Shown piece by piece: positions 1 to 64,000 of a stretch of 64,000 nucleotides of DNA. The DNA comes from Deltaproteobacteria bacterium (GTDB lineage: Bacteria; Desulfobacterota_D; UBA1144; Nemesobacterales; UBA2774). Made by a program: the position numbers and the translations under genes. The DNA lies in the NCBI GenBank assembly GCA_040223695.1, contig JAVKFU010000018.1, positions 1 to 64,000 of the forward strand, read 5' to 3'. Each line of letters begins with the position of its first letter. Positions within the stretch are counted from its first letter, which is position 1. Under the pieces are notes generated by a model. The model was not told the DNA's origin and did not search any database. It was given only the letters and a program-made list of their open reading frames with translations.

Positions 1-1
1 T

Positions 2-142
2 CTCCAGGCCTCTGTTGAGACAGGCTCTTCGTGTACCCTAACCAACAGGGTCAGACAGATAATCGGAAGCTCGGGGGGAGACGGGGACGACCCTGACGAC
101 GACCCCAGACGCTCACGGAAAAGACCGCGCCGGGGGAGATAG
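2..142 (+). CDS. C-terminal end of a beta-rich repeat-domain protein (5' truncated by window)
   Basis: An open frame runs from the window edge to a TAG at 140-142. Its first residues (LQASVETGSSCTLTNRV) align with residues 117-133 of the lipoprotein encoded at 1382-2245 (IQAFSEAGSSCGISNMV): Q-A, GSSC and the S/T-N-x-V spacing are shared. This is the last strand pair of a beta-sandwich-like domain that I recognise only by pattern. The final 25 residues are a charged low-complexity tail, acidic (GDGDDPDDDP) then basic (RRSRKRPRRGR), giving an unusual end. The function of the whole protein is unknown. It lies upstream of bamD on the same strand, but 400 bases and a promoter separate them. Confidence 0.45.
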   Translation, partial: LQASVETGSSCTLTNRVRQIIGSSGGDGDDPDDDPRRSRKRPRRGR

Positions 143-508
143 TAGATTTCCGGCGGAGTGCGATCTTTCGCTGGTTTAAAGGCGTATTGATCCCCTGTAC
201 TTATCTATAAGAATACCGTGCTTAGCACCTTCCAAGAGGCATTTCGTTTAGAGATATAATTGGATTCGTATGCTTATTGTGAAATAGAGTTTTCTAAAAC
301 CGTTGCGAGCAAAAATCCCTCTATTAAAATTCGCAATATAAATTATCCCTTTCCGAATCAACAGGTACTTTGAATAACAACAGGTTTAAAATTTTTTATC
401 GGCATATTTTTTGTATCCCCATTGATTAAAAAACATTTTATATCGAATGGTTAGTGTCATGAATGCCACTGTGGGGTTTGAATCAGGCACGGCGCTTCAA
501 TCAATTAC
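143..508. other. AT-rich intergenic region upstream of bamD
   Basis: No convincing reading frame or structured RNA is seen in these 366 bases. The composition is clearly more AT-rich than the flanking genes, especially 290-440. Only a weak imperfect inverted repeat (AGTGTCATGAATGCCACT, near 451-468) stands out. The bamD promoter follows at 509-538. Confidence 0.5.
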
Positions 509-538
509 TTGACACGGATATTTTTATCAAAATACTAT
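509..538 (+). promoter_or_regulatory. sigma70-type promoter of bamD, leaderless spacing
   Basis: TTGACA (509-514), an 18-base spacer and TACTAT (533-538) match the sigma70 consensus. The bamD ATG at 546 begins only 7 bases after the -10 box, where transcription itself would be expected to start. No Shine-Dalgarno sequence can fit, so the mRNA is predicted to be leaderless. Confidence 0.65.
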
Positions 539-545
539 AGACTGC

Positions 546-1385
546 ATGATGAAGTTAATTTCCCTTCTAATCCTGTCAGCATCGCTGTTGTTCGTAATTA
601 ATTGCGGTTCAAAAAAAGTGCCGAAAGAGATGACGGACGAACAGCTCTATGAGTCGGCAGTCGAGGAGATGACCGCGGACAAGGGCGGTTTCCCCTGGAT
701 ATTCAGGGGAAGGGACTATGATTCGATCTTCGCGTATTTGAAGGAAGTACAGATAAGGTATACATACAGCCCTTATGCGGCGCTTGCGGAGCTCAGGACG
801 GGAGATGTGTTTTTTCAAAGAGGTGATTACGAGCAGGCGGCAATCGAATACGAGGAATTCCTGAAACGTCATCCCGGCCATAAAGAAGCCCCGTATGCAA
901 CCTATCGTCTGGCCCTGTCTTATTATAAAGAAATCAGGAGCCCGGACAGAGACCCTACCTCCACGAGGCAGGCTCTCGAGTGGTTTAACACCTTCGTTGA
1001 AAAATATCCGGATTCCCCCCTTATCGCGGATGCCCGTGAAAAAATAATTAAATGCAGGAATAGACTCGCGAAACGTGAAATATACATAGGCAACTTCTAT
1101 TCAAAGAGAGATAATTATAAAGCCGCCGCAGACAGGTATAAGATAGTAGTTAATGATTATAGCGATACGAACAGGTATGGCGAGGCTTTATATCTTATGG
1201 GAAGAGCGTACGCGAAATCAGACCAGTACGAGCTTGCCCGACAGGCTTTAAACAAGCTTGTTCTGGAATTGCCGAGCGACAATAAATACCACGGTAAAGC
1301 GAGCTCATTATTAAACGACATTCAGGGTAAAACAGCCCCGCCTCCCGAAAATACCGGGGAACAGGGACAGCCGCAGCAAGGATGA
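546..1385 (+). CDS. bamD: Outer membrane assembly lipoprotein, BamD/YfiO family
   Basis: BamD is the essential lipoprotein of the beta-barrel assembly machine, working at the periplasmic face of the outer membrane. Residues 1-19 form a lipoprotein signal and Cys20 is the predicted lipidation site (VINC; Asn at -1 is unusual). Residues about 30-265 hold tandem TPR-like helical repeats typical of BamD (AALAELRTGDVFFQ, YEQAAIEYEEFLKRHP, YPDSPLIADA). The protein is about 280 aa, slightly longer than E. coli BamD, with a Pro/Gln-rich tail. It overlaps the next lipoprotein gene by 4 bases, indicating co-transcription. Other YfiO/YbgF-like TPR lipoproteins are the alternative, but the size and repeat layout favour BamD. 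Confidence 0.85.
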   Translation: MMKLISLLILSASLLFVINCGSKKVPKEMTDEQLYESAVEEMTADKGGFPWIFRGRDYDSIFAYLKEVQIRYTYSPYAALAELRTGDVFFQRGDYEQAAIEYEEFLKRHPGHKEAPYATYRLALSYYKEIRSPDRDPTSTRQALEWFNTFVEKYPDSPLIADAREKIIKCRNRLAKREIYIGNFYSKRDNYKAAADRYKIVVNDYSDTNRYGEALYLMGRAYAKSDQYELARQALNKLVLELPSDNKYHGKASSLLNDIQGKTAPPPENTGEQGQPQQG

Positions 1386-2245
1386 GATTAGCCGTCTGCT
1401 GCTCTGTCATAATTTTTACACTTCTTATCTCCTGCGGAAGCGGTGAAAACCGGGAGATTGAAGAAGCGCTCGACACAAGAACCCGGGCCTTTGAAACAAA
1501 GAACGCCGACCTTTATATGTCACTCATATCACCCGATTACAGGCAGGAAAAGAAAGGGAAAGTGGTAGGGGTGGACGGTATCAAGAGGAATTTTGAAAGT
1601 AACGTTACACTTTTCGACACGCTGGATGTTACAAACAGGGATAGAACTGTTTATACGCAGGGTGACAAGGCTGAGGTTGTACAGATTACCGATGTTTCTG
1701 TGACTCTCGTGGATAGCAGGACTTTTTATATACAGGCTTTTTCCGAAGCGGGCTCATCCTGCGGGATAAGCAATATGGTTTCTCAGAAAATCGAGTCTCC
1801 GGAGCCGCAACGGACGCCGACCCCCGGGGAAACCCCCGCTCCGGAACCCGCGCCATCCCCGGAAAGTAATATGGTTTTGACGCGCCTTGATCCCGGAGCG
1901 GCAGGCGGCATTAGCTCAATAACCCTCACCGGCGCAAAACCCGGTTCTACAGTTCACTTCAGATATTCTGAACGCAGTGGCGGCACAAGGTTATCCGGCG
2001 GTATCTGCGACGGGCAGGTTCTTGGTCTCAACAATGCACAGGCCCTGGGCGGGGGGTCTGCAATTGCCGATACCACGGGAACCGCTACTCTTTATGATAT
2101 CTCAATACCGCCAAATACCGTAAGCAAAAGCAGGTTTAAATTAAATGAGAAAATCGTGCTGGCCAAAAAAGGAGGCAAATGGGTAATAGTAAAAGAATCC
2201 GACGCCGATTTTCTGGAAGGTTTTGTTTTCGGCGGCGGTAACTGA
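1382..2245 (+). CDS. NTF2-like lipoprotein split by a permuted beta-domain
   Basis: Function unknown; exported lipoprotein (signal 1-17, lipobox LLISC, Cys18). Residues about 24-113 and 252-287 read together as one NTF2/SnoaL-like domain: N-terminal helices (EIEEALDTRTRAFETKN), central strands, and the typical closing strand pair (KIVLAKKGGKWVIVKESD). Between Arg113 and Phe252 sit exactly 138 extra residues. They comprise the C-terminal strands of an Ig-like domain (114-138), a Pro/Glu linker (139-161) and then the N-terminal part of the same domain (about 165-251; G-x-K-PGSTVHFRY, LGL-N). The domain is therefore circularly permuted with respect to its normal order, known from the pattern and from the partial gene at 2-142. 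The gene is translationally coupled to bamD. Confidence 0.85.
   Translation: MRLAVCCSVIIFTLLISCGSGENREIEEALDTRTRAFETKNADLYMSLISPDYRQEKKGKVVGVDGIKRNFESNVTLFDTLDVTNRDRTVYTQGDKAEVVQITDVSVTLVDSRTFYIQAFSEAGSSCGISNMVSQKIESPEPQRTPTPGETPAPEPAPSPESNMVLTRLDPGAAGGISSITLTGAKPGSTVHFRYSERSGGTRLSGGICDGQVLGLNNAQALGGGSAIADTTGTATLYDISIPPNTVSKSRFKLNEKIVLAKKGGKWVIVKESDADFLEGFVFGGGN
1715..2134 (+). repeat. In-frame inserted segment bounded by a 6-bp direct repeat
   Basis: AGCAGG occurs at 1715-1720 and again at 2129-2134. Removing 1721-2134 (414 bases, 138 codons) rejoins ...VTLVDSR to FKLNEKIVL... and restores a continuous NTF2-like fold. Joining the end of the insert to its own start (SKSR to TFYIQAF) restores a continuous beta domain. 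Inside it, a near-perfect 13-bp direct repeat (12/13; AGYAATATGGTTT at 1769-1781 and 1865-1877, encoding SNMV twice) brackets the Pro-rich linker. Confidence 0.6.
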
Positions 2246-2261
2246 TAAAAGTAATCTCGTC

Positions 2262-2624
2262 TTATAGACCGAACTGTTTTTCCACCTGTTCCTGCTCTTC
2301 TTTACAGCCAATACATAGCGTGGTTTCCGGTCTTACTTCGAGCCTGTCTTCCGTGATTTCTTCTCCGCAAAGCTCGCAAATGCCGTAGCTCCCGTCCTCG
2401 GTTTTTTGAATTGCCTTGCGGATTTTTTGTATTAATTTTCTTTCCCTGTCGCGTTTCCTCAATTCAATGGATCTGTTTGATTCCGAGAGCGCTCGGTCCA
2501 GGGGATCGGGGAACGTTCCGTCTCCTTCGCTCATTCTCGTGACCGTCTCTTCGGCGATGCCGAGCAATCCCGCCATTTTCTTTATTAGAACTTCCTTGAA
2601 GTGCCTGAGTCTCCGGTTATTCAT
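2262..2624 (-). CDS. DksA/TraR-family C4 zinc-finger transcription factor
   Basis: DksA-type proteins enter the RNA polymerase secondary channel and, with ppGpp, reprogramme transcription. Residues 1-75 are the helical hairpin; its tip carries the DxxDxA signature (D40-P-L-D43-R-A45) needed for activity in E. coli DksA. Residues 83-107 hold the four zinc ligands (C83, C86, C104, C107). At 120 aa it is shorter than E. coli DksA (151 aa) and lacks much of the N-terminal arm. It converges on the lipoprotein gene with a 16-base gap. Its ATG lies 6 bases after a perfect TATAAT. A second paralogue is encoded at 4773-5168. Confidence 0.85.
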   Translation of the reverse strand: MNNRRLRHFKEVLIKKMAGLLGIAEETVTRMSEGDGTFPDPLDRALSESNRSIELRKRDRERKLIQKIRKAIQKTEDGSYGICELCGEEITEDRLEVRPETTLCIGCKEEQEQVEKQFGL

Positions 2625-2630
2625 GGAAAA

Positions 2631-2659
2631 ATTATATCACCTATGGTAAACACTGTAAA
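2631..2659 (-). promoter_or_regulatory. Strong promoter of the DksA-like gene, leaderless spacing
   Basis: On the minus strand TTTACA (2654-2659), a 17-base spacer and TATAAT (2631-2636) match the consensus in 11 of 12 positions. Only 6 bases separate the -10 box from the ATG (2622-2624), so transcription should begin at the start codon. Confidence 0.65.
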
Positions 2660-2797
2660 ACATTAAAAGCCGCCCTAAGTAGCTGCGGGCTGTCAGAGGT
2701 TAATTGCGATATTTCATGTCTCTACGGTTAGAAGTTGTGAAATATTTGGTTAATATTTACGGCATAATTCCAGTGTAGTAACCCGGAGGTACTATAA

Positions 2798-3670
2798 TTG
2801 TTTAAACTTTCTCAACTTACGTTCGAAGTATCCGAAAATGCCGTCTCGTTGCTCTCGGATTTCCTGCTCGGATTGGGGTCCCAGGGGGTGGCCGAAGACA
2901 TAAGGAAAAACGGCATGTACGAGTTATCCGCCTACTTCCCGATGGATGCCGATCTGGATTCCATTATGAAGAATCTCAGGGAGCACATCGCTTTTATCAA
3001 TGACTCCATGCCGGGGACGCACGTCGGAGCTATCAAGGCGGAGCACATCGACAGATCAAGCTGGGAGGTCTGGAGGACGGTATTGGGCAAAGTAAGGGCC
3101 GGAAAAAGAATAGTTATCATTCCGCCCTGGGAGGAACACACCCCTTTGAGAAATGAAATTGTGATAGAGATAAATCCGTCGCTTGCCTTTGGGACCGGAC
3201 ACCACGAAACAACGAGACTATGCATAGTGGCCATTGAGGAGATTGCCGCAAGCGGGGAAGCGGGGAGTATGCTCGATGTAGGGTGCGGGAGCGGTATACT
3301 GTCGATTGCGGCCTCCAAGCTCGGCATTGAAAATATTGCGGGATTCGATACGGATCCTGTGGCAATCTCCGAGTCCAGAAAAAACGCATTGAAAAACTCG
3401 GTAGCAGATAGAATCAGATTCTTTTGCGGCCATATACAGAGCGCGGCAGGTGTGTATGACTTAATTGTCGCTAATGTCTATATGGAGCCTATATTCATGA
3501 TGAGAGAAGAGTTTAAATCGAGGCTCTCTGAAGACGGAAAACTGGTTTTATCCGGCATTCCCCATATAAGAGGGGACGAAGCTGTAAGAGGCCTCGTTAA
3601 AGCGGGATTCATCCTGGATAAGGAATCAAGGGACGGGGATTGGGTGGCCCTTCGGTTCAGGCTCCGTTGA
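2798..3670 (+). CDS. prmA: Ribosomal protein L11 methyltransferase PrmA
   Basis: PrmA trimethylates ribosomal protein L11 using S-adenosylmethionine. The family signature AFGTGHHETT (about residues 128-138) precedes SAM motif I (LDVGCGSGILS, about 158-168) and the post-motif VANVYMEP. The N-terminal 100 residues are the L11-recognition part. At 290 aa it matches the family. The start is TTG at 2798, chosen because GGAGGT at 2785-2790 sits 7 bases upstream and no ATG occurs before the conserved region. mtnA follows 61 bases downstream on the same strand. Confidence 0.93.
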   Translation: MFKLSQLTFEVSENAVSLLSDFLLGLGSQGVAEDIRKNGMYELSAYFPMDADLDSIMKNLREHIAFINDSMPGTHVGAIKAEHIDRSSWEVWRTVLGKVRAGKRIVIIPPWEEHTPLRNEIVIEINPSLAFGTGHHETTRLCIVAIEEIAASGEAGSMLDVGCGSGILSIAASKLGIENIAGFDTDPVAISESRKNALKNSVADRIRFFCGHIQSAAGVYDLIVANVYMEPIFMMREEFKSRLSEDGKLVLSGIPHIRGDEAVRGLVKAGFILDKESRDGDWVALRFRLR

Positions 3671-3731
3671 TAAAAGGGCGCGCTGAAGTAAACTGTTAGC
3701 GAAACCAAGTATTTTTCATAAGGTGGTACTA

Positions 3732-4769
3732 ATGTCCTCATTTAAAACAATAGAGTGGAAAGACGACAAGGTTGTAATGATAGACCAGACGAGGCTTCCC
3801 GGCGAGGAAATATATATCGAATGCGACACCTATGAAGATGTAGCGGAGGCAATAAGGAGCATGGTTATAAGGGGCGCCCCCGCGATAGGCGTCGCGGCCG
3901 GCATGGGTATAGCCCTCGGTGCCCTTAAAACCAGAACGAACGGCAGGGAGGAGTTCGTGTCAGAGGTGAAAAGGGTCTCCGATGTTATATTGGCGACAAG
4001 GCCGACTGCCGTAAATCTTTCCTGGGCTGTGAAGCGAATGCTGAGAACGCTTGACGAGGCTGAGGGGCCCGTGGAGCTTATGAAGGCAAAGTTGGTTGAG
4101 GAAGCGAAGGACATACTGGATGAAGATATCATGACCTGCCGTAACTTGGGGAAAGTAGGGGCCCGGCTGATAAAGGATAACGCGGTCGTGCTGACCCACT
4201 GCAACGCGGGCGCGCTTGCTACCGGAGGCTACGGTACGGCGCTGGGTGTTATAAGGGCCTCCAGGGAGGCGGGGAAGAATATAAGCGTAATAGCGACCGA
4301 AACGAGACCCTTTCTTCAGGGTGCGAGACTCACTGCCTGGGAACTTGACAGGGACGGCATACCCGTTTCATTAATCACTGATAATATGGTGGGTTACATG
4401 ATGAGAAAGGGAATGGTTGACGCGGTTGTTCTGGGAGCCGACAGAATCGCCAGAAACGGCGATGTGGCCAACAAAATAGGGACTTATACAATCTCGGTGT
4501 TGGCGAAGGCCCATAATGTGCCGTTCTATGTGGCCGCGCCCCTTTCCACTGTCGATTATGAGTGCCCCGACGGGGGGCTGATACCTATAGAGGAAAGAAA
4601 TATTAACGAGGTTACTCACATATCGGGCAAAAAAATCGCCCCCGACGTAAGCGTTTTCAATCCGGCTTTCGATATAACTCCGAATGAGAACATAAGCTCC
4701 ATCATAACGGAGAAGGGCATAGCGGAAAGACCTTTCTCGGGAAGTTTGCAGGAGTTGTTTGAAAAATAG
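3732..4769 (+). CDS. mtnA: S-methyl-5-thioribose-1-phosphate isomerase
   Basis: MtnA converts methylthioribose-1-phosphate to methylthioribulose-1-phosphate in methionine salvage. It belongs to the eIF2B-alpha/beta/delta fold. Visible signatures: VIRGAPAIG near the N-terminus, [20 protein letters not shown] with the catalytic Cys, [15 protein letters not shown], and [18 protein letters not shown] with the catalytic Asp. I use the ATG at 3732 rather than GTG at 3723 because AAGGTGG (3719-3725) lies at correct spacing. No other methionine-salvage gene is in the window. The stop codon is 3 bases from that of the convergent DksA-like gene. Confidence 0.95.
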
Positions 4770-4772
4770 CTT

Positions 4773-5168
4773 TTACTGCCTTTCCAAATCTTCCTGGCAT
4801 GAAAGACATAGTTTGGTGAAGGGCATGGCGGCAAGCCTTTCCTTATCGATTTCCTCTTCGCAGGATTCGCATATCCCGTAGGTTCCGTTCTCTATTCTCT
4901 TGAGCGCATCGTCCACAAGGGTCAGCTTCTCTCTTTCCCTATCCGCCAGCATCAGGGCCAGCTCCCTGTCCCTGTCGCTTGAGGCATGGTCGTAGAAATC
5001 ACCTATATCATGTTTCAGATGGTCGGATTCGGCTCTCATTGACTGAGATACCTCTTTAAGCAGCTCTTTCCGCATCAGCAGCAGCATCTGCCTGATTTCT
5101 TCACGCCAGTCTTTTCTCGGCTTCTTGGTTGCTCTTTTTTTTGGGGTTGCCTTTTTGCTTTTTGCCAT
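4773..5168 (-). CDS. Second DksA/TraR-family zinc-finger protein
   Basis: A DksA-like RNA-polymerase-binding protein of 131 aa. Residues 1-19 are a Lys/Arg-rich leader, 20-95 the helical hairpin, and C100, C103, C121 and C124 the zinc finger (CESC...CLSC). The hairpin tip again has DxxDxA (D57-F-Y-D60-H-A62). It differs from the paralogue at 2262-2624 in its basic N-terminus and longer hairpin, so the two may have different partners or conditions. It is transcribed alone, convergent with mtnA. Confidence 0.85.
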   Translation of the reverse strand: MAKSKKATPKKRATKKPRKDWREEIRQMLLLMRKELLKEVSQSMRAESDHLKHDIGDFYDHASSDRDRELALMLADREREKLTLVDDALKRIENGTYGICESCEEEIDKERLAAMPFTKLCLSCQEDLERQ

Positions 5169-5495
5169 AATAATAAGGGAGTCTCCTTACCGTTTTAATT
5201 GTCAACAGCCATGCCGGTTATCGGTACTATCTATGCGAGTCCCCGGTTATCTTTCAAACACGCTGTTAATTACCTCAGATATTAAATAAAGGCATTATAA
5301 GCCTTATAAAAATATCGAACCGAAGGTGTATTAAGATAAGGCTATAAATACGTTTGTCAAGGGTAATTTTTCCACAAGGCAATTTTCAATTTATTAAAAT
5401 ATGACAGATTCTAAATACTGTGTTTTCAAGGATGGTCGCCTTGCTTAATGGAATATATAACTTAAAATAAGGTACTTTGAGTTGATTTCGCCAAA
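5169..5495. other. AT-rich intergenic region between a dksA-like gene and the symporter
   Basis: These 327 bases hold the divergent promoters of the flanking genes but no frame I would call. TTGACA lies on the minus strand near 5200-5205, but no -10 box is at proper spacing. A small hairpin (AAGGC / GCCTT, 7-base loop, near 5291-5307) is present. Nothing else is recognised. Confidence 0.4.
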
Positions 5496-7049
5496 ATGGA
5501 AAGACCTTTCTTGAGAGCTAGAGATTTATGGAGTACCAGAGCGGGGCTCATTCTTGCGATGGCGGGAAACGCTATCGGGCTGGGGAATTTTCTCCGTTTC
5601 CCCGTCCAGGCCGCTGAAAATGGCGGCGGAGCGTTCATGATTCCCTATATCATTGCATTTTTTATAATAGGGATACCTCTAATGTGGACAGAATGGGCAA
5701 TGGGCAGGTATGGCGGCGCGAGGGGACACGGCACTGCTCCCGCTATATTCAATCTGTTCTGGAAAAGCCCTTTTGCGAAAATCATAGGCGTCTTCGGGCT
5801 GTGGATCCCCCTTGTAGTCGCAATCTACTACATTTACATTGAATCGTGGACACTGGGATACTCGCTTCATTTTCTTCTGGGCACAAGCCCGAAGCTGGCT
5901 CCCGGGACCGATACCGCCGTTGAGTATATGGAGCTTTTCGGAAGCTTTCTGGGCTCGTATATAGGAGCCGGAGGTACGGATATTTTAAGCCCTTCTGTAA
6001 TGGCCTATATAGCCTTCGCGGCAACTTTGCTGATCAATTTCCTCATACTCCTCAAGGGCGTATCGCGCGGAATAGAACGCTTTGCGAAGATTGCGCTTCC
6101 GGCGTTATTCATAATGGCGTTAATCCTTCTTGTAAGGGTCTTGACAATTAAAACGCCGAGCGGCAACGCCCTTCAGGGCTTGAATTTTCTATGGAATCCC
6201 GACTTCAGCGCACTAAGGAGTCCCGGAGTATGGGTTGCTGCCGCGGGACAGATATTCTTTACGCTCAGTCTGGGGTTCGGAGCAATCATTACCTATGCGT
6301 CTTATATAAGACCCGATCAGGATATTGCTCTCTCCGGACTGACGTCCGCTGCCCTTAACGAGACCGCGGAAGTCGTTTTGGGCGGCTCGATCGCAATTCC
6401 GGCGGCTGTGGCGTTTTTCGGGGTCGCGGGAGCCGTATCGATTGCGCAGTCCGGTGCTTTCAGCCTCGGCTTCGTGAGTCTTCCGGCGATTTTCACCAGT
6501 ATGCCCGCAGGTCAATACCTCGGATTCCTCTGGTTTTTGCTTCTTTTCTTCGCGGGTCTTACGTCCTCGGTTGCCATAACCCAGCCCGTAATCGCTTTTT
6601 TCGAGGACGAATTCGGATTGAACAGGGTAAAATCGGTGCTCATTACCATGGGTATTATCATCATAAGCGTTCTGATGGTAATTTTCGTCAATGAAACCCT
6701 TGATGAGTGGGATTTCTGGGCGGGCACAATCGGGATCGTCATATTCGGTCTGCTGGAGATTCTGATATTTATGTGGGCGTTTGGCGGAGAGAACGCATGG
6801 GCTGAAATAAACCGTAAAGGAATAATAAGAGCGCCGAGAATATTTTATTACGTGCTCAGGTACATAACGCCTCTTTTTATGATGGTGCTGATCGGGTGGT
6901 GGGCCACCGAGCTCCTCCCGGGTGAGCTGGAAAAGTCGAGCTGGACTATCTGGCTTGCCAGAATCTACCTGATTGTGCTTTTTATTGTTTTAACGGTACT
7001 GGTTTACATCGCGGACAGGAGGAGGAAGTTAAAGAATAATGGAAGCTGA
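5496..7049 (+). CDS. Neurotransmitter:sodium symporter (NSS/SNF) family transporter
   Basis: A sodium-coupled amino-acid importer of the inner membrane with the LeuT fold and about 11-12 transmembrane helices over 517 aa. The unwound TM1 sodium/substrate site is clear near residues 23-37 ([15 protein letters not shown]), followed by the family's [10 protein letters not shown]. No good Shine-Dalgarno precedes the ATG. The next gene overlaps it by 11 bases and encodes a MetS-type small subunit, so the pair resembles the MetPS methionine/alanine uptake system. The substrate cannot be read from sequence; methionine or another neutral amino acid is an inference from the partner. Confidence 0.93.
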
Positions 7050-7218
7050 CGCGCTTGTTTTTATGTTAACAGCATGGGGGTTCACGCTGGGTCTTCTGGC
7101 TTTCTGTGTAGTAATGCTGATTAGGAACCCGCAGATCGTTTCTGTTCTCACAAATAACGCAAATAATAAAGAAGCGGTCGGTGAGCCCGGGGCAAAAGAA
7201 GAGAAGAAGACCGAATAA
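7039..7218 (+). CDS. MetS-type small subunit of NSS transporter
   Basis: A 59-aa protein with one N-terminal transmembrane helix (about residues 7-28; [17 protein letters not shown]) and a charged, Lys/Glu-rich cytosolic tail. This single-helix-plus-tail layout directly downstream of an NSS gene is that of the MetS family, required with MetP for methionine uptake in Corynebacterium. The ATG lies inside the last codons of the symporter gene (11-base overlap), with the purine-rich GGAGGAAG of that gene (7021-7028) serving as ribosome-binding site, so translation should be coupled. Confidence 0.75.
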
Positions 7219-7343
7219 ATTTGCGGCTTCTAAAGCGGGGACGTTCACCGCACTCTTATTATCGCGAACACTTCTGCCCCGCCCTTCGTAAGCGCGCTTG
7301 TCCCCGTCTTGGCGCGTGTACTTGCCCCCTGATTTAATAAAGA

Positions 7344-8141
7344 CTACTGCTTGTAAAACTCCTTCTCCCATTTCTTGTGTCTTACTTCCGCTTCCCTTAT
7401 CAGAGGGGCAAAGGATGCCGCGTTGATAAGGAAGTTGTTCAAAAGACTGAACGGGAACATTACGGGGCGCACGAAATCCACGAAGAGCACGGCCCTGAAT
7501 CCGTCCGTGTCGTTCCATACCTCGTGCTCGAAAGTGTCGTCGAATATTATGCTGTCCCCCTCATCCCAGTGAGTTATCGTATCCTCAATCCGGATCCGGC
7601 ATTTTTCCTTCGGTTCGGGAACTATCAACCCCAGATGATAGCGCAGAACTCCGTTATAAGGGCCCTTGTGCGCCGGGATGTGTTTCTTGGGGGCGAGGAT
7701 CGAAAAGAAAGCCGTCTTCATTCCGGGGATTTTTTTCAATAAACGTGTAGTTTCCGGGCATCTCTTGGAGTTTTCCTCACTCTCAAGCCCGTAACCGGCG
7801 AGAAAATAGGTTTTCCAGAGATTATCAGTGGTGATTGTCTTTACATCTTCCATGATGTCGTGAAAATTGGGGAGTTCGTCTTTACGCACCATTACCTGAT
7901 CGAGTTCCTCGCGTATTTTCTTCCACTCGCTTTCAAGTCCAGCCACCCATGGGAATGTCGATTTCTCGTATAGAGAAATGTTGCCGTTTTTCGCGAAGCG
8001 GACATTTGTGGCTTCAACCAGCTTTATGAACAGCGACATCAAGCCCGGCATATACTCTTTGGTTTCATAATCGGGCTTGGGCATCTTGCCGTTGCCGTTT
8101 CCACCCTGAATGTTTGCAGAATCCTGTCTTTTCTCTTCCAT
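7344..8141 (-). CDS. Aspartyl/asparaginyl beta-hydroxylase-family dioxygenase
   Basis: Fe(II)/2-oxoglutarate-dependent oxygenase of 265 aa. The family core is visible: HIPAHKGPYNGVLRYHLGL with the first iron-ligand region, WDEGDSIIFDDTFEHEVWN with the second His, and a downstream Arg (FRAVLFVDFVRP) for 2-oxoglutarate. Bacterial members include LpxO, which 2-hydroxylates lipid A acyl chains. It is the last gene of a three-gene operon with a CDP-alcohol phosphotransferase (24-base gap) and a cytidylyltransferase, which supports a lipid or envelope substrate over a protein one. A short hydrophobic stretch (about 228-247) may associate with the membrane. Confidence 0.85.
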   Translation of the reverse strand: MEEKRQDSANIQGGNGNGKMPKPDYETKEYMPGLMSLFIKLVEATNVRFAKNGNISLYEKSTFPWVAGLESEWKKIREELDQVMVRKDELPNFHDIMEDVKTITTDNLWKTYFLAGYGLESEENSKRCPETTRLLKKIPGMKTAFFSILAPKKHIPAHKGPYNGVLRYHLGLIVPEPKEKCRIRIEDTITHWDEGDSIIFDDTFEHEVWNDTDGFRAVLFVDFVRPVMFPFSLLNNFLINAASFAPLIREAEVRHKKWEKEFYKQ

Positions 8142-8165
8142 TTGACGGTCCTTCCGTTGAAGATT

Positions 8166-9491
8166 TTATTTTAAGTTGTTTTCTTGCGGACTAGCCTTTC
8201 TGATCTTTATTATATCTTCTAATTGGTGAATTAAAAACAGTAATAGGGCCGCGCTGGTAAACCCGAGCACCCAGGGATATCCTCCCACAATCGCGACCAC
8301 GAGAAATCCGAGTGAATAAAAGTTCCTTCTGGCCATGGGGCGCACAAATTTGATGAGCCTCCGAATAGTCGAGCTGTTTTTCTCTTCAACCAATTTATCG
8401 ACCTCGAAATAAGCTACCAGACTGCCCGAATCCGTATACCTCGCGAGGAAGTAAAATGACCAGATTACGAAGAAAATGAAAACGGAGATATTGAAAGCGC
8501 CCAGTATTATGGCAACAGGATTCTTTGAGATAAGGTAATACCCTATCGGGACACCGAGTAAAAAGGAAAGCACGGTAACCTGATCGGAAATAGTATCAAC
8601 CCACTGGCCTTTTTTTGTCTCCATGAGCTTGACTCGCGCTACCTCCCCGTCGCAGCGGTCGAGTATAGTTGCGGCCTGCATGCAGAGAGCGCCTACAACC
8701 GGATAGCCGATTGCATAAAAGACGCCGCAGAGCACGCCTATAACATTTATTAAAATGCTTATCATATTGGGCGTAAGGGGAGTTTTTACCAGGAGCCTGC
8801 TGGTGGGCAATGAGATTTTGCTGTTTACGCTTCTTGAAATCCAGCCTGTGGCGGTCTTGCCCACATGGGCAAATATCATGTTTTCCGCTTTTTTGACGGA
8901 TTCTTTTTCAGACGAGAGCCTCATCCAGTAGGTGTCGGAGAACTCCTTGTATTTTACTTTATCTCTTCCGATAAGCTCCTGAACGAAGGTTTTAATGGAC
9001 ATCGAATCCATAATGGATTTTTCGAGGAGCTTCCCGGAGGCTATGAACGCTCCTACCGCCCTGCCGCCTGTTGAGAATAGGTCTGCAACATCGTCGCCGC
9101 CACCGGTTTTTACCCAGGCGTCCCGTGACGTATCAACGAGCACAAGGATCTCGCCCGGTTTTGTCGCGGAATCCATGAAATTCGACAACGCCCCGGGGGT
9201 TGTTACCAGGTTCGATTGAATTATCAGGCAAGGGGAAGAGCCGAGCTCTGTTTCCGTTCCAAGAGAGCGCCAGCTTATGTCGCTCTCTATACGCTTGTCG
9301 CCTGAGAGGAGTTCTTTTAAAGGGGAATCCTTTTTTTCGGTTATTATCGTGAAATTTTTGATGCCCGCCCTCTGAGCGGTTATAACGAGACGTTTAATCT
9401 GGGGCAGAGACCCGAATACGGTCTCTCCGTGGTTGCTTAATTTTTCTTCTTCTATACCCGTACCGGCGGCTACAAGTATTGCATGGTCCAT
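8166..9491 (-). CDS. Two-domain protein: degenerate nucleotidyltransferase + CDP-alcohol phosphotransferase
   Basis: The C-terminal half (about 225-430) is a membrane CDP-alcohol phosphotransferase with the full signature D-x2-D-G-x2-A-R-x8-G-x3-D-x3-D (DRCDGEVAR ... GQWVDTISD) and about 5-6 helices. It would move a phospho-headgroup from CMP onto an alcohol. The N-terminal half (1-200) resembles a nucleotidyltransferase fold (AILVAAGTG) but lacks the usual G-x-R-L...PK active-site residues, so it is probably not catalytic. The layout recalls bifunctional inositol-phosphate cytidylyltransferase/DIPP synthase. The active cytidylyltransferase may be the neighbour 4 bases upstream at 9496-10269. 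Confidence 0.85.
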   Translation of the reverse strand: MDHAILVAAGTGIEEEKLSNHGETVFGSLPQIKRLVITAQRAGIKNFTIITEKKDSPLKELLSGDKRIESDISWRSLGTETELGSSPCLIIQSNLVTTPGALSNFMDSATKPGEILVLVDTSRDAWVKTGGGDDVADLFSTGGRAVGAFIASGKLLEKSIMDSMSIKTFVQELIGRDKVKYKEFSDTYWMRLSSEKESVKKAENMIFAHVGKTATGWISRSVNSKISLPTSRLLVKTPLTPNMISILINVIGVLCGVFYAIGYPVVGALCMQAATILDRCDGEVARVKLMETKKGQWVDTISDQVTVLSFLLGVPIGYYLISKNPVAIILGAFNISVFIFFVIWSFYFLARYTDSGSLVAYFEVDKLVEEKNSSTIRRLIKFVRPMARRNFYSLGFLVVAIVGGYPWVLGFTSAALLLFLIHQLEDIIKIRKASPQENNLK

Positions 9492-9495
9492 TTTG

Positions 9496-10269
9496 TCAAC
9501 TAGTTTCTACAACTCTTAGGACCCGTTCCTGATAGGATTTCTTTATGAATTTATTCGAATTGAATCTTGCCCTGAAAAGATCGCTCGGATAATCCACGTC
9601 CATCCAGAATAAATCATCTATATCGAGTGATTTCACTTTATAACCTTTCTTAATAAGTCTGTGAATCGCGGAAATATACCATTTATTCTCAGCCCCTACC
9701 GTACGCATCTCTTCCTCGATAGCTCTTTTCATAAGTTCAACCCCGGTGTCCCTGAACACCCTGACGCCTACGGACTCGGCGGATGCCCTGTTGTTTAAAG
9801 TTTTGCTGATATCTACAATCTTTGTTTCCTTGATTACAACCTTCATATCTTCATCTTCATAGCTCGATTTTTTCTTGATGGGGAGGCAGATTTTCTCATC
9901 CCTCATCATGAGTGCCTGCTCAAGCACTTCTATTTCGAATACGTCATCTCCGTTCATAACCACCATATCGTCATCCATCTCGCCTCTCGCTATCCAGAGT
10001 GAAATTAAGCTGTTTGTGGTCTGATAAAACGGATTGTAGAGCGTTTTAATTCTCATTCCGAGGCCGTCGTAATTTCTGAGAAAATTTTCGACCTTTTCAA
10101 AACCGAAACCGACTACTATTACAACTTCGTCTATCCCGCAATCACGGATATGGTTTATCTGATGCTCAAGTATGGTTTCTCCGCCTATATCCAGTAAACA
10201 TTTGGGAATATACTTGGTGTAGGGATAAAGCCTCTTACCTCTTCCGGCTGCAAGTATTACAGCTTTCAT
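9496..10269 (-). CDS. Sugar/choline-phosphate-type nucleotidyltransferase
   Basis: A 257-aa nucleotidyltransferase with an intact active-site start (AVILAAGRGKRLYPYTKYIPKCLLDIGG) and the MNGDD metal motif near residue 107-111. It belongs to the group annotated as phosphocholine or inositol-phosphate cytidylyltransferases. It should activate a phosphorylated alcohol with CTP, providing the CDP-alcohol used by the enzyme encoded 4 bases downstream. GGAGA sits about 9 bases before the ATG. It is the first gene of the operon ending with the beta-hydroxylase. The exact alcohol (inositol, choline or glycerol phosphate) cannot be told, but ino1 at 32687 makes inositol phosphate plausible. Confidence 0.87.
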   Translation of the reverse strand: MKAVILAAGRGKRLYPYTKYIPKCLLDIGGETILEHQINHIRDCGIDEVVIVVGFGFEKVENFLRNYDGLGMRIKTLYNPFYQTTNSLISLWIARGEMDDDMVVMNGDDVFEIEVLEQALMMRDEKICLPIKKKSSYEDEDMKVVIKETKIVDISKTLNNRASAESVGVRVFRDTGVELMKRAIEEEMRTVGAENKWYISAIHRLIKKGYKVKSLDIDDLFWMDVDYPSDLFRARFNSNKFIKKSYQERVLRVVETS

Positions 10270-10529
10270 AATATGTTCTCCACTTCAGAAGGTTATGTTT
10301 GATGTTTTACTTGCAAGATGCAATTTAGAACAAAGCGTGGAATACGAAAAGCGTATCCCCTCCTCCTTTAATATAGCTAACAGTTATAACCTCCATAATA
10401 GCTTATGTCAATATTTTTGATGTAATTTCTGACCTTAAGCTTCTGAATTTAACAAATTTCCTAAAATAATATTTACACAGCCGGCTCCGCTCAGCCTGAC
10501 ATAGTCTTAAAGGGCAGGGGTGAGTACGA
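10270..10529. other. Intergenic region upstream of the nucleotidyltransferase operon
   Basis: No coding frame is convincing. The region must hold the minus-strand promoter of the 10269-7344 operon. The stretch near 10420-10475 is AT-rich. Nothing else is recognised. Confidence 0.4.
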
Positions 10530-10577
10530 AAAATAAATTCCGCAGCCCCCGCCCGAAGTCTTTGCCCGGGAGGAGGC
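10530..10577 (-). terminator. Possible terminator of panBCD
   Basis: Directly after the panD stop on the minus strand, an 11-bp stem (10545-10555 with 10567-10577; one mismatch and one wobble, GC-rich) is followed, after about 5 bases, by an imperfect T-rich run (complement of 10530-10540). The gap between stem and T-run makes it a weak call. Confidence 0.4.
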
Positions 10578-10967
10578 TCAGTTTTTTGCAACCTGCAATT
10601 TTTTCGGTTCGGGCTTTATTTCGGTAATATTGTTGGCGGCGTCGACATATACCAGTTTCGGTACGTGTGCCTTGCATTCGTTTTCATTATAAGACGCGAA
10701 GCTCGCGATAATCAGACAGTCCCCTTCTTTCGCGAGGTGCGCAGCCGCTCCGTTGACACATATTTCGTTCGCGCCGCGTTTGCCTTCGATAACATAGGTT
10801 ACGAACCTGTGGCCGTTGGTGATGTTGAATATGTGCACCTGCTCGTAATGGAAGAAATCGGCGGCGTCCATTAAATTCCTGTCTATCGTTATACTGCCCT
10901 CATACTCGAGGTCGGCCTCGGTAACCGTCGCCCTGTGTATCTTTGACTTAAGCAATGTTCTGCGCAT
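10578..10967 (-). CDS. panD: Aspartate 1-decarboxylase (pyruvoyl enzyme)
   Basis: PanD makes beta-alanine for pantothenate. The self-cleavage site Gly24-Ser25 (YEGSITID) is present, as are the N-terminal [14 protein letters not shown] and the central [16 protein letters not shown]. At 129 aa it is full length with a normal C-terminus plus a short Lys/Pro tail. AAGGAG precedes the ATG. It is the last gene of panB-panC-panD, 28 bases downstream of panC. Confidence 0.96.
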
Positions 10968-10995
10968 GACTAAGCTCCTTTTCAGATTATATACT

Positions 10996-11853
10996 TTAAA
11001 GCACTATATTATCAATGAGTCTGGCGCCGCCTATGCGTACGGCCAAAGCCGCCACATCGCCGGGCGAGGCTGACTTTTTATCTTCGAGTGTTTTGCCGTC
11101 CCTGATCTCGAAATAATCAATTTCGTCAACGGAGGCCCTGTGAAGCACCCTGTAACCCGATTCAATCAGGTCCGTCGTATTTCTCTCACCTTTTTCAAAC
11201 CTTTCTTTGATCTCAAAAAGCGCTCGTGATAAATACAACGCCTTTTCTCTTTCTTCGGCGCTGAGATATGAATTCCTCGAGCTCATCGCAAGCCCTGACG
11301 GCTCCCTCACGATGGGCATTCCTATTATTTCAACTTCAAGGCTCAGGTCTCTTACCATTTTTTTTATGATCTGGAGCTGCTGATAGTCCTTTTGTCCGAA
11401 TATGGCTATATGCGGTTTTACGATATTGAAAAGCTTCAATACCACCGTTGCCACGCCTCTGAAATGACCGGGTCTGAATCTTCCGCAAAGAGGGCTCCCC
11501 AGCCCGGTCACCTCAACGCAGGTGTCGAATCCGGGCGGATAAATATCCTCGACTTCGGGGAAGAAAGCGGCGTCGACCCCGGCCTCGTTCATTTTTTTCT
11601 TGTCCCCGTCAATATCTCTTCTGTAGCTTTTGTAATCCTCGTCCGGACCGAACTGTGTCGGGTTAACAAATACGCTTGCAATTAATATGTTTCCCCTCTT
11701 CCTGCCCTCCCTCATCAAGTTCAGGTGCCCTTCATGGAGCGCCCCCATCGTCGGGACGAACGAAATGACCTTCCCCTCCCTCCTGATGCAGGTTGAAAAG
11801 GCCTGCATCTCCTTTACGCTCTTTATTAGCTTCATGGTTTTCATCTCAGTCAT
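10996..11853 (-). CDS. panC: Pantothenate synthetase
   Basis: PanC ligates pantoate and beta-alanine with ATP. Signatures: [16 protein letters not shown] (ATP site), [21 protein letters not shown], and [15 protein letters not shown]. At 285 aa it is the usual length. Its start overlaps the 3' end of panB by 8 bases, indicating coupled translation. In-frame ATGs at codons 1, 4 and 7 leave the exact start uncertain by a few residues. Confidence 0.95.
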
Positions 11854-12655
11854 AGGAATTTTCCTCGGACGGGAACGCGCCGCTTCTCACTTCATCGATG
11901 AATTCCCGTGTCGAGCTCAGAACTACTTCCCTCAGATTTGAATAACGCTTTACGAATTTCGGAACCGGTTCAGGGGAAAGCCCGAGTAAATCGTTTATTA
12001 CAAGCACCTGACCGTCACAGCCGGGACCCGCGCCGATGCCGATCGTGGGTATGCCTATTGAACCCGTAATTTCTTTTGCCAGAGATTGCGGGATACTTTC
12101 AAGCACCAGCGAAAAAGCGCCCGCGCTCTCTACCGATTTTGCGAGCTCTACGAGTCTCCTGGCTTCGCTTTCTCCTCTGCCCTGGAGTTTGTATCCACCC
12201 ATCCGGAGGAAATTCTGAGGGCAAAGGCCTATATGTCCCATGACGGGTATTCCCGCTTGTTGTATTGTATAAACCGTTTCTATACTATCTTCAGATGTCT
12301 CCAGTTTGACTGATTCGGCTCCGCCTTCTTTCACCAATCTTCCCGCGTTCCTCAATGCCTCCTCCTTCGATATCTGAAAAGACATGAAGGGCATATCGGC
12401 TGTAAGGTGTGAATTTACCGTTCCTCTCGATACGAGCCTCGTATGGTATATCATTTCTTCCATTGTGACCGGAAGTGTTGTTGGAAGGCCCTGAATCACG
12501 TTTCCGAGAGAATCCCCTACGAGAATTATGTCTGCCTCCGCTTCATCGAGTATTTTCGCTGTGGCCGCGTCGTAGGCGGTGATCATGGCGATCTTCCGCC
12601 CCTCTTCTTTCATGGAGCGGATTATCGGTGCCGTTTTTTTTGTCGTCTCAGCCAT
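11846..12655 (-). CDS. panB: 3-methyl-2-oxobutanoate hydroxymethyltransferase
   Basis: PanB adds a hydroxymethyl group from methylene-tetrahydrofolate to 2-oxoisovalerate, the first step to pantothenate. Signatures: MITAYDAATAKILDEA, ILVGDSLGNVIQG with metal-binding Asp, MPFMSF, and IGIGAGPGCDGQVLVI. 269 aa is typical. There is no Shine-Dalgarno between the ATG and the T-tract of the leader hairpin just upstream, so expression is probably controlled by that leader. First gene of panBCD. Confidence 0.95.
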   Translation of the reverse strand: MAETTKKTAPIIRSMKEEGRKIAMITAYDAATAKILDEAEADIILVGDSLGNVIQGLPTTLPVTMEEMIYHTRLVSRGTVNSHLTADMPFMSFQISKEEALRNAGRLVKEGGAESVKLETSEDSIETVYTIQQAGIPVMGHIGLCPQNFLRMGGYKLQGRGESEARRLVELAKSVESAGAFSLVLESIPQSLAKEITGSIGIPTIGIGAGPGCDGQVLVINDLLGLSPEPVPKFVKRYSNLREVVLSSTREFIDEVRSGAFPSEENSYD

Positions 12656-12836
12656 TTGAAATAAAAAAACCGGACAGAGGACGAAACATACCTCTTCCGG
12701 CTTAGAATTATTTTAATTTATGTGGGGTACGGCTTGAATTCCGTCCCGAATTTATCATTTCAAACATTTCTGCGTCCCGGTCTTCAAAGGAAGATCCAAG
12801 CGATGTAACTAATAGAAGCTTCAGCAAAAAAGCTTC
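12656..12836 (-). promoter_or_regulatory. Structured 5' leader of panBCD, candidate riboswitch/attenuator
   Basis: Reading the minus strand toward panB, four hairpins occur in about 180 bases. H1 has a 7-bp stem (GAAGCTT/AAGCTTC, 12815-12836). H2 has a 7-bp stem with one bulged A and a 4-base loop (12779-12797). H3 has a 7-bp stem with one bulged A (12725-12747). H4 is the terminator hairpin at 12661-12700. Bulged-A hairpins upstream of panB recall the published 'pan' RNA motif, a candidate riboswitch known from some deltaproteobacteria, but I cannot confirm the consensus from memory. A termination-controlled leader is an inference from the layout. Confidence 0.5.
12661..12700 (-). terminator. 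Intrinsic terminator in the panB leader
   Basis: On the minus strand CCGGAAGAGG (12691-12700) pairs with CCTCTGTCCGG (12670-12680; one bulge) across a 10-base loop and is followed at once by seven T residues. It ends only 7 bases before the panB ATG, so it must regulate panB rather than end an upstream gene. Confidence 0.7.
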
Positions 12837-13082
12837 AAAAAGCCTAATTACGATAAAGAAAAAGCTTAAAATGTCAAGTAAATACTATTTCCGTTCTCGT
12901 CACCCTATGTAATATTATGCTCCCGTTCAGGATGGCACTGTTTTAGCTTATGGAGTCAATTTAGAGTGTATATGGCGAGAAATTCCAAATCAAGCGGAAA
13001 TAAAATCGGCCGATTACCAGGTCAAAAAATCATATATAATTCCATTTTAAGATTAAGCTTAAGAAACTGTTACGGGGGAGTC

Positions 13083-13874
13083 GTGTCAATAGAAATATTT
13101 CAGGTAGATGCGTTTGCGGAAAAGCCTTTCACGGGAAACCCGGCAGCGGTATGCATATTGGAGCGGCCAGCGGATCCTGTCTGGATGCAGAAATTAGCCG
13201 CCGAGATGAACCTGTCCGAGACCGCGTTTCTGAGTCCCCGGGGCGGCGGCTTTAATCTCAGATGGTTTACTCCGACAACGGAGGTGGAATTATGCGGTCA
13301 CGCTACGCTGGCTGCGGCTCATGTGCTGTGGGAATCGGGCTGCCTCGAACCTGATAAGAGAGCGGAATTTTACACTGAGAGCGGCGTTTTGACGGCTTCT
13401 AAAACGGGAAAGCTTATAGAGCTTGATTTCCCCTCCGAGCCTGAAACTGAAATCAGGACACTCCCGCTTCTTGAAGAAGCTCTCGGTATCGATGCGAGAT
13501 ATGTGGGGAAGAACCGGTTCGATTACCTTATGGAGGCCGGGTCGGAGGAGATTGTGAGGAAGCTCGATCCCGACTTTAATCTACTAAGGGAGATTCCGGC
13601 GAGAGGCGTGATCGTAACCAGCGTCTCGGGTTCACCTGAATACGATATCGTCTCGCGTTTTTTCGCTCCCGCGTCCGGCATCGACGAGGACCCCGTTACG
13701 GGCTCCGCACACTGCTGTCTCGGGCCGTACTGGATGAAGAAGCTCGGGAAAAAAGAATTTACCGCTTTTCAGGCGTCTCCTCGCGGCGGGGTGGTTCACG
13801 TCCGGGTAAACGGCGGGAGGGTTGTCCTCGGAGGGAAGGCGGTTATTGTGTTCAAGGGTGTTGTGCTTGCGTGA
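13083..13874 (+). CDS. PhzF-family isomerase/epimerase-like protein
   Basis: PhzF proteins share the diaminopimelate epimerase fold. Family landmarks: IFQVDAFAEKPFTGNPAAVC, MNLSETAFL with the catalytic Glu, FTPTTEVELCGHATLAAAH, and EDPVTGSAHCCLGPYW. Length is 263 aa if started at GTG 13083 (GGGGGAG at 13074-13080). An upstream GTG at 12966 would add 39 residues with no family similarity, so I reject it. The reaction is unknown: most stand-alone PhzF-like proteins are not phenazine enzymes, and no phenazine gene is nearby. The stop codon overlaps the first base pairs of the REP-like repeat at 13873. Confidence 0.9.
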   Translation: MSIEIFQVDAFAEKPFTGNPAAVCILERPADPVWMQKLAAEMNLSETAFLSPRGGGFNLRWFTPTTEVELCGHATLAAAHVLWESGCLEPDKRAEFYTESGVLTASKTGKLIELDFPSEPETEIRTLPLLEEALGIDARYVGKNRFDYLMEAGSEEIVRKLDPDFNLLREIPARGVIVTSVSGSPEYDIVSRFFAPASGIDEDPVTGSAHCCLGPYWMKKLGKKEFTAFQASPRGGVVHVRVNGGRVVLGGKAVIVFKGVVLA

Positions 13875-13949
13875 GATTGCCGCGGCTCCTTCGGAGCCTC
13901 GCAATGACGAGCGAGGGTGTCATTGCGAACCGAAGGTGAAGCAATCTCG
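13873..13949. repeat. REP-like inverted pair, left of the GIY-YIG gene
   Basis: Unit a (13873-13908) starts GAGATTGCCGCGG and ends CTCGCAATGAC. Unit b (13919-13949) is the same motif inverted (GTCATTGCGA...GCAATCTCG). Each unit can fold through its ATTGC/GCAAT ends and the two are mutually complementary, as in BIME elements. It abuts the phzF stop on one side and lies 20 bases before the GIY-YIG start on the other. Confidence 0.8.
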
Positions 13950-13956
13950 TATTGTC

Positions 13957-13962
13957 TATAAT
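13957..13962 (+). promoter_or_regulatory. -10 box of the GIY-YIG gene
   Basis: A perfect TATAAT lies 7 bases before the ATG at 13970. The -35 position falls inside the REP-like repeat and is not consensus. If used, the transcript is leaderless. Confidence 0.4.
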
Positions 13963-13969
13963 TGTATCG

Positions 13970-14231
13970 ATGAATCAAAAATATTACTTCGTTTATATAA
14001 TGATGAATAAAAACAATACAGTGCTTTACACAGGAATTACGAATGACTTGAAAAGAAAGGTTTATGAGCATAAAGAAAAAATAGTCGAGGGTTTTACAAA
14101 AAAATACAATGTTTCCAAGTTAGTTTATTACGAGGTTTTTGAAAATATCTCTAGTGCAATCAGCAGGGAAAAAGATAGAGTTGATAGAAAGCATTAATGA
14201 TAGTTGGAAAGATTTATACGAAGAGATTTGA
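13970..14231 (+). pseudogene. GIY-YIG nuclease-domain gene, inactivated by a small deletion
   Basis: Small GIY-YIG endonuclease-like protein (YhbQ/UPF0213 type). Residues 1-65 show the core: YYFVYIM, LYTGITNDLKRKVYEHK, GFTKKYNVSKLVYYEVFE, SAISREK. The frame then runs to an early TAA (14195-14197). The normal C-terminus continues in another frame (KIELIESINDSWKDLYEEI, ending TGA 14229-14231). Family members carry about 9-10 residues, typically QIKAGSRRK-like, between SREK and KIEL; here they are missing, with an A-tract (GGGAAAAAGATAG) at the joint. An out-of-frame deletion between A-runs explains this. The restored stop overlaps the next repeat. The gene is enclosed by REP-like pairs on both sides. 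Confidence 0.75.
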
Positions 14232-14316
14232 GATTGCCGCGGTCGCATAAATCGCTCCCTCGCAATGACGAGTCAGCGTGTCATCGCGAGGCCGCGCAAG
14301 CGGCCGTGGCGATCTC
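14230..14316. repeat. REP-like inverted pair, right of the GIY-YIG gene
   Basis: Unit a (14230-14269) is GAGATTGCCGCGG...CTCGCAATGAC. Unit b (14280-14316) is its inverted partner (GTCATCGCGAGGCCG...GGCGATCTC), with compensating A-to-G changes in both arms (TCATCGC/GCGATC) that keep pairing. Unit a is a 40-base perfect copy of the unit at 14526-14565. Confidence 0.8.
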
Positions 14317-14327
14317 TTTTTTATCTC

Positions 14328-14455
14328 GAGATTGCCGCGCTTCGTTTCACTATTAGAACTTGATCATACCTAGCTGCCAAAGTAAAGTTGCGTTTTGTAC
14401 ATTAAGCAAAGGCGTCCGGTTCTTGCACATGTTCAGAACCGTTGCTCGCAATGAC
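14328..14455. repeat. REP-like unit interrupted by about 92 bases
   Basis: The left half GAGATTGCCGCGCTTCG...(14328-14350) and right half TGCTCGCAATGAC (14443-14455) form one normal unit. Between them sits foreign sequence that contains a perfect 7-bp hairpin (CGGTTCT/AGAACCG). Confidence 0.6.
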
Positions 14456-14465
14456 ATGACGGAAG

Positions 14466-14565
14466 GATTGCCGCGCTCTGTTTATCCTGAGTTTATCGGA
14501 GGGCCCGCAATGACGTGGAAAAGACGAGATTGCCGCGGTCGCATAAATCGCTCCCTCGCAATGAC
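14466..14565. repeat. Two further REP-like units in tandem
   Basis: Units at 14466-14514 (GATTGCCGCGCTCTG...CCCGCAATGAC) and 14526-14565 (identical over 40 bases to 14230-14269) are in the same orientation. Together with the preceding units, seven copies occupy about 700 bases with no other gene. The open frame across this stretch is repeat-derived. Confidence 0.75.
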
Positions 14566-14657
14566 AATGTGGGGTTAGGCGGGGGAATATGAAATCACTC
14601 CAGGCTTGAAAATCTTAAAACGTTGTTCATAATTAAGAATCTCTAATACATTTGTCG

Positions 14658-14732
14658 GGCGGCGTAGCCAAGTGGTAAGGCAGCGGTCTGCAAAACCGCA
14701 ATGCCCCGGTTCGAATCCGGGCGCCGCCTCCA
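14658..14732 (+). tRNA. tRNA-Cys (GCA)
   Basis: A full cloverleaf: acceptor GGCGGCG/CGCCGCC, anticodon loop CTGCAAA with GCA, T-loop GGTTCGAATCC, discriminator T and an encoded CCA (14730-14732). Confidence 0.95.
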
Positions 14733-14775
14733 TTTTCATGGTTTGAAATATCGTATAATTATAAAAATTACACTA

Positions 14776-14859
14776 GCCCGGGTGGCGGAATAGGTAGACG
14801 CAAGGGACTTAAAATCCCTCGGGTGCAAACCCGTGCCGGTTCGAGTCCGGCCCTGGGCA
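14776..14859 (+). tRNA. tRNA-Leu (TAA)
   Basis: Class II tRNA with long variable arm. Acceptor GCCCGGG pairs with CCTGGGC, anticodon loop CTTAAAA gives TAA, the variable arm is TCGGGTGCAAACCCGT, and the T-loop is GGTTCGAGTCC. CCA is not encoded. It lies 43 bases after tRNA-Cys and is likely co-transcribed. Confidence 0.95.
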
Positions 14860-14860
14860 T

Positions 14861-14995
14861 ATAAATAAATACAGTACCTGTGTCCCCATAGAACCCCGCA
14901 TCGAACCCGTTCATTTTATACTCCTCTATGAGCTCAGAGATCGCGAACTTTACGACCTCGTAGAAATATTGTGATGCTTCTTCTATCGTGGCCAT
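14861..14995 (-). pseudogene. Small gene cut off at the tRNA-Leu 3' end
   Basis: An ATG at 14995, with GAGGTG 11 bases upstream, opens a 45-residue frame (MATIEEASQYFYEVVKFAI...) of ordinary coding composition. It has no stop before it runs into the antisense strand of tRNA-Leu, where the translated sequence is the familiar antisense-tRNA artefact (RAGLEPAR). The real C-terminus seems lost at the tRNA end. Product unknown; it could also be a chance frame. Confidence 0.3.
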
Positions 14996-15056
14996 ATCTT
15001 GATATGCACCTCAAACACATGGCCGGGCGGGTTTGCATTTGCTTATTGAATGTTTT

Positions 15057-15299
15057 TTAATTCGTTTCAACTATTTTATTTTCATTAGCCCAGGTAATCG
15101 CATGATCGTAGTCGTCGAAAGTCATTGAATCCAGAGAAGTGCCGTCTGACATCTTAAAACTCCACATCCAAACTTCTCCGACTTTTTTTAAAGTTGCCAG
15201 GACTATATTATCAAGGTTTATATATCTGCGAACTTCACTAGGCGGACTCCCCGCAGTCTCTAAAGTATCGATAGCACCGATAAAAACAATTTTTGCCAT
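15057..15299 (-). CDS. Hypothetical protein, 80 aa
   Basis: I do not recognise this protein. GGGAGGAG sits at good spacing before the ATG at 15299, which supports a real gene. It looks soluble, with a mixed alpha/beta pattern and aromatic residues (VWMWSFKMSDG). It lies in the accessory patch between tRNA-Leu and the acidic miniprotein. Confidence 0.6.
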   Translation of the reverse strand: MAKIVFIGAIDTLETAGSPPSEVRRYINLDNIVLATLKKVGEVWMWSFKMSDGTSLDSMTFDDYDHAITWANENKIVETN

Positions 15300-15684
15300 A
15301 ATTTTGCTCCTCCCAATCCGGCGGACTCCGCTCCGTAATAAGGGAGATCACCGGGCCCTACTTCACCAATATTAGGTTGGTGCCGGGTTTCTCGTAATTA
15401 CTGACTGCCAAAGAATATGATAACTTAATAAAGAATTCTTTCGAATAGTGCTATTTATATTGTTCTATAGAGGGTGGGGGCATTCCTCACCCATTTTATT
15501 ATCTACATACACATTCAAAGCCGCTACTTTCCCTTTGTATCCTGGAAATGAGCTTGTTGCTGAACTCCCCAGGAGCGTCCGCGGGAATTAAAATCATAGT
15601 GAAATCGTTTATTACTTAGTTTTTTGGAAGTGTTTTGGTGTGGTTTAAATCAGTTCAATAAAACAGGCTGCCTGGAGAACAGTG
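15300..15684. other. Non-coding stretch in the accessory patch
   Basis: No convincing frame in 385 bases. It contains a 6-bp hairpin (CACCAA/TTGGTG, 15364-15382) and the terminator-like hairpin at 15472-15500. Nothing else is recognised. Confidence 0.4.
15472..15500 (+). terminator. Terminator-like hairpin
   Basis: GGGTGGGG (15472-15479) pairs with CCTCACCC (15485-15492; one wobble) across a 5-base loop, followed by ATTTTATT. No plus-strand gene lies directly upstream, so what it terminates is unclear. Confidence 0.4.
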
Positions 15685-15870
15685 TCAATTGAGCATCTTC
15701 TCTTCATCCTCTTCCCAATCTTCGTCATCTTCATCCTCTTCCCACTCGTCATCGTCGTCAAAAATGTCGTCGTCATCATCCTCTTCCCATTCCTCTTCGT
15801 CTTCATCCCACTCGTCATCGTCGTCTTCCCAATCTTCGTCTTTCGAAAGCAGTTCGAGCTCGATGTCCAT
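15685..15870 (-). CDS. Extremely acidic 61-aa protein with periodic Trp
   Basis: Started at ATG 15870, which has AGGAGA 6 bases upstream. Of 61 residues, 43 are Asp or Glu (about 70%), and five Trp occur at 14, 21, 28, 43 and 52, with a Phe at 37, so acidic runs are broken by an aromatic every 6-9 residues. Only one basic-plus-hydrophobic head (MDIELELLSK) and tail (EEKML) depart from this. Function unknown. Possible roles are metal or cation binding, a DNA mimic, or a charged chaperone-like tail, all speculative. The opposite-strand Ser-rich frame is its shadow. Confidence 0.6.
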   Translation of the reverse strand: MDIELELLSKDEDWEDDDDEWDEDEEEWEEDDDDDIFDDDDEWEEDEDDEDWEEDEEKMLN

Positions 15871-16082
15871 CTTGGTTCTCCTGTAATGATGATTTACCTG
15901 AAACCATACATCCTGACATCGAAAAGTCAAGTAAAATTCAGGTCCTGAATGGCGGCATTAATAACCGCCCTTTGTATAAAAATATTGCAAGTATTACGGC
16001 AGGTTAAGAGCGAACTGCATAGGTGCGAATGTAAGATTTCCGAGCCTTTGGCCGCCGGATATCGAAATATTTTATAGGATTG

Positions 16083-17093
16083 TCAGCTGCTGCATTCTCG
16101 AATGAATTCCTCGGCTTTTAACACCATACTTTCGGAGCCGATCAATATAGGGGTTCTCTGGTGAAGTTCTCGGGGCTCAATCTCCAAAATACGGGTGAAT
16201 CCGTCTGTTGCCCTGCCGCCTGCCTGCTCGACTATGAACGACATGGGATTACATTCATAAAGTAGCCTTAATTTCCCCTGCGGCGCTTCTCTAGTCGCAG
16301 GGTAGAGAAATATGCCCCCTCTTATGATGTTTCTGTGAATATCGGCGACCATTGAGCCTATATACCGGGCCGCATAGGGTGATTTTGCATTTTTTCCCAT
16401 TTCTTTGCAGTATTTTATGTATTTTTTCACGCCTTCGGGGAAGCTGTAAAAATATCCCGTGTTTACAGAGTACGTTTTAGCGTCTTGAGGAATCTTCATC
16501 TCACTGTGAGACAAACAGAATTCGCCGATCGAGGGGTCGAGTGTAAAACCGTTGACACCGTGTCCGGTGGTATAAACGAGCATTGCCGAGGAACCGTATA
16601 TGACGTAGCCAGCCCCAGCCTGTTCTGCGCCTTTTTGGAGAAAATCCTCATAGGTGCAGGGCCCCGGCGCGGGAGAGACCCGCCTGTAGATCGAAAAAAT
16701 AGTCCCTACGGAAACGTTCACATCTATGTTGGACGATCCGTCAAGCGGGTCAATAGCCACTACGTATTTCCCGTTCATTGACGCTTCGTCGTCGAATACC
16801 GTAAATTCTTCATTTTCCTCCGATGCCACGCCGCAGCACTGGCCGCCGAGCCTGAGTGACGATATGAACCTTCTGTTTGCCAGTATGTCTAGTTTCTGTA
16901 CCTCCTCTCCCTGCACGTTTGTCACCCCTGTAGTTCCCAGTATGTCCATAAGCCCGGCTTTATTAACATCCCTGTTTACGATCTTGGCAGCCACGGCTAT
17001 GTTGCGCAGGAGTCTGGATAACTCCCCTGTAGCGTAGGGGAAATCTTTTTGCCTTCTTATGATGAATTCATCTAAAGTTTGAACTTCTATCAT
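16083..17093 (-). CDS. fbp: Fructose-1,6-bisphosphatase class I
   Basis: Hydrolyses fructose-1,6-bisphosphate in gluconeogenesis. Landmarks: the metal site [11 protein letters not shown], the AMP/substrate region, [18 protein letters not shown], and [26 protein letters not shown]. 336 aa is the usual class I length. It follows cvpA by 83 bases on the minus strand and may be in the sbcC-cvpA-fbp transcript. AAGGG lies close to the ATG. Confidence 0.96.
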
Positions 17094-17176
17094 GACCCTT
17101 TATATTACCAAAATTCTGGGATTTAGGAAGATATAGGCCCGGTGAGGCCCAGCCTTCAAATAGATAATTTACCGTT

Positions 17177-17797
17177 TCAGGGCTTTTTATATTGATCCGT
17201 TTTACGTGCGGCGTCTTCTTTTCTGTCGAAGATATCTTTTACTTTATCCGAATCCTTGATTTTCATTGCGGCCTTCAACCCCTCTTTGCGGATGAGCTCT
17301 TTTGCGCTTTCAAAACTCTCCTTGAAATCTTCGGGCAGCGCGTGCCTCGCTACGAGGGAAGCCTCGTTCAGATATGGAACCATTACCGATTTTCTGAAAA
17401 CAGCGTCATTTTTCGAATAAAAGAGCGTAAGGGAGGATAAGAGTAAAAATGCCGCAGCCACTCCGAATAGCGCCCCCAGTACCCCCCCGCATAATCTGTT
17501 AAGCCAGCCTAGCTTCAGTGTCCCTATTATTTTCGTGGTCAGCCATCCCAAAAGCTGAATTATTACATAGGTGATAAAAGCCAGAATGATAAATCCGCCT
17601 ACATTCGCTATCGACTTGTTTTCAACCAGACTTTCCTCGATGAAGAAGGCCCCGAGCACATCGTAGAATATGAAGCCCATTATGATTCCGCCCGCAAGGG
17701 CCACTAAAGAGAAGACCTGACTGACAAGCCCCCTCGAGATTCCGAGGAGCGTAAAAAGGAAAATTATGATCAGGATAGTAATATCGAGCCAATTCAT
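17177..17797 (-). CDS. cvpA: CvpA-family inner-membrane protein
   Basis: Four predicted transmembrane helices (about 4-24, 27-48, 63-85, 100-125) and the N-terminal family pattern LDITILIIIFLFTLLGISRGLVSQ. CvpA proteins are linked to colicin V production, biofilm and envelope stress, with no defined biochemical activity. The C-terminal 70 residues are charged and cytosolic. It lies 67 bases downstream of sbcC. Confidence 0.88.
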   Translation of the reverse strand: MNWLDITILIIIFLFTLLGISRGLVSQVFSLVALAGGIIMGFIFYDVLGAFFIEESLVENKSIANVGGFIILAFITYVIIQLLGWLTTKIIGTLKLGWLNRLCGGVLGALFGVAAAFLLLSSLTLFYSKNDAVFRKSVMVPYLNEASLVARHALPEDFKESFESAKELIRKEGLKAAMKIKDSDKVKDIFDRKEDAARKTDQYKKP

Positions 17798-17864
17798 AGT
17801 ATTGAAGTGTGTATATACCTCCTAGGATCGAGCGCCCTGCAGCTGACCCCAAAATTGCGGGGTC

Positions 17865-20800
17865 TCAGGCATATATAACCTCCAGCCTGGAGCCTGAGCC
17901 GGGCTCCTTCGTTACTTCTATCCTCACAGGGAATCTTTCCTTCAATTCATCCACATGGGTTATTGCCAGTATCTTGTCGAAGTCGTCTTTAACGGAATTG
18001 ATAACATTAACAAAGTGACTTAACCCGTCTTTATCCTGAGTGCCGAATCCTTCGTCTATTACCAGTGTTCTTAATTGAGCGCCGGAGCGGTTCGCTATAA
18101 ATTTCGAGATAGCCACCCTGAGTGCAAAGTCAATACGGAAAGCCTCGCCTCCGGAGAATGTTTCGTAGCTCCTTGTGCCGGAGGAGTCGCCGATATAAAT
18201 TTCAAGCGTTTCTTTCTCTCCGCCTTTCTGTGTAGGTTTAACCATCTCCAGACTAAGCGCCATGCTTCCCTCGGTCAGCCTGTTAAGTAATTTGTTCGCT
18301 TCAATTTCTATTTCGGGCACCGCGTGCTCTATTATCAGGGCCTGGACGCCTTTTTTGCCAAACGCTTTTGCGAGTTCCTGATAAACCGCGAATTCATGCC
18401 TGGCATTTTTTATTTCATATCTGACCTGTTTCTTTCTGGCCGACAGTTCCTCTATCCTTTCAAGTCCGCTCTCGCTTCTGCTTATCTCCATAAGTATCCC
18501 GTTCTTCTGTTCTTTAAGAAGGTTAATTCTGGTCTCGACGTTTGACATTTCCCCCCTGATTTCTTTACTCCGGGATTCTATGATTTTCATAGCACTTATT
18601 TCTTTATTAATTTTTTCAAGTTTTATTCTGTCCCCGTTGAGGCTTGCTTTTAGCTTATTCAGTTCATTTTCACTGTGAGTCAGGCTGAGCTTCGTTTTCT
18701 CAAGCGTTTGCTTTTCTTCGGAAAATTTTTCCAGCTTGCGGAGAGTAACCCTGAGTTCCCCGTGCTCTTTTTCATCGTAGCCGAGTTTCATTAACTCAGC
18801 GCGGATTTCCTCGGCGCGCTCCCTGCTTTTTAGCGCGAAACACCCGTCTTTTAAGGTCGTATTGAGGGGCTCGAGCTCTTTTTGCGCCTTTTTTATATCT
18901 CTTTCCGCTTCCGCTCTCCTTATCCGGTCTTTTTTGAGAATCTCGAATTCAGTCTCGAATTTCCTGAGAGAATCAACTTCGTTTAGTATTTCCTTATGTT
19001 TATCCGGGTCGTAATCTAATTCGGATTTCCTCCGGTTAAGTTCTTCTAATTCCTTCTCGTACTCTTTTCCGTATTCGCCGCTTTCGATCTCGTTTTTAAC
19101 CAACTCGAGTCTCGTTCTTGTTTCGTCCAGTTCGTGGGATGAAGCCAGTGAATCCTTGAGACTTTGTTCCTTTTCTCCAAGCTCTTTATTGAGCCCGGGG
19201 AGAACCCCGGTTTTTGTTTGGGCTTTGTCTATATTCCCTCTAATTTCCTTATCCCTTGCCTGAAGCTTCTTTACATCTTCCCCGATCTGCTCTAGCCGGG
19301 CGTCAAAATTTACGACTGCCTTCCGGAGTTTTTCGATAAGAGCGGACTTAGCTTCCTGCTGAAGTGGTGATTCACAGAGCGGACAATGGGCTTCAACTGT
19401 ATCGGAACAAAGCACGTTCAGCTTCTTTTCCTCTTCCGCTTTTCTCTTTTCGATCTCAACCCTTTTTGTACTTAAAACCTTGATTTCCTCGCCTGTATTT
19501 TTAAGCTCCCGATATAGTTGTTCGACTTTTCTCTCGGCGCCCGCGCACTCCTCTAGAAGTGATTTCAGATCCTGAATCTCTTTCCGTAGCTTGTCGGACA
19601 GCCCGACTTTAATAACCAGTTCTTTTATTCTTGAGTCAAGCTCCTGCGCCTTTGTCTCAAGCCCTATTCTTTTTTGTCCGACTTTGTTCCTGATCTCGGT
19701 CTCTCTGGACACGAGCCTATCGACTTCCTCTTTTCTTTCGCTTAAGCCCCTTTCTACCGTGCTTAGTTCGCCGAGTTTTCGGAACCCTGTTTCGATCTCG
19801 CTTTCTCTTTTGAGGGTCTCTCCGGTGCTCACGATTATTTTTTGATACTCCTCGATTCTGGTCCTGAGTGTGCTGATTTTCTGTACGATTCCGGCTTTTT
19901 TCTCCGCTATAAGAATGTTTACACTCTCGAGTTCTCTTTCGAGGTTCGATTTGGCTAACTGTTTCTCGCTGAGTGTCTTCTCGCGGCCCCTTACCTTTTC
20001 ATATTCGCCGAATCCCCTGATTATTTGCTCCTCTCTTGAAACAATATCACTGTATTTTCTTACTAATTCCGTAACATGAGTGAGTTCCTTTTCCAGATTC
20101 TCACAATTTTTTTCTGTCTCTTTTTTCTCGGTCTTCAGTTTGTCGAGGTTTTCCAGTTTTGCCTTTACCGATTCATGCTCCGCAATCAGTTTCCCGTACA
20201 AAGACTCGAACTCCGAGATGCCGCCTGAAATCTTTTCCTCTTCTTTCCTCGATTCTCTCAGTTTTGTTTCAAGGCTCTCTTTCCTTGAAATCTCGGTTTC
20301 GAGCTGATTTTGTTCGTTCTCCAGAGTGCTTGCGGCGATGCCGGATTCCTGCGCGTGCTCCCTCGCCCTTCTGGTGAGCTTCTCGTATTCATCAAGCTCC
20401 AGAATTTTGGACAGCACCTCCTTTCTTTCCGCGGGCGTCCTTTTGGTGAATTCGTCAGCCATGCCCTGAAGTATAAAGGATGAGCATATGAATGAGTTGT
20501 GGTCCATCTTCATTATTTTCTCTATGGCGCTCTGCGCTCTCGAGCCCTGATCGAGGGGTTTGTATGACCCCGAGGCGTCGTCATAAATCTGAAGATCTAT
20601 CGAAGAGGAAGAGCCGCTTTTTTTCCTGACAATCGACCTTATTATCCTGTACCTGATGCCGTCGGATTCGAATTCGAGCTCTACCCACGCGTCGGGAGCC
20701 CCGCGTTTAATGACTTCCTCTTTATTCTTGACCCTGCATTTACCCCAGAGAGCCCATGTGAGCGCGTCGATAAGCGCGGACTTCCCGTGCCCGTTCTTGC

Positions 20801-20897
20801 CGCAAAGGCAGGCGATGTCAAAATCCCTGAAATCGAGGGTTGTATTGTAGTCGCCGTAACTTAAAAAATTTCTCACACTTAGCGTTATAGGAACCAT
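17865..20897 (-). CDS. sbcC: SbcC/Rad50-type SMC-like ATPase
   Basis: Large coiled-coil ATPase of DNA end processing. Walker A (GKNGHGKSAL) is near residue 34, the zinc hook CPLC (EAHCPLCESPL) sits mid-protein near 505, and the ABC signature (SGGEAFRIDFALR) and Walker B (TLVIDEGFGTQD) are near the C-terminus. Long heptad coiled coils fill the two arms. At 1010 aa it is complete. Its nuclease partner SbcD/Mre11 is normally adjacent but is not in this window; sbcC is the first gene of its strand here, so sbcD must be elsewhere or absent. Confidence 0.93.
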   Translation of the reverse strand: MVPITLSVRNFLSYGDYNTTLDFRDFDIACLCGKNGHGKSALIDALTWALWGKCRVKNKEEVIKRGAPDAWVELEFESDGIRYRIIRSIVRKKSGSSSSIDLQIYDDASGSYKPLDQGSRAQSAIEKIMKMDHNSFICSSFILQGMADEFTKRTPAERKEVLSKILELDEYEKLTRRAREHAQESGIAASTLENEQNQLETEISRKESLETKLRESRKEEEKISGGISEFESLYGKLIAEHESVKAKLENLDKLKTEKKETEKNCENLEKELTHVTELVRKYSDIVSREEQIIRGFGEYEKVRGREKTLSEKQLAKSNLERELESVNILIAEKKAGIVQKISTLRTRIEEYQKIIVSTGETLKRESEIETGFRKLGELSTVERGLSERKEEVDRLVSRETEIRNKVGQKRIGLETKAQELDSRIKELVIKVGLSDKLRKEIQDLKSLLEECAGAERKVEQLYRELKNTGEEIKVLSTKRVEIEKRKAEEEKKLNVLCSDTVEAHCPLCESPLQQEAKSALIEKLRKAVVNFDARLEQIGEDVKKLQARDKEIRGNIDKAQTKTGVLPGLNKELGEKEQSLKDSLASSHELDETRTRLELVKNEIESGEYGKEYEKELEELNRRKSELDYDPDKHKEILNEVDSLRKFETEFEILKKDRIRRAEAERDIKKAQKELEPLNTTLKDGCFALKSRERAEEIRAELMKLGYDEKEHGELRVTLRKLEKFSEEKQTLEKTKLSLTHSENELNKLKASLNGDRIKLEKINKEISAMKIIESRSKEIRGEMSNVETRINLLKEQKNGILMEISRSESGLERIEELSARKKQVRYEIKNARHEFAVYQELAKAFGKKGVQALIIEHAVPEIEIEANKLLNRLTEGSMALSLEMVKPTQKGGEKETLEIYIGDSSGTRSYETFSGGEAFRIDFALRVAISKFIANRSGAQLRTLVIDEGFGTQDKDGLSHFVNVINSVKDDFDKILAITHVDELKERFPVRIEVTKEPGSGSRLEVIYA

Positions 20898-20970
20898 AGA
20901 CCGCGAATCAATAATTATGTCGGTTTAGATAATATAACATTTCTCTAAAATATCATATATTTCAGGGTCT

Positions 20971-20999
20971 TTGACTTATCTAAACTGTTCAGATAACTT
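20971..20999 (+). promoter_or_regulatory. Promoter of the prenyl synthase gene, leaderless spacing
   Basis: TTGACT (20971-20976), 17-base spacer, TAACTT (20994-20999). The ATG at 21008 begins 8 bases later and no Shine-Dalgarno is present. Confidence 0.5.
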
Positions 21000-21007
21000 A
21001 AACAGCG

Positions 21008-21991
21008 ATGGGTTTTTCCGATATTCTTTCCGTTATAAATCCTGATCTTGAAGAGATCGAGAGGGAGCTCGAGGCCAATATTAAATCCCCCGTGCCCCTT
21101 GTCTATGAAATCTCTAAATATCTGCTTGGAAGCGGGGGGAAAAGGCTCCGTCCTTCGGTGGTTCTTCTCTCGGCCGGCGCCTGCGGGCTTCTGGACGGGC
21201 GTGAAAGGATATATTCCGGAGCCGCGCTCGAGCTGATTCATACTGCGACGCTTCTACACGACGATGTCGTGGACGACGCGAAGCTGAGGCGCGGAAAAAC
21301 CGCCTCTAACGTAGTGTGGGGCAACAAGGCAACCGTGCTTGTCGGGGATTTTATGCTCGCGCGCGCGCTGGGCTTGATTCAGTCCTGCGGGAACCTTGAG
21401 CTTATAAAGGCGGTAACGGACGCTGCCGCGAGGCTGGCCGAGGGGCAGGTGCTCGAGGTGATGAGCGCGAAAAACATGCTCGAAGTCTCCGAAGAGATAT
21501 GTTTCGGAATAATTGAAAACAAGACCGCGTCGCTGATCGAAAGCTGCGGCAGGGTAGGGGCGATTCTCGCCGGGGCCGGAGACGAGGTAAAGCGGGCGGT
21601 CGGGCAATACGGCTTTAATCTGGGCATCGCGTTTCAGCTTGTGGACGACGCGCTCGATTATTCATCCACCGAAAAAGAGTTCGGCAAAGGTGTGGGGCAG
21701 GATCTGGTGGAAGGTAAAATGACGCTTCCTCTTTTTTATTCGCTCAAAGAGGCTTCCGAAGGCGAGAAATCGAGGATAAATGACATACTCATGAAGGGTG
21801 CCGGTTTCAGTGAGGATGAGCTGGATTTTGTAAGGGAGCTTGTGGACAGATACAAAGGGGTGGATAAAACAAAGGACGTTGCGAAGAATTTCGTTCACAA
21901 GGCGAGGAGCGCCGTTTCTTCGCTGCCGAACAGCCCGTACAAGGACTCCCTCAATATGCTTGCCGATTACGTTGTGGACAGGAAAAACTGA
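21008..21991 (+). CDS. ispB: Trans-polyprenyl diphosphate synthase
   Basis: Elongates isoprenoid chains for quinone side chains. First Asp-rich motif LLHDDVVDD (residues 82-90), second LVDDALDY (about 213-220), N-terminal GGKRLRP. At 327 aa it is close to octaprenyl synthase IspB and the solanesyl synthases. Chain length cannot be fixed from sequence alone, so the symbol is provisional. Divergent from sbcC with about 110 bases between. Confidence 0.92.
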   Translation: MGFSDILSVINPDLEEIERELEANIKSPVPLVYEISKYLLGSGGKRLRPSVVLLSAGACGLLDGRERIYSGAALELIHTATLLHDDVVDDAKLRRGKTASNVVWGNKATVLVGDFMLARALGLIQSCGNLELIKAVTDAAARLAEGQVLEVMSAKNMLEVSEEICFGIIENKTASLIESCGRVGAILAGAGDEVKRAVGQYGFNLGIAFQLVDDALDYSSTEKEFGKGVGQDLVEGKMTLPLFYSLKEASEGEKSRINDILMKGAGFSEDELDFVRELVDRYKGVDKTKDVAKNFVHKARSAVSSLPNSPYKDSLNMLADYVVDRKN

Positions 21992-22009
21992 CCGGGTCTT
22001 CTAAAACCA

Positions 22010-22471
22010 TTACTTCCGGTTCATTTCAAACATCATTATATACGCGTCTTCCCCGGTGTCGGAGTAGTATTTTCGTCTCGTATGAATCGTCTTGAATCCG
22101 AATTTCTCGTAGAGATTTATGGCCCCGGCGTTGGATACGCGGACTTCCAGAAGCGCGTATTTCAGTCCGCAGCCGGATGAGTGATTGACGCAATCCCTCA
22201 GCATGCTCTCACCTATGCCCATTTTGCGGAAGTCGGGATGAACTGCGATATTCAGTATGTGCACCTCGTCGTATATGGTCCACGTAACTATGTAGCCCAC
22301 AACCATTCCGCCGAATCTTACAACCCTGTTGTAGGATTTCTGCGATCTTATCTCTCTTTCGAATACGCGCCTGGGCCAGGGGGTGGGAAAACTTACATTC
22401 TCTATGGACACAATGCCGTCCAGGTCCTCGGGCGTGATTCTGTCTGTTTCGAATTTCGGGGCATTTTCCAT
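22010..22471 (-). CDS. rimI: Ribosomal protein S18 alanine N-acetyltransferase RimI
   Basis: GNAT acetyltransferase of 153 aa. Acetyl-CoA loop MGIGES (about 87-92), the RimI-like N-terminus with FPTPWP, and the C-terminal VSNAGAINLYEKFGFKTIHTRRKYYSDTGEDAYIM. It is the last gene of the mutA-mutB-meaB cluster, 49 bases after meaB. Its placement with meaB is not functionally obvious. Confidence 0.88.
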   Translation of the reverse strand: MENAPKFETDRITPEDLDGIVSIENVSFPTPWPRRVFEREIRSQKSYNRVVRFGGMVVGYIVTWTIYDEVHILNIAVHPDFRKMGIGESMLRDCVNHSSGCGLKYALLEVRVSNAGAINLYEKFGFKTIHTRRKYYSDTGEDAYIMMFEMNRK

Positions 22472-22520
22472 ATTATAATTTTTTCAGGTTCGAGCCTATA
22501 TGTCCACTCATTTTAATATA

Positions 22521-23609
22521 TTATGAAAAATTCTTGAAGTAGGCTTCGAGAAGTTTTTGAGCGGCCGCGAACGGGCTTGTTTTCCCTTCGGCCACTTCCT
22601 TCTCCAGTTTCCCCAGGTGCGCCGTGATCATCTCATTGTTGTAGAACTTATCCTTCAAGCCGTACAAGACCGCTTCGTGCATCCACTTTACCGACTGATC
22701 TCTTCTTTTTTTCTCGAATTCCCCGGTTTTCCGCGTGAGTTTCCGGTGCTCCGCTACCGTTTCCCATATTTCCGCTATCCCCTTATTCTCGAGGGACGAG
22801 CATGTCAAAACGGCGGGATTCCATCCGCTCTCCTTGGGGGGATACAGGTGAAGGACGTTTTGAAATTCCTTCTTCGAGAGCTCCGCGTTTTTTTCGTTAG
22901 CCCCGTCTGCCTTCGTGATTGCAACCGCGTCGGCCATTTCCATTATCCCCCTTTTCATTCCCTGAAGCTCGTCTCCGGCTCCCGTGAGCAGGAGGAGGAG
23001 AAAAAAATCGACCATCGAATGGACGGTAGTTTCCGACTGCCCTACGCCTACGGTCTCGACAATTATGGTGTTAAACCCGGCGGCTTCGCAGAGCATTATG
23101 GCAGCCCGCGTGTTTTTTGCCACTCCCCCGTGAGAGCCCGCTGACGGCGAGGGGCGGATAAACGCCCGGGGGTGAAGCGAGAGCTTCTCCATCCTTACCT
23201 TATCGCCCAGTATGCTGCCCTTTGAGCGCTCGCTCGTGGGGTCTACGGCTAGCACGGCAACGGTTCTTTTAACTTCCCGGGTCAGGTAAAGCCCGAATGA
23301 TTCGATGAATGTGCTCTTGCCGACGCCGGGTACGCCCGTTACCCCGATTCTTACGGATTCTCCCGTATGCGGCAGGCAGCGGCTTATAATTTCCTGCGAC
23401 AGCCTGCTATCCTCGGGCAGGGTGCTTTCGATGAGTGTTATGGCGCGGCTCAGCACGGAGCGGTCGCCCGAGAGTATGCCGTCTGTATAGTCTTTGGCGG
23501 TTAGTCTGCGCTTGCGTTTGAAGTTCAGGACCTTCCCCTCCCCGTCAGGGGAAAGGGATAGGGATGTTCCGGATTTTTTCCCTTCGTTTGATTTTTTCTT
23601 ATCGGACAA
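22521..23609 (-). CDS. meaB: Methylmalonyl-CoA mutase-associated GTPase MeaB
   Basis: G3E-family GTPase that loads and protects adenosylcobalamin in methylmalonyl-CoA mutase. P-loop GVTGVPGVGKSTFIE near residue 90, VDPTSERSKGSILGDKVRM, ETVGVGQSE, and AITKADGANE for guanine. 362 aa; the first 40 residues are basic and variable. Lies 30 bases downstream of mutB, which fits its chaperone role. Confidence 0.95.
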   Translation of the reverse strand: MSDKKKSNEGKKSGTSLSLSPDGEGKVLNFKRKRRLTAKDYTDGILSGDRSVLSRAITLIESTLPEDSRLSQEIISRCLPHTGESVRIGVTGVPGVGKSTFIESFGLYLTREVKRTVAVLAVDPTSERSKGSILGDKVRMEKLSLHPRAFIRPSPSAGSHGGVAKNTRAAIMLCEAAGFNTIIVETVGVGQSETTVHSMVDFFLLLLLTGAGDELQGMKRGIMEMADAVAITKADGANEKNAELSKKEFQNVLHLYPPKESGWNPAVLTCSSLENKGIAEIWETVAEHRKLTRKTGEFEKKRRDQSVKWMHEAVLYGLKDKFYNNEMITAHLGKLEKEVAEGKTSPFAAAQKLLEAYFKNFS

Positions 23610-23639
23610 TGTCTAGAAACCTGCCTGCCGTTTGCTCAC

Positions 23640-25784
23640 TCACTCTTTTTTCCCGTGAATCAATATTTTGAGTATATCCCGGGCCGCCTTTGAGATGACC
23701 GTGCCGGGCCCGAATATCGAGGTTACACCCGCGTTGTAGAGAAATTCGTAATCTTTTTTGGGTATGACTCCCCCTGCGACTATCATGATATCTTCCCTCC
23801 CCATTCCCTTAAGCTCTTTTACAAGCTCCGGGACAAGGGTTTTATGGCCGGCGGCGAGGCTCGAGATGCCGATTATGTGCACGTCGTTTTCAACCGCCTG
23901 GCGCGCCGCCTCTTCGGGGGTTTGGAACAGGGGGCCGATATCGACGTCGAAACCGAGATCGGCGAAGCTTGTGGCTATTACTTTTGCGCCTCTGTCGTGG
24001 CCGTCCTGTCCCATCTTCGCTATCATCAACCTTGGCCTTCTTCCTTCCAGAGCCGCAAACTCGTCGGCCATCTCTCTCGTTCTGTTGAAATCCTCGTTCT
24101 CCGTCATCTCTCCTGAATATACACCTGAAATCGAGCGTATAACAGCCTTGTATCTCCCGAACACCTTCTCGCAGGCGTATGAAATCTCTCCGAGAGTGGC
24201 GCGTTTTCGGGCGGCGTCCACGGCGAGCTCGAGGAGATTCCCCTCTCCCGTTTCCGCGCATTTGGTTATCCGGTCGAGGGCCGTGCTTACAGCCTCGCTG
24301 TCCCTTCCGGCTTTTAACTTCTTCAAGCGCTCTATCTGCGCCTGCCTTACGGCCGTGTTATCCACTTCCAGTATTTCAATCTCCGCGTCCTCCGGGGCCT
24401 GATATTTATTCACTCCGACTATTATATCCTGACCGGAATCAATACGCGCCTGTTTGCGGGCGGCCGCCTCCTCGATTCTCATTTTGGGTATACCTGTCTC
24501 TATGGCTTTCGCCATCCCCCCAAGCTCTTCTATCTCCTCAATGAGCGCCCAAGCTCTCCGGGCGATGCGGTCCGTCAGGTACTCGACGTAATAAGAACCC
24601 GCCCAGGGATCAACGGACCTGCATATATTTGTCTCCTCCTGAAGATATATCTGGGTATTCCTGGCTATTCTGGCTGAGAAATCCGTAGGAAGCGCGATAG
24701 CTTCATCGAGCGCATTTGTGTGGAGGGACTGAGTGCCTCCGAGCGCGGCCGCAAGGGCCTCGACGCAGGTTCTTATCGCGTTATTGAAAGGGTCCTGCTC
24801 CGTAAGGCTCCACCCTGATGTCTGGCAATGGGTTCTGAGTGCCATCGATTTGGGGTTCTCCGGGTTGAACCTCTTTATCAGCTTTGCCCAGATCATGCGC
24901 GCGGCCCTCATTTTGGCGATTTCCATGAAATGATTCATCCCGATTCCCCAGAAAAAGGAGATACGGGGAGCGAAGTCATCGATGTTCATGCCGGCGTTGA
25001 TTCCGGTGCGTACGTACTCCAGACCGTCTGCGAGCGTATAGGCGAGCTCTATATCGGAGGAAGCGCCCGCCTCTTCCATATGGTAGCCGCTTACGCTGAT
25101 AGAATTGAATTTCGGCATATTAGTCGAGGTGTATTTGAATATGTCGGCGATTATCTTCATGGACGGTTCGGGAGGATAAATGTAGGTGTTTCTTACCATG
25201 AATTCTTTCAGAATGTCATTCTGTATGGTTCCGCTCAGCTTCTCGGGGCTTATTCCCTGCTCCTCTCCCGCCACTATGAAGAACGCCATCACGGGCAGCA
25301 CGGCGCCGTTCATCGTCATCGAGACCGATATCTCGTCAAGGGGTATCCGGTCGAACAGTATTTTCATGTCGAGTATTGAATCTATCGCTACTCCGGCCTT
25401 TCCGACGTCCCCAACGACCCTTCCGTGATCTGAATCGTAGCCCCTGTGTGTGGGGAGATCGAAAGCTACGGACAAACCCTTTTGACCCGCGGCGAGGTTT
25501 CTCCTGTAAAAGGCGTTTGATTCCTCGGCTGTGGAAAATCCCGCGTACTGTCGTATGGTCCAGGGCCTGGTTACGTACATTGTGGAATAGGGTCCCCTCA
25601 GATAAGGGGCAATGCCGGCCGCGTAGTTCAAATGCTCCATGTCGAGTAGATCTTCTTTTGTGTAGAAAGGGTAGACGGGAATATCTTCCGGAGTCATCCA
25701 CTCCGACTCTCTCTTTAAGCGGGAGCCATTCGTTTTTCCGTCTCTGCCTCTCCGGTAATCAATCCGTGAAAAATCAGGCCTCAA
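23640..25784 (-). CDS. mutB: Methylmalonyl-CoA mutase large (catalytic, B12-binding) subunit
   Basis: Interconverts methylmalonyl-CoA and succinyl-CoA with adenosylcobalamin. The N-terminal TIM barrel has [19 protein letters not shown]-type landmarks ([18 protein letters not shown]) and [15 protein letters not shown]. The C-terminal cobalamin domain has the DxHxxG motif ([13 protein letters not shown], about 590-602). 714 aa is full length. It overlaps mutA by 4 bases and is followed by meaB. Several long frames on the opposite strand are GC-codon shadows. Confidence 0.96.
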
Positions 25785-27817
25785 TTATTTTCACCTCCAC
25801 CTGTATAAATACCTAGTATTTCCTGATATTTCTCAATAAGCTCAAGCGCGTTTGAACGCGCGTGAATGAAATCATCGATCCCGCAAGACCTGAGCTCGCT
25901 CACGTGCTCTTTGGGATTTCCGGCGATAAGCACTTTCACATCCGGACTCTCTGCCTTAAGTTCTTTGCAGATTTCCGGTGCCAGGTCCGGATATTCCTTA
26001 TCTGAGCTGCATATAACGATTATCCTTGCCTCACTTTTTAAAGCGGCTTTGACACCTGTTTCTATGTCCTTGAAGCCGGTGTTTTCGATTATTTTGAAAC
26101 CCGCGCATCCGAAAAAGTTGCCTGAAAAAGCGGCCCGTGCGCTCCTCATTGACGGGTTCCCCGCGGGAAAGAGGAAAACCTCGGGCGAGTTACCCGTGTC
26201 CGATATGTATCTCAATGTGCGTAATCTTATTTTTTCGAAGGGCTCTGCCCCCCTGTAGGGCTTGAGCGGGAGTATCCTGACGTCGTGTTTTACAGGCGCT
26301 TCGGGGACTGTATCTCCCAATAAAGCGTTTTTATCCGAGAAATAATCCCTGAGCGCTTCGATTGAATTCAGCTCTTCGGGTTTGATTTCGAGGCCCGATT
26401 TTTTGAGTTTCACCTCTTTTCTCCTATCCCCGGTATTTTCAGGCATCTTTTCATTGATGTCAGGATACTGGTTTACCCCCAGAAAAATCTTCTTTCTCGC
26501 CGCAATGTCCATATCCCTTTTATTTCTGGTCTTTTCTATCTCATCCTGTATGAAGCCTGATTTAAGCGCCTCGACCACTCCCCCCAGCTCCTCTATTTTA
26601 AGGAATGTCTCCCAGGACGCTTCCGCTATCGAATCCGTAAGATTTTCGATGTAATAAGCACCGGCCCCCGGGTCTGTCACCCGGTCGAGATAGGATTCGT
26701 TCTTTAATATCAGCTGCGTATTTCGCGCCATCCTTCTTGAGAATTCATCCGGGGTCCTGAAGGTCGAATCCATAGGCTGCACATTCAGGGTCTCGCTTCC
26801 TCCGATTGACGCTGCCATCGCCTCCACCGTTGTCCTGAGCATATTTACGTAAGGATCGAAAACCGTCTTGTTCCATGAGGACGTTCTCGTCTCCAATATC
26901 ATTTTTTTCGAGGATTCGCCGCCGGGTTTGTATTGTTCCGCGATTTTAGCCCAGAGGAGCCTTGCGGCCCGGAGCTTGGCTATCTCCATGAAATAATTTG
27001 AGCCCACGGAAAAGGAGAAGCTCATGTGATTCAGTATCATGTCCGGTCTTACGTCCATCGATGTGAGGCGGTCGAGGTACTCTACTCCCGAAGAGAGCGT
27101 AAACGCCACTTCCTGCGTGATGGATGCGCCCGAGTTGTGGAAATGGTGGCCGTTCACCTTGAGCACCTTGAATAAAGGCATATGACCGCCGACATAGGAA
27201 ATTACAGCCGCGAGTTCTTCAAAAGAGTCCTTTTCGCTTCTCGCGAATGTGCCTTTCAGTGCCAGATAACCGAGGGGATCGGCGTCTACGGAGCCCGTCA
27301 GCTTTTCAGGCTCGACCCCTGTTTTCTCCGCTTCATTTACGAATAGCGAAAGTATCGCCGCATGAGCGGTTCCGCATTTAAAATGCAAGGGGATTTCCCC
27401 GATCGGTATGTTTTTGAGCAGGCCGGACACGTCGTCTTCGCTCTGGATAGGGATTCCTCTCATCAGGCCTTCCCCGGCCTCGCAAATGAAGGTAATGGAA
27501 TCCGCTCCCTGTTTAATGCTTTCCACAGCCAGCCTGTTAGCGTCTTCTATGTTTTCCGCCGAGATATGATCGTCTATCCTCCATCTGTTATCTCGTGCCC
27601 TGATCCCCCTCGCATAAGGGAACTCATTCGGCGCCGAATCCGTAAGGTACTCAAGCCCTGTCAAATCGCGCTCTGTATAGAAGGGCTCCACAGTGAAACC
27701 TTCGTAGGGTCTCCAGTTAAGTTTTTGAAGGTCAATACCCTTTAAATCCTTTTCAATCTGACTCTTCCATTCCTCGGGCGTAACGGGCGGGAACTCTTCA
27801 AACAGTTTTTTGCTCAT
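25781..27817 (-). CDS. mutA: Methylmalonyl-CoA mutase small subunit
   Basis: Non-catalytic partner of MutB, 678 aa. The barrel is recognisable ([41 protein letters not shown]), but the C-terminal domain lacks DxHxxG, as expected for the alpha/small subunit. It is the first gene of the operon. GGAGACG is about 15 bases before the ATG, rather distant. The heterodimeric arrangement favours a propionate/methylmalonate pathway; no epimerase or carboxylase is in the window. Confidence 0.93.
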
Positions 27818-27931
27818 ATTGTCCGTTTCTTTCGTCTCCTATTGATGCGCTGAACGCTTTGTTTATATATGTTGTCAAACATGGCAACCTCATAATAATA
27901 AATAAATCTGAATTCGTTGCAACCGGATTCC

Positions 27932-27959
27932 TTGACACGGTTTCAGCTTATGTTATTCT
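27932..27959 (+). promoter_or_regulatory. Promoter of the iron permease gene
   Basis: TTGACA (27932-27937), 16-base spacer and TATTCT (27954-27959) preceded by an extended -10 TG (27951-27952). The predicted start is near 27966, about 100 bases before the ATG. Confidence 0.55.
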
Positions 27960-27975
27960 GAGGGACTTGTTAAAT

Positions 27976-27990
27976 TGAAAATCAATTTCA
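27976..27990 (+). promoter_or_regulatory. Fur-box-like palindrome
   Basis: TGAAAATCAATTTCA is a 7-1-7 near-palindrome matching the Fur core TGATAATCATTATCA in 12 of 15 positions. It sits about 10-25 bases downstream of the predicted transcription start of an iron permease gene, where a repressor would block elongation. Fur control is an inference. Confidence 0.45.
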
Positions 27991-28065
27991 ATAACCCGGG
28001 TTCTTGCTTTATACTTATTCGATAATCACTTTTGAAAACAAGCGGAGGCTTGCGAATTTTCCGAT

Positions 28066-30249
28066 ATGAGTTCTATTAAAAGGATATTATTTATATTCCC
28101 CCTTATTTTTCCATTGTTTCTTTTCCTGGCTCTGCCCTCCTATTCCTCGACCCCAGCTAAAAGGATACTTTCCCTCGTGGATTACATAGGCGGCGACTAT
28201 AAGAACGCCGTAAGTAACGGGGAGATAATAAATAATGAGGAATATGAGGAAATGCTTGAGTTCTCGACACAGGTTGGGGAGCTCTTCAGGGGCATGAAAT
28301 CATCCGGAGGGGACAGGGCTAACGTAGAATCGGACGTGATTGAGCTTCAGGCCCTCATAGCAAATAAATCACCCGCGACGGAAGTCGAATCAATATCCGG
28401 AAGAATTAAAGAAAAAATAATCACCTCGTTTAATATCGTTCCCTACCCCCAGAAACGACCCTCTTTTGCCTCGGGTAAAAGGCTTTACGGCGCCAACTGC
28501 GCTCAATGTCACGGCACGGAAGGAGCCGGAGACGGGCCGCTTTCATACGGGCTTACCCCGGCGCCAGCGGATTTCACCGACCCTGGCGTGGCTTCGGCGC
28601 TCTCGCCGTTTAAACTGCATAACACCATGAGCTTCGGCATCGAGGGCACTGCGATGCCCTCATTTCCCAGGCTCTCGGATGATCAGAAATGGGATGTAGC
28701 CTTTTACGTTCTTGCTATGAGGTATGGGGACAGGGCCGTAAGTCAGGGGCGAGAGATTTCCGCGAAAGTACCGGATCGATTGAAGGATTATAAAACACTC
28801 GCGACACTCTCGAATGGGGAGCTGCGCGAAAAGCTGGCCTCCTTCGTAGTTAGTGAAGATGATATAGACCATGCCGCCGGGTATTTACGAAGGGATATTC
28901 TCGGCAATGAGGAGTCGCGTGAATCTCCTCTCCTGCTCGCAAGCGCCCTGATCGGGGAGTCCGTAAACCTCTATAAGGATGGAATGATTGATCAGGCTTA
29001 TACAAAGTCGCTTGATGCTTATCTCGAGGGTTTCGAGAGGGTAGAGCCCGATCTTGTGGTTAGGGATAAAGAGCTTGCAGCCGGGATAGAAAATTCGTTC
29101 TCCGAATTCAGGAACGCAATCAAGTCGGGCAAGCCGGCAGCCAGGATAGAAGAGCTCGGTGAGCAGATTCAAACGGGGCTTTCAACAGCCGGTCTGACTT
29201 TGGAAAACGGTAAACCCGCGAGTAAATATTTATCCTTCATAAACTCTTTTGCTATTATTGTAAGAGAGGGTCTTGAGGCTATTTTAATTATTGCCGCAAT
29301 AATCGCTTTTATGGGCGCTACGGGCGCCAGGAGCCAGATCAAGTATATTCATTACGGCTGGATTCTGGCTTTGGTCGCGGGTTTTTTTACTTGGCTCCTT
29401 GCCAGAACCGTTATTTCAATAAGCGGCGCCCAGAGGGAGGTCATCGAGGGTGTTACCTCCCTTATTGCTGCCGCCGTCCTTTTTTATGTCAGTTACTGGC
29501 TTGTCTCCAAGATAGACGTAAGGGTATGGAAGGAATATATACGGGGAAGGGTCGAGAAAGCCCTTTCGCGGGGGAGCGTTTTCGCGCTTGCCAGCGTATC
29601 GTTCTTTGCAGTGTACAGAGAAGCGTTTGAAACAGTGCTTTTCTATCAGGCGCTCTGGTTTCAGGCGGAAAACTCTCAAACTCAGGTCATATGGGGTATG
29701 GTTGCGGGAGCGGCGTTACTTATAGTTTTATTTTTTGTGATCTTTAAGCTGGCCCTTAGAATTCCTCTTAAATATTTCTTCTCGTTGACGAGCGTATTTC
29801 TGTACCTGCTGTCGTTTATTCTGCTCGGAAAGGGTATCAAGGAGCTTCAGGAAGCGGGAATGATCGGCGTTACGCCTCTTGAGTTCCTGCCGCGAATAGA
29901 CGTGCTGGGTTTCTATCCGACTCTGGAGACCGTCCTGCCTCAGGCAATATTACTCGCGGCGTTCGTATTTGCCCTAATCTGGCTCGAATATGTAAAAAGA
30001 GAAAGAGAGAAGAGGGAAATTGCCGTAAGCATATCAAGAATCTCGGAAGACATGAAGTCGATGCACGCGGCGTTCGATCACATCAAGGGTCATATAGTGG
30101 AGTGGAGAAGGTGTGAGGATATAGACCTCGAGGCGGAGGATTTGGATAAGAGGATTCAGGATGTGATAAGCTACGTGGATGAGCTTGAAGATAAACTGGG
30201 CGATTTCTACAGCGCCGTATCGAGGAATTCCGAACAGATAAAACAGTAA
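28066..30249 (+). CDS. Cytochrome c / FTR1-family iron permease fusion
   Basis: A 727-aa fusion. Residues 1-28 are a signal peptide. A periplasmic region follows with one haem c site (CAQCH, 145-149; distal Met probably in AMPSFPRL). From about 390 comes an FTR1 permease with 7 helices; its first iron motif REGLE is near 400, and the second is REAFE near 518. A cytosolic coiled coil closes the protein (about 640-727). In yeast FTR1 imports iron oxidised by a partner oxidase; here the cytochrome domain may couple redox change of iron to transport. Such fusions exist in other bacteria. The Fur-like site upstream fits. Confidence 0.92.
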   Translation: MSSIKRILFIFPLIFPLFLFLALPSYSSTPAKRILSLVDYIGGDYKNAVSNGEIINNEEYEEMLEFSTQVGELFRGMKSSGGDRANVESDVIELQALIANKSPATEVESISGRIKEKIITSFNIVPYPQKRPSFASGKRLYGANCAQCHGTEGAGDGPLSYGLTPAPADFTDPGVASALSPFKLHNTMSFGIEGTAMPSFPRLSDDQKWDVAFYVLAMRYGDRAVSQGREISAKVPDRLKDYKTLATLSNGELREKLASFVVSEDDIDHAAGYLRRDILGNEESRESPLLLASALIGESVNLYKDGMIDQAYTKSLDAYLEGFERVEPDLVVRDKELAAGIENSFSEFRNAIKSGKPAARIEELGEQIQTGLSTAGLTLENGKPASKYLSFINSFAIIVREGLEAILIIAAIIAFMGATGARSQIKYIHYGWILALVAGFFTWLLARTVISISGAQREVIEGVTSLIAAAVLFYVSYWLVSKIDVRVWKEYIRGRVEKALSRGSVFALASVSFFAVYREAFETVLFYQALWFQAENSQTQVIWGMVAGAALLIVLFFVIFKLALRIPLKYFFSLTSVFLYLLSFILLGKGIKELQEAGMIGVTPLEFLPRIDVLGFYPTLETVLPQAILLAAFVFALIWLEYVKREREKREIAVSISRISEDMKSMHAAFDHIKGHIVEWRRCEDIDLEAEDLDKRIQDVISYVDELEDKLGDFYSAVSRNSEQIKQ

Positions 30250-30287
30250 AAAACGATAATTACATGCCGTCTGATTTTCCCCTTTCC

Positions 30288-30316
30288 TTGTTCGTATCAA
30301 TATAAACATTTAATAT
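30288..30316 (+). promoter_or_regulatory. Promoter of queCE, leaderless spacing
   Basis: TTGTTC (30288-30293), 17-base spacer, TAATAT (30311-30316). The queC ATG at 30325 starts 8 bases after the -10 box and has no Shine-Dalgarno. Confidence 0.5.
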
Positions 30317-30324
30317 AAATATGT

Positions 30325-30999
30325 ATGAGTGGAAAAGCTGTGGTAATAGTGTCAGGCGGTATCGACAGCACTACACTGTTATATAAAACAGTTAAAAAAG
30401 GGTACGGCGCGAGCGCTCTCACCTTTGATTACGGTCAGAAACACGTAAAGGAAATTGAATCGGCTAAATACTTCTGCGACGCGCTTGATGTCCCGCATAA
30501 GGTAGTTGATCTCTCCTCAATGAGGGATATTCTCTCGGGCTCCGCCCTTACGGATCCGCTCGTTCAGATACCCGACGTCCCCGAGACTGCGGAGCATTAC
30601 GACACCTTAAAGACGACAATTGTTCCTAACCGTAACGCCATATTCCTGTCTATCGCTGTCGGATTTGCAGTAAGCTTGGGATGTGAGCATGTATATTTCG
30701 GGGCGCATTACTCGGATAGAGGAGTGTATCCCGACTGCAGGAAGGAATTTGTCGAGGCATTCCGGGTTGCCGAAAGACTAGCCACTGACAACGCTGATCT
30801 TGAGATAGACGCTCCTTTCGTCGATGTGGAAAAATCGGAAATAGTTAAGCTGGGGGCCGAGCTCGGCGTCCCGTTTGAGAAAACCTGGACATGCTATCAG
30901 GGAGGCGAGATTCACTGCGGCGCGTGCAGCTCCTGCAGGGAGAGAAAGAGGGCTTTCAGGGAATCCGCGGTCAAGGACCCTACCGAGTATGAGACATGA
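30325..30999 (+). CDS. queC: 7-cyano-7-deazaguanine synthase
   Basis: QueC turns 7-carboxy-7-deazaguanine into preQ0 with ATP and ammonia, for queuosine tRNA modification. PP-loop SGGIDST (10-16), FDYGQKH, and the C-terminal zinc site C190, C198, C201, C204 (HCGACSSC). 224 aa is normal. Overlaps queE by 4 bases. QueD and QueF are not in the window. Confidence 0.96.
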   Translation: MSGKAVVIVSGGIDSTTLLYKTVKKGYGASALTFDYGQKHVKEIESAKYFCDALDVPHKVVDLSSMRDILSGSALTDPLVQIPDVPETAEHYDTLKTTIVPNRNAIFLSIAVGFAVSLGCEHVYFGAHYSDRGVYPDCRKEFVEAFRVAERLATDNADLEIDAPFVDVEKSEIVKLGAELGVPFEKTWTCYQGGEIHCGACSSCRERKRAFRESAVKDPTEYET

Positions 31000-31637
31000 A
31001 AATAAGCGAGATATTTTTCTCACTTCAGGGAGAGGGTGTGGAGATCGGGCTTCCGACCGTGTTCGTACGTCTCTTCGCCTGCGATTTGAGATGCAGCTGG
31101 TGCGATACGATGTATGCGGTCGAAGGCAGGGATTTTAAAAACTTTACCATCGCCGAAGTCGGGCAGGAGATAGAGAAATTCGAATGTAAAAGGGTGTGTA
31201 TAACGGGAGGCGAGCCGCTAATTCAGAAGAAGGAAGTGGAAGCACTTGCCTGGGGCCTCATAGACAGCGGTTATAATATTGTGCTCGAGACAAGCGGCCA
31301 CAAGATGCCGCCGCCTGTATTCTGGACGGATAAATGCGTCATCAGCATGGATTGTAAATGCCCCGGCTCGGGCATGCAGGACAGGATGGATCCGAGCCTT
31401 TTTGAAAAATTGAGGGGATGCGACCAGCTCAAATTCGTTATCGCCGATGAAACAGATTATGAATACGCAAAGGGAGTCATATCCGGCTATTCTATAAAAG
31501 CGAATATTATTTTTCAGCCCGTAGGCGGAGAAGGACTCGGCTGGATAAGCCAAAGAGTGATAGATGAAAGGGTGGAGCGTGTAAGAGTGCTCCCGCAGCT
31601 TCACAAAATAATATGGGGAAACAAGAGGGGTGTATAA
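30996..31637 (+). CDS. queE: 7-carboxy-7-deazaguanine synthase
   Basis: Radical-SAM enzyme one step before QueC. Cluster ligands C29, C33 and C36 (C-x3-C-x2-C), N-terminal IFFSLQGEGVEIGLPTVFVR, and TGGEPLIQ for SAM binding. 213 aa. Translationally coupled to queC by an ATGA overlap. Confidence 0.95.
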   Translation: MKISEIFFSLQGEGVEIGLPTVFVRLFACDLRCSWCDTMYAVEGRDFKNFTIAEVGQEIEKFECKRVCITGGEPLIQKKEVEALAWGLIDSGYNIVLETSGHKMPPPVFWTDKCVISMDCKCPGSGMQDRMDPSLFEKLRGCDQLKFVIADETDYEYAKGVISGYSIKANIIFQPVGGEGLGWISQRVIDERVERVRVLPQLHKIIWGNKRGV

Positions 31638-31731
31638 TTATATAGCGGGATTATGGCGTATATTGTTTTTGCGGGCAATCATGTTATAATCCGATTTTAG
31701 ATTTTATTAAATATATATGGGGTGGTGATTA

Positions 31732-32610
31732 ATGCAGAGGTTAATGATGGAAGATATTAAAGAAAAATACGACTATGAGCCGTTTGCCGATACCGAGGAT
31801 TACAGGGAGGTTAACGGAGATATTATAAAAAGCTGGGTTGACATTATGCGCCGGAAAGGAGTGGATAGTATCGACGCTATACTGGATATAGCTACGGGCG
31901 CGGGCACTATGGTGCAGCTTGTTTTCGACCAGCTGCCCAAGAACTGGAAAGACGCCGCCGTGCTTTGCCTCGATCAGTCAAGCGAGGCTTTGAAGCTCGC
32001 TCAATCCAAGTTAGAGAATACTGTCGCGAAATTGAAGTTCGTGCATTCCTCGGTAGAGGATATGAATATCCCCGATGAAAGCATAGACGTCGCAGTCTGG
32101 GGAAACGGCATACACTATTTATCTGCAAAAGCGCAGCTCGACAGCATAAAGAGAATCAAAAGAGCGCTTAAACCGGGAGGGTTGTTCTTCTTCAATACGG
32201 CCTTTTATGAGGAGGCGAGACCTGCGGATACACTGCCCTTTTATCGCACTCAGGTCAAGAATGCCGTTAAATATTTGCGTGACCGCGGCATAAACAGAGA
32301 GAGAGACGACTCCAGAACGGAGGCTTCCAAATTCCTCCCCCGGGCCTACTATGAGCAATTGGTTGAGGAGGCGGGCTTCAAGCTGGTAGAAGCCAAAGAG
32401 TTCGCTGTCGATATGCGTAGAGAGGCGTGGGAATACATAAGCTCTTTTCAACAGTACGCTGCCGGCGCCCTGAGGGGCTATCCGGTCGACGAGGCGGTAA
32501 CGGCTATGAAAGAAGCGGTCCAGCCCGCGCTCGAACAGCACGGCGATACTAACCGGAACGGGGAGCTCTACATTACCCGTAAATGGCTTGCCATAAGCAC
32601 AGAGGCATAA
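31732..32610 (+). CDS. Class I SAM-dependent methyltransferase, substrate unknown
   Basis: SAM-binding motif I ILDIATGAGTMVQL (about 48-61), motif II with VLCLDQSS, and post-motif LKPGGLFFFNTAF. 292 aa. Resembles small-molecule or lipid methyltransferases, but nothing identifies the substrate. GGGGTGG precedes the ATG at 31732; a second ATG at 31744 is also possible. It stands alone between queE and the convergent ino1. Confidence 0.85.
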   Translation: MQRLMMEDIKEKYDYEPFADTEDYREVNGDIIKSWVDIMRRKGVDSIDAILDIATGAGTMVQLVFDQLPKNWKDAAVLCLDQSSEALKLAQSKLENTVAKLKFVHSSVEDMNIPDESIDVAVWGNGIHYLSAKAQLDSIKRIKRALKPGGLFFFNTAFYEEARPADTLPFYRTQVKNAVKYLRDRGINRERDDSRTEASKFLPRAYYEQLVEEAGFKLVEAKEFAVDMRREAWEYISSFQQYAAGALRGYPVDEAVTAMKEAVQPALEQHGDTNRNGELYITRKWLAISTEA

Positions 32611-32686
32611 AATAAAGAATCCTCTCTTATAATTTACTTCTGATTTTTCGATTCGAATTTTAAGAAGTGTACGCCGGAAAGGGTTG

Positions 32687-34039
32687 TTACATTAAATTGT
32701 AGTAATCCAGGCCCAGGTGTGTGATTAGCTCCTCACCCTTAATGTGCCTGAGTGTATTCTTCAATTTCATCAATTGGATAAAGACGTCATGTTCCGGGTA
32801 GAGCCCTTTTCCGTGCATGGGGCTTTTAAAGTAAAATGACAGCCACTCCTGAATACCGTCAAACCCCGTCCTCTTTGCCAGGTCCAGAAAAAGCACCAGA
32901 TCCAGAACGATCGGGGCCGCGAGTATGCTGTCGCGGCAGAGGAAATTGACCTTTATCTGCATCGGGTAATTCAGCCATCCGAATATGTCGATATTATCCC
33001 ATGCTTCCTTGGCGTCCCCCCTGGGAGGGTAGTAATTGATTCTTACCTTATGGTAGTAATCGGAGTATAGGTCGGGGTGCAGGTCCGGCTGGAATAAATA
33101 TTCAAGCACCCCAAGCTTGCTTTCTTCCTTGGTTTTGAATGAATAGGGGTCGTCCAGGACCTCTCCGTCCCGGTTTCCCAGTATGTTGGTTGAAAACCAT
33201 CCTCTAAGCCCTATCATCCTGCTCTTGAGTCCGGGGGCGAGTATGGTCTTCATCAGTGTCTGCCCGGTCTTAAAATCCTTTCCCGAGATCGGCACCTTCT
33301 TTTTCTTTGCCAGCTCCGTGAGCGCAGGCACGTCGGCCGACAGGTTCGGCGCGCCGTTAGCGTAGGGAACCCCGCACTGTATTGCGGCGTATGCGTAAAT
33401 CATGCTCGGAGGAATATCTTTGTGGTTATCTTTTAAACCTTTTTCAAACGAGCTTATAGATTGATGAACTGCGGAAGGTTTAATAAATACCTCGGTGCTT
33501 CCGCACCATACCATCACAAGGCGCCTGGCCCCGCTTTCCTTTTTAAACCTTTTTATGTCTTCGATTAACTGCTCGGCGAGGTCCTTCTTTGTCTTGCCCC
33601 TTTTTAAATGTTTTCCGTTCAGGTTCTTGACATATTTTCTGCTGAAAACGGCGGGCATAGGCTTTAAAGCCTGAAGAGGCTCTTTCAATTCGTCGACCAG
33701 GGATTTATCAAGAACACCCGCTTTAATCGCGGCGTCGTAGCAGCTCTCGGGGAAAATGTCCCATCCCCCGAATACTATGTCGTTCAGATCGGCAAGGGGT
33801 ATGAATTCCTTGATCAGAGGGGACTTCTTCTCAGTCCTTTTTCCGAGCCTGATCCTTCCAAGTTGAGTCAGTGAGCCTATGGGCTTCCCGAGGCCTCTTT
33901 TGATAGCCTCCACGCCCGCAATGAATGTTGTGGCTACGGCCCCGCCCATACCCGGAAGCAAAACCCCTAATTTACCCTCGGGCGATACAATTTTCTTCTC
34001 TTTTTTTGGAGTAGATGTTTTTTTTCTTTTGGTGGGCAA
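32687..34039 (-). CDS. ino1: myo-Inositol-1-phosphate synthase
   Basis: Converts glucose-6-phosphate to inositol-phosphate with NAD. Rossmann motif LLPGMGGAVATTFIAG (about 27-42), FGGWDIFP, NGAPNLSADVPAL, SGKDFKTGQT and SMIYAYAAIQ support the family. 450 aa with a basic Lys-rich leader (1-16). It lies 8 bases after rpsI and appears to be co-transcribed with rplM-rpsI, an unusual place for it. Its product could feed the cytidylyltransferase/CDP-alcohol enzymes at 8166-10269. Confidence 0.93.
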   Translation of the reverse strand: MPTKRKKTSTPKKEKKIVSPEGKLGVLLPGMGGAVATTFIAGVEAIKRGLGKPIGSLTQLGRIRLGKRTEKKSPLIKEFIPLADLNDIVFGGWDIFPESCYDAAIKAGVLDKSLVDELKEPLQALKPMPAVFSRKYVKNLNGKHLKRGKTKKDLAEQLIEDIKRFKKESGARRLVMVWCGSTEVFIKPSAVHQSISSFEKGLKDNHKDIPPSMIYAYAAIQCGVPYANGAPNLSADVPALTELAKKKKVPISGKDFKTGQTLMKTILAPGLKSRMIGLRGWFSTNILGNRDGEVLDDPYSFKTKEESKLGVLEYLFQPDLHPDLYSDYYHKVRINYYPPRGDAKEAWDNIDIFGWLNYPMQIKVNFLCRDSILAAPIVLDLVLFLDLAKRTGFDGIQEWLSFYFKSPMHGKGLYPEHDVFIQLMKLKNTLRHIKGEELITHLGLDYYNLM

Positions 34040-34047
34040 AGCGGATA

Positions 34048-34440
34048 TTACCTCTTTGAGAACTGCTGTCCCTTTCTTGCCTTCTTGAGCCCGTACTTCT
34101 TTCTTTCCACCATTCTCGGGTCTCTTCTCAGCTGACCCGCTGACTTAAGCGATTTTTTGAAGGATTCGTCCGCCTGAAGAAGCGCTCTCGCCAGACCGTG
34201 TCTTACGGCTCCCGCCTGACCGGTGAGACCTCCGCCCTTGACGTCCACTACGACGTTATACTTGCCCTTTGTCTGTGTTGTCTCAAGCGGCTCCAGGGCA
34301 TGAATCATCCAGGATTCACGGGGGAAATACTCACCCGCTTCACGGTTGTTGATCAGGACTTTGCCATCCCCAGAGCGCAGCCAAACGCGCGCAATTGAAG
34401 TTTTCCTTCTTCCGGTTCCGTAATAGTTGATTTCAGCCAT
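34048..34440 (-). CDS. rpsI: 30S ribosomal protein S9
   Basis: Complete 130-aa S9, with [16 protein letters not shown] at the start, [19 protein letters not shown] in the middle and the invariant C-terminal [12 protein letters not shown] that contacts the P-site tRNA. Nine bases after rplM. Confidence 0.98.
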
Positions 34441-34449
34441 TTTTATAAA

Positions 34450-34878
34450 TTAGACCTCCAGTGCTTCAGGCTTTTGAGGTGAGTGCGGATGCTCGTTCCC
34501 GGTGTAAATCTTTAATCTGGCAATCAATTTTTTCTGCCATTTATTCTTGGGAAGCATGCCCCAGACAGCTTTTTTAATAATATCTTCAGGATGTTTCTTG
34601 GCCAGGTCCTCGGCGGTTATGGATTTTATCCCCCCCGGATAGCCCGTGTGCCAGTAATATTTTTTCTGCTCCCATTTTTTGCCGGTGAAATTTAATTTAT
34701 CGGCGTTTACAATTATGACGAAATCCCCGGTATCGGCATGTGGGGTGAACTGAGGCTTCTCTTTGCCTCTCAATAAAGCGGCGATTTTTGTGGCGACCCG
34801 TCCGACTGTTTTACCTTCTCCGTCGATAAGGTACCATTTTTTCTCAATATCTTCACTTCTGGCCATGTAAGTCTTCAT
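34450..34878 (-). CDS. rplM: 50S ribosomal protein L13
   Basis: L13 with WYLIDGEGKTVGRVATKIA, GDFVIIVNADKL and GMLPKNKWQKKLIARLKIYTG. I start it at the ATG at 34878 (MKTYMARSED), giving 142 aa as in other bacteria; the longer upstream frame adds 13 basic residues not found in the family. AGAGG is about 10 bases upstream. First gene of rplM-rpsI-ino1. Confidence 0.97.
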   Translation of the reverse strand: MKTYMARSEDIEKKWYLIDGEGKTVGRVATKIAALLRGKEKPQFTPHADTGDFVIIVNADKLNFTGKKWEQKKYYWHTGYPGGIKSITAEDLAKKHPEDIIKKAVWGMLPKNKWQKKLIARLKIYTGNEHPHSPQKPEALEV

Positions 34879-34994
34879 TGTTTTTCTGCCTCTGACCTTA
34901 CGAGTTAAGCAAATCAATTTACCGATTCCGTGCCGATTGTCAAGCTCCGCTTTTTTCCTCCGATTAATTGGTCTCTAGATTTTATAATGATATA

Positions 34995-36512
34995 ATGATT
35001 CCGGTACTTAAAATAATGCATGTTTCACCGCCTGAATCCAAATTAAAATCTCCGGACGGGAAAAAGAGATTCGGGGCCAAACTGCTGGACATACTGGGCC
35101 CGGGAGGCGTCATTTCGTCTGCGGATGAGCTGATAGCCTACGATAGCGACGCATTGACCGGATACAGGATCAAGCCCGAGTTTGTGGTATTGCCTGAAAA
35201 TACAGGGCAGGTCTCGCGTATTATGAGACTTTGCTATGAGGAGAATGTTCCGTACGTCCCTCGCGGGGCCGGAACGGGGCTTTCCGGCGGCGCCCTTCCC
35301 GCCGAGAAAGGCGTAGTTATCTCGCTCTCGCGAATGAACAAAATTCTCGAGGTGGACATTCCTAACGAAAGGGTCGTTGTTGAACCCGGTGTTGTTAACC
35401 TGTGGGTCACGAACGCCGTAAGTTCCTATGGATATTACTACGCACCCGACCCCTCAAGCCAGATCGTATGCACCATAGGCGGCAATGTAGCCGAGAACTC
35501 GGGCGGTGTTCACTGCCTCAAATACGGGGTCACTACGAATCATGTGCTCGGCGTCGAGATGGTTCTTCCCGACGGCGAGGTCATAGAGACAGGCGGTAAA
35601 GCCCTTGACCGTCCGGGGTATGATATAACGGGTCTTCTCGTGGGCTCGGAAGGTCTCCTTGGGATAGTGACGAAGATTACACTCAGGATTATAAGAAAGC
35701 CCGAATCGGTTAAAACCCTGTTCGCCTCATTTGACCGGGTCGAGGACGCGGGCGCTTCCGTCTCGGGGATAACCGCAAGAGGAGTTATTCCCGCCGGTAT
35801 GGAAATTATGGACAATCTCTGCATCCGTTCCGTAGAGGAGGCCGTAGGCGCGGGTTATCCGACGGATGCGGGCTCGATACTGCTCGTCGAGCTTGACGGC
35901 CCTGTTGCGGAGGTGGAAGCCCATATGCCTATAGTCGAGGAAGTACTCAGGAAAAATAACGCTATTCAGATAAAAGTAGCCAGGGACGCAAAAGAGAGAG
36001 AGCTCTTCTGGAAGGGCAGAAAGAACGCCTTTCCCGCAATGGGACGGATAAGCTCCGATTATTATGTTCAGGACGGCGTTATACCGAGAAGCAAGCTCGC
36101 CGAGGTGCTTGGCAATATAGGAAAGCTCAGCGAGAAATACGGCCTTAGAGTGGCGAACGTGTTCCATGCAGGCGACGGTAACCTTCACCCTCTGGTCTTA
36201 TATGATTCCGCAAAGGAGGGCGAGCCTGAAAAGGCCCATGAGCTTGCGGGAAAAATTCTCGAAGTCTGTGTGGATTCGGGGGGGAGCATAACGGGGGAGC
36301 ACGGTGTGGGTCATGATAAAAAGAGATTTTTGTCGCTTATGTTCGATGAAAACGATCTCGATACCATGAATCTGGTCAGATGCTCCTTTGATTCAAAGGG
36401 CCTGTGCAATCCCGGGAAGGTTTTTCCGACGCCGAGGACATGCGTTGAGCCGGGGATGAAGCCTTACAGAGAAAACCCGATTCAAAAATCGGGTCTGGGC
36501 GAGATGTACTGA
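34995..36512 (+). CDS. glcD: Glycolate oxidase subunit GlcD (FAD-linked)
   Basis: FAD-binding (PCMH/VAO-type) subunit that oxidises glycolate or a related 2-hydroxyacid. YVPRGAGTGLSGGALP and VGSEGLLGIVTKITLRI bind FAD; VFHAGDGNLHPL and GGSITGEHGVGHDKK are in the C-terminal cap. About 505 aa. The start is uncertain: ATG at 34995 lies 6 bases after one TATAAT (34983-34988); ATG at 35016 lies after a second (34991-34996); neither has a Shine-Dalgarno. Heads glcD-glcE-DUF3891-glcF. D-lactate dehydrogenase is the main alternative. Confidence 0.92.
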   Translation: MIPVLKIMHVSPPESKLKSPDGKKRFGAKLLDILGPGGVISSADELIAYDSDALTGYRIKPEFVVLPENTGQVSRIMRLCYEENVPYVPRGAGTGLSGGALPAEKGVVISLSRMNKILEVDIPNERVVVEPGVVNLWVTNAVSSYGYYYAPDPSSQIVCTIGGNVAENSGGVHCLKYGVTTNHVLGVEMVLPDGEVIETGGKALDRPGYDITGLLVGSEGLLGIVTKITLRIIRKPESVKTLFASFDRVEDAGASVSGITARGVIPAGMEIMDNLCIRSVEEAVGAGYPTDAGSILLVELDGPVAEVEAHMPIVEEVLRKNNAIQIKVARDAKERELFWKGRKNAFPAMGRISSDYYVQDGVIPRSKLAEVLGNIGKLSEKYGLRVANVFHAGDGNLHPLVLYDSAKEGEPEKAHELAGKILEVCVDSGGSITGEHGVGHDKKRFLSLMFDENDLDTMNLVRCSFDSKGLCNPGKVFPTPRTCVEPGMKPYRENPIQKSGLGEMY

Positions 36513-36576
36513 TAAACGCTGTTTGAGTGACTCCTGAAATTAAACATTAACAAATCGGCTGCCCGGACATATTGAC

Positions 36577-37908
36577 ATGCCTGATTCAAAAATAGTGACA
36601 CGATTGACGGAAATAGTAGGCCAGAGAAATACCCTTACACGTCAGGACGAGATTGGAGCTTATCAACCCGAGGGCGCCAGGCCGAAAGCAGTTCTGTTCC
36701 CCGCTAATATTGAGCAGGTCTCGGAGGTGCTGAGATTTGCCGCAAGTGAATCCCTATCTGTAATACCGGCGGGCTCGGGCACGAAACTGAATTTGGGAAA
36801 TATCACCGAGGGCGCCGATATTGTGCTCTCCACGAAGAATCTTAACCGTATCATAGAGCACGGGGCGTCAGACCTCGTTGCGACGGCTGAGTGCGGGACT
36901 CTCCTTTCCGAGTTTCAGTCCCGCCTGAGAGAACAAAACCAGTTCCTCCCGGTTGATCCCCCTCATCTGCTGTCGGGCGCAACTCTTGGCGGCATCATAG
37001 CCTCTAATGACAGCGGCCCGCTCAGACTCGGATACGGGACCATGAGAGAGCTTCTTATAGGCCTGAAAGTCGTCCGGGCAGACGGAACGGTTTTCAAAGG
37101 CGGCTCCAAGGTGGTAAAAAACGTTGCCGGCTACGATCTGCCCAAGCTGTTCGTAGGCTCTTTAGGGACTCTGGGGATAATTGCGGAGGCGACATTCAGG
37201 CTCTATCCGATCCCGGAGTCATCCAGAACGTGCCTCGTAAGTTTTGATAACCTCGATAACAGCCATGAGTCCGTTATGTCTCTTCTTAAATCCGACCTGG
37301 TTATTTCCTCGCTCGAGCATTTAAGCCCCGCCCTCGCAAGCGCGCTCGGCGAAAGGGCCGGGATCGATGTTAAGGGGAATAGTTATACGCTTGCCGTGAG
37401 GGTCATGAATGTGGAAAAGGCGGTCCGGGACCAGATGAAGACAATACTCGATCTCTGTAGTAAGGCCGGGGGCTCGGGTGTCATGGTTGAAGGTGAAAAG
37501 GAAGAAAAACTCTGGGAAGAGATAAGGGAATTTACCTCAAGGCTCTCGGGTCCGGGGGGAACAGTCGCCAGGGCGAATGTTCTCATAACTGATGTGCCCG
37601 GAGTCTTTCGACTGCTTGAAGGTTTCCCGGAACGCTCGGGAATAGAGGTTTACTCATCGGCGAGGGCGGGAAACGGGGTTGTTGCGGTGTCAATGGACGG
37701 GGAGAGGGAAGCCCTGGTCAGCTCGTTAAAAGAACTCCGAATTTTTTCGGAAGAAAGGGGCGGAAGTCTCGTGATTTGGGCGGCTGATTCCAATGTGAAA
37801 AAAAGGGTAGGCGTGTGGGGTAATATCGGCACGTCCCTGGGCATCATGAAAAGAATTAAACGTAATTTCGATCCGGAAAATATTCTCAATCCGGGGAGAC
37901 TTGTCTAG
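36577..37908 (+). CDS. glcE: Glycolate oxidase subunit GlcE (FAD-binding)
   Basis: Shorter FAD-binding subunit, 443 aa. VIPAGSGTKLNLG, SGATLGGIIASNDSGPLRLGYG and KVVKNVAGYDLPKLFVGSLGTLG are GlcE landmarks. Works with GlcD and the iron-sulphur GlcF, passing electrons to the quinone pool. Lies 64 bases after glcD. Confidence 0.93.
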   Translation: MPDSKIVTRLTEIVGQRNTLTRQDEIGAYQPEGARPKAVLFPANIEQVSEVLRFAASESLSVIPAGSGTKLNLGNITEGADIVLSTKNLNRIIEHGASDLVATAECGTLLSEFQSRLREQNQFLPVDPPHLLSGATLGGIIASNDSGPLRLGYGTMRELLIGLKVVRADGTVFKGGSKVVKNVAGYDLPKLFVGSLGTLGIIAEATFRLYPIPESSRTCLVSFDNLDNSHESVMSLLKSDLVISSLEHLSPALASALGERAGIDVKGNSYTLAVRVMNVEKAVRDQMKTILDLCSKAGGSGVMVEGEKEEKLWEEIREFTSRLSGPGGTVARANVLITDVPGVFRLLEGFPERSGIEVYSSARAGNGVVAVSMDGEREALVSSLKELRIFSEERGGSLVIWAADSNVKKRVGVWGNIGTSLGIMKRIKRNFDPENILNPGRLV

Positions 37909-38004
37909 AAAGATCAAGACTTCAAATACTACTTGCAGTGCTCTTTCGGCTTGGTTAGGCTATTTGCACTTTTTCCGGGGTTTCATGCTGGTCTTAATAG
38001 CACG

Positions 38005-38775
38005 ATGATTCGAAGAGAATATAATAACGGGTGGATTCTGATTACGCAGTACGATCACGCGGTCCTCGCCGGTAGCATTATGTCGAATTGGGGAAACGAG
38101 CGGTTTTCCCGCCCCGAGCCTCTTGATGAAGTGCTCTTTGCCGTCCGCGAGCACGACTGCGGATGGAAGAGCTGGGACTCCAGTCCGAAAATCAATCCCG
38201 AAAACGGTTATCCCGCTAACTTCATGGAAATGGAGCCCGAAGATCAGTCCGGGATATGGAGCAGCTCTTACGAGTCCCACTCCAAGAGCCACCCGTATGC
38301 CTCTTCATTGATTGCGCTCCATTTTGCCAGATTTAACCAGAAAATTTTGAGCAGGGAACCGTCAAACGATGCAGCCAATAATCTTAAGCGCGAGATAAAT
38401 GAGTTTGTCGCTGATAACCTCGACACTGCTGCGTCAGGCCTGAAGCCAAACGGGATACCCGAGCAAGTGAAAATAAACCTCAGAATAGTTCAGATAGGCG
38501 ATATTATTTCCCTCAGTCTGTGTCACGGCTGGGACTCTATGAAAATAGCCGCTGCCCCTATAAACTATAAAGGTGAAACCGTAGACCTGAAACTGGAATC
38601 CAAGGACGGGTTTAACTATGTTATCTCTCCTTACCCGTTTTCAAAGCCTCTTATCAGCTGCCGGATTATGGGAAAGAGGCTCGACCGGAAATCCTTCGCG
38701 AGCGATAGGGAATTAAGACGTTATCTGGAAAGCGCCCGGACCGAATCCCTTGATTTCACCATAAGAAAAGGCTAA
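38005..38775 (+). CDS. DUF3891-family protein
   Basis: About 256 aa from the ATG at 38005. The upstream TTG frame adds a Phe-rich stretch that is not part of the family. N-terminal pattern: MIRREYNNGWILITQYDHAVLAGSIM, HDCGWKSWD, YASSLIALHFARF, with His/Asp residues suggesting a metal-dependent HD-like active site. The family has no assigned function. It is inserted between glcE and glcF in the same orientation (9 bases before glcF), so it is probably expressed with glycolate oxidase. Confidence 0.8.
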   Translation: MIRREYNNGWILITQYDHAVLAGSIMSNWGNERFSRPEPLDEVLFAVREHDCGWKSWDSSPKINPENGYPANFMEMEPEDQSGIWSSSYESHSKSHPYASSLIALHFARFNQKILSREPSNDAANNLKREINEFVADNLDTAASGLKPNGIPEQVKINLRIVQIGDIISLSLCHGWDSMKIAAAPINYKGETVDLKLESKDGFNYVISPYPFSKPLISCRIMGKRLDRKSFASDRELRRYLESARTESLDFTIRKG

Positions 38776-38784
38776 GAATTAAGT

Positions 38785-40098
38785 ATGCGGGAAACGGCAT
38801 TCAGCGCTTTTGACGACACGGATAAACCGAGCCGGGAAATTATAGAAGACTGTGTTCACTGCGGGTTCTGTCTCTCGGCCTGCCCGACATATCTCCAAAC
38901 GGGTAATGAGCTCGACTCCCCGAGGGGAAGAATTTACCTTATGAAGTCGGCGTCGGAGGGGGAAATCCCCCTTCACGGGTCCCTTGTCAAGCATCTCGAC
39001 ATGTGTCTCGGCTGCCTCGCCTGCGAGCCCGCGTGCCCCTCGGGGGTGCGTTACGGGAGACTCATAGAGGCGGGGAGGTCTCAGATTGAAAGGCGGTATG
39101 AAAGGCCTTTTTTCGAAAAGCTGTACCGTTCGTTAATTTTCTCCATATTCCCATATCCCGAAAGACTTAGAGTGCTGCTTCCTTTCTTTTATATCTACCA
39201 GAAGCTCGGCATAAGGTCGCTCCTGGGTAGCTCAGGGGTTAGGGCTAAATTACCCTTGAAGCTCGCGCAAATGGAAGAGATGCTTCCCGAAGTGACGTCC
39301 CCAGTCGTACGGTCGGCGCTACCTCGGGTCATACCTGCCAGAGGGGAGCGCCGCCACCGTGTGGCTCTACTTACCGGATGCGTGCAGAGCGTATTTTTCG
39401 CTAAGACGAACGAGGCGACTGTTAGTGTTTTAACCGAGAACGGATGCGAGGTCGTGGTGCCTCAAAACCAGGGCTGCTGCGGTGCGCTATCGGTTCACTC
39501 GGGAAGATTATCTGAAGGGAGAGAGTTCGCTAAACTTCTGATTGAGGAGTTTGAAGGCCTTGAGGTCGATGCGATAATCGTTAATTCCGCCGGCTGCGGC
39601 TCTACTATGAAAGAGTACGGGGAGATTCTCAGGGAGGACGCCGAATTTGCCGGGCGCGCCGGGGAAATGAGCGGCAGGACGAGAGACATCATGGAATTTC
39701 TGTCTGAAATCGGCCTTGCAGGTGGGCTTAAAGAGCTTAATTTAAAAGTTACATATCAGGACGCGTGTCATCTCGGGCACGCGCAGAAGATAAAAGATCA
39801 GCCCAGAGATATATTGAAACAGATTCCCGGACTAGAGTTAGTGGAGCTTTCGGAATCGGACCTCTGCTGCGGAAGCGCCGGTATATATAATCTCGTCGAG
39901 CCCGAAATGTCCCGGAGGCTTTTAGAGCGAAAGACGGGACACCTGAAAAATACGGGCGCGGATATTCTCGTTGCCGGTAATCCCGGCTGCCTGCTACAGA
40001 TACAGAAGGGGATAAAGCAACACGGGCTTAATATCAGAACCGCGCACCCCGTCGAGCTACTGGACTGGTCTTATAAAGGCGAATCGGGCTTACCTTAG
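38785..40098 (+). CDS. glcF: Glycolate oxidase iron-sulphur subunit GlcF
   Basis: Two 4Fe-4S ferredoxin motifs: C23, C26, C29, C33 and C74, C77, C80, C84. Two CCG domains follow (NQGCCGALSVHSG and ESDLCCGSAGIYN), as in the GlcF/GlpC/HdrD group. 437 aa. It carries electrons from GlcD/E to the membrane. Last gene of the glc cluster; the next gene is on the other strand. Confidence 0.94.
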   Translation: MRETAFSAFDDTDKPSREIIEDCVHCGFCLSACPTYLQTGNELDSPRGRIYLMKSASEGEIPLHGSLVKHLDMCLGCLACEPACPSGVRYGRLIEAGRSQIERRYERPFFEKLYRSLIFSIFPYPERLRVLLPFFYIYQKLGIRSLLGSSGVRAKLPLKLAQMEEMLPEVTSPVVRSALPRVIPARGERRHRVALLTGCVQSVFFAKTNEATVSVLTENGCEVVVPQNQGCCGALSVHSGRLSEGREFAKLLIEEFEGLEVDAIIVNSAGCGSTMKEYGEILREDAEFAGRAGEMSGRTRDIMEFLSEIGLAGGLKELNLKVTYQDACHLGHAQKIKDQPRDILKQIPGLELVELSESDLCCGSAGIYNLVEPEMSRRLLERKTGHLKNTGADILVAGNPGCLLQIQKGIKQHGLNIRTAHPVELLDWSYKGESGLP

Positions 40099-40105
40099 AT
40101 TAAAC

Positions 40106-40603
40106 TCACCAGCTAATACCGCGGTTTTTCACTTCCCCCAACATAGCCTTAAGCGGCTTATTTTCCGCGACCCAGTAGCTTCCCTGATTGTCGTTCTTGA
40201 ACACAGGGTTTGAAATTTCGCATACACTGAGAACTTTTTCGCAGGAAAGCCCTTCGACCGAGTCCTCGTTCATCTTCGAGCAGTTGAGGGCGAAACCGTT
40301 CTTATTGACAGCAAAGGCGGACCAGCTCCCTGGATTTATATTAGAAGCCCAACCCGCGCTTGCTCCCGGGTCCTTGCCGACCGGGTGGTTTAACCATATA
40401 TCCTTTTCCGAAATATTATGAAACAGGTAGAGGGCCTGCCCGGACCCGGTATTTAATATCAAATCGTTCTCACGGAACTCGAAGCCCGACCGGACGCAGC
40501 CTTCGGGGAAAGCGTATTTCGAGTCCTCCGCGCTACAGTTCGTAAATGAAACCAGTGTTAAAATTGCTACCAAGATTGTCGGGATTGCTTTTGGTTTAGT
40601 CAT
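40106..40603 (-). CDS. Hypothetical lipoprotein
   Basis: Start ATG 40603, because GGAGGA sits 5 bases upstream; the longer frame would place ten polar residues before the signal. Signal peptide 1-22, Cys23 in FTNC (Asn at -1). The mature 140 residues contain four more Cys and a hydrophobic, aromatic-rich middle (ALYLFHNISEKDIWLNHPVG). I do not recognise the family. Alone, convergent with glcF and divergent from the next lipoprotein. Confidence 0.75.
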   Translation of the reverse strand: MTKPKAIPTILVAILTLVSFTNCSAEDSKYAFPEGCVRSGFEFRENDLILNTGSGQALYLFHNISEKDIWLNHPVGKDPGASAGWASNINPGSWSAFAVNKNGFALNCSKMNEDSVEGLSCEKVLSVCEISNPVFKNDNQGSYWVAENKPLKAMLGEVKNRGISW

Positions 40604-40738
40604 AACTTCCTCCGTATCGATACTTTGATTCAAAGTTTACTCGAAAGCCTTTTTTTTTAAATAATAGATTGCATTTAGCATAGCCCGGACCCTTCAGTTA
40701 TGATATTACGCAAATTAGTCCGATGGAGGAGCGGCGGA

Positions 40739-41320
40739 ATGAAATATCTCCACCTGTCTGTATTTATACTTTTTTTTGCCCTTATGTTTAACTCGTGCGA
40801 CGAAACCGACGATATATTTGGGTCCTCCAACGTAGATCCACTTATTGACGGGGAAGTAGCGGAAGCCCAGACCTATGACCTTAGGACCCCCGTTTACGGG
40901 ATGCAGGTGGCGATAGACAGCCGTGTCAACAGCGGCACTCAAAGCGTGCTCGACCTTCTGGATAACAGGGCTACGCAGTTTCTGAATTGTCAGTTTATGG
41001 AGGGGGCCGAGCTTGGGTTTGAGACTGTAATGCTGGAAAACGGCACAATGGTTCCACCGCTATCGGACCTCAGGGTTTACGTGGTCCCGAGAAGGTTTGA
41101 ATGCGATGCGGTGGATCGTGACGTGTGCTCCGGCATATATTTTTTCTCGATCGACGCGATAGTGATTGCCGAAGGAGGCTTTTTGGGCTGCGGAGAATTC
41201 GCGGTCTGGAAGCACGAGCTTGGACACAGATACGGAATGGACGCCGATCACAGCAACCAGTCCGATTTCGAGCCCTGCATAAATGCCCAGAATTGTAACG
41301 CCGGCGATTTGTTCGACTAG
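40739..41320 (+). CDS. Lipoprotein with metzincin-like HExxH motif
   Basis: Start ATG 40739 with GGAGGAG 6-7 bases upstream. Signal 1-19, Cys20 (FNSC, Asp at +2). Near the C-terminus is H159-E160-L-G-H163-R-Y-G166-M-D-A-D170-H171. This matches the zinc-peptidase core HExxHxxG, but the third ligand expected at position 169 is Ala, with Asp170 and His171 just after. Six Cys in the mature part may form disulphides. At 193 aa it is short for a metzincin. A small secreted metallopeptidase is likely but not proven. Confidence 0.75.
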   Translation: MKYLHLSVFILFFALMFNSCDETDDIFGSSNVDPLIDGEVAEAQTYDLRTPVYGMQVAIDSRVNSGTQSVLDLLDNRATQFLNCQFMEGAELGFETVMLENGTMVPPLSDLRVYVVPRRFECDAVDRDVCSGIYFFSIDAIVIAEGGFLGCGEFAVWKHELGHRYGMDADHSNQSDFEPCINAQNCNAGDLFD

Positions 41321-41354
41321 ACTTTGATTACTGCGATTCTCGGGGCTGGTACTA

Positions 41355-41945
41355 TCATTTTGATCCTCTGCGCAACAGCGCCCATATAGCCATGTTTATG
41401 CCGAAACAGAGCGCGATAAGAAGCGCTACCGTATACATGAAAAACCTGCGGGGCATAATGTAGAACGAAAGATCGTACTTGTTATTCATCCACAGGTCGT
41501 TTTTAAAGATGAGCGGGTGGAAAATGTCCTTCCAGAAAGTACCGAAGAACGGGAGCACGACCAAAAGGAAGAGAATTATTATTGCGTTCGCCAGCGCGTA
41601 GCGGGACGCGCGTCTGCGATCAAATGTGAGGAAAATCAGAACGGCAGCGGCAAGCCCTCCGATCAGCAGCTTGTCGAATATTCCGCGCACTTCCTCGAGA
41701 TGCGTCTTTTCCTTCCAGGTCCAAAAGTGTAGAAGTCCCTCCCCCTGGTGCCGGAAATAGGCTGTAAGCTCTTCAATTCCCCTGTAGGCGTCGTCATATC
41801 CGATTTTGTCGCAGCGGTCATGCCATCCGCAGTTAATCTTCATCCATTGGGGCATGTAAAAAGTCAGCGACATAGGTATATAGAATGTTAGATAGAGCAG
41901 AGAGATGAAAAGTGCTATTCCCTTAAGTTTATTAAGAATTCTCAT
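41355..41945 (-). CDS. DUF1461-family integral membrane protein
   Basis: Four predicted helices (about 8-30, 92-108, 118-135, 168-190) with a long extracytoplasmic loop after the first. The family pattern of FHPLIFKNDLWMNN followed by YIMPRRFF before the last helix is present. 196 aa. No function is known for DUF1461. It stands alone. Confidence 0.75.
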   Translation of the reverse strand: MRILNKLKGIALFISLLYLTFYIPMSLTFYMPQWMKINCGWHDRCDKIGYDDAYRGIEELTAYFRHQGEGLLHFWTWKEKTHLEEVRGIFDKLLIGGLAAAVLIFLTFDRRRASRYALANAIIILFLLVVLPFFGTFWKDIFHPLIFKNDLWMNNKYDLSFYIMPRRFFMYTVALLIALCFGINMAIWALLRRGSK

Positions 41946-42025
41946 GACATAAAGTATGACGGTCGGAGCTATGTTTTATCATTGTAAACTGGGAAGAACA
42001 TAACAATCGGATCTTTTCTTTGCCG

Positions 42026-43228
42026 TTAATCAAGTTCTTCGGACTCGGGTTTTAATGAATAACTTAAAACAAAGTATCCTGCAATTGCCGCCAGAAACGA
42101 ACCGACAAGGATACCCAGACGCGCCGAAATTCCCGCGTCCGCAACGCCTGAATCAAAAGCAAGGGTGCTTATGAACAGGCTCATCGTGAAGCCGATTCCG
42201 CATAGAATTGAGGTTCCGTACAGGGAAAGCCAGCTAATATCGTCGGGGAGTTTCGCCAGCCCGAATTTGACAGCGAGTTTTGAAAACCCGAAAACGCCAA
42301 TTTGCTTCCCGATAAAAAGGCCAAGCGCGACCCCTATCGGGATCGGCTCGAATAGAGTCCTGAAAGACATTCCCTCAACCGATACGCCCGCGTTGGCGAA
42401 AGCAAAAATCGGCATAATGCCGAAGGCTATCCATGGATGAAGCGAGTGCTCCATATCACGAAGCGGGCAGGGTTCGTTTTCTTCGGTTCTCATAGGGATA
42501 CAAAAAGCGAGCACAACGCCTGCTAAAGTCGCGTGCACGCCGGATTTTAATACGCAGATCCATAGAATCACTCCAACTATAACGTAAGCGGCTATTCTTT
42601 TGACACCTGTCAAATTCATAACTATGAGTACCGCGACCGCGATTCCCGCCAGCAAGAGAGAGAGGAGAGAGAGTTTTCCCGAATAGAATATGGCTATGAT
42701 TACTATTGCGCCCAGGTCGTCGATAATTGCCAGTGTCAGCAGAAAAAGCTTTAGAGAGATCGGGACCCGCGAGCCCAGTAGGGCCAGAATCCCGAGCGCG
42801 AAAGCTATATCTGTCGCGGCGGGTATAGCCCAGCCGTTAAGCGCTTCCGGATTATTGGCATTGAATAAAAGGTATATGAGGGCGGGCACGACCATCCCGC
42901 CTACCGCTGCTATTCCCGGGAGGGCCACCTGCGAGAGGCTTGAAAGCTGGCCGTCCAGTATTTCTCGCTTCACCTCAAGGCCGATAAGAAGGAAAAAGAT
43001 GGCCATGAGTCCGTCGTTTATCCAGAGGAGCAGGGGTTTTGCGAGTTGAAGGGCTCCTATCTTCACCTCGACAGGCGTATCGAGCAGGAGGTCATACAGG
43101 TTTGAGAGGGGAGAGTTATTGAGAATAAGGGCGAGCACTGCAGCCCCCACGAGTATTATCCCGCTTGCGGACTCCAGTTTCAAAAACTCCCTGATTGCGT
43201 TAACAGCGCGGCCTGATCTTACTACCAT
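42026..43228 (-). CDS. nhaA: Na+/H+ antiporter NhaA
   Basis: Exchanges sodium for protons at the inner membrane, giving pH and salt tolerance. D140 in [11 protein letters not shown] and the paired D170-D171 in [10 protein letters not shown] correspond to the ion-binding residues D133, D163 and D164 of E. coli. About 12 helices, 400 aa. GAGGA precedes the ATG. Confidence 0.96.
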
Positions 43229-43398
43229 AGTTGATTAATCCTCAATCGAGATCAAAGATTATACGCTACGGGATATTCAATATCAAAATGTCCTTTATGC
43301 GGTTGGGTTTGCCGGGCATGGACGCGGGTTTTGAAGAAAAACAGCGTATGTGTTAATATCCTGAATCTTGTAAAGCCTATGAAACAGCGGAGCCTCTA

Positions 43399-44493
43399 AT
43401 GGAAATTGGCTATTTTACAATGCCGCTTCATCCTGCGGGTTCGAATCTGACTGAAACCCTCGATCATGATCTGGAGCAGCTTGTTGTTCTCGATGAGCTC
43501 GGATACAGGGAAGCCTGGATAGGTGAGCATTTTACTGCGGGCTGGGAGAACATCCCGGCGCCCGACCTCCTCATAGCCAAGGCCATTCCTCTCACGAAAA
43601 ATATAATCCTCGGCACGGGGGTGTCGTGTCTTCCTGATCATGACCCGTTCGTGCTCGCGCACAGGATTGCCGTTCTGGACCACCTTGCCAAGGGAAGATT
43701 TTACTGGGGTGTAGGAGCGGGGAGCTTCATAGGCGACTTCGAGGCGTTCGGCATCGATCCCAGAGCGGGAGAGCACAGAGAGCTGACGGACGAGTCCCTG
43801 AAATTTATCCTGAATCTCTGGAACGACCCGAAACCCGGCGTGTACCGGAACAGCAGATGGAAATTCACCGTGCCTCTGCCTCAGGAGGATGTGGGGCTCG
43901 GAGTTCACACGAAACCCTACCAAAAACCGCATCCGCCGATAGCGGTTGCGGGTATCACGGAGGGCTCGGGAACCCTCAGAATCGCGGGAGCAAACGGATG
44001 GATTCCGATGAGTATAAACTTCGTCACGAGAGATATACTCAGAAGCCATTGGAAGTCGGTAGAAGAGGGCGCTCTCGCCTCGGGAAAGACGCCCGAGAGG
44101 TCGCTATGGAGGGTGGCGAGGGACATTTATGTGGCGGAGACCACGGAGGAAGCGCGTAGGGACGTAACGGAGGGGACACTTTCGAGAGACTTCACGGATT
44201 ATTTTTTCAAAATGGTTCCCAAGATCAGGGGCAATCTTGATATCTTTAAAACGGACAAGTCTATGTCGGATGCTCAGGTCACTCCCGATTACATGATGGA
44301 CAATCTATGGGTTGTCGGAAGCCCGGATGACGTAGCGGAGAGGATAAGAGAATTATTTGAGTATGTCGGAGGCTTCGGTGTGCTTCTGGCAATGGGTCAT
44401 GAATGGAAGCCCAGGGACAAATGGGTGAGGTCGATGAAGCTTTTAAAAGAAGAAGTAATGCCCCGTCTTCGAGATTTAACCCTTTCTGCATAG
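43399..44493 (+). CDS. LLM-class flavin-dependent oxidoreductase
   Basis: Luciferase-like monooxygenase fold, 364 aa. MEIGYFTMPLHP, EAWIGEHF, LGTGVSCLPDHDPFVLAHRIAVLDHLAKGRFYWGVGAG are typical. The group uses FMN or F420 to oxidise small organic molecules such as long-chain alkanes or aldehydes; the substrate here is unknown. GCGGAG precedes the ATG. Alone in its transcript. Confidence 0.9.
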   Translation: MEIGYFTMPLHPAGSNLTETLDHDLEQLVVLDELGYREAWIGEHFTAGWENIPAPDLLIAKAIPLTKNIILGTGVSCLPDHDPFVLAHRIAVLDHLAKGRFYWGVGAGSFIGDFEAFGIDPRAGEHRELTDESLKFILNLWNDPKPGVYRNSRWKFTVPLPQEDVGLGVHTKPYQKPHPPIAVAGITEGSGTLRIAGANGWIPMSINFVTRDILRSHWKSVEEGALASGKTPERSLWRVARDIYVAETTEEARRDVTEGTLSRDFTDYFFKMVPKIRGNLDIFKTDKSMSDAQVTPDYMMDNLWVVGSPDDVAERIRELFEYVGGFGVLLAMGHEWKPRDKWVRSMKLLKEEVMPRLRDLTLSA

Positions 44494-44611
44494 TATATTG
44501 AATCCGTGAGAACAAATTATTGATATTCTATTTCCTGTTCGGTAAGTCTTTACTCATAACCAAAATTTAAATAAGCGCTCAAAATTTCTATAGTCGATTA
44601 ATAACAGTAAT

Positions 44612-45520
44612 ATGCAAAGAGAATACTGGTTTTTAATTTTAGCGGGGATCTTCTACGGCACAATCACGCCGGGCGGACAGTTTTTAATGGAAAGGGGACT
44701 GTCGATGTTCGAGGTTTCCTTTTACAGGTCTCTCCTGGTTTTCCTGATATTGCTACCTGTTGTGCTTCTCCGGCGCCGGTATGTGATGGAACGGAGCAAG
44801 GTTGCCTTTTATGCTCTTTACGGGCTCATAGGGGGCTTGCTCGAGCTTATGATGTTCTCAGGGATTGCTTTGGGGGTCCCTGTCGCGATTGTGGTGCTGC
44901 TTCTTTATACGCAGCCGATATGGACTGTCTTTATCGGGAGAGTGATGCTCGGAGAGAAGATTACTTTCGTAAAAATAGCCTCTGTAATTCTGGGTCTATT
45001 CGGTCTTGTGTTTCTGCTCGGATCCTGGGAGGCCGGGTCCGGAGGGTCTTACGCCGGTATTCTGTGCTCGCTTGCAAGCGGCGTCCTTCTCTCCTTCTGG
45101 GTTATTTTAGGCAAAAGAAGCGCTATGCTCGATCAGCATTATATTACAACCACATTCGGCTGGTCCGGATTCGCGTTTGTTTGGCTTCTCATATTGCTTC
45201 CCGTTACGAGGATTATGGTAACCGATGAGACGCTTACCGGGTTTTCTCTTGATCTCTCAGCGCCCAACTTTACCTATTTGATTATTTTCGCTTCTTTGGG
45301 AGGCGCCATTCCCCATTTGCTATTTTACAGAGCGCTTGAGAAGATTACGGCTTCAGTGGCGGGGATTGTACTTCTTCTCGAGCCCGTTAGCGCGACTATA
45401 CTGGCATGGATTTTCTTCTCGCAAAGCATCGGATTTTATATACTGCTCGGAGGGGTTTTTATTCTAATTTCGAATTATATCGTAATTCGTGAATCGAGGA
45501 ATGAAACGCCCGTATTCTGA
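44612..45520 (+). CDS. EamA/DMT-family exporter
   Basis: Ten predicted helices in two EamA repeats (about 1-140 and 150-300). Repeat-end patterns: PVAIVVLLLYTQPIWTVFIG and SVAGIVLLLEPVSATILAWI. The family exports amino acids or other metabolites; the substrate is not readable. 302 aa. Confidence 0.88.
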   Translation: MQREYWFLILAGIFYGTITPGGQFLMERGLSMFEVSFYRSLLVFLILLPVVLLRRRYVMERSKVAFYALYGLIGGLLELMMFSGIALGVPVAIVVLLLYTQPIWTVFIGRVMLGEKITFVKIASVILGLFGLVFLLGSWEAGSGGSYAGILCSLASGVLLSFWVILGKRSAMLDQHYITTTFGWSGFAFVWLLILLPVTRIMVTDETLTGFSLDLSAPNFTYLIIFASLGGAIPHLLFYRALEKITASVAGIVLLLEPVSATILAWIFFSQSIGFYILLGGVFILISNYIVIRESRNETPVF

Positions 45521-45539
45521 CCGGGTTCGGCTCTTGTCT

Positions 45540-45968
45540 TTAATCGCTTTCAACCGGCGTGCCGTGTCCGGATATATCCGAGGAATTGACAACTTTGTTT
45601 ATTCCGTCCGCATTTATAACGGCAAGCCCGTTTAACCTGAGTATGGTATCAAAGAATATCAACACATCTTCCTTCCTCATACCTCCCTCGGGTGTGATTA
45701 TGCTAACCTTCCCGGGCTTTACCGAACTGTCAATTACATACGCTTCACCGGTAATTTCGCTTACCGCCTTTATAAGGTCGATTATGTCCATTTCATTCTC
45801 GAGATGGACTATGCCGTCTTCGGATACATATTTTTTCTGTTCGGTGGTTTCGGTGATGTTTTCGGTCTGTCCCCGAACCTCCTTCCGGGAGTTAAAGCTT
45901 TGCGGAGGATGTGCCAGTATATCAAGGAGCAGAAATATAATGAGGTAATTTATGATTCTGTAATTCAT
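45540..45968 (-). CDS. Stand-alone GspD N0-like (secretin N-terminal) domain protein
   Basis: A signal peptide (1-19) then a region about 55-127 matching the N0 domain of type II secretin GspD: DIIDLIKAVSEITGEAYVIDSSV, GKVSIITPEGGMRKEDVLIFF, LRLNGLAVI, GINKVV. The protein ends at 142 aa, with no N1-N3 or barrel domains, so it cannot form a secretin. It could be a free periplasmic adaptor or a remnant. In T2SS the GspD N0 domain binds the GspC homology region; such a region is encoded at 58480-59364. AAAGAGA precedes the ATG. Confidence 0.75.
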   Translation of the reverse strand: MNYRIINYLIIFLLLDILAHPPQSFNSRKEVRGQTENITETTEQKKYVSEDGIVHLENEMDIIDLIKAVSEITGEAYVIDSSVKPGKVSIITPEGGMRKEDVLIFFDTILRLNGLAVINADGINKVVNSSDISGHGTPVESD

Positions 45969-46055
45969 GTTCTCTTTCGGTCTTCATATAGCGAGTCAAA
46001 CGGCTAAACCGATATAATGTTATCCTCTCACAGATGCGCGTGAGTTGAAATTAAA

Positions 46056-47033
46056 TCATAAGTCGGGGGCTCTCTCGTTTATTCTTTTTACCCTGGCCGT
46101 CCTTCTCTCTTTTCTTTCCTCGGCCTTTTTCCAAAGCCTTCTTTCCTCCGGTGTCTCGGGCTCGAACACCGGGACCTGTTTCGGCGAGCCGTCCTTACCC
46201 AGATGTACGAATGTCAAAAATGCGGTACAGGTATGTTTTTGCTCGCCGGTCATAATGTCTTCCGAAATGACTTTGATTCCGACTTCAAGCGAGGAGTTCC
46301 CTACGTAGGTGATACCTGCCTTGAAGATTATGATATCGCCGACCCTGATAGGCGAGTAGAAATACAGGTCGTCAAGCGAGCCTGTCACCAGCACGCCCTT
46401 TACAAACCTCATAGCCAGAATGGCCGCCGTCTCGTCGAGTTCCAGCATGAGTTTCCCTACCGACATGAAATTTCCGTAGAAGCTGTCTTCCGGAAGCACG
46501 ACCTTTGTGGTCTCGAGCCGCATCCTGACTATCTCGGTCTCGTCTATTATGTTCTTTGCCTGATCGTCCCTCTTTGCTATCCGGGAAAGCCTGCCCTCTC
46601 TCCTCTTCTGCGCTTCCATAAACGTCGACATTTCGTTCTCGTCAGCTGGTGTTATCTTCTCCTCTATCTTCCTTGGCTTTCCGTCGCTATCGACGGCGAT
46701 AAAAGCCATGTGAGAAACTGTCGCAAGCTTTTTCTCCCCCGTAACCGTATTCTCCGAGTGTACTGTCAAACCTAATTCCATGGAGCTTGACCCTATATAC
46801 TCCACAATGCTTTCCAAAGTCACTATTTCTCCTACTTTTACCGGGTTTACAAAGTCTATGCTGTCCGTCGCTCCGAGAACGGTTATACCCCTTGCAATGC
46901 GTGACGAGTTTACGCTTCCCGCAAGCATTATCCAGTCCATCAGTCTTCCGCCGTACAGGGTTCCGAGTATATTCGCATGCTCGGGGAATACGAACTGAAC
47001 CATCTGGTGTGTTGTCTCTTTTATAGAGGGCAT
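46056..47033 (-). CDS. Double hot-dog acyl-CoA thioesterase
   Basis: Two hot-dog domains of about 120 aa (about 8-125 and 165-285), separated by a charged helical linker. Domain 1 has the acyl-CoA hydrolase pattern HANILGTLYGGRLMDWIM and GATDSIDFVNPVKVGEIV; domain 2 repeats it less exactly (NFMSVGKLMLELDETAAILAMR). Hydrolyses acyl-CoA esters; chain length unknown. 325 aa with a basic tail. Confidence 0.88.
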   Translation of the reverse strand: MPSIKETTHQMVQFVFPEHANILGTLYGGRLMDWIMLAGSVNSSRIARGITVLGATDSIDFVNPVKVGEIVTLESIVEYIGSSSMELGLTVHSENTVTGEKKLATVSHMAFIAVDSDGKPRKIEEKITPADENEMSTFMEAQKRREGRLSRIAKRDDQAKNIIDETEIVRMRLETTKVVLPEDSFYGNFMSVGKLMLELDETAAILAMRFVKGVLVTGSLDDLYFYSPIRVGDIIIFKAGITYVGNSSLEVGIKVISEDIMTGEQKHTCTAFLTFVHLGKDGSPKQVPVFEPETPEERRLWKKAEERKERRTARVKRINERAPDL

Positions 47034-47123
47034 TGGCAGTTCCGTTCTGTTTCAGCTGGTAAAATCGTCATTATTATAAACATTGATCCGAATTAAATCC
47101 ATTAAAGGCAATTAATCGTATTT

Positions 47124-48017
47124 TTAACTATTCTCTCCTCCGGAACCGGTATCGCGAATTTCGCCAGGTTGCTCCTGTTGCGGCTCTTCTTTATCCAGAT
47201 GTACGTCCATCTGGGGAAAGGGAATCGAGATGCCGTTCTCATCGAATGCGATTTTTATTTTTTCAGTCAGCTCCCATTTTACCGCCCAGTAATCCGAAGT
47301 GTTGACCCAGGGACGGACCACGAAATTTACGCTGCTGTCCGCTAGCTCGTCGACCGCGACTACGGGCGCGGGCAGGCTGTGTATACGCCCCTCCGATTTC
47401 AGAATGTTCTCTATGATCTCCTTTGCCTTTTTTATGTCGTCGTCGTATCCGATTCCGAAGACCATATCTATACGCCTCGTATCCATAGCCGAATAGTTCG
47501 TTATGACCCCTGAGTAAATTGCTCCGTTAGGGACGACAACCTGCCTGTTGTCGGGCGTTTTAAACGTGGTGCTGAATATAGCAATATTTTCGACTGATCC
47601 TGAAGTGCCGCCCGCGTCGACGTAGTCCCCTTCTCTGAAGGGCCTGAACGTGATCAGCATCACGCCTGCTGCAAAGTTTTTAAGAGAATCCTGGAGAGAC
47701 AAACCGATAGCGAGTCCCGCGGCACCTATAAGAGCGATTAACGACGTAGTGTTGATTCCCAGCTGGTTCAGCGCCATAATGATGACGATTAGTAAAAGAA
47801 TCCATGCGACTATTGAAGAAAGAAAGTTTATCAATATAGTGTCAACTTTGGCGTTCGTTAATACTTTTCTGACTAGTCCGTTCAGTAAATTGGCTATGTA
47901 CCGGCCGAGGATAAATATTATTACGGCAAGAATTATATTTTTACCCCAGGGTATGAGGTAGGTTGTTATTAGCTCGTTAATATTTATAGATTCAAGAATG
48001 TTCATAGATTCAAACAT
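47124..48017 (-). CDS. Small-conductance mechanosensitive channel, MscS family
   Basis: Three transmembrane helices at the N-terminus, the pore helix pattern GAAGLAIGLSLQDSLKNFAAG (about 99-119), then the beta domain (FREGDYVDAGGTSGSVENI) and C-terminal vestibule. Opens under membrane tension during osmotic downshock. 297 aa with an acidic/Gln tail. GGAGGAGA precedes the ATG. Confidence 0.93.
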   Translation of the reverse strand: MFESMNILESININELITTYLIPWGKNIILAVIIFILGRYIANLLNGLVRKVLTNAKVDTILINFLSSIVAWILLLIVIIMALNQLGINTTSLIALIGAAGLAIGLSLQDSLKNFAAGVMLITFRPFREGDYVDAGGTSGSVENIAIFSTTFKTPDNRQVVVPNGAIYSGVITNYSAMDTRRIDMVFGIGYDDDIKKAKEIIENILKSEGRIHSLPAPVVAVDELADSSVNFVVRPWVNTSDYWAVKWELTEKIKIAFDENGISIPFPQMDVHLDKEEPQQEQPGEIRDTGSGGENS

Positions 48018-48559
48018 TTTATCTATCTCTCCTCCGATTAATTGGTAAATTGCAGTTTACAGGACATTAAATTAATTGCACGGGTTCAATAAGTCAAAAG
48101 CGGGGTTTGTACGCTATGGCATGGGGAATCGATTAAGCGAATTCCCGACGCCGATCCGGCGTGAGCACGGAAAATTTTCATGAAGCCGGCACCCTATTGC
48201 ACTTTATGTTATTAAAAACATAAACTGACGCATTTTGGATATATTGACAAATTTTGTCATATTTTTCTCTTATTATTTCCCTGTGGAAATTTAATGGCTA
48301 AAAAAATTATGTTAAATGAATGTCTTATGCGTAATACTTTTTGATGGCATGTTTATTGTAATATTTGTTATTAAGCTAATTGAAACTTTGATATCAGTAT
48401 AATAATATGATAAAAAATTATCTCCAGAAATTACAAGAGAATACGGCATAAGATAACGCCGGTTACTTCGAACCGAGTAGGGAAATACTGGTTTCCCGTT
48501 AAAGTTGATACACAAAAATAGATAAATATATTTACTGCCGCCGGAGAATTGCACAGACC
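48018..48559. other. Long AT-rich intergenic region upstream of the GGDEF gene
   Basis: 542 bases with no convincing gene. It contains a perfect 7-1-7 palindrome TGACAAATTTTGTCA (48245-48259), a possible operator. Near the GGDEF gene are two hairpins, CGGTT/AACCG (48460-48475) and GGGAAA/TTTCCC (48480-48497). The palindrome overlaps a TTGACA, but no good -10 box is at the right distance. The region 48290-48430 is strongly AT-rich. Confidence 0.5.
48245..48259. promoter_or_regulatory. Perfect palindrome, candidate operator
   Basis: TGACAAA-T-TTTGTCA is perfectly symmetric around one base. It lies about 300 bases upstream of the response regulator gene and 230 upstream of the divergent mscS-like gene. 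The cognate regulator is unknown. Confidence 0.4.
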
Positions 48560-49858
48560 ATGAAAGATAATATTAAGATATTGCTGATTGAGGATAACCT
48601 GGATTATGCGCAGCTTATAAAAAGGATTCTCACCAAGAAAACGTCTTCCTACATGCACGTGGAACACCACGATACATTTACTAAAGGGTACGAGCGGGCG
48701 GGTAAAGGGGAACTTGATTTGATCCTCCTTGATCTCAACCTGCCTGACAGCGGGAATACCGATACCCTCTTAGCCATAAGTGAGGTAACTGAGGTTCCGA
48801 TAATAGTTCTCACGGGAACCGATGACGAAGCCCAGGCTCTAAAAGCGGTTCAGATGGGTGCTCATGATTATTTGATGAAGGGGCAGGTCGACGCGGGACT
48901 TCTCGTTCGTTCGATAACGTACGCAATTGAGCGTAAAAAAGCCGATGATGCTCTTAAGAGAACTGAAGAAAGATTCAGGATGATGATTGAGAACGCGCTT
49001 GACTTAATAACGATACTCAATATCGACGGTACGATGAGCTACGTAAGTCCGTCGCACAAAAATTTAATCGGTTACGACGATAAAGAGCTTCTCGGGAAAA
49101 GGATTTTTGATTTTATACATCCCGAGGACTTGCCCCGCGTGATGGATATTTTTACGCAGGGGCTTCAAAGCGGCGGAACTCTGTATTCGGTGGAATTCAG
49201 AGTGAGACATAAAGAGGGTAATTGGATTACTCTGGATTCTATGGGGAAACTCTTCCCTCCCGAATCAGGAGAAATCGGGGTTATAGTTAACTCCCGCGAT
49301 GTGACGGAGCGCAAGAAGATAGAGGAACGGTTACGCAATCTTTCAATAACCGACGATCTTACGGGGCTTTATAACAGAAGGGGGTTTATGACATTCGCTG
49401 ACCATCATCTTAAAGCGGCCGAGAGAAGGACGGAGCAGATATTGCTTGTTTTAATCGATGTCGACGGGTTAAAACAGATTAACGATGCGCACGGACATGG
49501 AGCGGGCGACCAGGCTCTGGTTGATACTGCGGGGGTCATAAAACAGACATTCCGCAGCTCGGATGTAACTGCTCGTGTGAGCGGCGACGAGTTTGTCGTG
49601 CTCACTACCGATACGGACGGCAAGGGTATGGAGTCGATAAGGGAACGTTTAAAGGAAAATTTTGAAAAATCCAACTCCGCCAAAAGAAGGCCATTTCGTC
49701 TTGCCGCCAGTTTCGGGGTAGCTGTTTACGATCCTCATTCTCCGACTTCAATAGACAGGCTGATGAGTCAGGCCGATGAATTAATGTACGAAGAAAAGCA
49801 TAGCAAGGGCATAGGCTGTGAAGGAAAGCTTATAAGTATGGATAAGTTTACAAAATAG
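48560..49858 (+). CDS. Response regulator with PAS and GGDEF domains
   Basis: Receiver domain 1-125 (phospho-acceptor D58 in LLDLNLP, K near 109), PAS about 140-265 (AGTMSY... DVTERKK at its end), diguanylate cyclase about 275-425. The active-site loop is SGDEF (341-345) instead of GGDEF; SGDEF variants can be active. The allosteric I-site R332-S-S-D335 is intact, 5 residues before it. Likely makes c-di-GMP on phosphorylation, with product feedback. 432 aa. Its receiver resembles that of the next gene (50146). Confidence 0.92.
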   Translation: MKDNIKILLIEDNLDYAQLIKRILTKKTSSYMHVEHHDTFTKGYERAGKGELDLILLDLNLPDSGNTDTLLAISEVTEVPIIVLTGTDDEAQALKAVQMGAHDYLMKGQVDAGLLVRSITYAIERKKADDALKRTEERFRMMIENALDLITILNIDGTMSYVSPSHKNLIGYDDKELLGKRIFDFIHPEDLPRVMDIFTQGLQSGGTLYSVEFRVRHKEGNWITLDSMGKLFPPESGEIGVIVNSRDVTERKKIEERLRNLSITDDLTGLYNRRGFMTFADHHLKAAERRTEQILLVLIDVDGLKQINDAHGHGAGDQALVDTAGVIKQTFRSSDVTARVSGDEFVVLTTDTDGKGMESIRERLKENFEKSNSAKRRPFRLAASFGVAVYDPHSPTSIDRLMSQADELMYEEKHSKGIGCEGKLISMDKFTK

Positions 49859-50145
49859 GTTAATTAATCTTGTCTCTCGTCTGCGCATGAGTTCTCGGTC
49901 TCTGGGCAGAGTCAGCACCCCCACTATTTATAACAATTTAGGGCATAATTTTTAATTATATTTGTAAAATTGAACAATTTTTGTTCATGAAGTTGTGCGC
50001 AATAAATGTACGACTTATTTGCTTTACAAATAATACCAGCAAGTTATAAGCAAAATGCCAGATGGTACGATTATTGCAACTAATTCCTGTGTTTATCTTG
50101 GTTCGAGCTGTTCGATAATGGCTGTCCAGGGAAAGGGAGAAGCTA

Positions 50146-52095
50146 TTGGCCAGCAATAATTTGAGAATACTATTAATAGAAGATAACGAAAGCTACTCCA
50201 AGCTTGTTCAGAAAAAGCTCGCCGCGTCGAATGAGATAAAATTTGAAACTAAATGCGCGGATACTCTTTCCGGGGGAATAGAATTCTTGGAAGAAGCCGA
50301 TACTGATGTGGTGTTGCTTGATCTCATGCTTCCGGATAGCGAAGGCCTTAATACATTCATAAAAATACACGACCATTCCCCCCATATGCCGGTAATTGTG
50401 CTGACTGCGGTAAGCGATGAGGAACAGGCGGTAAGGGCGCTTCAGCTGGGCGCGCAGGATTACCTTATCAAAGCGGATTTGGATAACAATCAGCTTGCGC
50501 GCTCTATCAGATACGCGTTTGAACGCCAGCGGGAAACAAACGAGCGAAGGCAAGCGGAGCAGGCCCTGGCTCAGGAAAAAGAGCGACTTGCCGTAACTTT
50601 AAGCTCTATAGGGGATGGTGTTATTGCGACGGATACCGAAGGGAGAGTAGTACTGATTAACAGCGTTGCCGAGCAGTTGACCGGGTGGTCTCGTACCGAT
50701 GCTGTCGGTAAGTTCATTAACGACGTCTTTTTCATCGTCAATGTGGATACCGGAGAGCCTAAAGAGAATCCTGTAAGTAAAGCCATTAACGCGGACAGCT
50801 CCGTCGGTCTTGAAAGCGGCACCGTACTTATTACGAGGAAAAGAGAGGGCTGCAGATATGTATCCGCAAGCTGTTCACCCATACGTGACAGAGACGGCAT
50901 CATTATAGGAGCTGTTCTTGTTTTCAGGGATATTACCGAATTGAAGAAAATGGAAGAAGAGCTTCTGAAGGTCCAGAAACTGGAGTCGATAGGGGTACTT
51001 GCGGGAGGCGTGGCTCACGATTTCAACAACCTTCTCACCTCGATAATGGGAAATATTTCTTTGAGCTCCATGCCTGATATATCAGCCGAAAAGATTCACA
51101 AGAGACTTCAGGATGCGCTGAGAGCCTGTCAAAGGGCCAGAGACCTGTCGACACAGCTTCTTGCCTTTTCCACAACGGGGAACGCTCTCGAGAATAAAAT
51201 CCCGACATCTCTGGAGCGAGTGATAAGAGACACGGCAAATTTTACGATGAGCGGTTCCAGTATCGATTTTGAGTTCATTATTGAAGACAAAATATGGTCT
51301 GTAGAAATAGATGAGGGGCGAATAAGCCAGGTTATAAGCAACATTATAATCAATGCGGCGCAGGCTATGACGAACCAAGGCAGGATAACCATAAAGATGG
51401 AGAATGTTGATGCCCGGAACGAGAAGGGTGTCCCGCTCGAGGGTGACAAATATGTCAAGACTATCATACAGGACGAAGGAATAGGTATCCCGAAAGAATA
51501 TTTGTCGAAGATATTCGATCCTTATTTTAGCACCAAGCAGAGCGGCAGCGGACTTGGTCTTGCAACGTCGTATTCAATTATCAAAAATCACGGCGGTCTT
51601 TTGACTGTTGAATCCGAGCTCCACGTAGGTTCCAAATTTTATATTTACCTGCCTGCGAAGGGAGATTTTATAGGTGCTGAAAGAAAGCTTAATAATGCGG
51701 TCAAGCGGGGAAGGGGAAGGGTCCTGATTATGGATGACAAGATTGAGGTAAGGGAAGCCGCGGGAGAAATGCTATCCCACATAGGTTATCAGGTTGAGTT
51801 CGCGAGAGACGGAAATGAAGCATTGAGGATGTACAAAAACGCTTTATTGGAAGGAAACCCCTTTGATTCGGTAATTATGGATTTGACGGTGCCGGGGAGC
51901 ATGGGCGGAAAAGAAGCAATGGAGAAACTCCTTATTATCGATCCGCAAGTAAAAGCAATCGTATCCAGCGGGTATTCGAGCGATCCGGTTATATCGCAAT
52001 ATAAGCAATACGGATTCAAGGGCGCCTTACCCAAGCCTTACGAGATGGATAAGTTAAGCGACGTTCTGCACGGTGTTCTCCTGGAAACAAATTAA
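50146..52095 (+). CDS. Hybrid REC-PAS-histidine kinase-REC protein
   Basis: Receiver 1-125 (D59), PAS about 145-270, histidine kinase with H-box AGGVAHDFNNLLTS (His291), ATP-binding domain with DEGIGIPKEYLSKIFDPYF and GSGLGLATSYSIIKNHGG, and a C-terminal receiver (D579). 649 aa; no transmembrane segment, so a cytosolic phosphorelay protein. The start is TTG 50146, with GGGAGA 5 bases upstream. Lies 287 bases after the GGDEF regulator; the two may form one pathway. Confidence 0.92.
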   Translation: MASNNLRILLIEDNESYSKLVQKKLAASNEIKFETKCADTLSGGIEFLEEADTDVVLLDLMLPDSEGLNTFIKIHDHSPHMPVIVLTAVSDEEQAVRALQLGAQDYLIKADLDNNQLARSIRYAFERQRETNERRQAEQALAQEKERLAVTLSSIGDGVIATDTEGRVVLINSVAEQLTGWSRTDAVGKFINDVFFIVNVDTGEPKENPVSKAINADSSVGLESGTVLITRKREGCRYVSASCSPIRDRDGIIIGAVLVFRDITELKKMEEELLKVQKLESIGVLAGGVAHDFNNLLTSIMGNISLSSMPDISAEKIHKRLQDALRACQRARDLSTQLLAFSTTGNALENKIPTSLERVIRDTANFTMSGSSIDFEFIIEDKIWSVEIDEGRISQVISNIIINAAQAMTNQGRITIKMENVDARNEKGVPLEGDKYVKTIIQDEGIGIPKEYLSKIFDPYFSTKQSGSGLGLATSYSIIKNHGGLLTVESELHVGSKFYIYLPAKGDFIGAERKLNNAVKRGRGRVLIMDDKIEVREAAGEMLSHIGYQVEFARDGNEALRMYKNALLEGNPFDSVIMDLTVPGSMGGKEAMEKLLIIDPQVKAIVSSGYSSDPVISQYKQYGFKGALPKPYEMDKLSDVLHGVLLETN

Positions 52096-52113
52096 GGCGT
52101 AAACAGAACCCTG

Positions 52114-53937
52114 TCAAATTATCCCTGCCTTTTTAGACAGCACAACGGCCTCTTCGACCATATCCTTTAATAGATTCAGCCCTCCCTGCCAAAACCCCGG
52201 GTTCTTTATGTCCACTCCTACCCTCTGTAATAAAATATCCGGCGAGTTGCTTCCTCCCGAGGAAAGAAGCTCTATATAGCGGGGAACGAATTTGTTTCCT
52301 TCATTTAAATATTTATAGTATAGCGCGAGAACCAGGAGCTCGCCGAAAGAATACGCGTAGCAATAAAAAGGCGAATGTATGAAATGAGGAATGTACATCC
52401 ACCAGTTGCTGTAATCTTCGGTCAGCTCAACCGAATTCCCGAACATGGGTTTGTTCGCGTCAATCCAGAGTTCATTGATCTCCTCAGCCGTCAGTTCCCC
52501 TTTCTTCCTTCTCTTCAGGTGCAGGCTTTCTTCAAAACGCGTAAGCACAACCTGACGGAATACCGTTGCAAAAATATCCTCGAGCTTGCTGCAAATCAGT
52601 GAAAGCTTGATTGCGGGGTCTTTCTCTGATTCCATCAATTTGTGAAAAACCAGAATCTCCGCGAACACGCTTGCGGTCTCCGCCGTCGTGAGCGGGGTGT
52701 TAGACTGGAAATAGCCCTGTTTTCTTGAAAGGTACTGATGCACGCCGTGGCCGAGCTCATGGGCCAGGGTCATAACATCCCTCAGCCTCCCGGTGTAGTT
52801 TACAAAGACATACGGATGGGCGCTCGGAACCGTTCCGTGGCTGAAAGCGCCTCCTCTTTTTCCGTCCCTGGTCTCGGCGTCAATCCAGTCGCTTTCGAAA
52901 AATTTCTCCGCTATCCCCGCCATTCTCGGAGAAAAGTCATCAAAAGAACCAAGGATGATTTTTTTGCCGGCTCCGTACTTTATTGTTTTAGTTTGCGGAG
53001 AAATCGGGGCATAGCGGTCATAATCGTAGAACTTTCTTATACCAAGCAGCTTTTTCTTGAGATTGTAGTAAGTCTCGACCAGATCGTAATTTTTTTCGCA
53101 GGAGGATATCAGCGCCTCGACCGTTTCCCTGTCGATTTCATTATCCAGATGCCGTGACGCCATAGGGTATTCGAAGGCGCGCAGCCGGTCGTTTACGGCG
53201 TGGTCCTGAACAAGCGTATTGAATATAAATGTGAGTACGTGCGAATTTTCCAAAAGCCCTTCAGTAAGCCCTCCGGCCGCAGCTTTCCTTTTTTTTCTGT
53301 CGGGGTCGTAAAGCAGAGCCAGAGTTTCGGTTTCACTCAGTGAGTTCACTTTTCCGTCCACCCTTACCCTAAAACGTATATTGTTCAGGACTTCGTCAAA
53401 CAGGCGTCTGAACGCCCTCGCTCCCGTGTTGGCCTTCTCGTCCAGAATCATCTCTTCGGGCTCGCTCAGCCTGTGCGGTTTGTAACGTCTCTCCTGCTCG
53501 AGGAAATGACGGTAAGCGGAGAGCTTTTTGTCCGCGAGAAGGGCTTTGGCTTTACTGTCATGCAGATTGACCCATTCCAGCTCGAAAAACATCAGATGCT
53601 TTCTCGCCTCCGTGGCCTTCTCCTGAACTTTCTGTAAAAAGGCGCCGTGAGCCGGCCTGGACGTATCGGCTGCGAATAACAGATAGGCGAAAGAAAGCAG
53701 TTTCCCTATTTGCTCGCTAATTGATTCAAGCTCCCGGACGGCCTTAAGAAGAATTCCGGGGGTTGCGGATTTCGAGTTTATTTTCCCCCTGTAGGTTCGC
53801 TCGAAAGATTCGGATTTTTTAAGGAGGCGTTTTATGTCCTTCTCGATGCGGGGGTCATTGAGGCCCGAATAGAGGTCTGACAGGTCCCATCTTACTCCCT
53901 CTGATCCTGTTTTCAGCTTTTTTGCGGTGCTTGCCAT
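52114..53937 (-). CDS. pepF: Oligoendopeptidase F, M3B family
   Basis: Cytosolic zinc oligopeptidase. The catalytic motif HELGHGVHQYL is near residue 390, with the C-terminal YAYSFGELLVLALYY typical of PepF/M3B. 607 aa. AAGGAG precedes the ATG. Converges on the hybrid kinase gene with 18 bases between. Confidence 0.94.
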   Translation of the reverse strand: MASTAKKLKTGSEGVRWDLSDLYSGLNDPRIEKDIKRLLKKSESFERTYRGKINSKSATPGILLKAVRELESISEQIGKLLSFAYLLFAADTSRPAHGAFLQKVQEKATEARKHLMFFELEWVNLHDSKAKALLADKKLSAYRHFLEQERRYKPHRLSEPEEMILDEKANTGARAFRRLFDEVLNNIRFRVRVDGKVNSLSETETLALLYDPDRKKRKAAAGGLTEGLLENSHVLTFIFNTLVQDHAVNDRLRAFEYPMASRHLDNEIDRETVEALISSCEKNYDLVETYYNLKKKLLGIRKFYDYDRYAPISPQTKTIKYGAGKKIILGSFDDFSPRMAGIAEKFFESDWIDAETRDGKRGGAFSHGTVPSAHPYVFVNYTGRLRDVMTLAHELGHGVHQYLSRKQGYFQSNTPLTTAETASVFAEILVFHKLMESEKDPAIKLSLICSKLEDIFATVFRQVVLTRFEESLHLKRRKKGELTAEEINELWIDANKPMFGNSVELTEDYSNWWMYIPHFIHSPFYCYAYSFGELLVLALYYKYLNEGNKFVPRYIELLSSGGSNSPDILLQRVGVDIKNPGFWQGGLNLLKDMVEEAVVLSKKAGII

Positions 53938-54046
53938 AGTATTCTCCTTTCTTCCGGAATCTGCTTCGGAACCTTTTTATACGGTGTAAAAAGCGTCTAT
54001 CAAAATTTTATATCCATTCAATCGGTCACAAGATTACGCTGTGTCG

Positions 54047-54505
54047 CTAGTTTTCAAGCTTTTCCAGCTCCTGCCTTACCACTTTGCTGACCATAGACCC
54101 GTCCGCCTTTCCCTTCACGGCGGGCATTATTATCTTCATTACATTGCCGAAGTCTTTAGTCCCGGCCGCGTCTGCTTCCGATATAGCCTTTATTACCTCA
54201 TTCCTGATTTCATCCTCGCTCATCTGCCTGGGCATATATTTCATTAGTATTTCTATTTCGGCTTTTTCTTTGTCGGCCACGTCCTGTCTGTTAACTTTTT
54301 CGAATTCCTCGGCAGCGTCTCTTCTTTTTTTTACTTCGCTCGAGATTACACCTATTACTTCCTCGTCCGTAAGTTCCTTTTTATTATTTTCGATCTCCTT
54401 ATTTCTGATGGAGGACTGAAGCATTCTGAGAACCGCAAGTTCGAGAGAGTTTTTTTCTCTGAGCGCGTTTTTTATGTCAGCCGGTATCCGTTCTCTTAGA
54501 CTCAT
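54047..54505 (-). CDS. GatB/YqeY domain protein
   Basis: 152-aa helical YqeY-family protein, resembling the C-terminal tail domain of GatB (tRNA amidotransferase). Landmarks: RIPADIKNALREKNSLELAVLRML, YMPRQMSEDEI, DFGNVMKIIMPAVKGKADGSMVSKVVRQEL. Often adjacent to rpsU or dnaG; here alone. Role unknown. AAGGAGA precedes the ATG. Confidence 0.92.
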   Translation of the reverse strand: MSLRERIPADIKNALREKNSLELAVLRMLQSSIRNKEIENNKKELTDEEVIGVISSEVKKRRDAAEEFEKVNRQDVADKEKAEIEILMKYMPRQMSEDEIRNEVIKAISEADAAGTKDFGNVMKIIMPAVKGKADGSMVSKVVRQELEKLEN

Positions 54506-54568
54506 ATTAATCTCCTTATCTCACAGACGATTATTTTAACCGGAATGCTGGCAAGTTGGATCATACCG

Positions 54569-55099
54569 TCACTCCACAAGATAGATGTCCCGGAGGTTCC
54601 TGCCGGTTTCCCCCCAATCGGTTCCGTACCCGATTATAAATCCGTTTTCTATGCTGAATCCCAGGTAGTCGGCTTTCACTTCAACTTCCCTTCTCTCCTT
54701 TTTGTTTATCAAGGCGCATATTTTGAGGGATGCGGGATTCCTGGCAAGCAGGGTTTCTTTTATAAAATTCATTGTAATGCCTGTATCGAGCAGGTCCTCG
54801 ACTAAGAGGACGTGCCTTCCTTCAACTGGCATGGTCGCGTCCGTTACAAGCTCGATATCGCCCGGCTCCATACCTTCCCTGTAACTTGATATTCTTATAA
54901 AGTCTATTTGTACGTTGAAGTCGAGATTCCTGACCAGGTCGGCGAGAAATATAAACCCGCCCTTGAGGACGCAGATAAGCAAAGGGTCTTTGTTCTCGTA
55001 ATCAGCGGTAATTTCCCCCCCGAGCTCCGAAACACGTTTTGATATTTCCGATGAGGATAAGAGCAGCTTTAGTTTTCTTCCCCGTATTTCTGTAATCAT
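54569..55099 (-). CDS. hpt: Hypoxanthine-guanine phosphoribosyltransferase
   Basis: Purine salvage enzyme. PRPP motif VLLVEDLLDTGITM (about 96-109), N-terminal LLICVLKGGFIFLADL, and FIGYGTDW-like C-terminal region (FIIGYGTDW). 176 aa, as in other bacterial Hpt. Lies upstream of yqeY on the same strand. Confidence 0.94.
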   Translation of the reverse strand: MITEIRGRKLKLLLSSSEISKRVSELGGEITADYENKDPLLICVLKGGFIFLADLVRNLDFNVQIDFIRISSYREGMEPGDIELVTDATMPVEGRHVLLVEDLLDTGITMNFIKETLLARNPASLKICALINKKERREVEVKADYLGFSIENGFIIGYGTDWGETGRNLRDIYLVE

Positions 55100-55324
55100 G
55101 AGCCTTTATTTTATCCAATATTTTTACGCTGAACAGTAAGCGAAGAGGCGTCTATATACCGGGTAAAAAATGCCGGCATTGACTAACTATCATGATATTC
55201 TATATTTTTGAACGATTTTCGGTTGCCGAATAATTTATCCTCAGGGTGGAGGCATCACAAGGTTGAGTTTTGAAAAGTCCGATAATCGGAGTCATTTTAT
55301 CAATTCAGGCGGTAAGGACAACAC

Positions 55325-56539
55325 ATGAAAAAGGATGTTGGTTTTAACGAGCCGGAGGAGCAGCTTGAGATTATCAAGAGGGGAACAGAGGAGATAATCT
55401 CGGAAGAGGAGCTCTTATCCAAGCTAAAGGGCTCAAAGAAAAAAAACAAGCCGCTCAGGATCAAGGCCGGATTCGATCCTACTGCCCCTGACCTTCACCT
55501 CGGACACTGTGTACTGCTCAAAAAATTAAGAGAGTTTCAGGACCTCGGGCATACGGTTCTGTTCCTTATCGGGGATTTCACGGCCATGATAGGCGACCCC
55601 TCAGGGAGATCGGAGACAAGGCCTCCCCTTACACCGGAGGAGGTGAAGAAGAACGCCCTCACGTACGAGAGACAGGTTTTTAGGATACTGGATAAAGATA
55701 AGACGGAGGTTATGTTTAATTCGTCATGGCTCGGGGATATGAGCGCAGCCGATTTGCTCAAGCTTGCGAACCTCGAAACAGTAGCCCGTATGCTCGAAAG
55801 GGATGACTTCAGCAACCGTTACAAGGAAGGCGTATCGATAACCATTAACGAGTTCCTGTATCCACTGATACAGGCGTATGATTCAGTGAATATGAAGTCC
55901 GACGTGGAGTTCGGCGGGACGGATCAGAAATTTAACATACTGCTTGGAAGGAGCGTGCAGAGGCACTTCAATCAGCCGCCGCAGGTTGCGATTCTCCTTC
56001 CCATACTGGAGGGTCTCGACGGTGCGAGGAAAATGTCGAAGTCGCTTGACAACTATATTGCGGTCGAGGACAGCGCAGTCGATATCTACGGAAAAGTAAT
56101 GTCGATCCCGGATGATTTGATGTGGAGGTACTACGAGCTTTTGACCTCCAGACCGGGGCATGAGGTAGAGGAATTTAAAAAAGGCCATCCTATGGAGGCA
56201 AAGAAATCTCTTGCGCGTGAAATTACATCTTGGCTTCAAGGCTCCGATCAGGCGGAAACGGCTGCAGAGGACTTCGCTACAAAGTTTTCTCAGAGGGAAT
56301 TCCCCGAGGATGCGCGGGAAGTATCCGTAACAAAGGACGATAGCAAGACCGTTCTCGATCTGGTTGTTGAATCGTCTGAAAAGTTAAAGAGCAGGAAAGA
56401 GGCCAAGAGGCTCATAGCTCAGGGCGGGGTCAGTATAGACGGCGAGAAATTTTCCGATTTCAACGCCTTGATTCCCGACAAAGGGACACTTCATTTAAGG
56501 ATTGGTAAAAAGGAATTTGTAATTGTTAAATTAGATTAG
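55325..56539 (+). CDS. tyrS: Tyrosyl-tRNA synthetase
   Basis: Class I synthetase. HIGH-type [65 protein letters not shown] ([10 protein letters not shown]) and a C-terminal S4 RNA-binding domain ([20 protein letters not shown]). 404 aa, TyrZ-like subgroup. Its stop overlaps the end of the convergent RNase P RNA by 2 bases. Confidence 0.95.
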
Positions 56540-56926
56540 AAGCAAGCGAGCCTGTAAGCCGAATTCTGTCTCGGACAATCATTCATCTGGGACATCCATT
56601 TCTGGATTTCTCAAGCGACATACCCGGAAGCATAAGACGGGCCGTCTTATTTTTCTCAAGGAAAAACGCTTCTCTATTTTGTCTTTCTCCGAGCGGGGTT
56701 TACCGTGCCGCCGATTGTCGCCAATCGGCGCGGTAGTCTCTTACACTGCCTTTTCACCCTTACCGTCTTTTCATGTTGAAAAGCTTGGGCGGTTTATTTT
56801 CTGCGGCACTTTCCGTTGCCTCACGGCACCTGGGTGTTACCCAGCGCTCTGCCCTCCGGAGTTCGGACTTTCCTCCAGACCTCGCGAATCCGCGAGGGCC
56901 GGCGATTGCCCGGCTCACTTGCTTCT
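56538..56926 (-). ncRNA. rnpB: RNase P RNA, class A
   Basis: Catalytic RNA of RNase P, about 389 nt. The ends pair as a 15-bp P1 helix (AGAAGCAAGTGAGCC with GGCTCGCTTGCTTCT). Conserved cores are visible on the minus strand: GAGGAAAGTCCGAACTCC (CR I), GAGGGCAGAGCGCTGGGTAAC region, and near the 3' end CAGAATTCGGCTTACAGG (CR V). It lies just after (5 bases) an RNase HI-like gene on the same strand and overlaps tyrS at its tail. Confidence 0.95.
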
Positions 56927-56930
56927 AAAC

Positions 56931-57374
56931 TTAAAGATATTCATCAATTGCAAGATTCGCAAGTCTATCCGCTTCTTTATTTCTTTCCCGCGGGATGTGG
57001 CTTATTGAGGTTTCCCTGTAAGCCTTGAGAAGTTTTTTCGCCTCTTTGTTAAGGACGGCGATCTCGGGGTTTTTGACCTTCCATACGCCGTTTATCTGGT
57101 TAGCCAGCAGGAGCGAGTCGGTATAGATTTGAATTGATTTTTTACTGTGCTCTTTTGCCGATTGAAGGGCCGTAATAAGAGCCGTATATTCGGCCTGATT
57201 ATTAGTGCGGGTTCCAAGATATTTTTTGATCTCCCTCGTGCCGCCGTTCTCATCGATTATAAAAACACCTATGCCAGATTCTCCGGGATTACCCCTTGCC
57301 GCGCCGTCGATGAATATTTCAACACCTTTCTTCTGAGCTTTTTTAAACGGCAAACTATCCTGTTTTGGCTTCAC
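56931..57374 (-). CDS. RNase HI-like protein
   Basis: 147 aa with the four catalytic acids D23 (FIDGAARGNPG), E62 (NNQAEY), D86 (YTDS) and D136 (NKEADRLAN). The pattern is that of the archaeal/RVT_3-type RNase HI rather than E. coli RnhA. Degrades RNA in RNA:DNA hybrids. It overlaps the zinc-ribbon gene upstream by 20 bases and is directly followed by rnpB. Confidence 0.9.
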   Translation of the reverse strand: MKPKQDSLPFKKAQKKGVEIFIDGAARGNPGESGIGVFIIDENGGTREIKKYLGTRTNNQAEYTALITALQSAKEHSKKSIQIYTDSLLLANQINGVWKVKNPEIAVLNKEAKKLLKAYRETSISHIPRERNKEADRLANLAIDEYL

Positions 57375-58083
57375 TATTCAATTCTTCTTCACAGTATAGG
57401 ATTTTTGTACAGTTGGGGCATTGTATGATTCTCGAAAGGGTTAAAACTTCGTTAAAAAGCTGGGGAGGGATATTCATGTTGCAGCCGGTGCATACCTCGT
57501 TCTTGGCAAGAGCGAGCACCTCTCCGTTTCTTTTCTTGATTTTTTCATAAATAGGCAGGATGTCGGGGCTTATTTTTGAAACGATTTTTTCCTTTTCTTC
57601 TTTCTTCGGTCCGTATAGAGTTTCGACTTCTTCAAGCTTTTCTTTAAAACCGCTGATTTTTTCCTCGTAGTCGGTTTTTTTCCCGGTCAGTTCTTCATTT
57701 GTGGCTGAAATTTGAGATTCGATATTTTCGATTTTTTCCATTTCCTCGAGAAGTTTGTCCTCAAGCTCGGAGTTCATTCTTTTTGTTTCAGAGATCTCCT
57801 TCTGAAGGGCTTCGTATTCTTTGTGAGTTTTGATTTCAAAGAGTTTTTCCTCGGACTTCTTGATCGTTTCCTCGTTTTGGGTGAGTTCCAGCTCCATACT
57901 TGATTTATTCTTCAGCAACTCCTGTTTTTCACTATTGAGGCTTTCTAACTTTTCTCCGTATGCTTCAAGTTCTTCTTCGTAGGCTGAGATTCTTTTGGGG
58001 TACTCGCTAATATGCTCTTCCAATTCACTTAGCTCCATGTCAATAGTCTGGAGCATGTCGAGAACCTCAATCTGGTTTCTCAT
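57355..58083 (-). CDS. Coiled-coil zinc-ribbon protein
   Basis: 242 aa: residues 1-180 form a long antiparallel coiled coil (Glu/Lys-rich heptads), followed by a C4 zinc ribbon (VCTGCNMNIPP ... IQCPNCTKILY). This architecture is the widespread C4-type zinc-ribbon family (zf-RING_7), often called a putative nucleic-acid-binding or ribosome-associated protein. AAGGAG precedes the ATG. Overlaps the RNase HI-like gene. Confidence 0.88.
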   Translation of the reverse strand: MRNQIEVLDMLQTIDMELSELEEHISEYPKRISAYEEELEAYGEKLESLNSEKQELLKNKSSMELELTQNEETIKKSEEKLFEIKTHKEYEALQKEISETKRMNSELEDKLLEEMEKIENIESQISATNEELTGKKTDYEEKISGFKEKLEEVETLYGPKKEEKEKIVSKISPDILPIYEKIKKRNGEVLALAKNEVCTGCNMNIPPQLFNEVLTLSRIIQCPNCTKILYCEEELNSEAKTG

Positions 58084-58237
58084 TTCTTTCTCCTTTTTTT
58101 AATGGCTTGGTGATTTCAAGGAAAGGGTGTAGAAGTTCCGCCGGTAATTCTGCGGCCGGCGTCAGGCTTGGCATTTGAAGTATGTTCTTTATCTCGGCTT
58201 CTCTATCCATCAAAAAGTTGAATTCTCTTCTTAAGTT

Positions 58238-58311
58238 TGGGCCCACCCGGACTCGAACCAGGGACCAACGGATTATGAGTCCGCCGCTCTAACCAACTGA
58301 GCTATGGGCCC
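58238..58311 (-). tRNA. tRNA with CAT anticodon (probably Ile2, possibly Met)
   Basis: Cloverleaf on the minus strand: acceptor GGGCCCA region pairs 7 bases with TGGGCCC, D-loop AGCTCAGTTGGTTAGAGC, anticodon loop CTCATAA (CAT), T-loop GGTTCGAGTCC. The lack of initiator features (no mismatch at 1-72) excludes fMet. The body resembles lysidine-modified Ile2 tRNAs more than elongator Met, but sequence alone does not settle it. No CCA is encoded. Confidence 0.85.
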
Positions 58312-58336
58312 TCTGACTTAATTTAGTGAATTTATT

Positions 58337-58365
58337 AGTCTAGATAAATAACCGCTTGTTGTCAA
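58337..58365 (-). promoter_or_regulatory. Promoter of the CAT tRNA
   Basis: On the minus strand TTGACA (58360-58365), 17-base spacer, TAGACT (58337-58342), about 25 bases before the mature tRNA 5' end. Confidence 0.6.
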
Positions 58366-58479
58366 TCGGCGGAATTAAACTCCGTTAGTTATACGGTCAG
58401 TGCCCTGGTGATTCCTATACGCGCCGCTGACTTTGAATGAAACGGTTGTTTCAATTTCAGGTTTGAAATACGGGTGAAA

Positions 58480-59364
58480 TTACTTTTTTAACGCATAGTT
58501 CTTTGCTTTGAGCAATTTGTAATATCCGAGTACTTTGGTGATATAATTCGACGTTTCCGGATAGGGGGGTATTGTGAAACCGTGCTTTATTACGGCTCCC
58601 TTTCCTGCGTTGTACGCCGCAAGGGACAGATTCAAATCACCGTCAAAGTATTCAAGAAGGTCCTTCAGGTAACGCACGCCCCCGTCCATGTTGTCATGTG
58701 GGTCAAACGGGTTTATGACACCGTAATCGTTTGCCGTACCGGGTATGAGCTGCATTATTCCCTGTGCGTTCTTGGGAGACACGGCATTGGGGTCGAAATC
58801 CGATTCAGCCTTGATTACCGCCTTCACAAGATAGGGGTCCACACCGTGCTTCTCGCTGACCGTCAGAATGTCCTTATCGTAAGCGCTGATAAAATTACTC
58901 GAAAGCAGGTGACTGCCTTCCATGCCCGGGCGTACGATTTTATATTTGGCCAGAGCCGCGGGTCCGCTGAACACAACTGTAGGCATTTTGTTATTGCATT
59001 CCATTGTTTCGAGGTTTCCCGTCCTCTCTATCAGTATCACGCATTTAGCTATTTCAACAATTTTTACAGCCTCGGATCTGATAAGATCCAGAGTATCTCC
59101 CTCGGCGAATGTGCCGAGCTCTCCCGTGACAGGGTTTTTTATCATAACCCTTGGGGTTTCTCCGCTCGTTAGAGTGCCGAGCACAATTAGATGAAGATTT
59201 GACTTTGCGACCTCGACGGAAAGTATTCCGCTTTTTTTTGCGGGCATAATGGTTTCGGGTGCGTCAGCGGAATATTGATCAGTGGTTTCCAGTGCGGAGG
59301 GAGCAATAGAGCGGATAATAATCAATCCCGAAAATATAACTACTGTTAGAAGAAGCTTCTTCAT
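58480..59364 (-). CDS. GspC-like homology region fused to SLT lytic transglycosylase
   Basis: Residues 1-22 are a signal anchor. About 50-122 match the GspC homology region of type II secretion (SNLHLIVLGTLTSGETPRVMIKN, GELGTFAEGDTL, IVEIAKCVILIERTGNLE). About 158-294 form a Slt-type lytic transglycosylase with catalytic E187 (VIKAESDFDPNAVSP), QGIMQLIPGTA and LAAYNAGKGAV. It would cleave peptidoglycan while docked through the GspC-like part, perhaps to open a passage for a secretin. No other T2SS gene is nearby, but a free GspD N0 domain is encoded at 45540-45968. Confidence 0.88.
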   Translation of the reverse strand: MKKLLLTVVIFSGLIIIRSIAPSALETTDQYSADAPETIMPAKKSGILSVEVAKSNLHLIVLGTLTSGETPRVMIKNPVTGELGTFAEGDTLDLIRSEAVKIVEIAKCVILIERTGNLETMECNNKMPTVVFSGPAALAKYKIVRPGMEGSHLLSSNFISAYDKDILTVSEKHGVDPYLVKAVIKAESDFDPNAVSPKNAQGIMQLIPGTANDYGVINPFDPHDNMDGGVRYLKDLLEYFDGDLNLSLAAYNAGKGAVIKHGFTIPPYPETSNYITKVLGYYKLLKAKNYALKK

Positions 59365-59564
59365 TAAGTAAACTACTCAATTCGGTTTAAGTTCAGAATA
59401 AATGATTAACTAAGGAATGTAAACAGCGAATTTTAAGGGCTATCCGCGCAATTTCTTACGAACGTATTTAACCGTCCCTCATACAAACCGGCGGTTTTCC
59501 TGACCGATTATGCGCAGGCGGAATCTATATTCCCGGGCTCGACCCTTTACAGGGGCTCTCTAAT

Positions 59565-59981
59565 TTACTTTTTAATCGGATAAAACTTATAGGACTTGAC
59601 ATCTTTACCGTCTTTGGTCTTTTTAACGGTTCCGACGGTTACGCCCATTTTCTGACCGATTTTCAGGTTCTCGGGGTTATCGATTTCAACCTGAGCCATT
59701 ACCCTGACTCCCTCCGGAAAATCAACCAGAGCGAGCGCATAGGGGACGGGAAACTCGGGCATGCTCCTTCTCACGACTGTAAAAGAATGAAGCTCACCGG
59801 TAGGGCTCAGCATTTTTTCCTCTACGTCATCTGAAAAGCTAACAGGGTCCGCCAGGTATTTGGGAAATGTCCAGTTATCGGATTCTTCCGAGTATCCTGC
59901 GATGAGCCTCACTGCACCCGAATCATCGACGGTAAATAATTCCGGAAACAAGACCTCGTCATTTTCTAAAATCTCTGCCAT
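59565..59981 (-). CDS. DUF35 OB-fold protein lacking its zinc ribbon cysteines
   Basis: The start at ATG 59981 (MAEILENDEV) is preferred over 60038, whose extra residues are unlike the family. The C-terminal OB fold is clear (TGELHSFTVVRRSMPEFPVPYALALVDFPEGVRVMAQV). In typical DUF35 proteins four Cys of a rubredoxin-like ribbon precede it. Here the equivalent segment (LIAGYSEESDNWTFPKYLADPV) keeps the FP core but has no Cys at all. Usual members partner with thiolases in acyl-CoA metabolism; no thiolase is adjacent. 138 aa. Confidence 0.82.
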   Translation of the reverse strand: MAEILENDEVLFPELFTVDDSGAVRLIAGYSEESDNWTFPKYLADPVSFSDDVEEKMLSPTGELHSFTVVRRSMPEFPVPYALALVDFPEGVRVMAQVEIDNPENLKIGQKMGVTVGTVKKTKDGKDVKSYKFYPIKK

Positions 59982-60073
59982 AGCTCCTTTCTCTCCTTGG
60001 GGTTTTTTAGCAGAGAATATATTACATTTATTTTTCATTTAGTCTAGTAGTCCGGGGCAGGCGCGAGTGTGGT

Positions 60074-60102
60074 TTGTAAACATTTTAAATTCTTAGTAGA
60101 AT
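60074..60102 (+). promoter_or_regulatory. Promoter of thiD, leaderless spacing
   Basis: TTGTAA (60074-60079), 17-base spacer, TAGAAT (60097-60102). The thiD GTG at 60111 begins 8 bases later. Confidence 0.5.
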
Positions 60103-60110
60103 AAATCGCC

Positions 60111-60911
60111 GTGGGGAAACAGGTTCCTAGAGCGCTGACTATTGCGGGTTCCGATTCCGGAGGAGGGGCCGGTATTCAGGCTGACCTTAAGACCTTTACC
60201 GCATTAGGGGTCTTCGGCATGTCTGTAATTACATCCGTCACAGCTCAAAATACGGTTTCGGTCCTCGGGAAAAGCGATCTTTCCGGCGGATTCGTGGAAT
60301 TACAAATTGACGCGGTGTTAAAAGACATCGGAGTGGACGCGGTTAAAACCGGGATGCTTTCAAATAAACGCATAGTGTTGTCCGTGGCGAGAAAGTTAAA
60401 GGAGTACGGGGTAAAAAAAATAGTGGTTGATCCTGTGATGGTGGCGAAGGGGGGGGATATTCTTCTGGACAGTGAAGCGAAGGATGTCCTGGTAGGCGAG
60501 CTTCTCGGGCTCGCTCATATCGTTACGCCGAATATACCCGAGGCGCAAGTGCTTTCAGGCACCCGGATAAACTCACTCGACGGGATGAAAGAAGCTGCGG
60601 AGAAAATCAGGAAGCTCGGCCCCGAGTATGTGCTCCTCAAGGGAGGACACCTTGAGGACATGACGGACGCGATAGATATTTTTTATGACGGCTCTACATT
60701 CTACGAGCTGAAGGCCCCGCGAATAGAGACCCGGAACACGCACGGCACGGGTTGCACGTATTCGGCTGCCGTATGCGCCTCGCTTGCCAGGGGGTTATCC
60801 CCGCTGGATGCGGTAAAAGAGGCCAAGGATTATACAACTTGCGCGATTAAGAGGTCTTTTGAACTGGGCAGGGGGCACGGACCCTTGAATCACTTTTGGA
60901 AATATGAATGA
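60111..60911 (+). CDS. thiD: Hydroxymethylpyrimidine/phosphomethylpyrimidine kinase
   Basis: Phosphorylates HMP and HMP-P in thiamine synthesis. ALTIAGSDSGGGAGIQADLKTF at the start, VDPVMVAKGG, and the C-terminal NTHGTGCTYSAA anion hole. 266 aa. The GTG start is supported by alignment to the family N-terminus; no Shine-Dalgarno. Followed within 13 bases by folD. Confidence 0.95.
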   Translation: MGKQVPRALTIAGSDSGGGAGIQADLKTFTALGVFGMSVITSVTAQNTVSVLGKSDLSGGFVELQIDAVLKDIGVDAVKTGMLSNKRIVLSVARKLKEYGVKKIVVDPVMVAKGGDILLDSEAKDVLVGELLGLAHIVTPNIPEAQVLSGTRINSLDGMKEAAEKIRKLGPEYVLLKGGHLEDMTDAIDIFYDGSTFYELKAPRIETRNTHGTGCTYSAAVCASLARGLSPLDAVKEAKDYTTCAIKRSFELGRGHGPLNHFWKYE

Positions 60912-60924
60912 TAAGGAGTCGGAA

Positions 60925-61779
60925 ATGGCGGATATAATAGACGGAAAAAAGGTTTCCCTGCATGTAAGGACCGGGGTAGCCGAGGGCGTTCAGACGCTTA
61001 AGAACGAAACCGGAGTAACCCCGGGGCTGGCTGCCGTGCTCGTGGGCGACGACCAGGCGTCCGAGATTTATGTCAGAAACAAGAGAAAGGCGTGCGCCGA
61101 TGCCGGAATCTATTCGGAAGAGCATAAGCTGCCCGAGGAAACAACCGAGGAAGAGCTGCTCACACTTGTGGAGAAGCTGAATGCGGATGGCAATATACAC
61201 GGCATACTGGTTCAGCTGCCGCTGCCCGATCAAATAAATGAAACCAAAGTGCTGAGGGCCGTCTCTCCGCTCAAGGACGTTGACGGCTTTCATCCCTATA
61301 ACGTCGGTCTGCTTGTGGAGGGCAACCCGAGATTTATTTCCTGCACTCCGCACGGGATTATAAAAATGCTCGAATTCTATAATATAGACATAAAAGGCAA
61401 GGAGGCCGTTGTCGTCGGAAGAAGCAATATCGTGGGCAAGCCCGTTTCGATGCTGCTTTTGCATCGTCATGCCACGGTCACGATTTGCCATTCCCGCACC
61501 AAGCCCCTGGACGAAGTCACCAGAAGGGCGGATATACTGGTTGCAGCGATCGGGCGGGCGAATTTTATAACCGCCGATATGGTGAAGGAAGGGGCGGTCG
61601 TAATCGATGTAGGCATAAACCGTAACGAAGAGGGGAAGCTAACAGGGGACGTAGATTTCGAAGCCGTTTCTAAAAAAGCCTCATACATCACTCCCGTGCC
61701 GGGCGGGGTGGGGCCTATGACAATCTCTATGCTCCTCTGGAACACGCTTGAGTCCGCAAAGAGTTTTTCGGGGCTGTGA
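60925..61779 (+). CDS. folD: Methylenetetrahydrofolate dehydrogenase/cyclohydrolase
   Basis: Bifunctional FolD. Landmarks: PGLAAVLVGDDQASEIYVRNKRKAC, GILVQLPLPDQI, VVGRSNIVGKPVSMLLL, and PVPGGVGPMTISMLL. I start at the ATG at 60925 because AAGGAG (60912-60917) sits at ideal spacing; the ATG at 60904 lies inside thiD. 284 aa. Confidence 0.96.
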   Translation: MADIIDGKKVSLHVRTGVAEGVQTLKNETGVTPGLAAVLVGDDQASEIYVRNKRKACADAGIYSEEHKLPEETTEEELLTLVEKLNADGNIHGILVQLPLPDQINETKVLRAVSPLKDVDGFHPYNVGLLVEGNPRFISCTPHGIIKMLEFYNIDIKGKEAVVVGRSNIVGKPVSMLLLHRHATVTICHSRTKPLDEVTRRADILVAAIGRANFITADMVKEGAVVIDVGINRNEEGKLTGDVDFEAVSKKASYITPVPGGVGPMTISMLLWNTLESAKSFSGL

Positions 61780-61795
61780 TTGAGCCGGGCAGCCC

Positions 61796-61925
61796 TGTGG
61801 ATAAACCCGGGTTTTAATTGTGACCGGTTATTCACATTTTCAGGGCTGGATTTTCATGAGCTACTCCAACTATCCGTGAATATTAACCTTATAGTTCCTT
61901 CCGTGGACTCTATCTATGTGTATAA
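61796..61925. other. Cluster of three DnaA boxes (possible replication origin or DnaA titration site)
   Basis: Three exact TTATNCACA 9-mers: TTATCCACA on the minus strand (61796-61804, the strongest consensus), TTATTCACA on the plus strand (61828-61836) and TTATACACA on the minus strand (61917-61925). A degenerate box (ATTTCCACA, minus) lies at 61972-61980. AT-rich sequence follows (61915-61970). Boxes 1 and 2 also lie in an imperfect inverted repeat extended by AGCCCT/AGGGCT, so a hairpin between the convergent genes folD and folK is an alternative reading. Confidence 0.5.
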
Positions 61926-61943
61926 TTTTAGGAAAAAGGTGTT

Positions 61944-62471
61944 TTATTTCTGTTTATAGGCTGTTAATGGCTGTGGAAATAATGTGGACGGACTTCCCGC
62001 CTTCCTTACAGATTTTGAGTCCTCGAGCTTATCAAGTAGCTGTGAGAGAGGCACATCGAGCGCGGGGTGTATGAAATCCGGGCTTATCTCCGACAGGGGC
62101 TCCAGCACGAAACGCCTCAGGTGAGAGCCGGGGTGCGGTATATTCAGCTCATCGCTATCGATCACGAGATTGTCGTAAAAGATTATATCGATGTCTATCG
62201 TCCTGGGTCCCCATTTCTCTTTGCGTACCCTTCCCAGTTTGTCTTCCACAGCTTTGAGTTCTGCCAGGAGTTTTCGGGGCGGGAGCGAAGTTTTAATCTC
62301 CACGGCGCAGTTTAAAAAATCAGGCTGCTCCTCATTTCCCACGGGCTCCGTCTCGTAAGCTGAGGAAACCATTACAATTTCCGTAAAGGCCGACATCATT
62401 TGAACCGCTTCTCTCAGGTTTTCCTTCCTGTTTCCGAGATTAGAGCCCAGTCCTAGAAATACGCGCGCCAT
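61944..62471 (-). CDS. folK: HPPK, 6-hydroxymethyl-7,8-dihydropterin pyrophosphokinase
   Basis: Adds pyrophosphate to the pterin in folate synthesis. VFLGLGSNLGNRKENLREAV at the start, ETEPVGNEEQPDFLNCAVEI, GPRTIDIDIIFYDN with metal-binding Asp pair, and IPHPGSHLRRFVLEPL. 175 aa. Its ATG is 6 bases after a TAATAT. Confidence 0.95.
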   Translation of the reverse strand: MARVFLGLGSNLGNRKENLREAVQMMSAFTEIVMVSSAYETEPVGNEEQPDFLNCAVEIKTSLPPRKLLAELKAVEDKLGRVRKEKWGPRTIDIDIIFYDNLVIDSDELNIPHPGSHLRRFVLEPLSEISPDFIHPALDVPLSQLLDKLEDSKSVRKAGSPSTLFPQPLTAYKQK

Positions 62472-62477
62472 GAACTT

Positions 62478-62507
62478 ATATTAAATCACAAAATTTTGAC
62501 TATCCAA
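62478..62507 (-). promoter_or_regulatory. Promoter of folK, leaderless spacing
   Basis: On the minus strand TTGGAT (62502-62507), 18-base spacer, TAATAT (62478-62483), then 6 bases to the ATG (62469-62471). Confidence 0.45.
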
Positions 62508-62545
62508 CCGCATTTTATAAACTTAAATAAGCGAGGTGAAATTAT

Positions 62546-62824
62546 ATGGCTTTATTATCGGAAGAAAAAATCAGGGAAGAACTCGAGGATTTGGAGGGAT
62601 GGGAGCAAAAGGGGAATGAAATTGCTAAGCAATTTAAATTCAAGAATTTCGTGGAATCCGTCGGTTTTGTGAATAAGACGGCCATTTTAGCCGAGAAAGC
62701 CGACCATCATCCCGATATTCTAATCCAGTACAACAAGGTAAATTTAACTCTTTCGACGCACAGTGAGGGAGGGCTGACCGAAAAGGATTTCAATCTGGCT
62801 CACGAGATCGAGAAAGTATCCTGA
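62546..62824 (+). CDS. phhB: Pterin-4a-carbinolamine dehydratase
   Basis: 92 aa. KADHHPDILIQYNKVNLTLSTH with the catalytic His pair and GGLTEKDFNLA are the family signature. Recycles oxidised pterin cofactor; some act as transcription coactivators. GAGGTG precedes the ATG. Next to folK but divergent from it. Confidence 0.94.
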   Translation: MALLSEEKIREELEDLEGWEQKGNEIAKQFKFKNFVESVGFVNKTAILAEKADHHPDILIQYNKVNLTLSTHSEGGLTEKDFNLAHEIEKVS

Positions 62825-62836
62825 CCCCGCGGATCA

Positions 62837-63115
62837 TCAGTTCTTTTTATTTTCGATTACTTCGAAATCCTCTTTATCGAGAATAACCGTGGTTCTGCCG
62901 TTTTCCTCAATGGTTTTTCTTGGCTTCTTTTTGTTAAAGGACGAGAACAGCTTTAAAACGCCGAATACAAGGGCTGCCGCGCCGATGACGATACCGAGAA
63001 AGAAGCCGAATACGGCCAGAATAGCTAATATCACGATACCGAGCAGCAAAACAAGCGGCAACATATATACCGGCGGTTTTCCCTGGTAAAAAAAGATTTT
63101 TCTATTTGGATTCAT
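62837..63115 (-). CDS. Small membrane protein, unknown
   Basis: About 92 aa from the ATG at 63115, which follows GGGGGAAA; the longer frame to 63172 adds an unlikely polar leader. Two hydrophobic helices (about 17-38 and 40-60 of the short form; MLPLVLLLGIVILAILAVFG) are followed by a charged cytosolic tail (KKKPRKTIEE). No family recognised. Downstream of the MoxR gene on the same strand. Confidence 0.65.
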   Translation of the reverse strand: MNPNRKIFFYQGKPPVYMLPLVLLLGIVILAILAVFGFFLGIVIGAAALVFGVLKLFSSFNKKKPRKTIEENGRTTVILDKEDFEVIENKKN

Positions 63116-63196
63116 TTTTTCCCCCGTTCGTGATCTCTCGATCACCCGGTAAACATATGGATAGTTTACCATGTAGTGTTTCCCGACGCCTGTTTT

Positions 63197-64000
63197 TTAG
63201 ATAGGCACCTTTACCCTTTGAAGAACTTCCCTAAGCGCCTCTTCATTCCCTTCCTGACCCATCATGTGCTCGTTTCGCACCACAACCCTGTGAGCAAGCA
63301 CCGCGACTGCCATTTCCTTAACGTCGTCCGGAATGCAATAGTTCCTTCTGTCGGTGAGGGCCCGGGCTTGGGCGACGCTTTTGAGCGCAATCGCTCCTCT
63401 CGGACTCACACCGAGTTCGAAAAACTTCGGATTCCGGGTTTCTTTTATTATTTCCAGAATATAGTCGAGTATCGATTCGTCAATTTTCACTCTTTCGGAC
63501 ATTTTTTGAAGATAGATTACTTCATCCGCGGATATAACGGGTTTTATGCTGTCCCAGGAGTTCACCGGGCTGAAAGTCGAAAGTATCTCCTTCTCGCTTT
63601 CACGGTCGGGGTAGCCGATGCTTATTCTTATTGAGAACCGGTCGAGCTGGTTTTCCGGAAGGGGAAAAGTCCCCTTGTATTCGAAAGGGTTTTGCGTGGC
63701 GATGACCATAAAGGGCTTCGGTATATCGTGAATATTGCCGTCCACAGTGGTTCTGGCCTCGTTCATTGCCTCAAGCAGCGCGCTCTGGGTCTTTGGTGTA
63801 GCTCTGTTTATTTCATCCGCCAGTACGATGTTTGCGAAAATTGGGCCCGGCTTGAACTTAAACTCCCCTGTGGACTGATCCAGCACGGATACTCCAAGTA
63901 TGTCGGAGGGCAGGAGGTCGCTTGTAAACTGAATTCTTTTAAAGGAGAGATCGGTCGAGCTGGCAAGCGCGTGGGCCAGTGTGGTCTTCCCCACCCCCGG
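63197..64000 (-). CDS. MoxR-family AAA+ ATPase (5' end beyond window)
   Basis: The frame runs off the window. Walker A (PGVGKTTLA, codons at the very end), [22 protein letters not shown] (Walker B), [24 protein letters not shown] (sensor 1 and MoxR motif) and the C-terminal lid [16 protein letters not shown]. MoxR proteins are chaperone-like ATPases, usually upstream of DUF58/VWA genes; those would lie downstream on the minus strand, but here a small membrane protein follows. Confidence 0.93.

Follow-up and report, generated by a model that had tools for sequence, protein, structure and literature searches.

A conserved array of DnaA boxes at the 3' end of folK forms a predicted DnaA docking element outside the replication origin

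In enterobacteria and Bacillus subtilis, much is known about extra-origin loci dedicated to the control of DnaA. A group of three exact DnaA boxes (TTATNCACA) in the convergent gap between folD (+) and folK (-) of a deltaproteobacterial draft genome raises the question of whether this is such a locus, an origin of replication, or a sequence that resembles DnaA boxes for some other reason. The stretch analyzed, referred to here as the window, comprises 64,000 nucleotides of contig C18. All three boxes were confirmed where an earlier note on this DNA had placed them (Table 1). The window contains five exact TTATNCACA matches compared with 1.28 expected, a number reached in 0 of 100 shuffles. Two of the five are isolated, one at 31195-31203 and one at 62668-62676 within the pterin-4a-carbinolamine dehydratase gene. 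The genome-wide box count that the earlier note had proposed gave 109 TTATNCACA sites in 3.03 Mb, as against 55 for the reversed control pattern. By simple arithmetic, the density of these 109 sites predicts ~0.001 triplets within 130 bp in the whole genome, and the three-box cluster is far beyond chance. A listing of 100 of the 109 sites showed just one further cluster of three boxes, at dnaA on contig C19. Two further box pairs (C9:192795/192825 and C7:95933/96022) lie inside genes or at a gene edge and look like chance occurrences.

The three exact boxes are part of a larger predicted DnaA docking element of ~200 bases (61796-61991). The earlier note had missed four degenerate boxes, A1 to A4, which lie in helical phase within the folK 3' end at 61951-61991. 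With folK read forward, A1-A4 are arranged head-to-tail at distances of 11, 10, and 11 bp, leaving gaps of 2 bp and once of 1 bp. Beyond A4, box A5 follows at 34 bp and, after the next ~89 bp, B1 (reverse) and B2 (forward), the last two being separated by 32 bp from start to start. The five-box array of the window scored 30 out of a possible 40 versus a null of 18.7 +/- 1.4 (null maximum 24). A ATTAnAGGnAGTTA-like motif in the A5-B1 spacer (window 61837-61916, and relatives) is strongest in genus g2, is also found in G016, and may be bound by a partner protein.

Table 1. Features of the folK element and its flanking genes (window coordinates)
Feature	Position	Strand	Remarks
folD	60904..61779	+	convergent neighbor; element does not need folD
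B2, perfect DnaA box TTATCCACA	61796..61804	-	relative position same in nearly all relatives
B1, DnaA box TTATTCACA	61828..61836	+	divergent partner of B2, 23-bp spacer
B1-A5 spacer	61837..61916		length roughly constant within families; motif like ATTAnAGGnAGTTA weakly conserved
A5, DnaA box TTATACACA	61917..61925	-
folK (HPPK)	61944..62471	-	TIGR01498, 155.5 bits; C-terminal tail codons overlap A1-A4
A4, degenerate DnaA box CTATAAACA	61951..61959	-	in folK 3' end
A3, degenerate DnaA box CCATTAACA	61962..61970	-
A2, degenerate DnaA box ATTTCCACA	61972..61980	-
A1, degenerate DnaA box CCGTCCACA	61983..61991	-

Loci were gathered by searching 60 relatives, all of them draft genomes, for FolD, FolK, and DnaA; the records that carry names are of Ca. 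Dadabacteria/Thermodesulfobacteriota metagenome-assembled genomes. The earlier note had named a lack of box conservation in relatives as grounds for abandoning its claim; the opposite was found. The same layout is present at the 3' end of folK in 26 genomes, all Ca. Dadabacteria-like metagenome-assembled genomes from six family groups of the order (f1, f2, f3, f4, f7, and f6g15). Alignment at this end gave a layout common to 22 relatives, with the boxes at fixed positions relative to the end of folK. The 5,610 bp of 22 elements contain 33 exact boxes, compared with 2 in the 73,933 bp that surround them at the same loci; the corresponding P value of 5e-36 overstates the independence of the data because the genomes are related. 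Of 25 genomes that carry the element, 22 had an array score that none of 200 shuffles reached; P values were 0.01-0.025 in the other three (G003, G017, and G029). A search for the B1/B2 geometry as an exact pattern in 44 genomes matched 7 of them, once in each and always at folK, and control matches numbered 0; the pattern is palindromic, and both strands were counted as one occurrence. Nine folK loci from groups f5, f6g10, f8, f9, and f11 were tested, and the array was at chance level in each. The element is absent from f6g10 and f5, two lineages of the order with small genomes, and also from f8, the sister family, and is therefore dispensable over long times. A second, diverged HPPK-family gene besides folK is present at G000:C13:34333-34686 and in most f1 relatives.

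A model of the array (R1), built purely from the sequences of 20 genomes including that of the window, had its best match at the folK 3' end in all 20. In the present genome it matched C18:61916-61991 with an E value of 1.8e-12, a figure to be read with the knowledge that this sequence is in the model. Held-out genomes were matched at folK with E values of 1.7e-11 (G032), 8.7e-10 (G028), 1.2e-7 (G034), and 3e-6 (G017), and there were weak matches at folK in G003 and G029, which brings the number of genomes with the element to 26. Many of the weaker second matches lie beside dnaA; in this genome, one falls upstream of that gene. The array is thereby connected to DnaA by evidence that presupposes no box consensus. 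A second R1 match was seen in G009 (C72:6408-6458, E 5e-5), where two near-boxes are 11 bp apart at a site away from folK and on a different contig from dnaA.

In most genomes A1-A4 overlap the codons of the FolK tail, as would be the case if the array were a by-product of a conserved C-terminal peptide or had clustered by chance. The folK stop codon, however, falls before or at the array start in G009 and G011, and in G034 the array starts ~80 bp beyond the stop. In these three genomes, all or most of the array is thus beyond the stop codon, indicating that it is the DNA that is kept rather than the peptide. B1, B2, and A5 are non-coding throughout and yet are conserved. An origin in chance or in peptide conservation is scarcely credible.

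The earlier note had cautioned that the boxes now labeled B1 and B2 belong to an imperfect inverted repeat, which might be a bidirectional intrinsic terminator hairpin that resembles DnaA boxes by accident. The inverted repeat is real in this genome. In the relatives, however, the complementarity is confined to the boxes: where a B1/B2 pair could be identified (16 genomes), the 10 bp flanking it show about as much complementarity as expected by chance. The sole terminator-like site found (61987-62001) is at shuffle level and is not at the pair, and a terminator would leave the direct-repeat array unexplained. A hairpin with this function is accordingly most improbable. Searching positions 60000-63500 against Rfam at the gathering threshold matched no family.

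The location of the element between two converging 3' ends is also what would be expected of a DnaA-dependent transcription roadblock. Box-bound DnaA can block transcription, according to work on asnC cited in PMC10950094, and control of the folate genes by DnaA is a related idea. Against this, the element stays at folK in genomes where folD is located elsewhere (G018, G021, G026, and G029), and it is retained at locus L037 despite an insert of >1 kb between folD and folK. No promoter-like site was found in the folD-folK gap, and seven phased boxes exceed what a roadblock requires. We regard transcriptional control as a rather improbable role.

A chromosomal origin was one of the two candidate readings in the earlier note, which pointed to the DnaA-box cluster and to AT-rich sequence close by. 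The dnaA gene of this genome is located at C19:154968-155459 and dnaN is on the same contig, which is not that of folK. Their intergenic gap contains three TTATCCACA boxes plus TAGTAGTAGCAGTAGTAG-GGCC-TGTGGATTTGTGGATAA and is, as predicted from these motifs, a textbook basal unwinding system (BUS) with a DnaA-trio (CTACTACTGCTACTACTA), of the family described in PMC8287927. Trio-like runs are found in the dnaA-dnaN gap of most relatives, whereas a DnaA-trio was found in 0 of 25 folK elements. The cumulative GC skew that the earlier note had suggested as a check does not have its minimum at 61.8 kb; on C18 its lowest values are at ~100-140 kb, and 60 kb is close to a local maximum, although the skew is weak and, at the level of a contig, carries little weight. 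The claim that the folK element is the origin, or a second origin, is not sustained, and either is very unlikely.

Separate contigs carry folK and dnaA in G002 as well as in this genome, where their distance would be ~120 kb if the contigs adjoin at their nearest ends. In genomes that lack the element the distance is 38-46 kb (f6g10/f5) or ~140 kb (f8). Two other regions were noted. In the f6g10 genomes, a conserved non-folK region 15-22 kb from dnaA (L260-L266) carries CATTCCACAATTTATCAACAG followed by TTGTTTGATATCAGGCAATTA, with degenerate boxes numbering only two; it may serve as a further site related to replication where the folK element is lacking. The distant relative G059 has inverted arrays of perfect TTATCCACA boxes with 11-bp spacing, in two clusters that face apart (L268, C2:964939-965200), and a TAATAGTAATAG trio-like run nearby. 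The locus is 600 kb from dnaA (C2:370 kb) and is likely an oriC located away from that gene.

The folK element shares with an oriC that has a BUS the box consensus and the phasing of the boxes, and many of the weaker R1 matches are at dnaA, but it has no DnaA-trio and is not located at dnaA. A titration or datA-like site, which the earlier note had offered as its alternative, is supported, as the boxes form a conserved cluster outside oriC. On the sequence evidence, the folK element would be a conserved DnaA-assembly locus outside oriC, with a role like that of datA or of the DnaA-box clusters (DBCs) of B. subtilis, a reading to which we assign a probability of roughly 0.6.

Similarity to datA, the DDAH locus of Escherichia coli, which promotes hydrolysis of DnaA-bound ATP, is evident in the grouping of high- and low-affinity boxes outside oriC with conserved spacing, in the position in a gap downstream of genes, and in the spacer between the box groups. 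Nevertheless, datA requires an IHF site and boxes 2, 3, and 7, whereas the folK element has a head-to-tail array and a divergent pair with a 23-bp spacer, and its genomic location is unrelated. The IHF consensus WATCAANNNNTTR was not enriched in 22 spacers (154 versus 152.3 +/- 2.5), and a perfect consensus occurred in the spacer of G026 only; several IHF/HU-family proteins are encoded by these genomes. We have not classified the folK element as datA because an IHF site was not detected. The DBCs of B. subtilis lie outside the origin and limit the amount of free DnaA (PMC5295017); the folK element would act likewise, and at the sequence level it too is a dense extra-origin cluster of DnaA boxes. 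The B. subtilis clusters are six in number and scattered, whereas there is one strong cluster per genome here, its geometry fixed and its linkage to folK maintained over most of the order.

The opposite direction of regulation was also considered, in which the divergent pair would hold ADP-DnaA, promote nucleotide exchange, and so raise the level of active DnaA, the low-affinity array providing feedback as in DARS2. The E. coli loci DARS1 and DARS2 have an opposed box pair, which in DARS2 is accompanied by low-affinity boxes arrayed 2-3 bp apart (PMC8682772). The core of E. coli DARS1, however, is convergent with a 5-bp spacer (TTATCCACT-N5-TGTGGATAA), whereas the folK pair is divergent with 23 bp. 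The DARS arrangement of convergent boxes I and II across a short spacer, together with box III, was not seen in the aligned folK elements. A DARS-like function is unlikely.

Returning to the reading of the folK element as a DnaA-assembly locus, its observed clustering, geometry, and conservation suggest how DnaA would bind and in which direction it would act. The strong boxes B1, B2, and A5 would anchor DnaA, from which ATP-DnaA could spread cooperatively and head-to-tail along the weak boxes A4 to A1. Such assembly is best at box intervals of 2-3 bp in E. coli oriC and DARS2 (PMC8682772). The divergent B1/B2 pair may carry a second, small DnaA complex. The bound DnaA would be sequestered, or its ATP hydrolysis would be promoted within the filament. 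Doubling of the locus after its replication would then leave less active DnaA and hinder re-initiation; in B. subtilis, deletion of the six DnaA-box clusters leads to early initiation (PMC5295017). The probable role of the folK element is to contribute to the timing of replication, as a sink or a switch for DnaA. The draft genome gave one PF00308 match only, and the extra PF00308 matches of relatives (eight were read) appeared by eye to be DnaC/IstB-type ATPases and not Hda. DNA-based control of DnaA would fit with this draft-genome search, in which Hda was not detected.

A more specific proposal, put forward tentatively and with considerable doubt, is that the folK locus represents a new type of DnaA control locus that extends across the order. 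It would combine a phased head-to-tail filament site, located partly in folK codons, with a coupled divergent pair, and would act on the nucleotide state of DnaA in an IHF-free manner in genomes where Hda was undetected. In the open-access literature searched we found no paper that links DnaA boxes to the folK 3' end.

The presence of a locus with fixed geometry across most of an uncultured order suggests that dedicated DnaA control loci are more widespread, and that they can be found through comparative sequence alone. The folK locus also illustrates how one regulatory DNA element can lie over the tail of a gene in some species and past its stop codon in others. The geometry of the element provides a concrete, testable model for DnaA assembly at a single locus.
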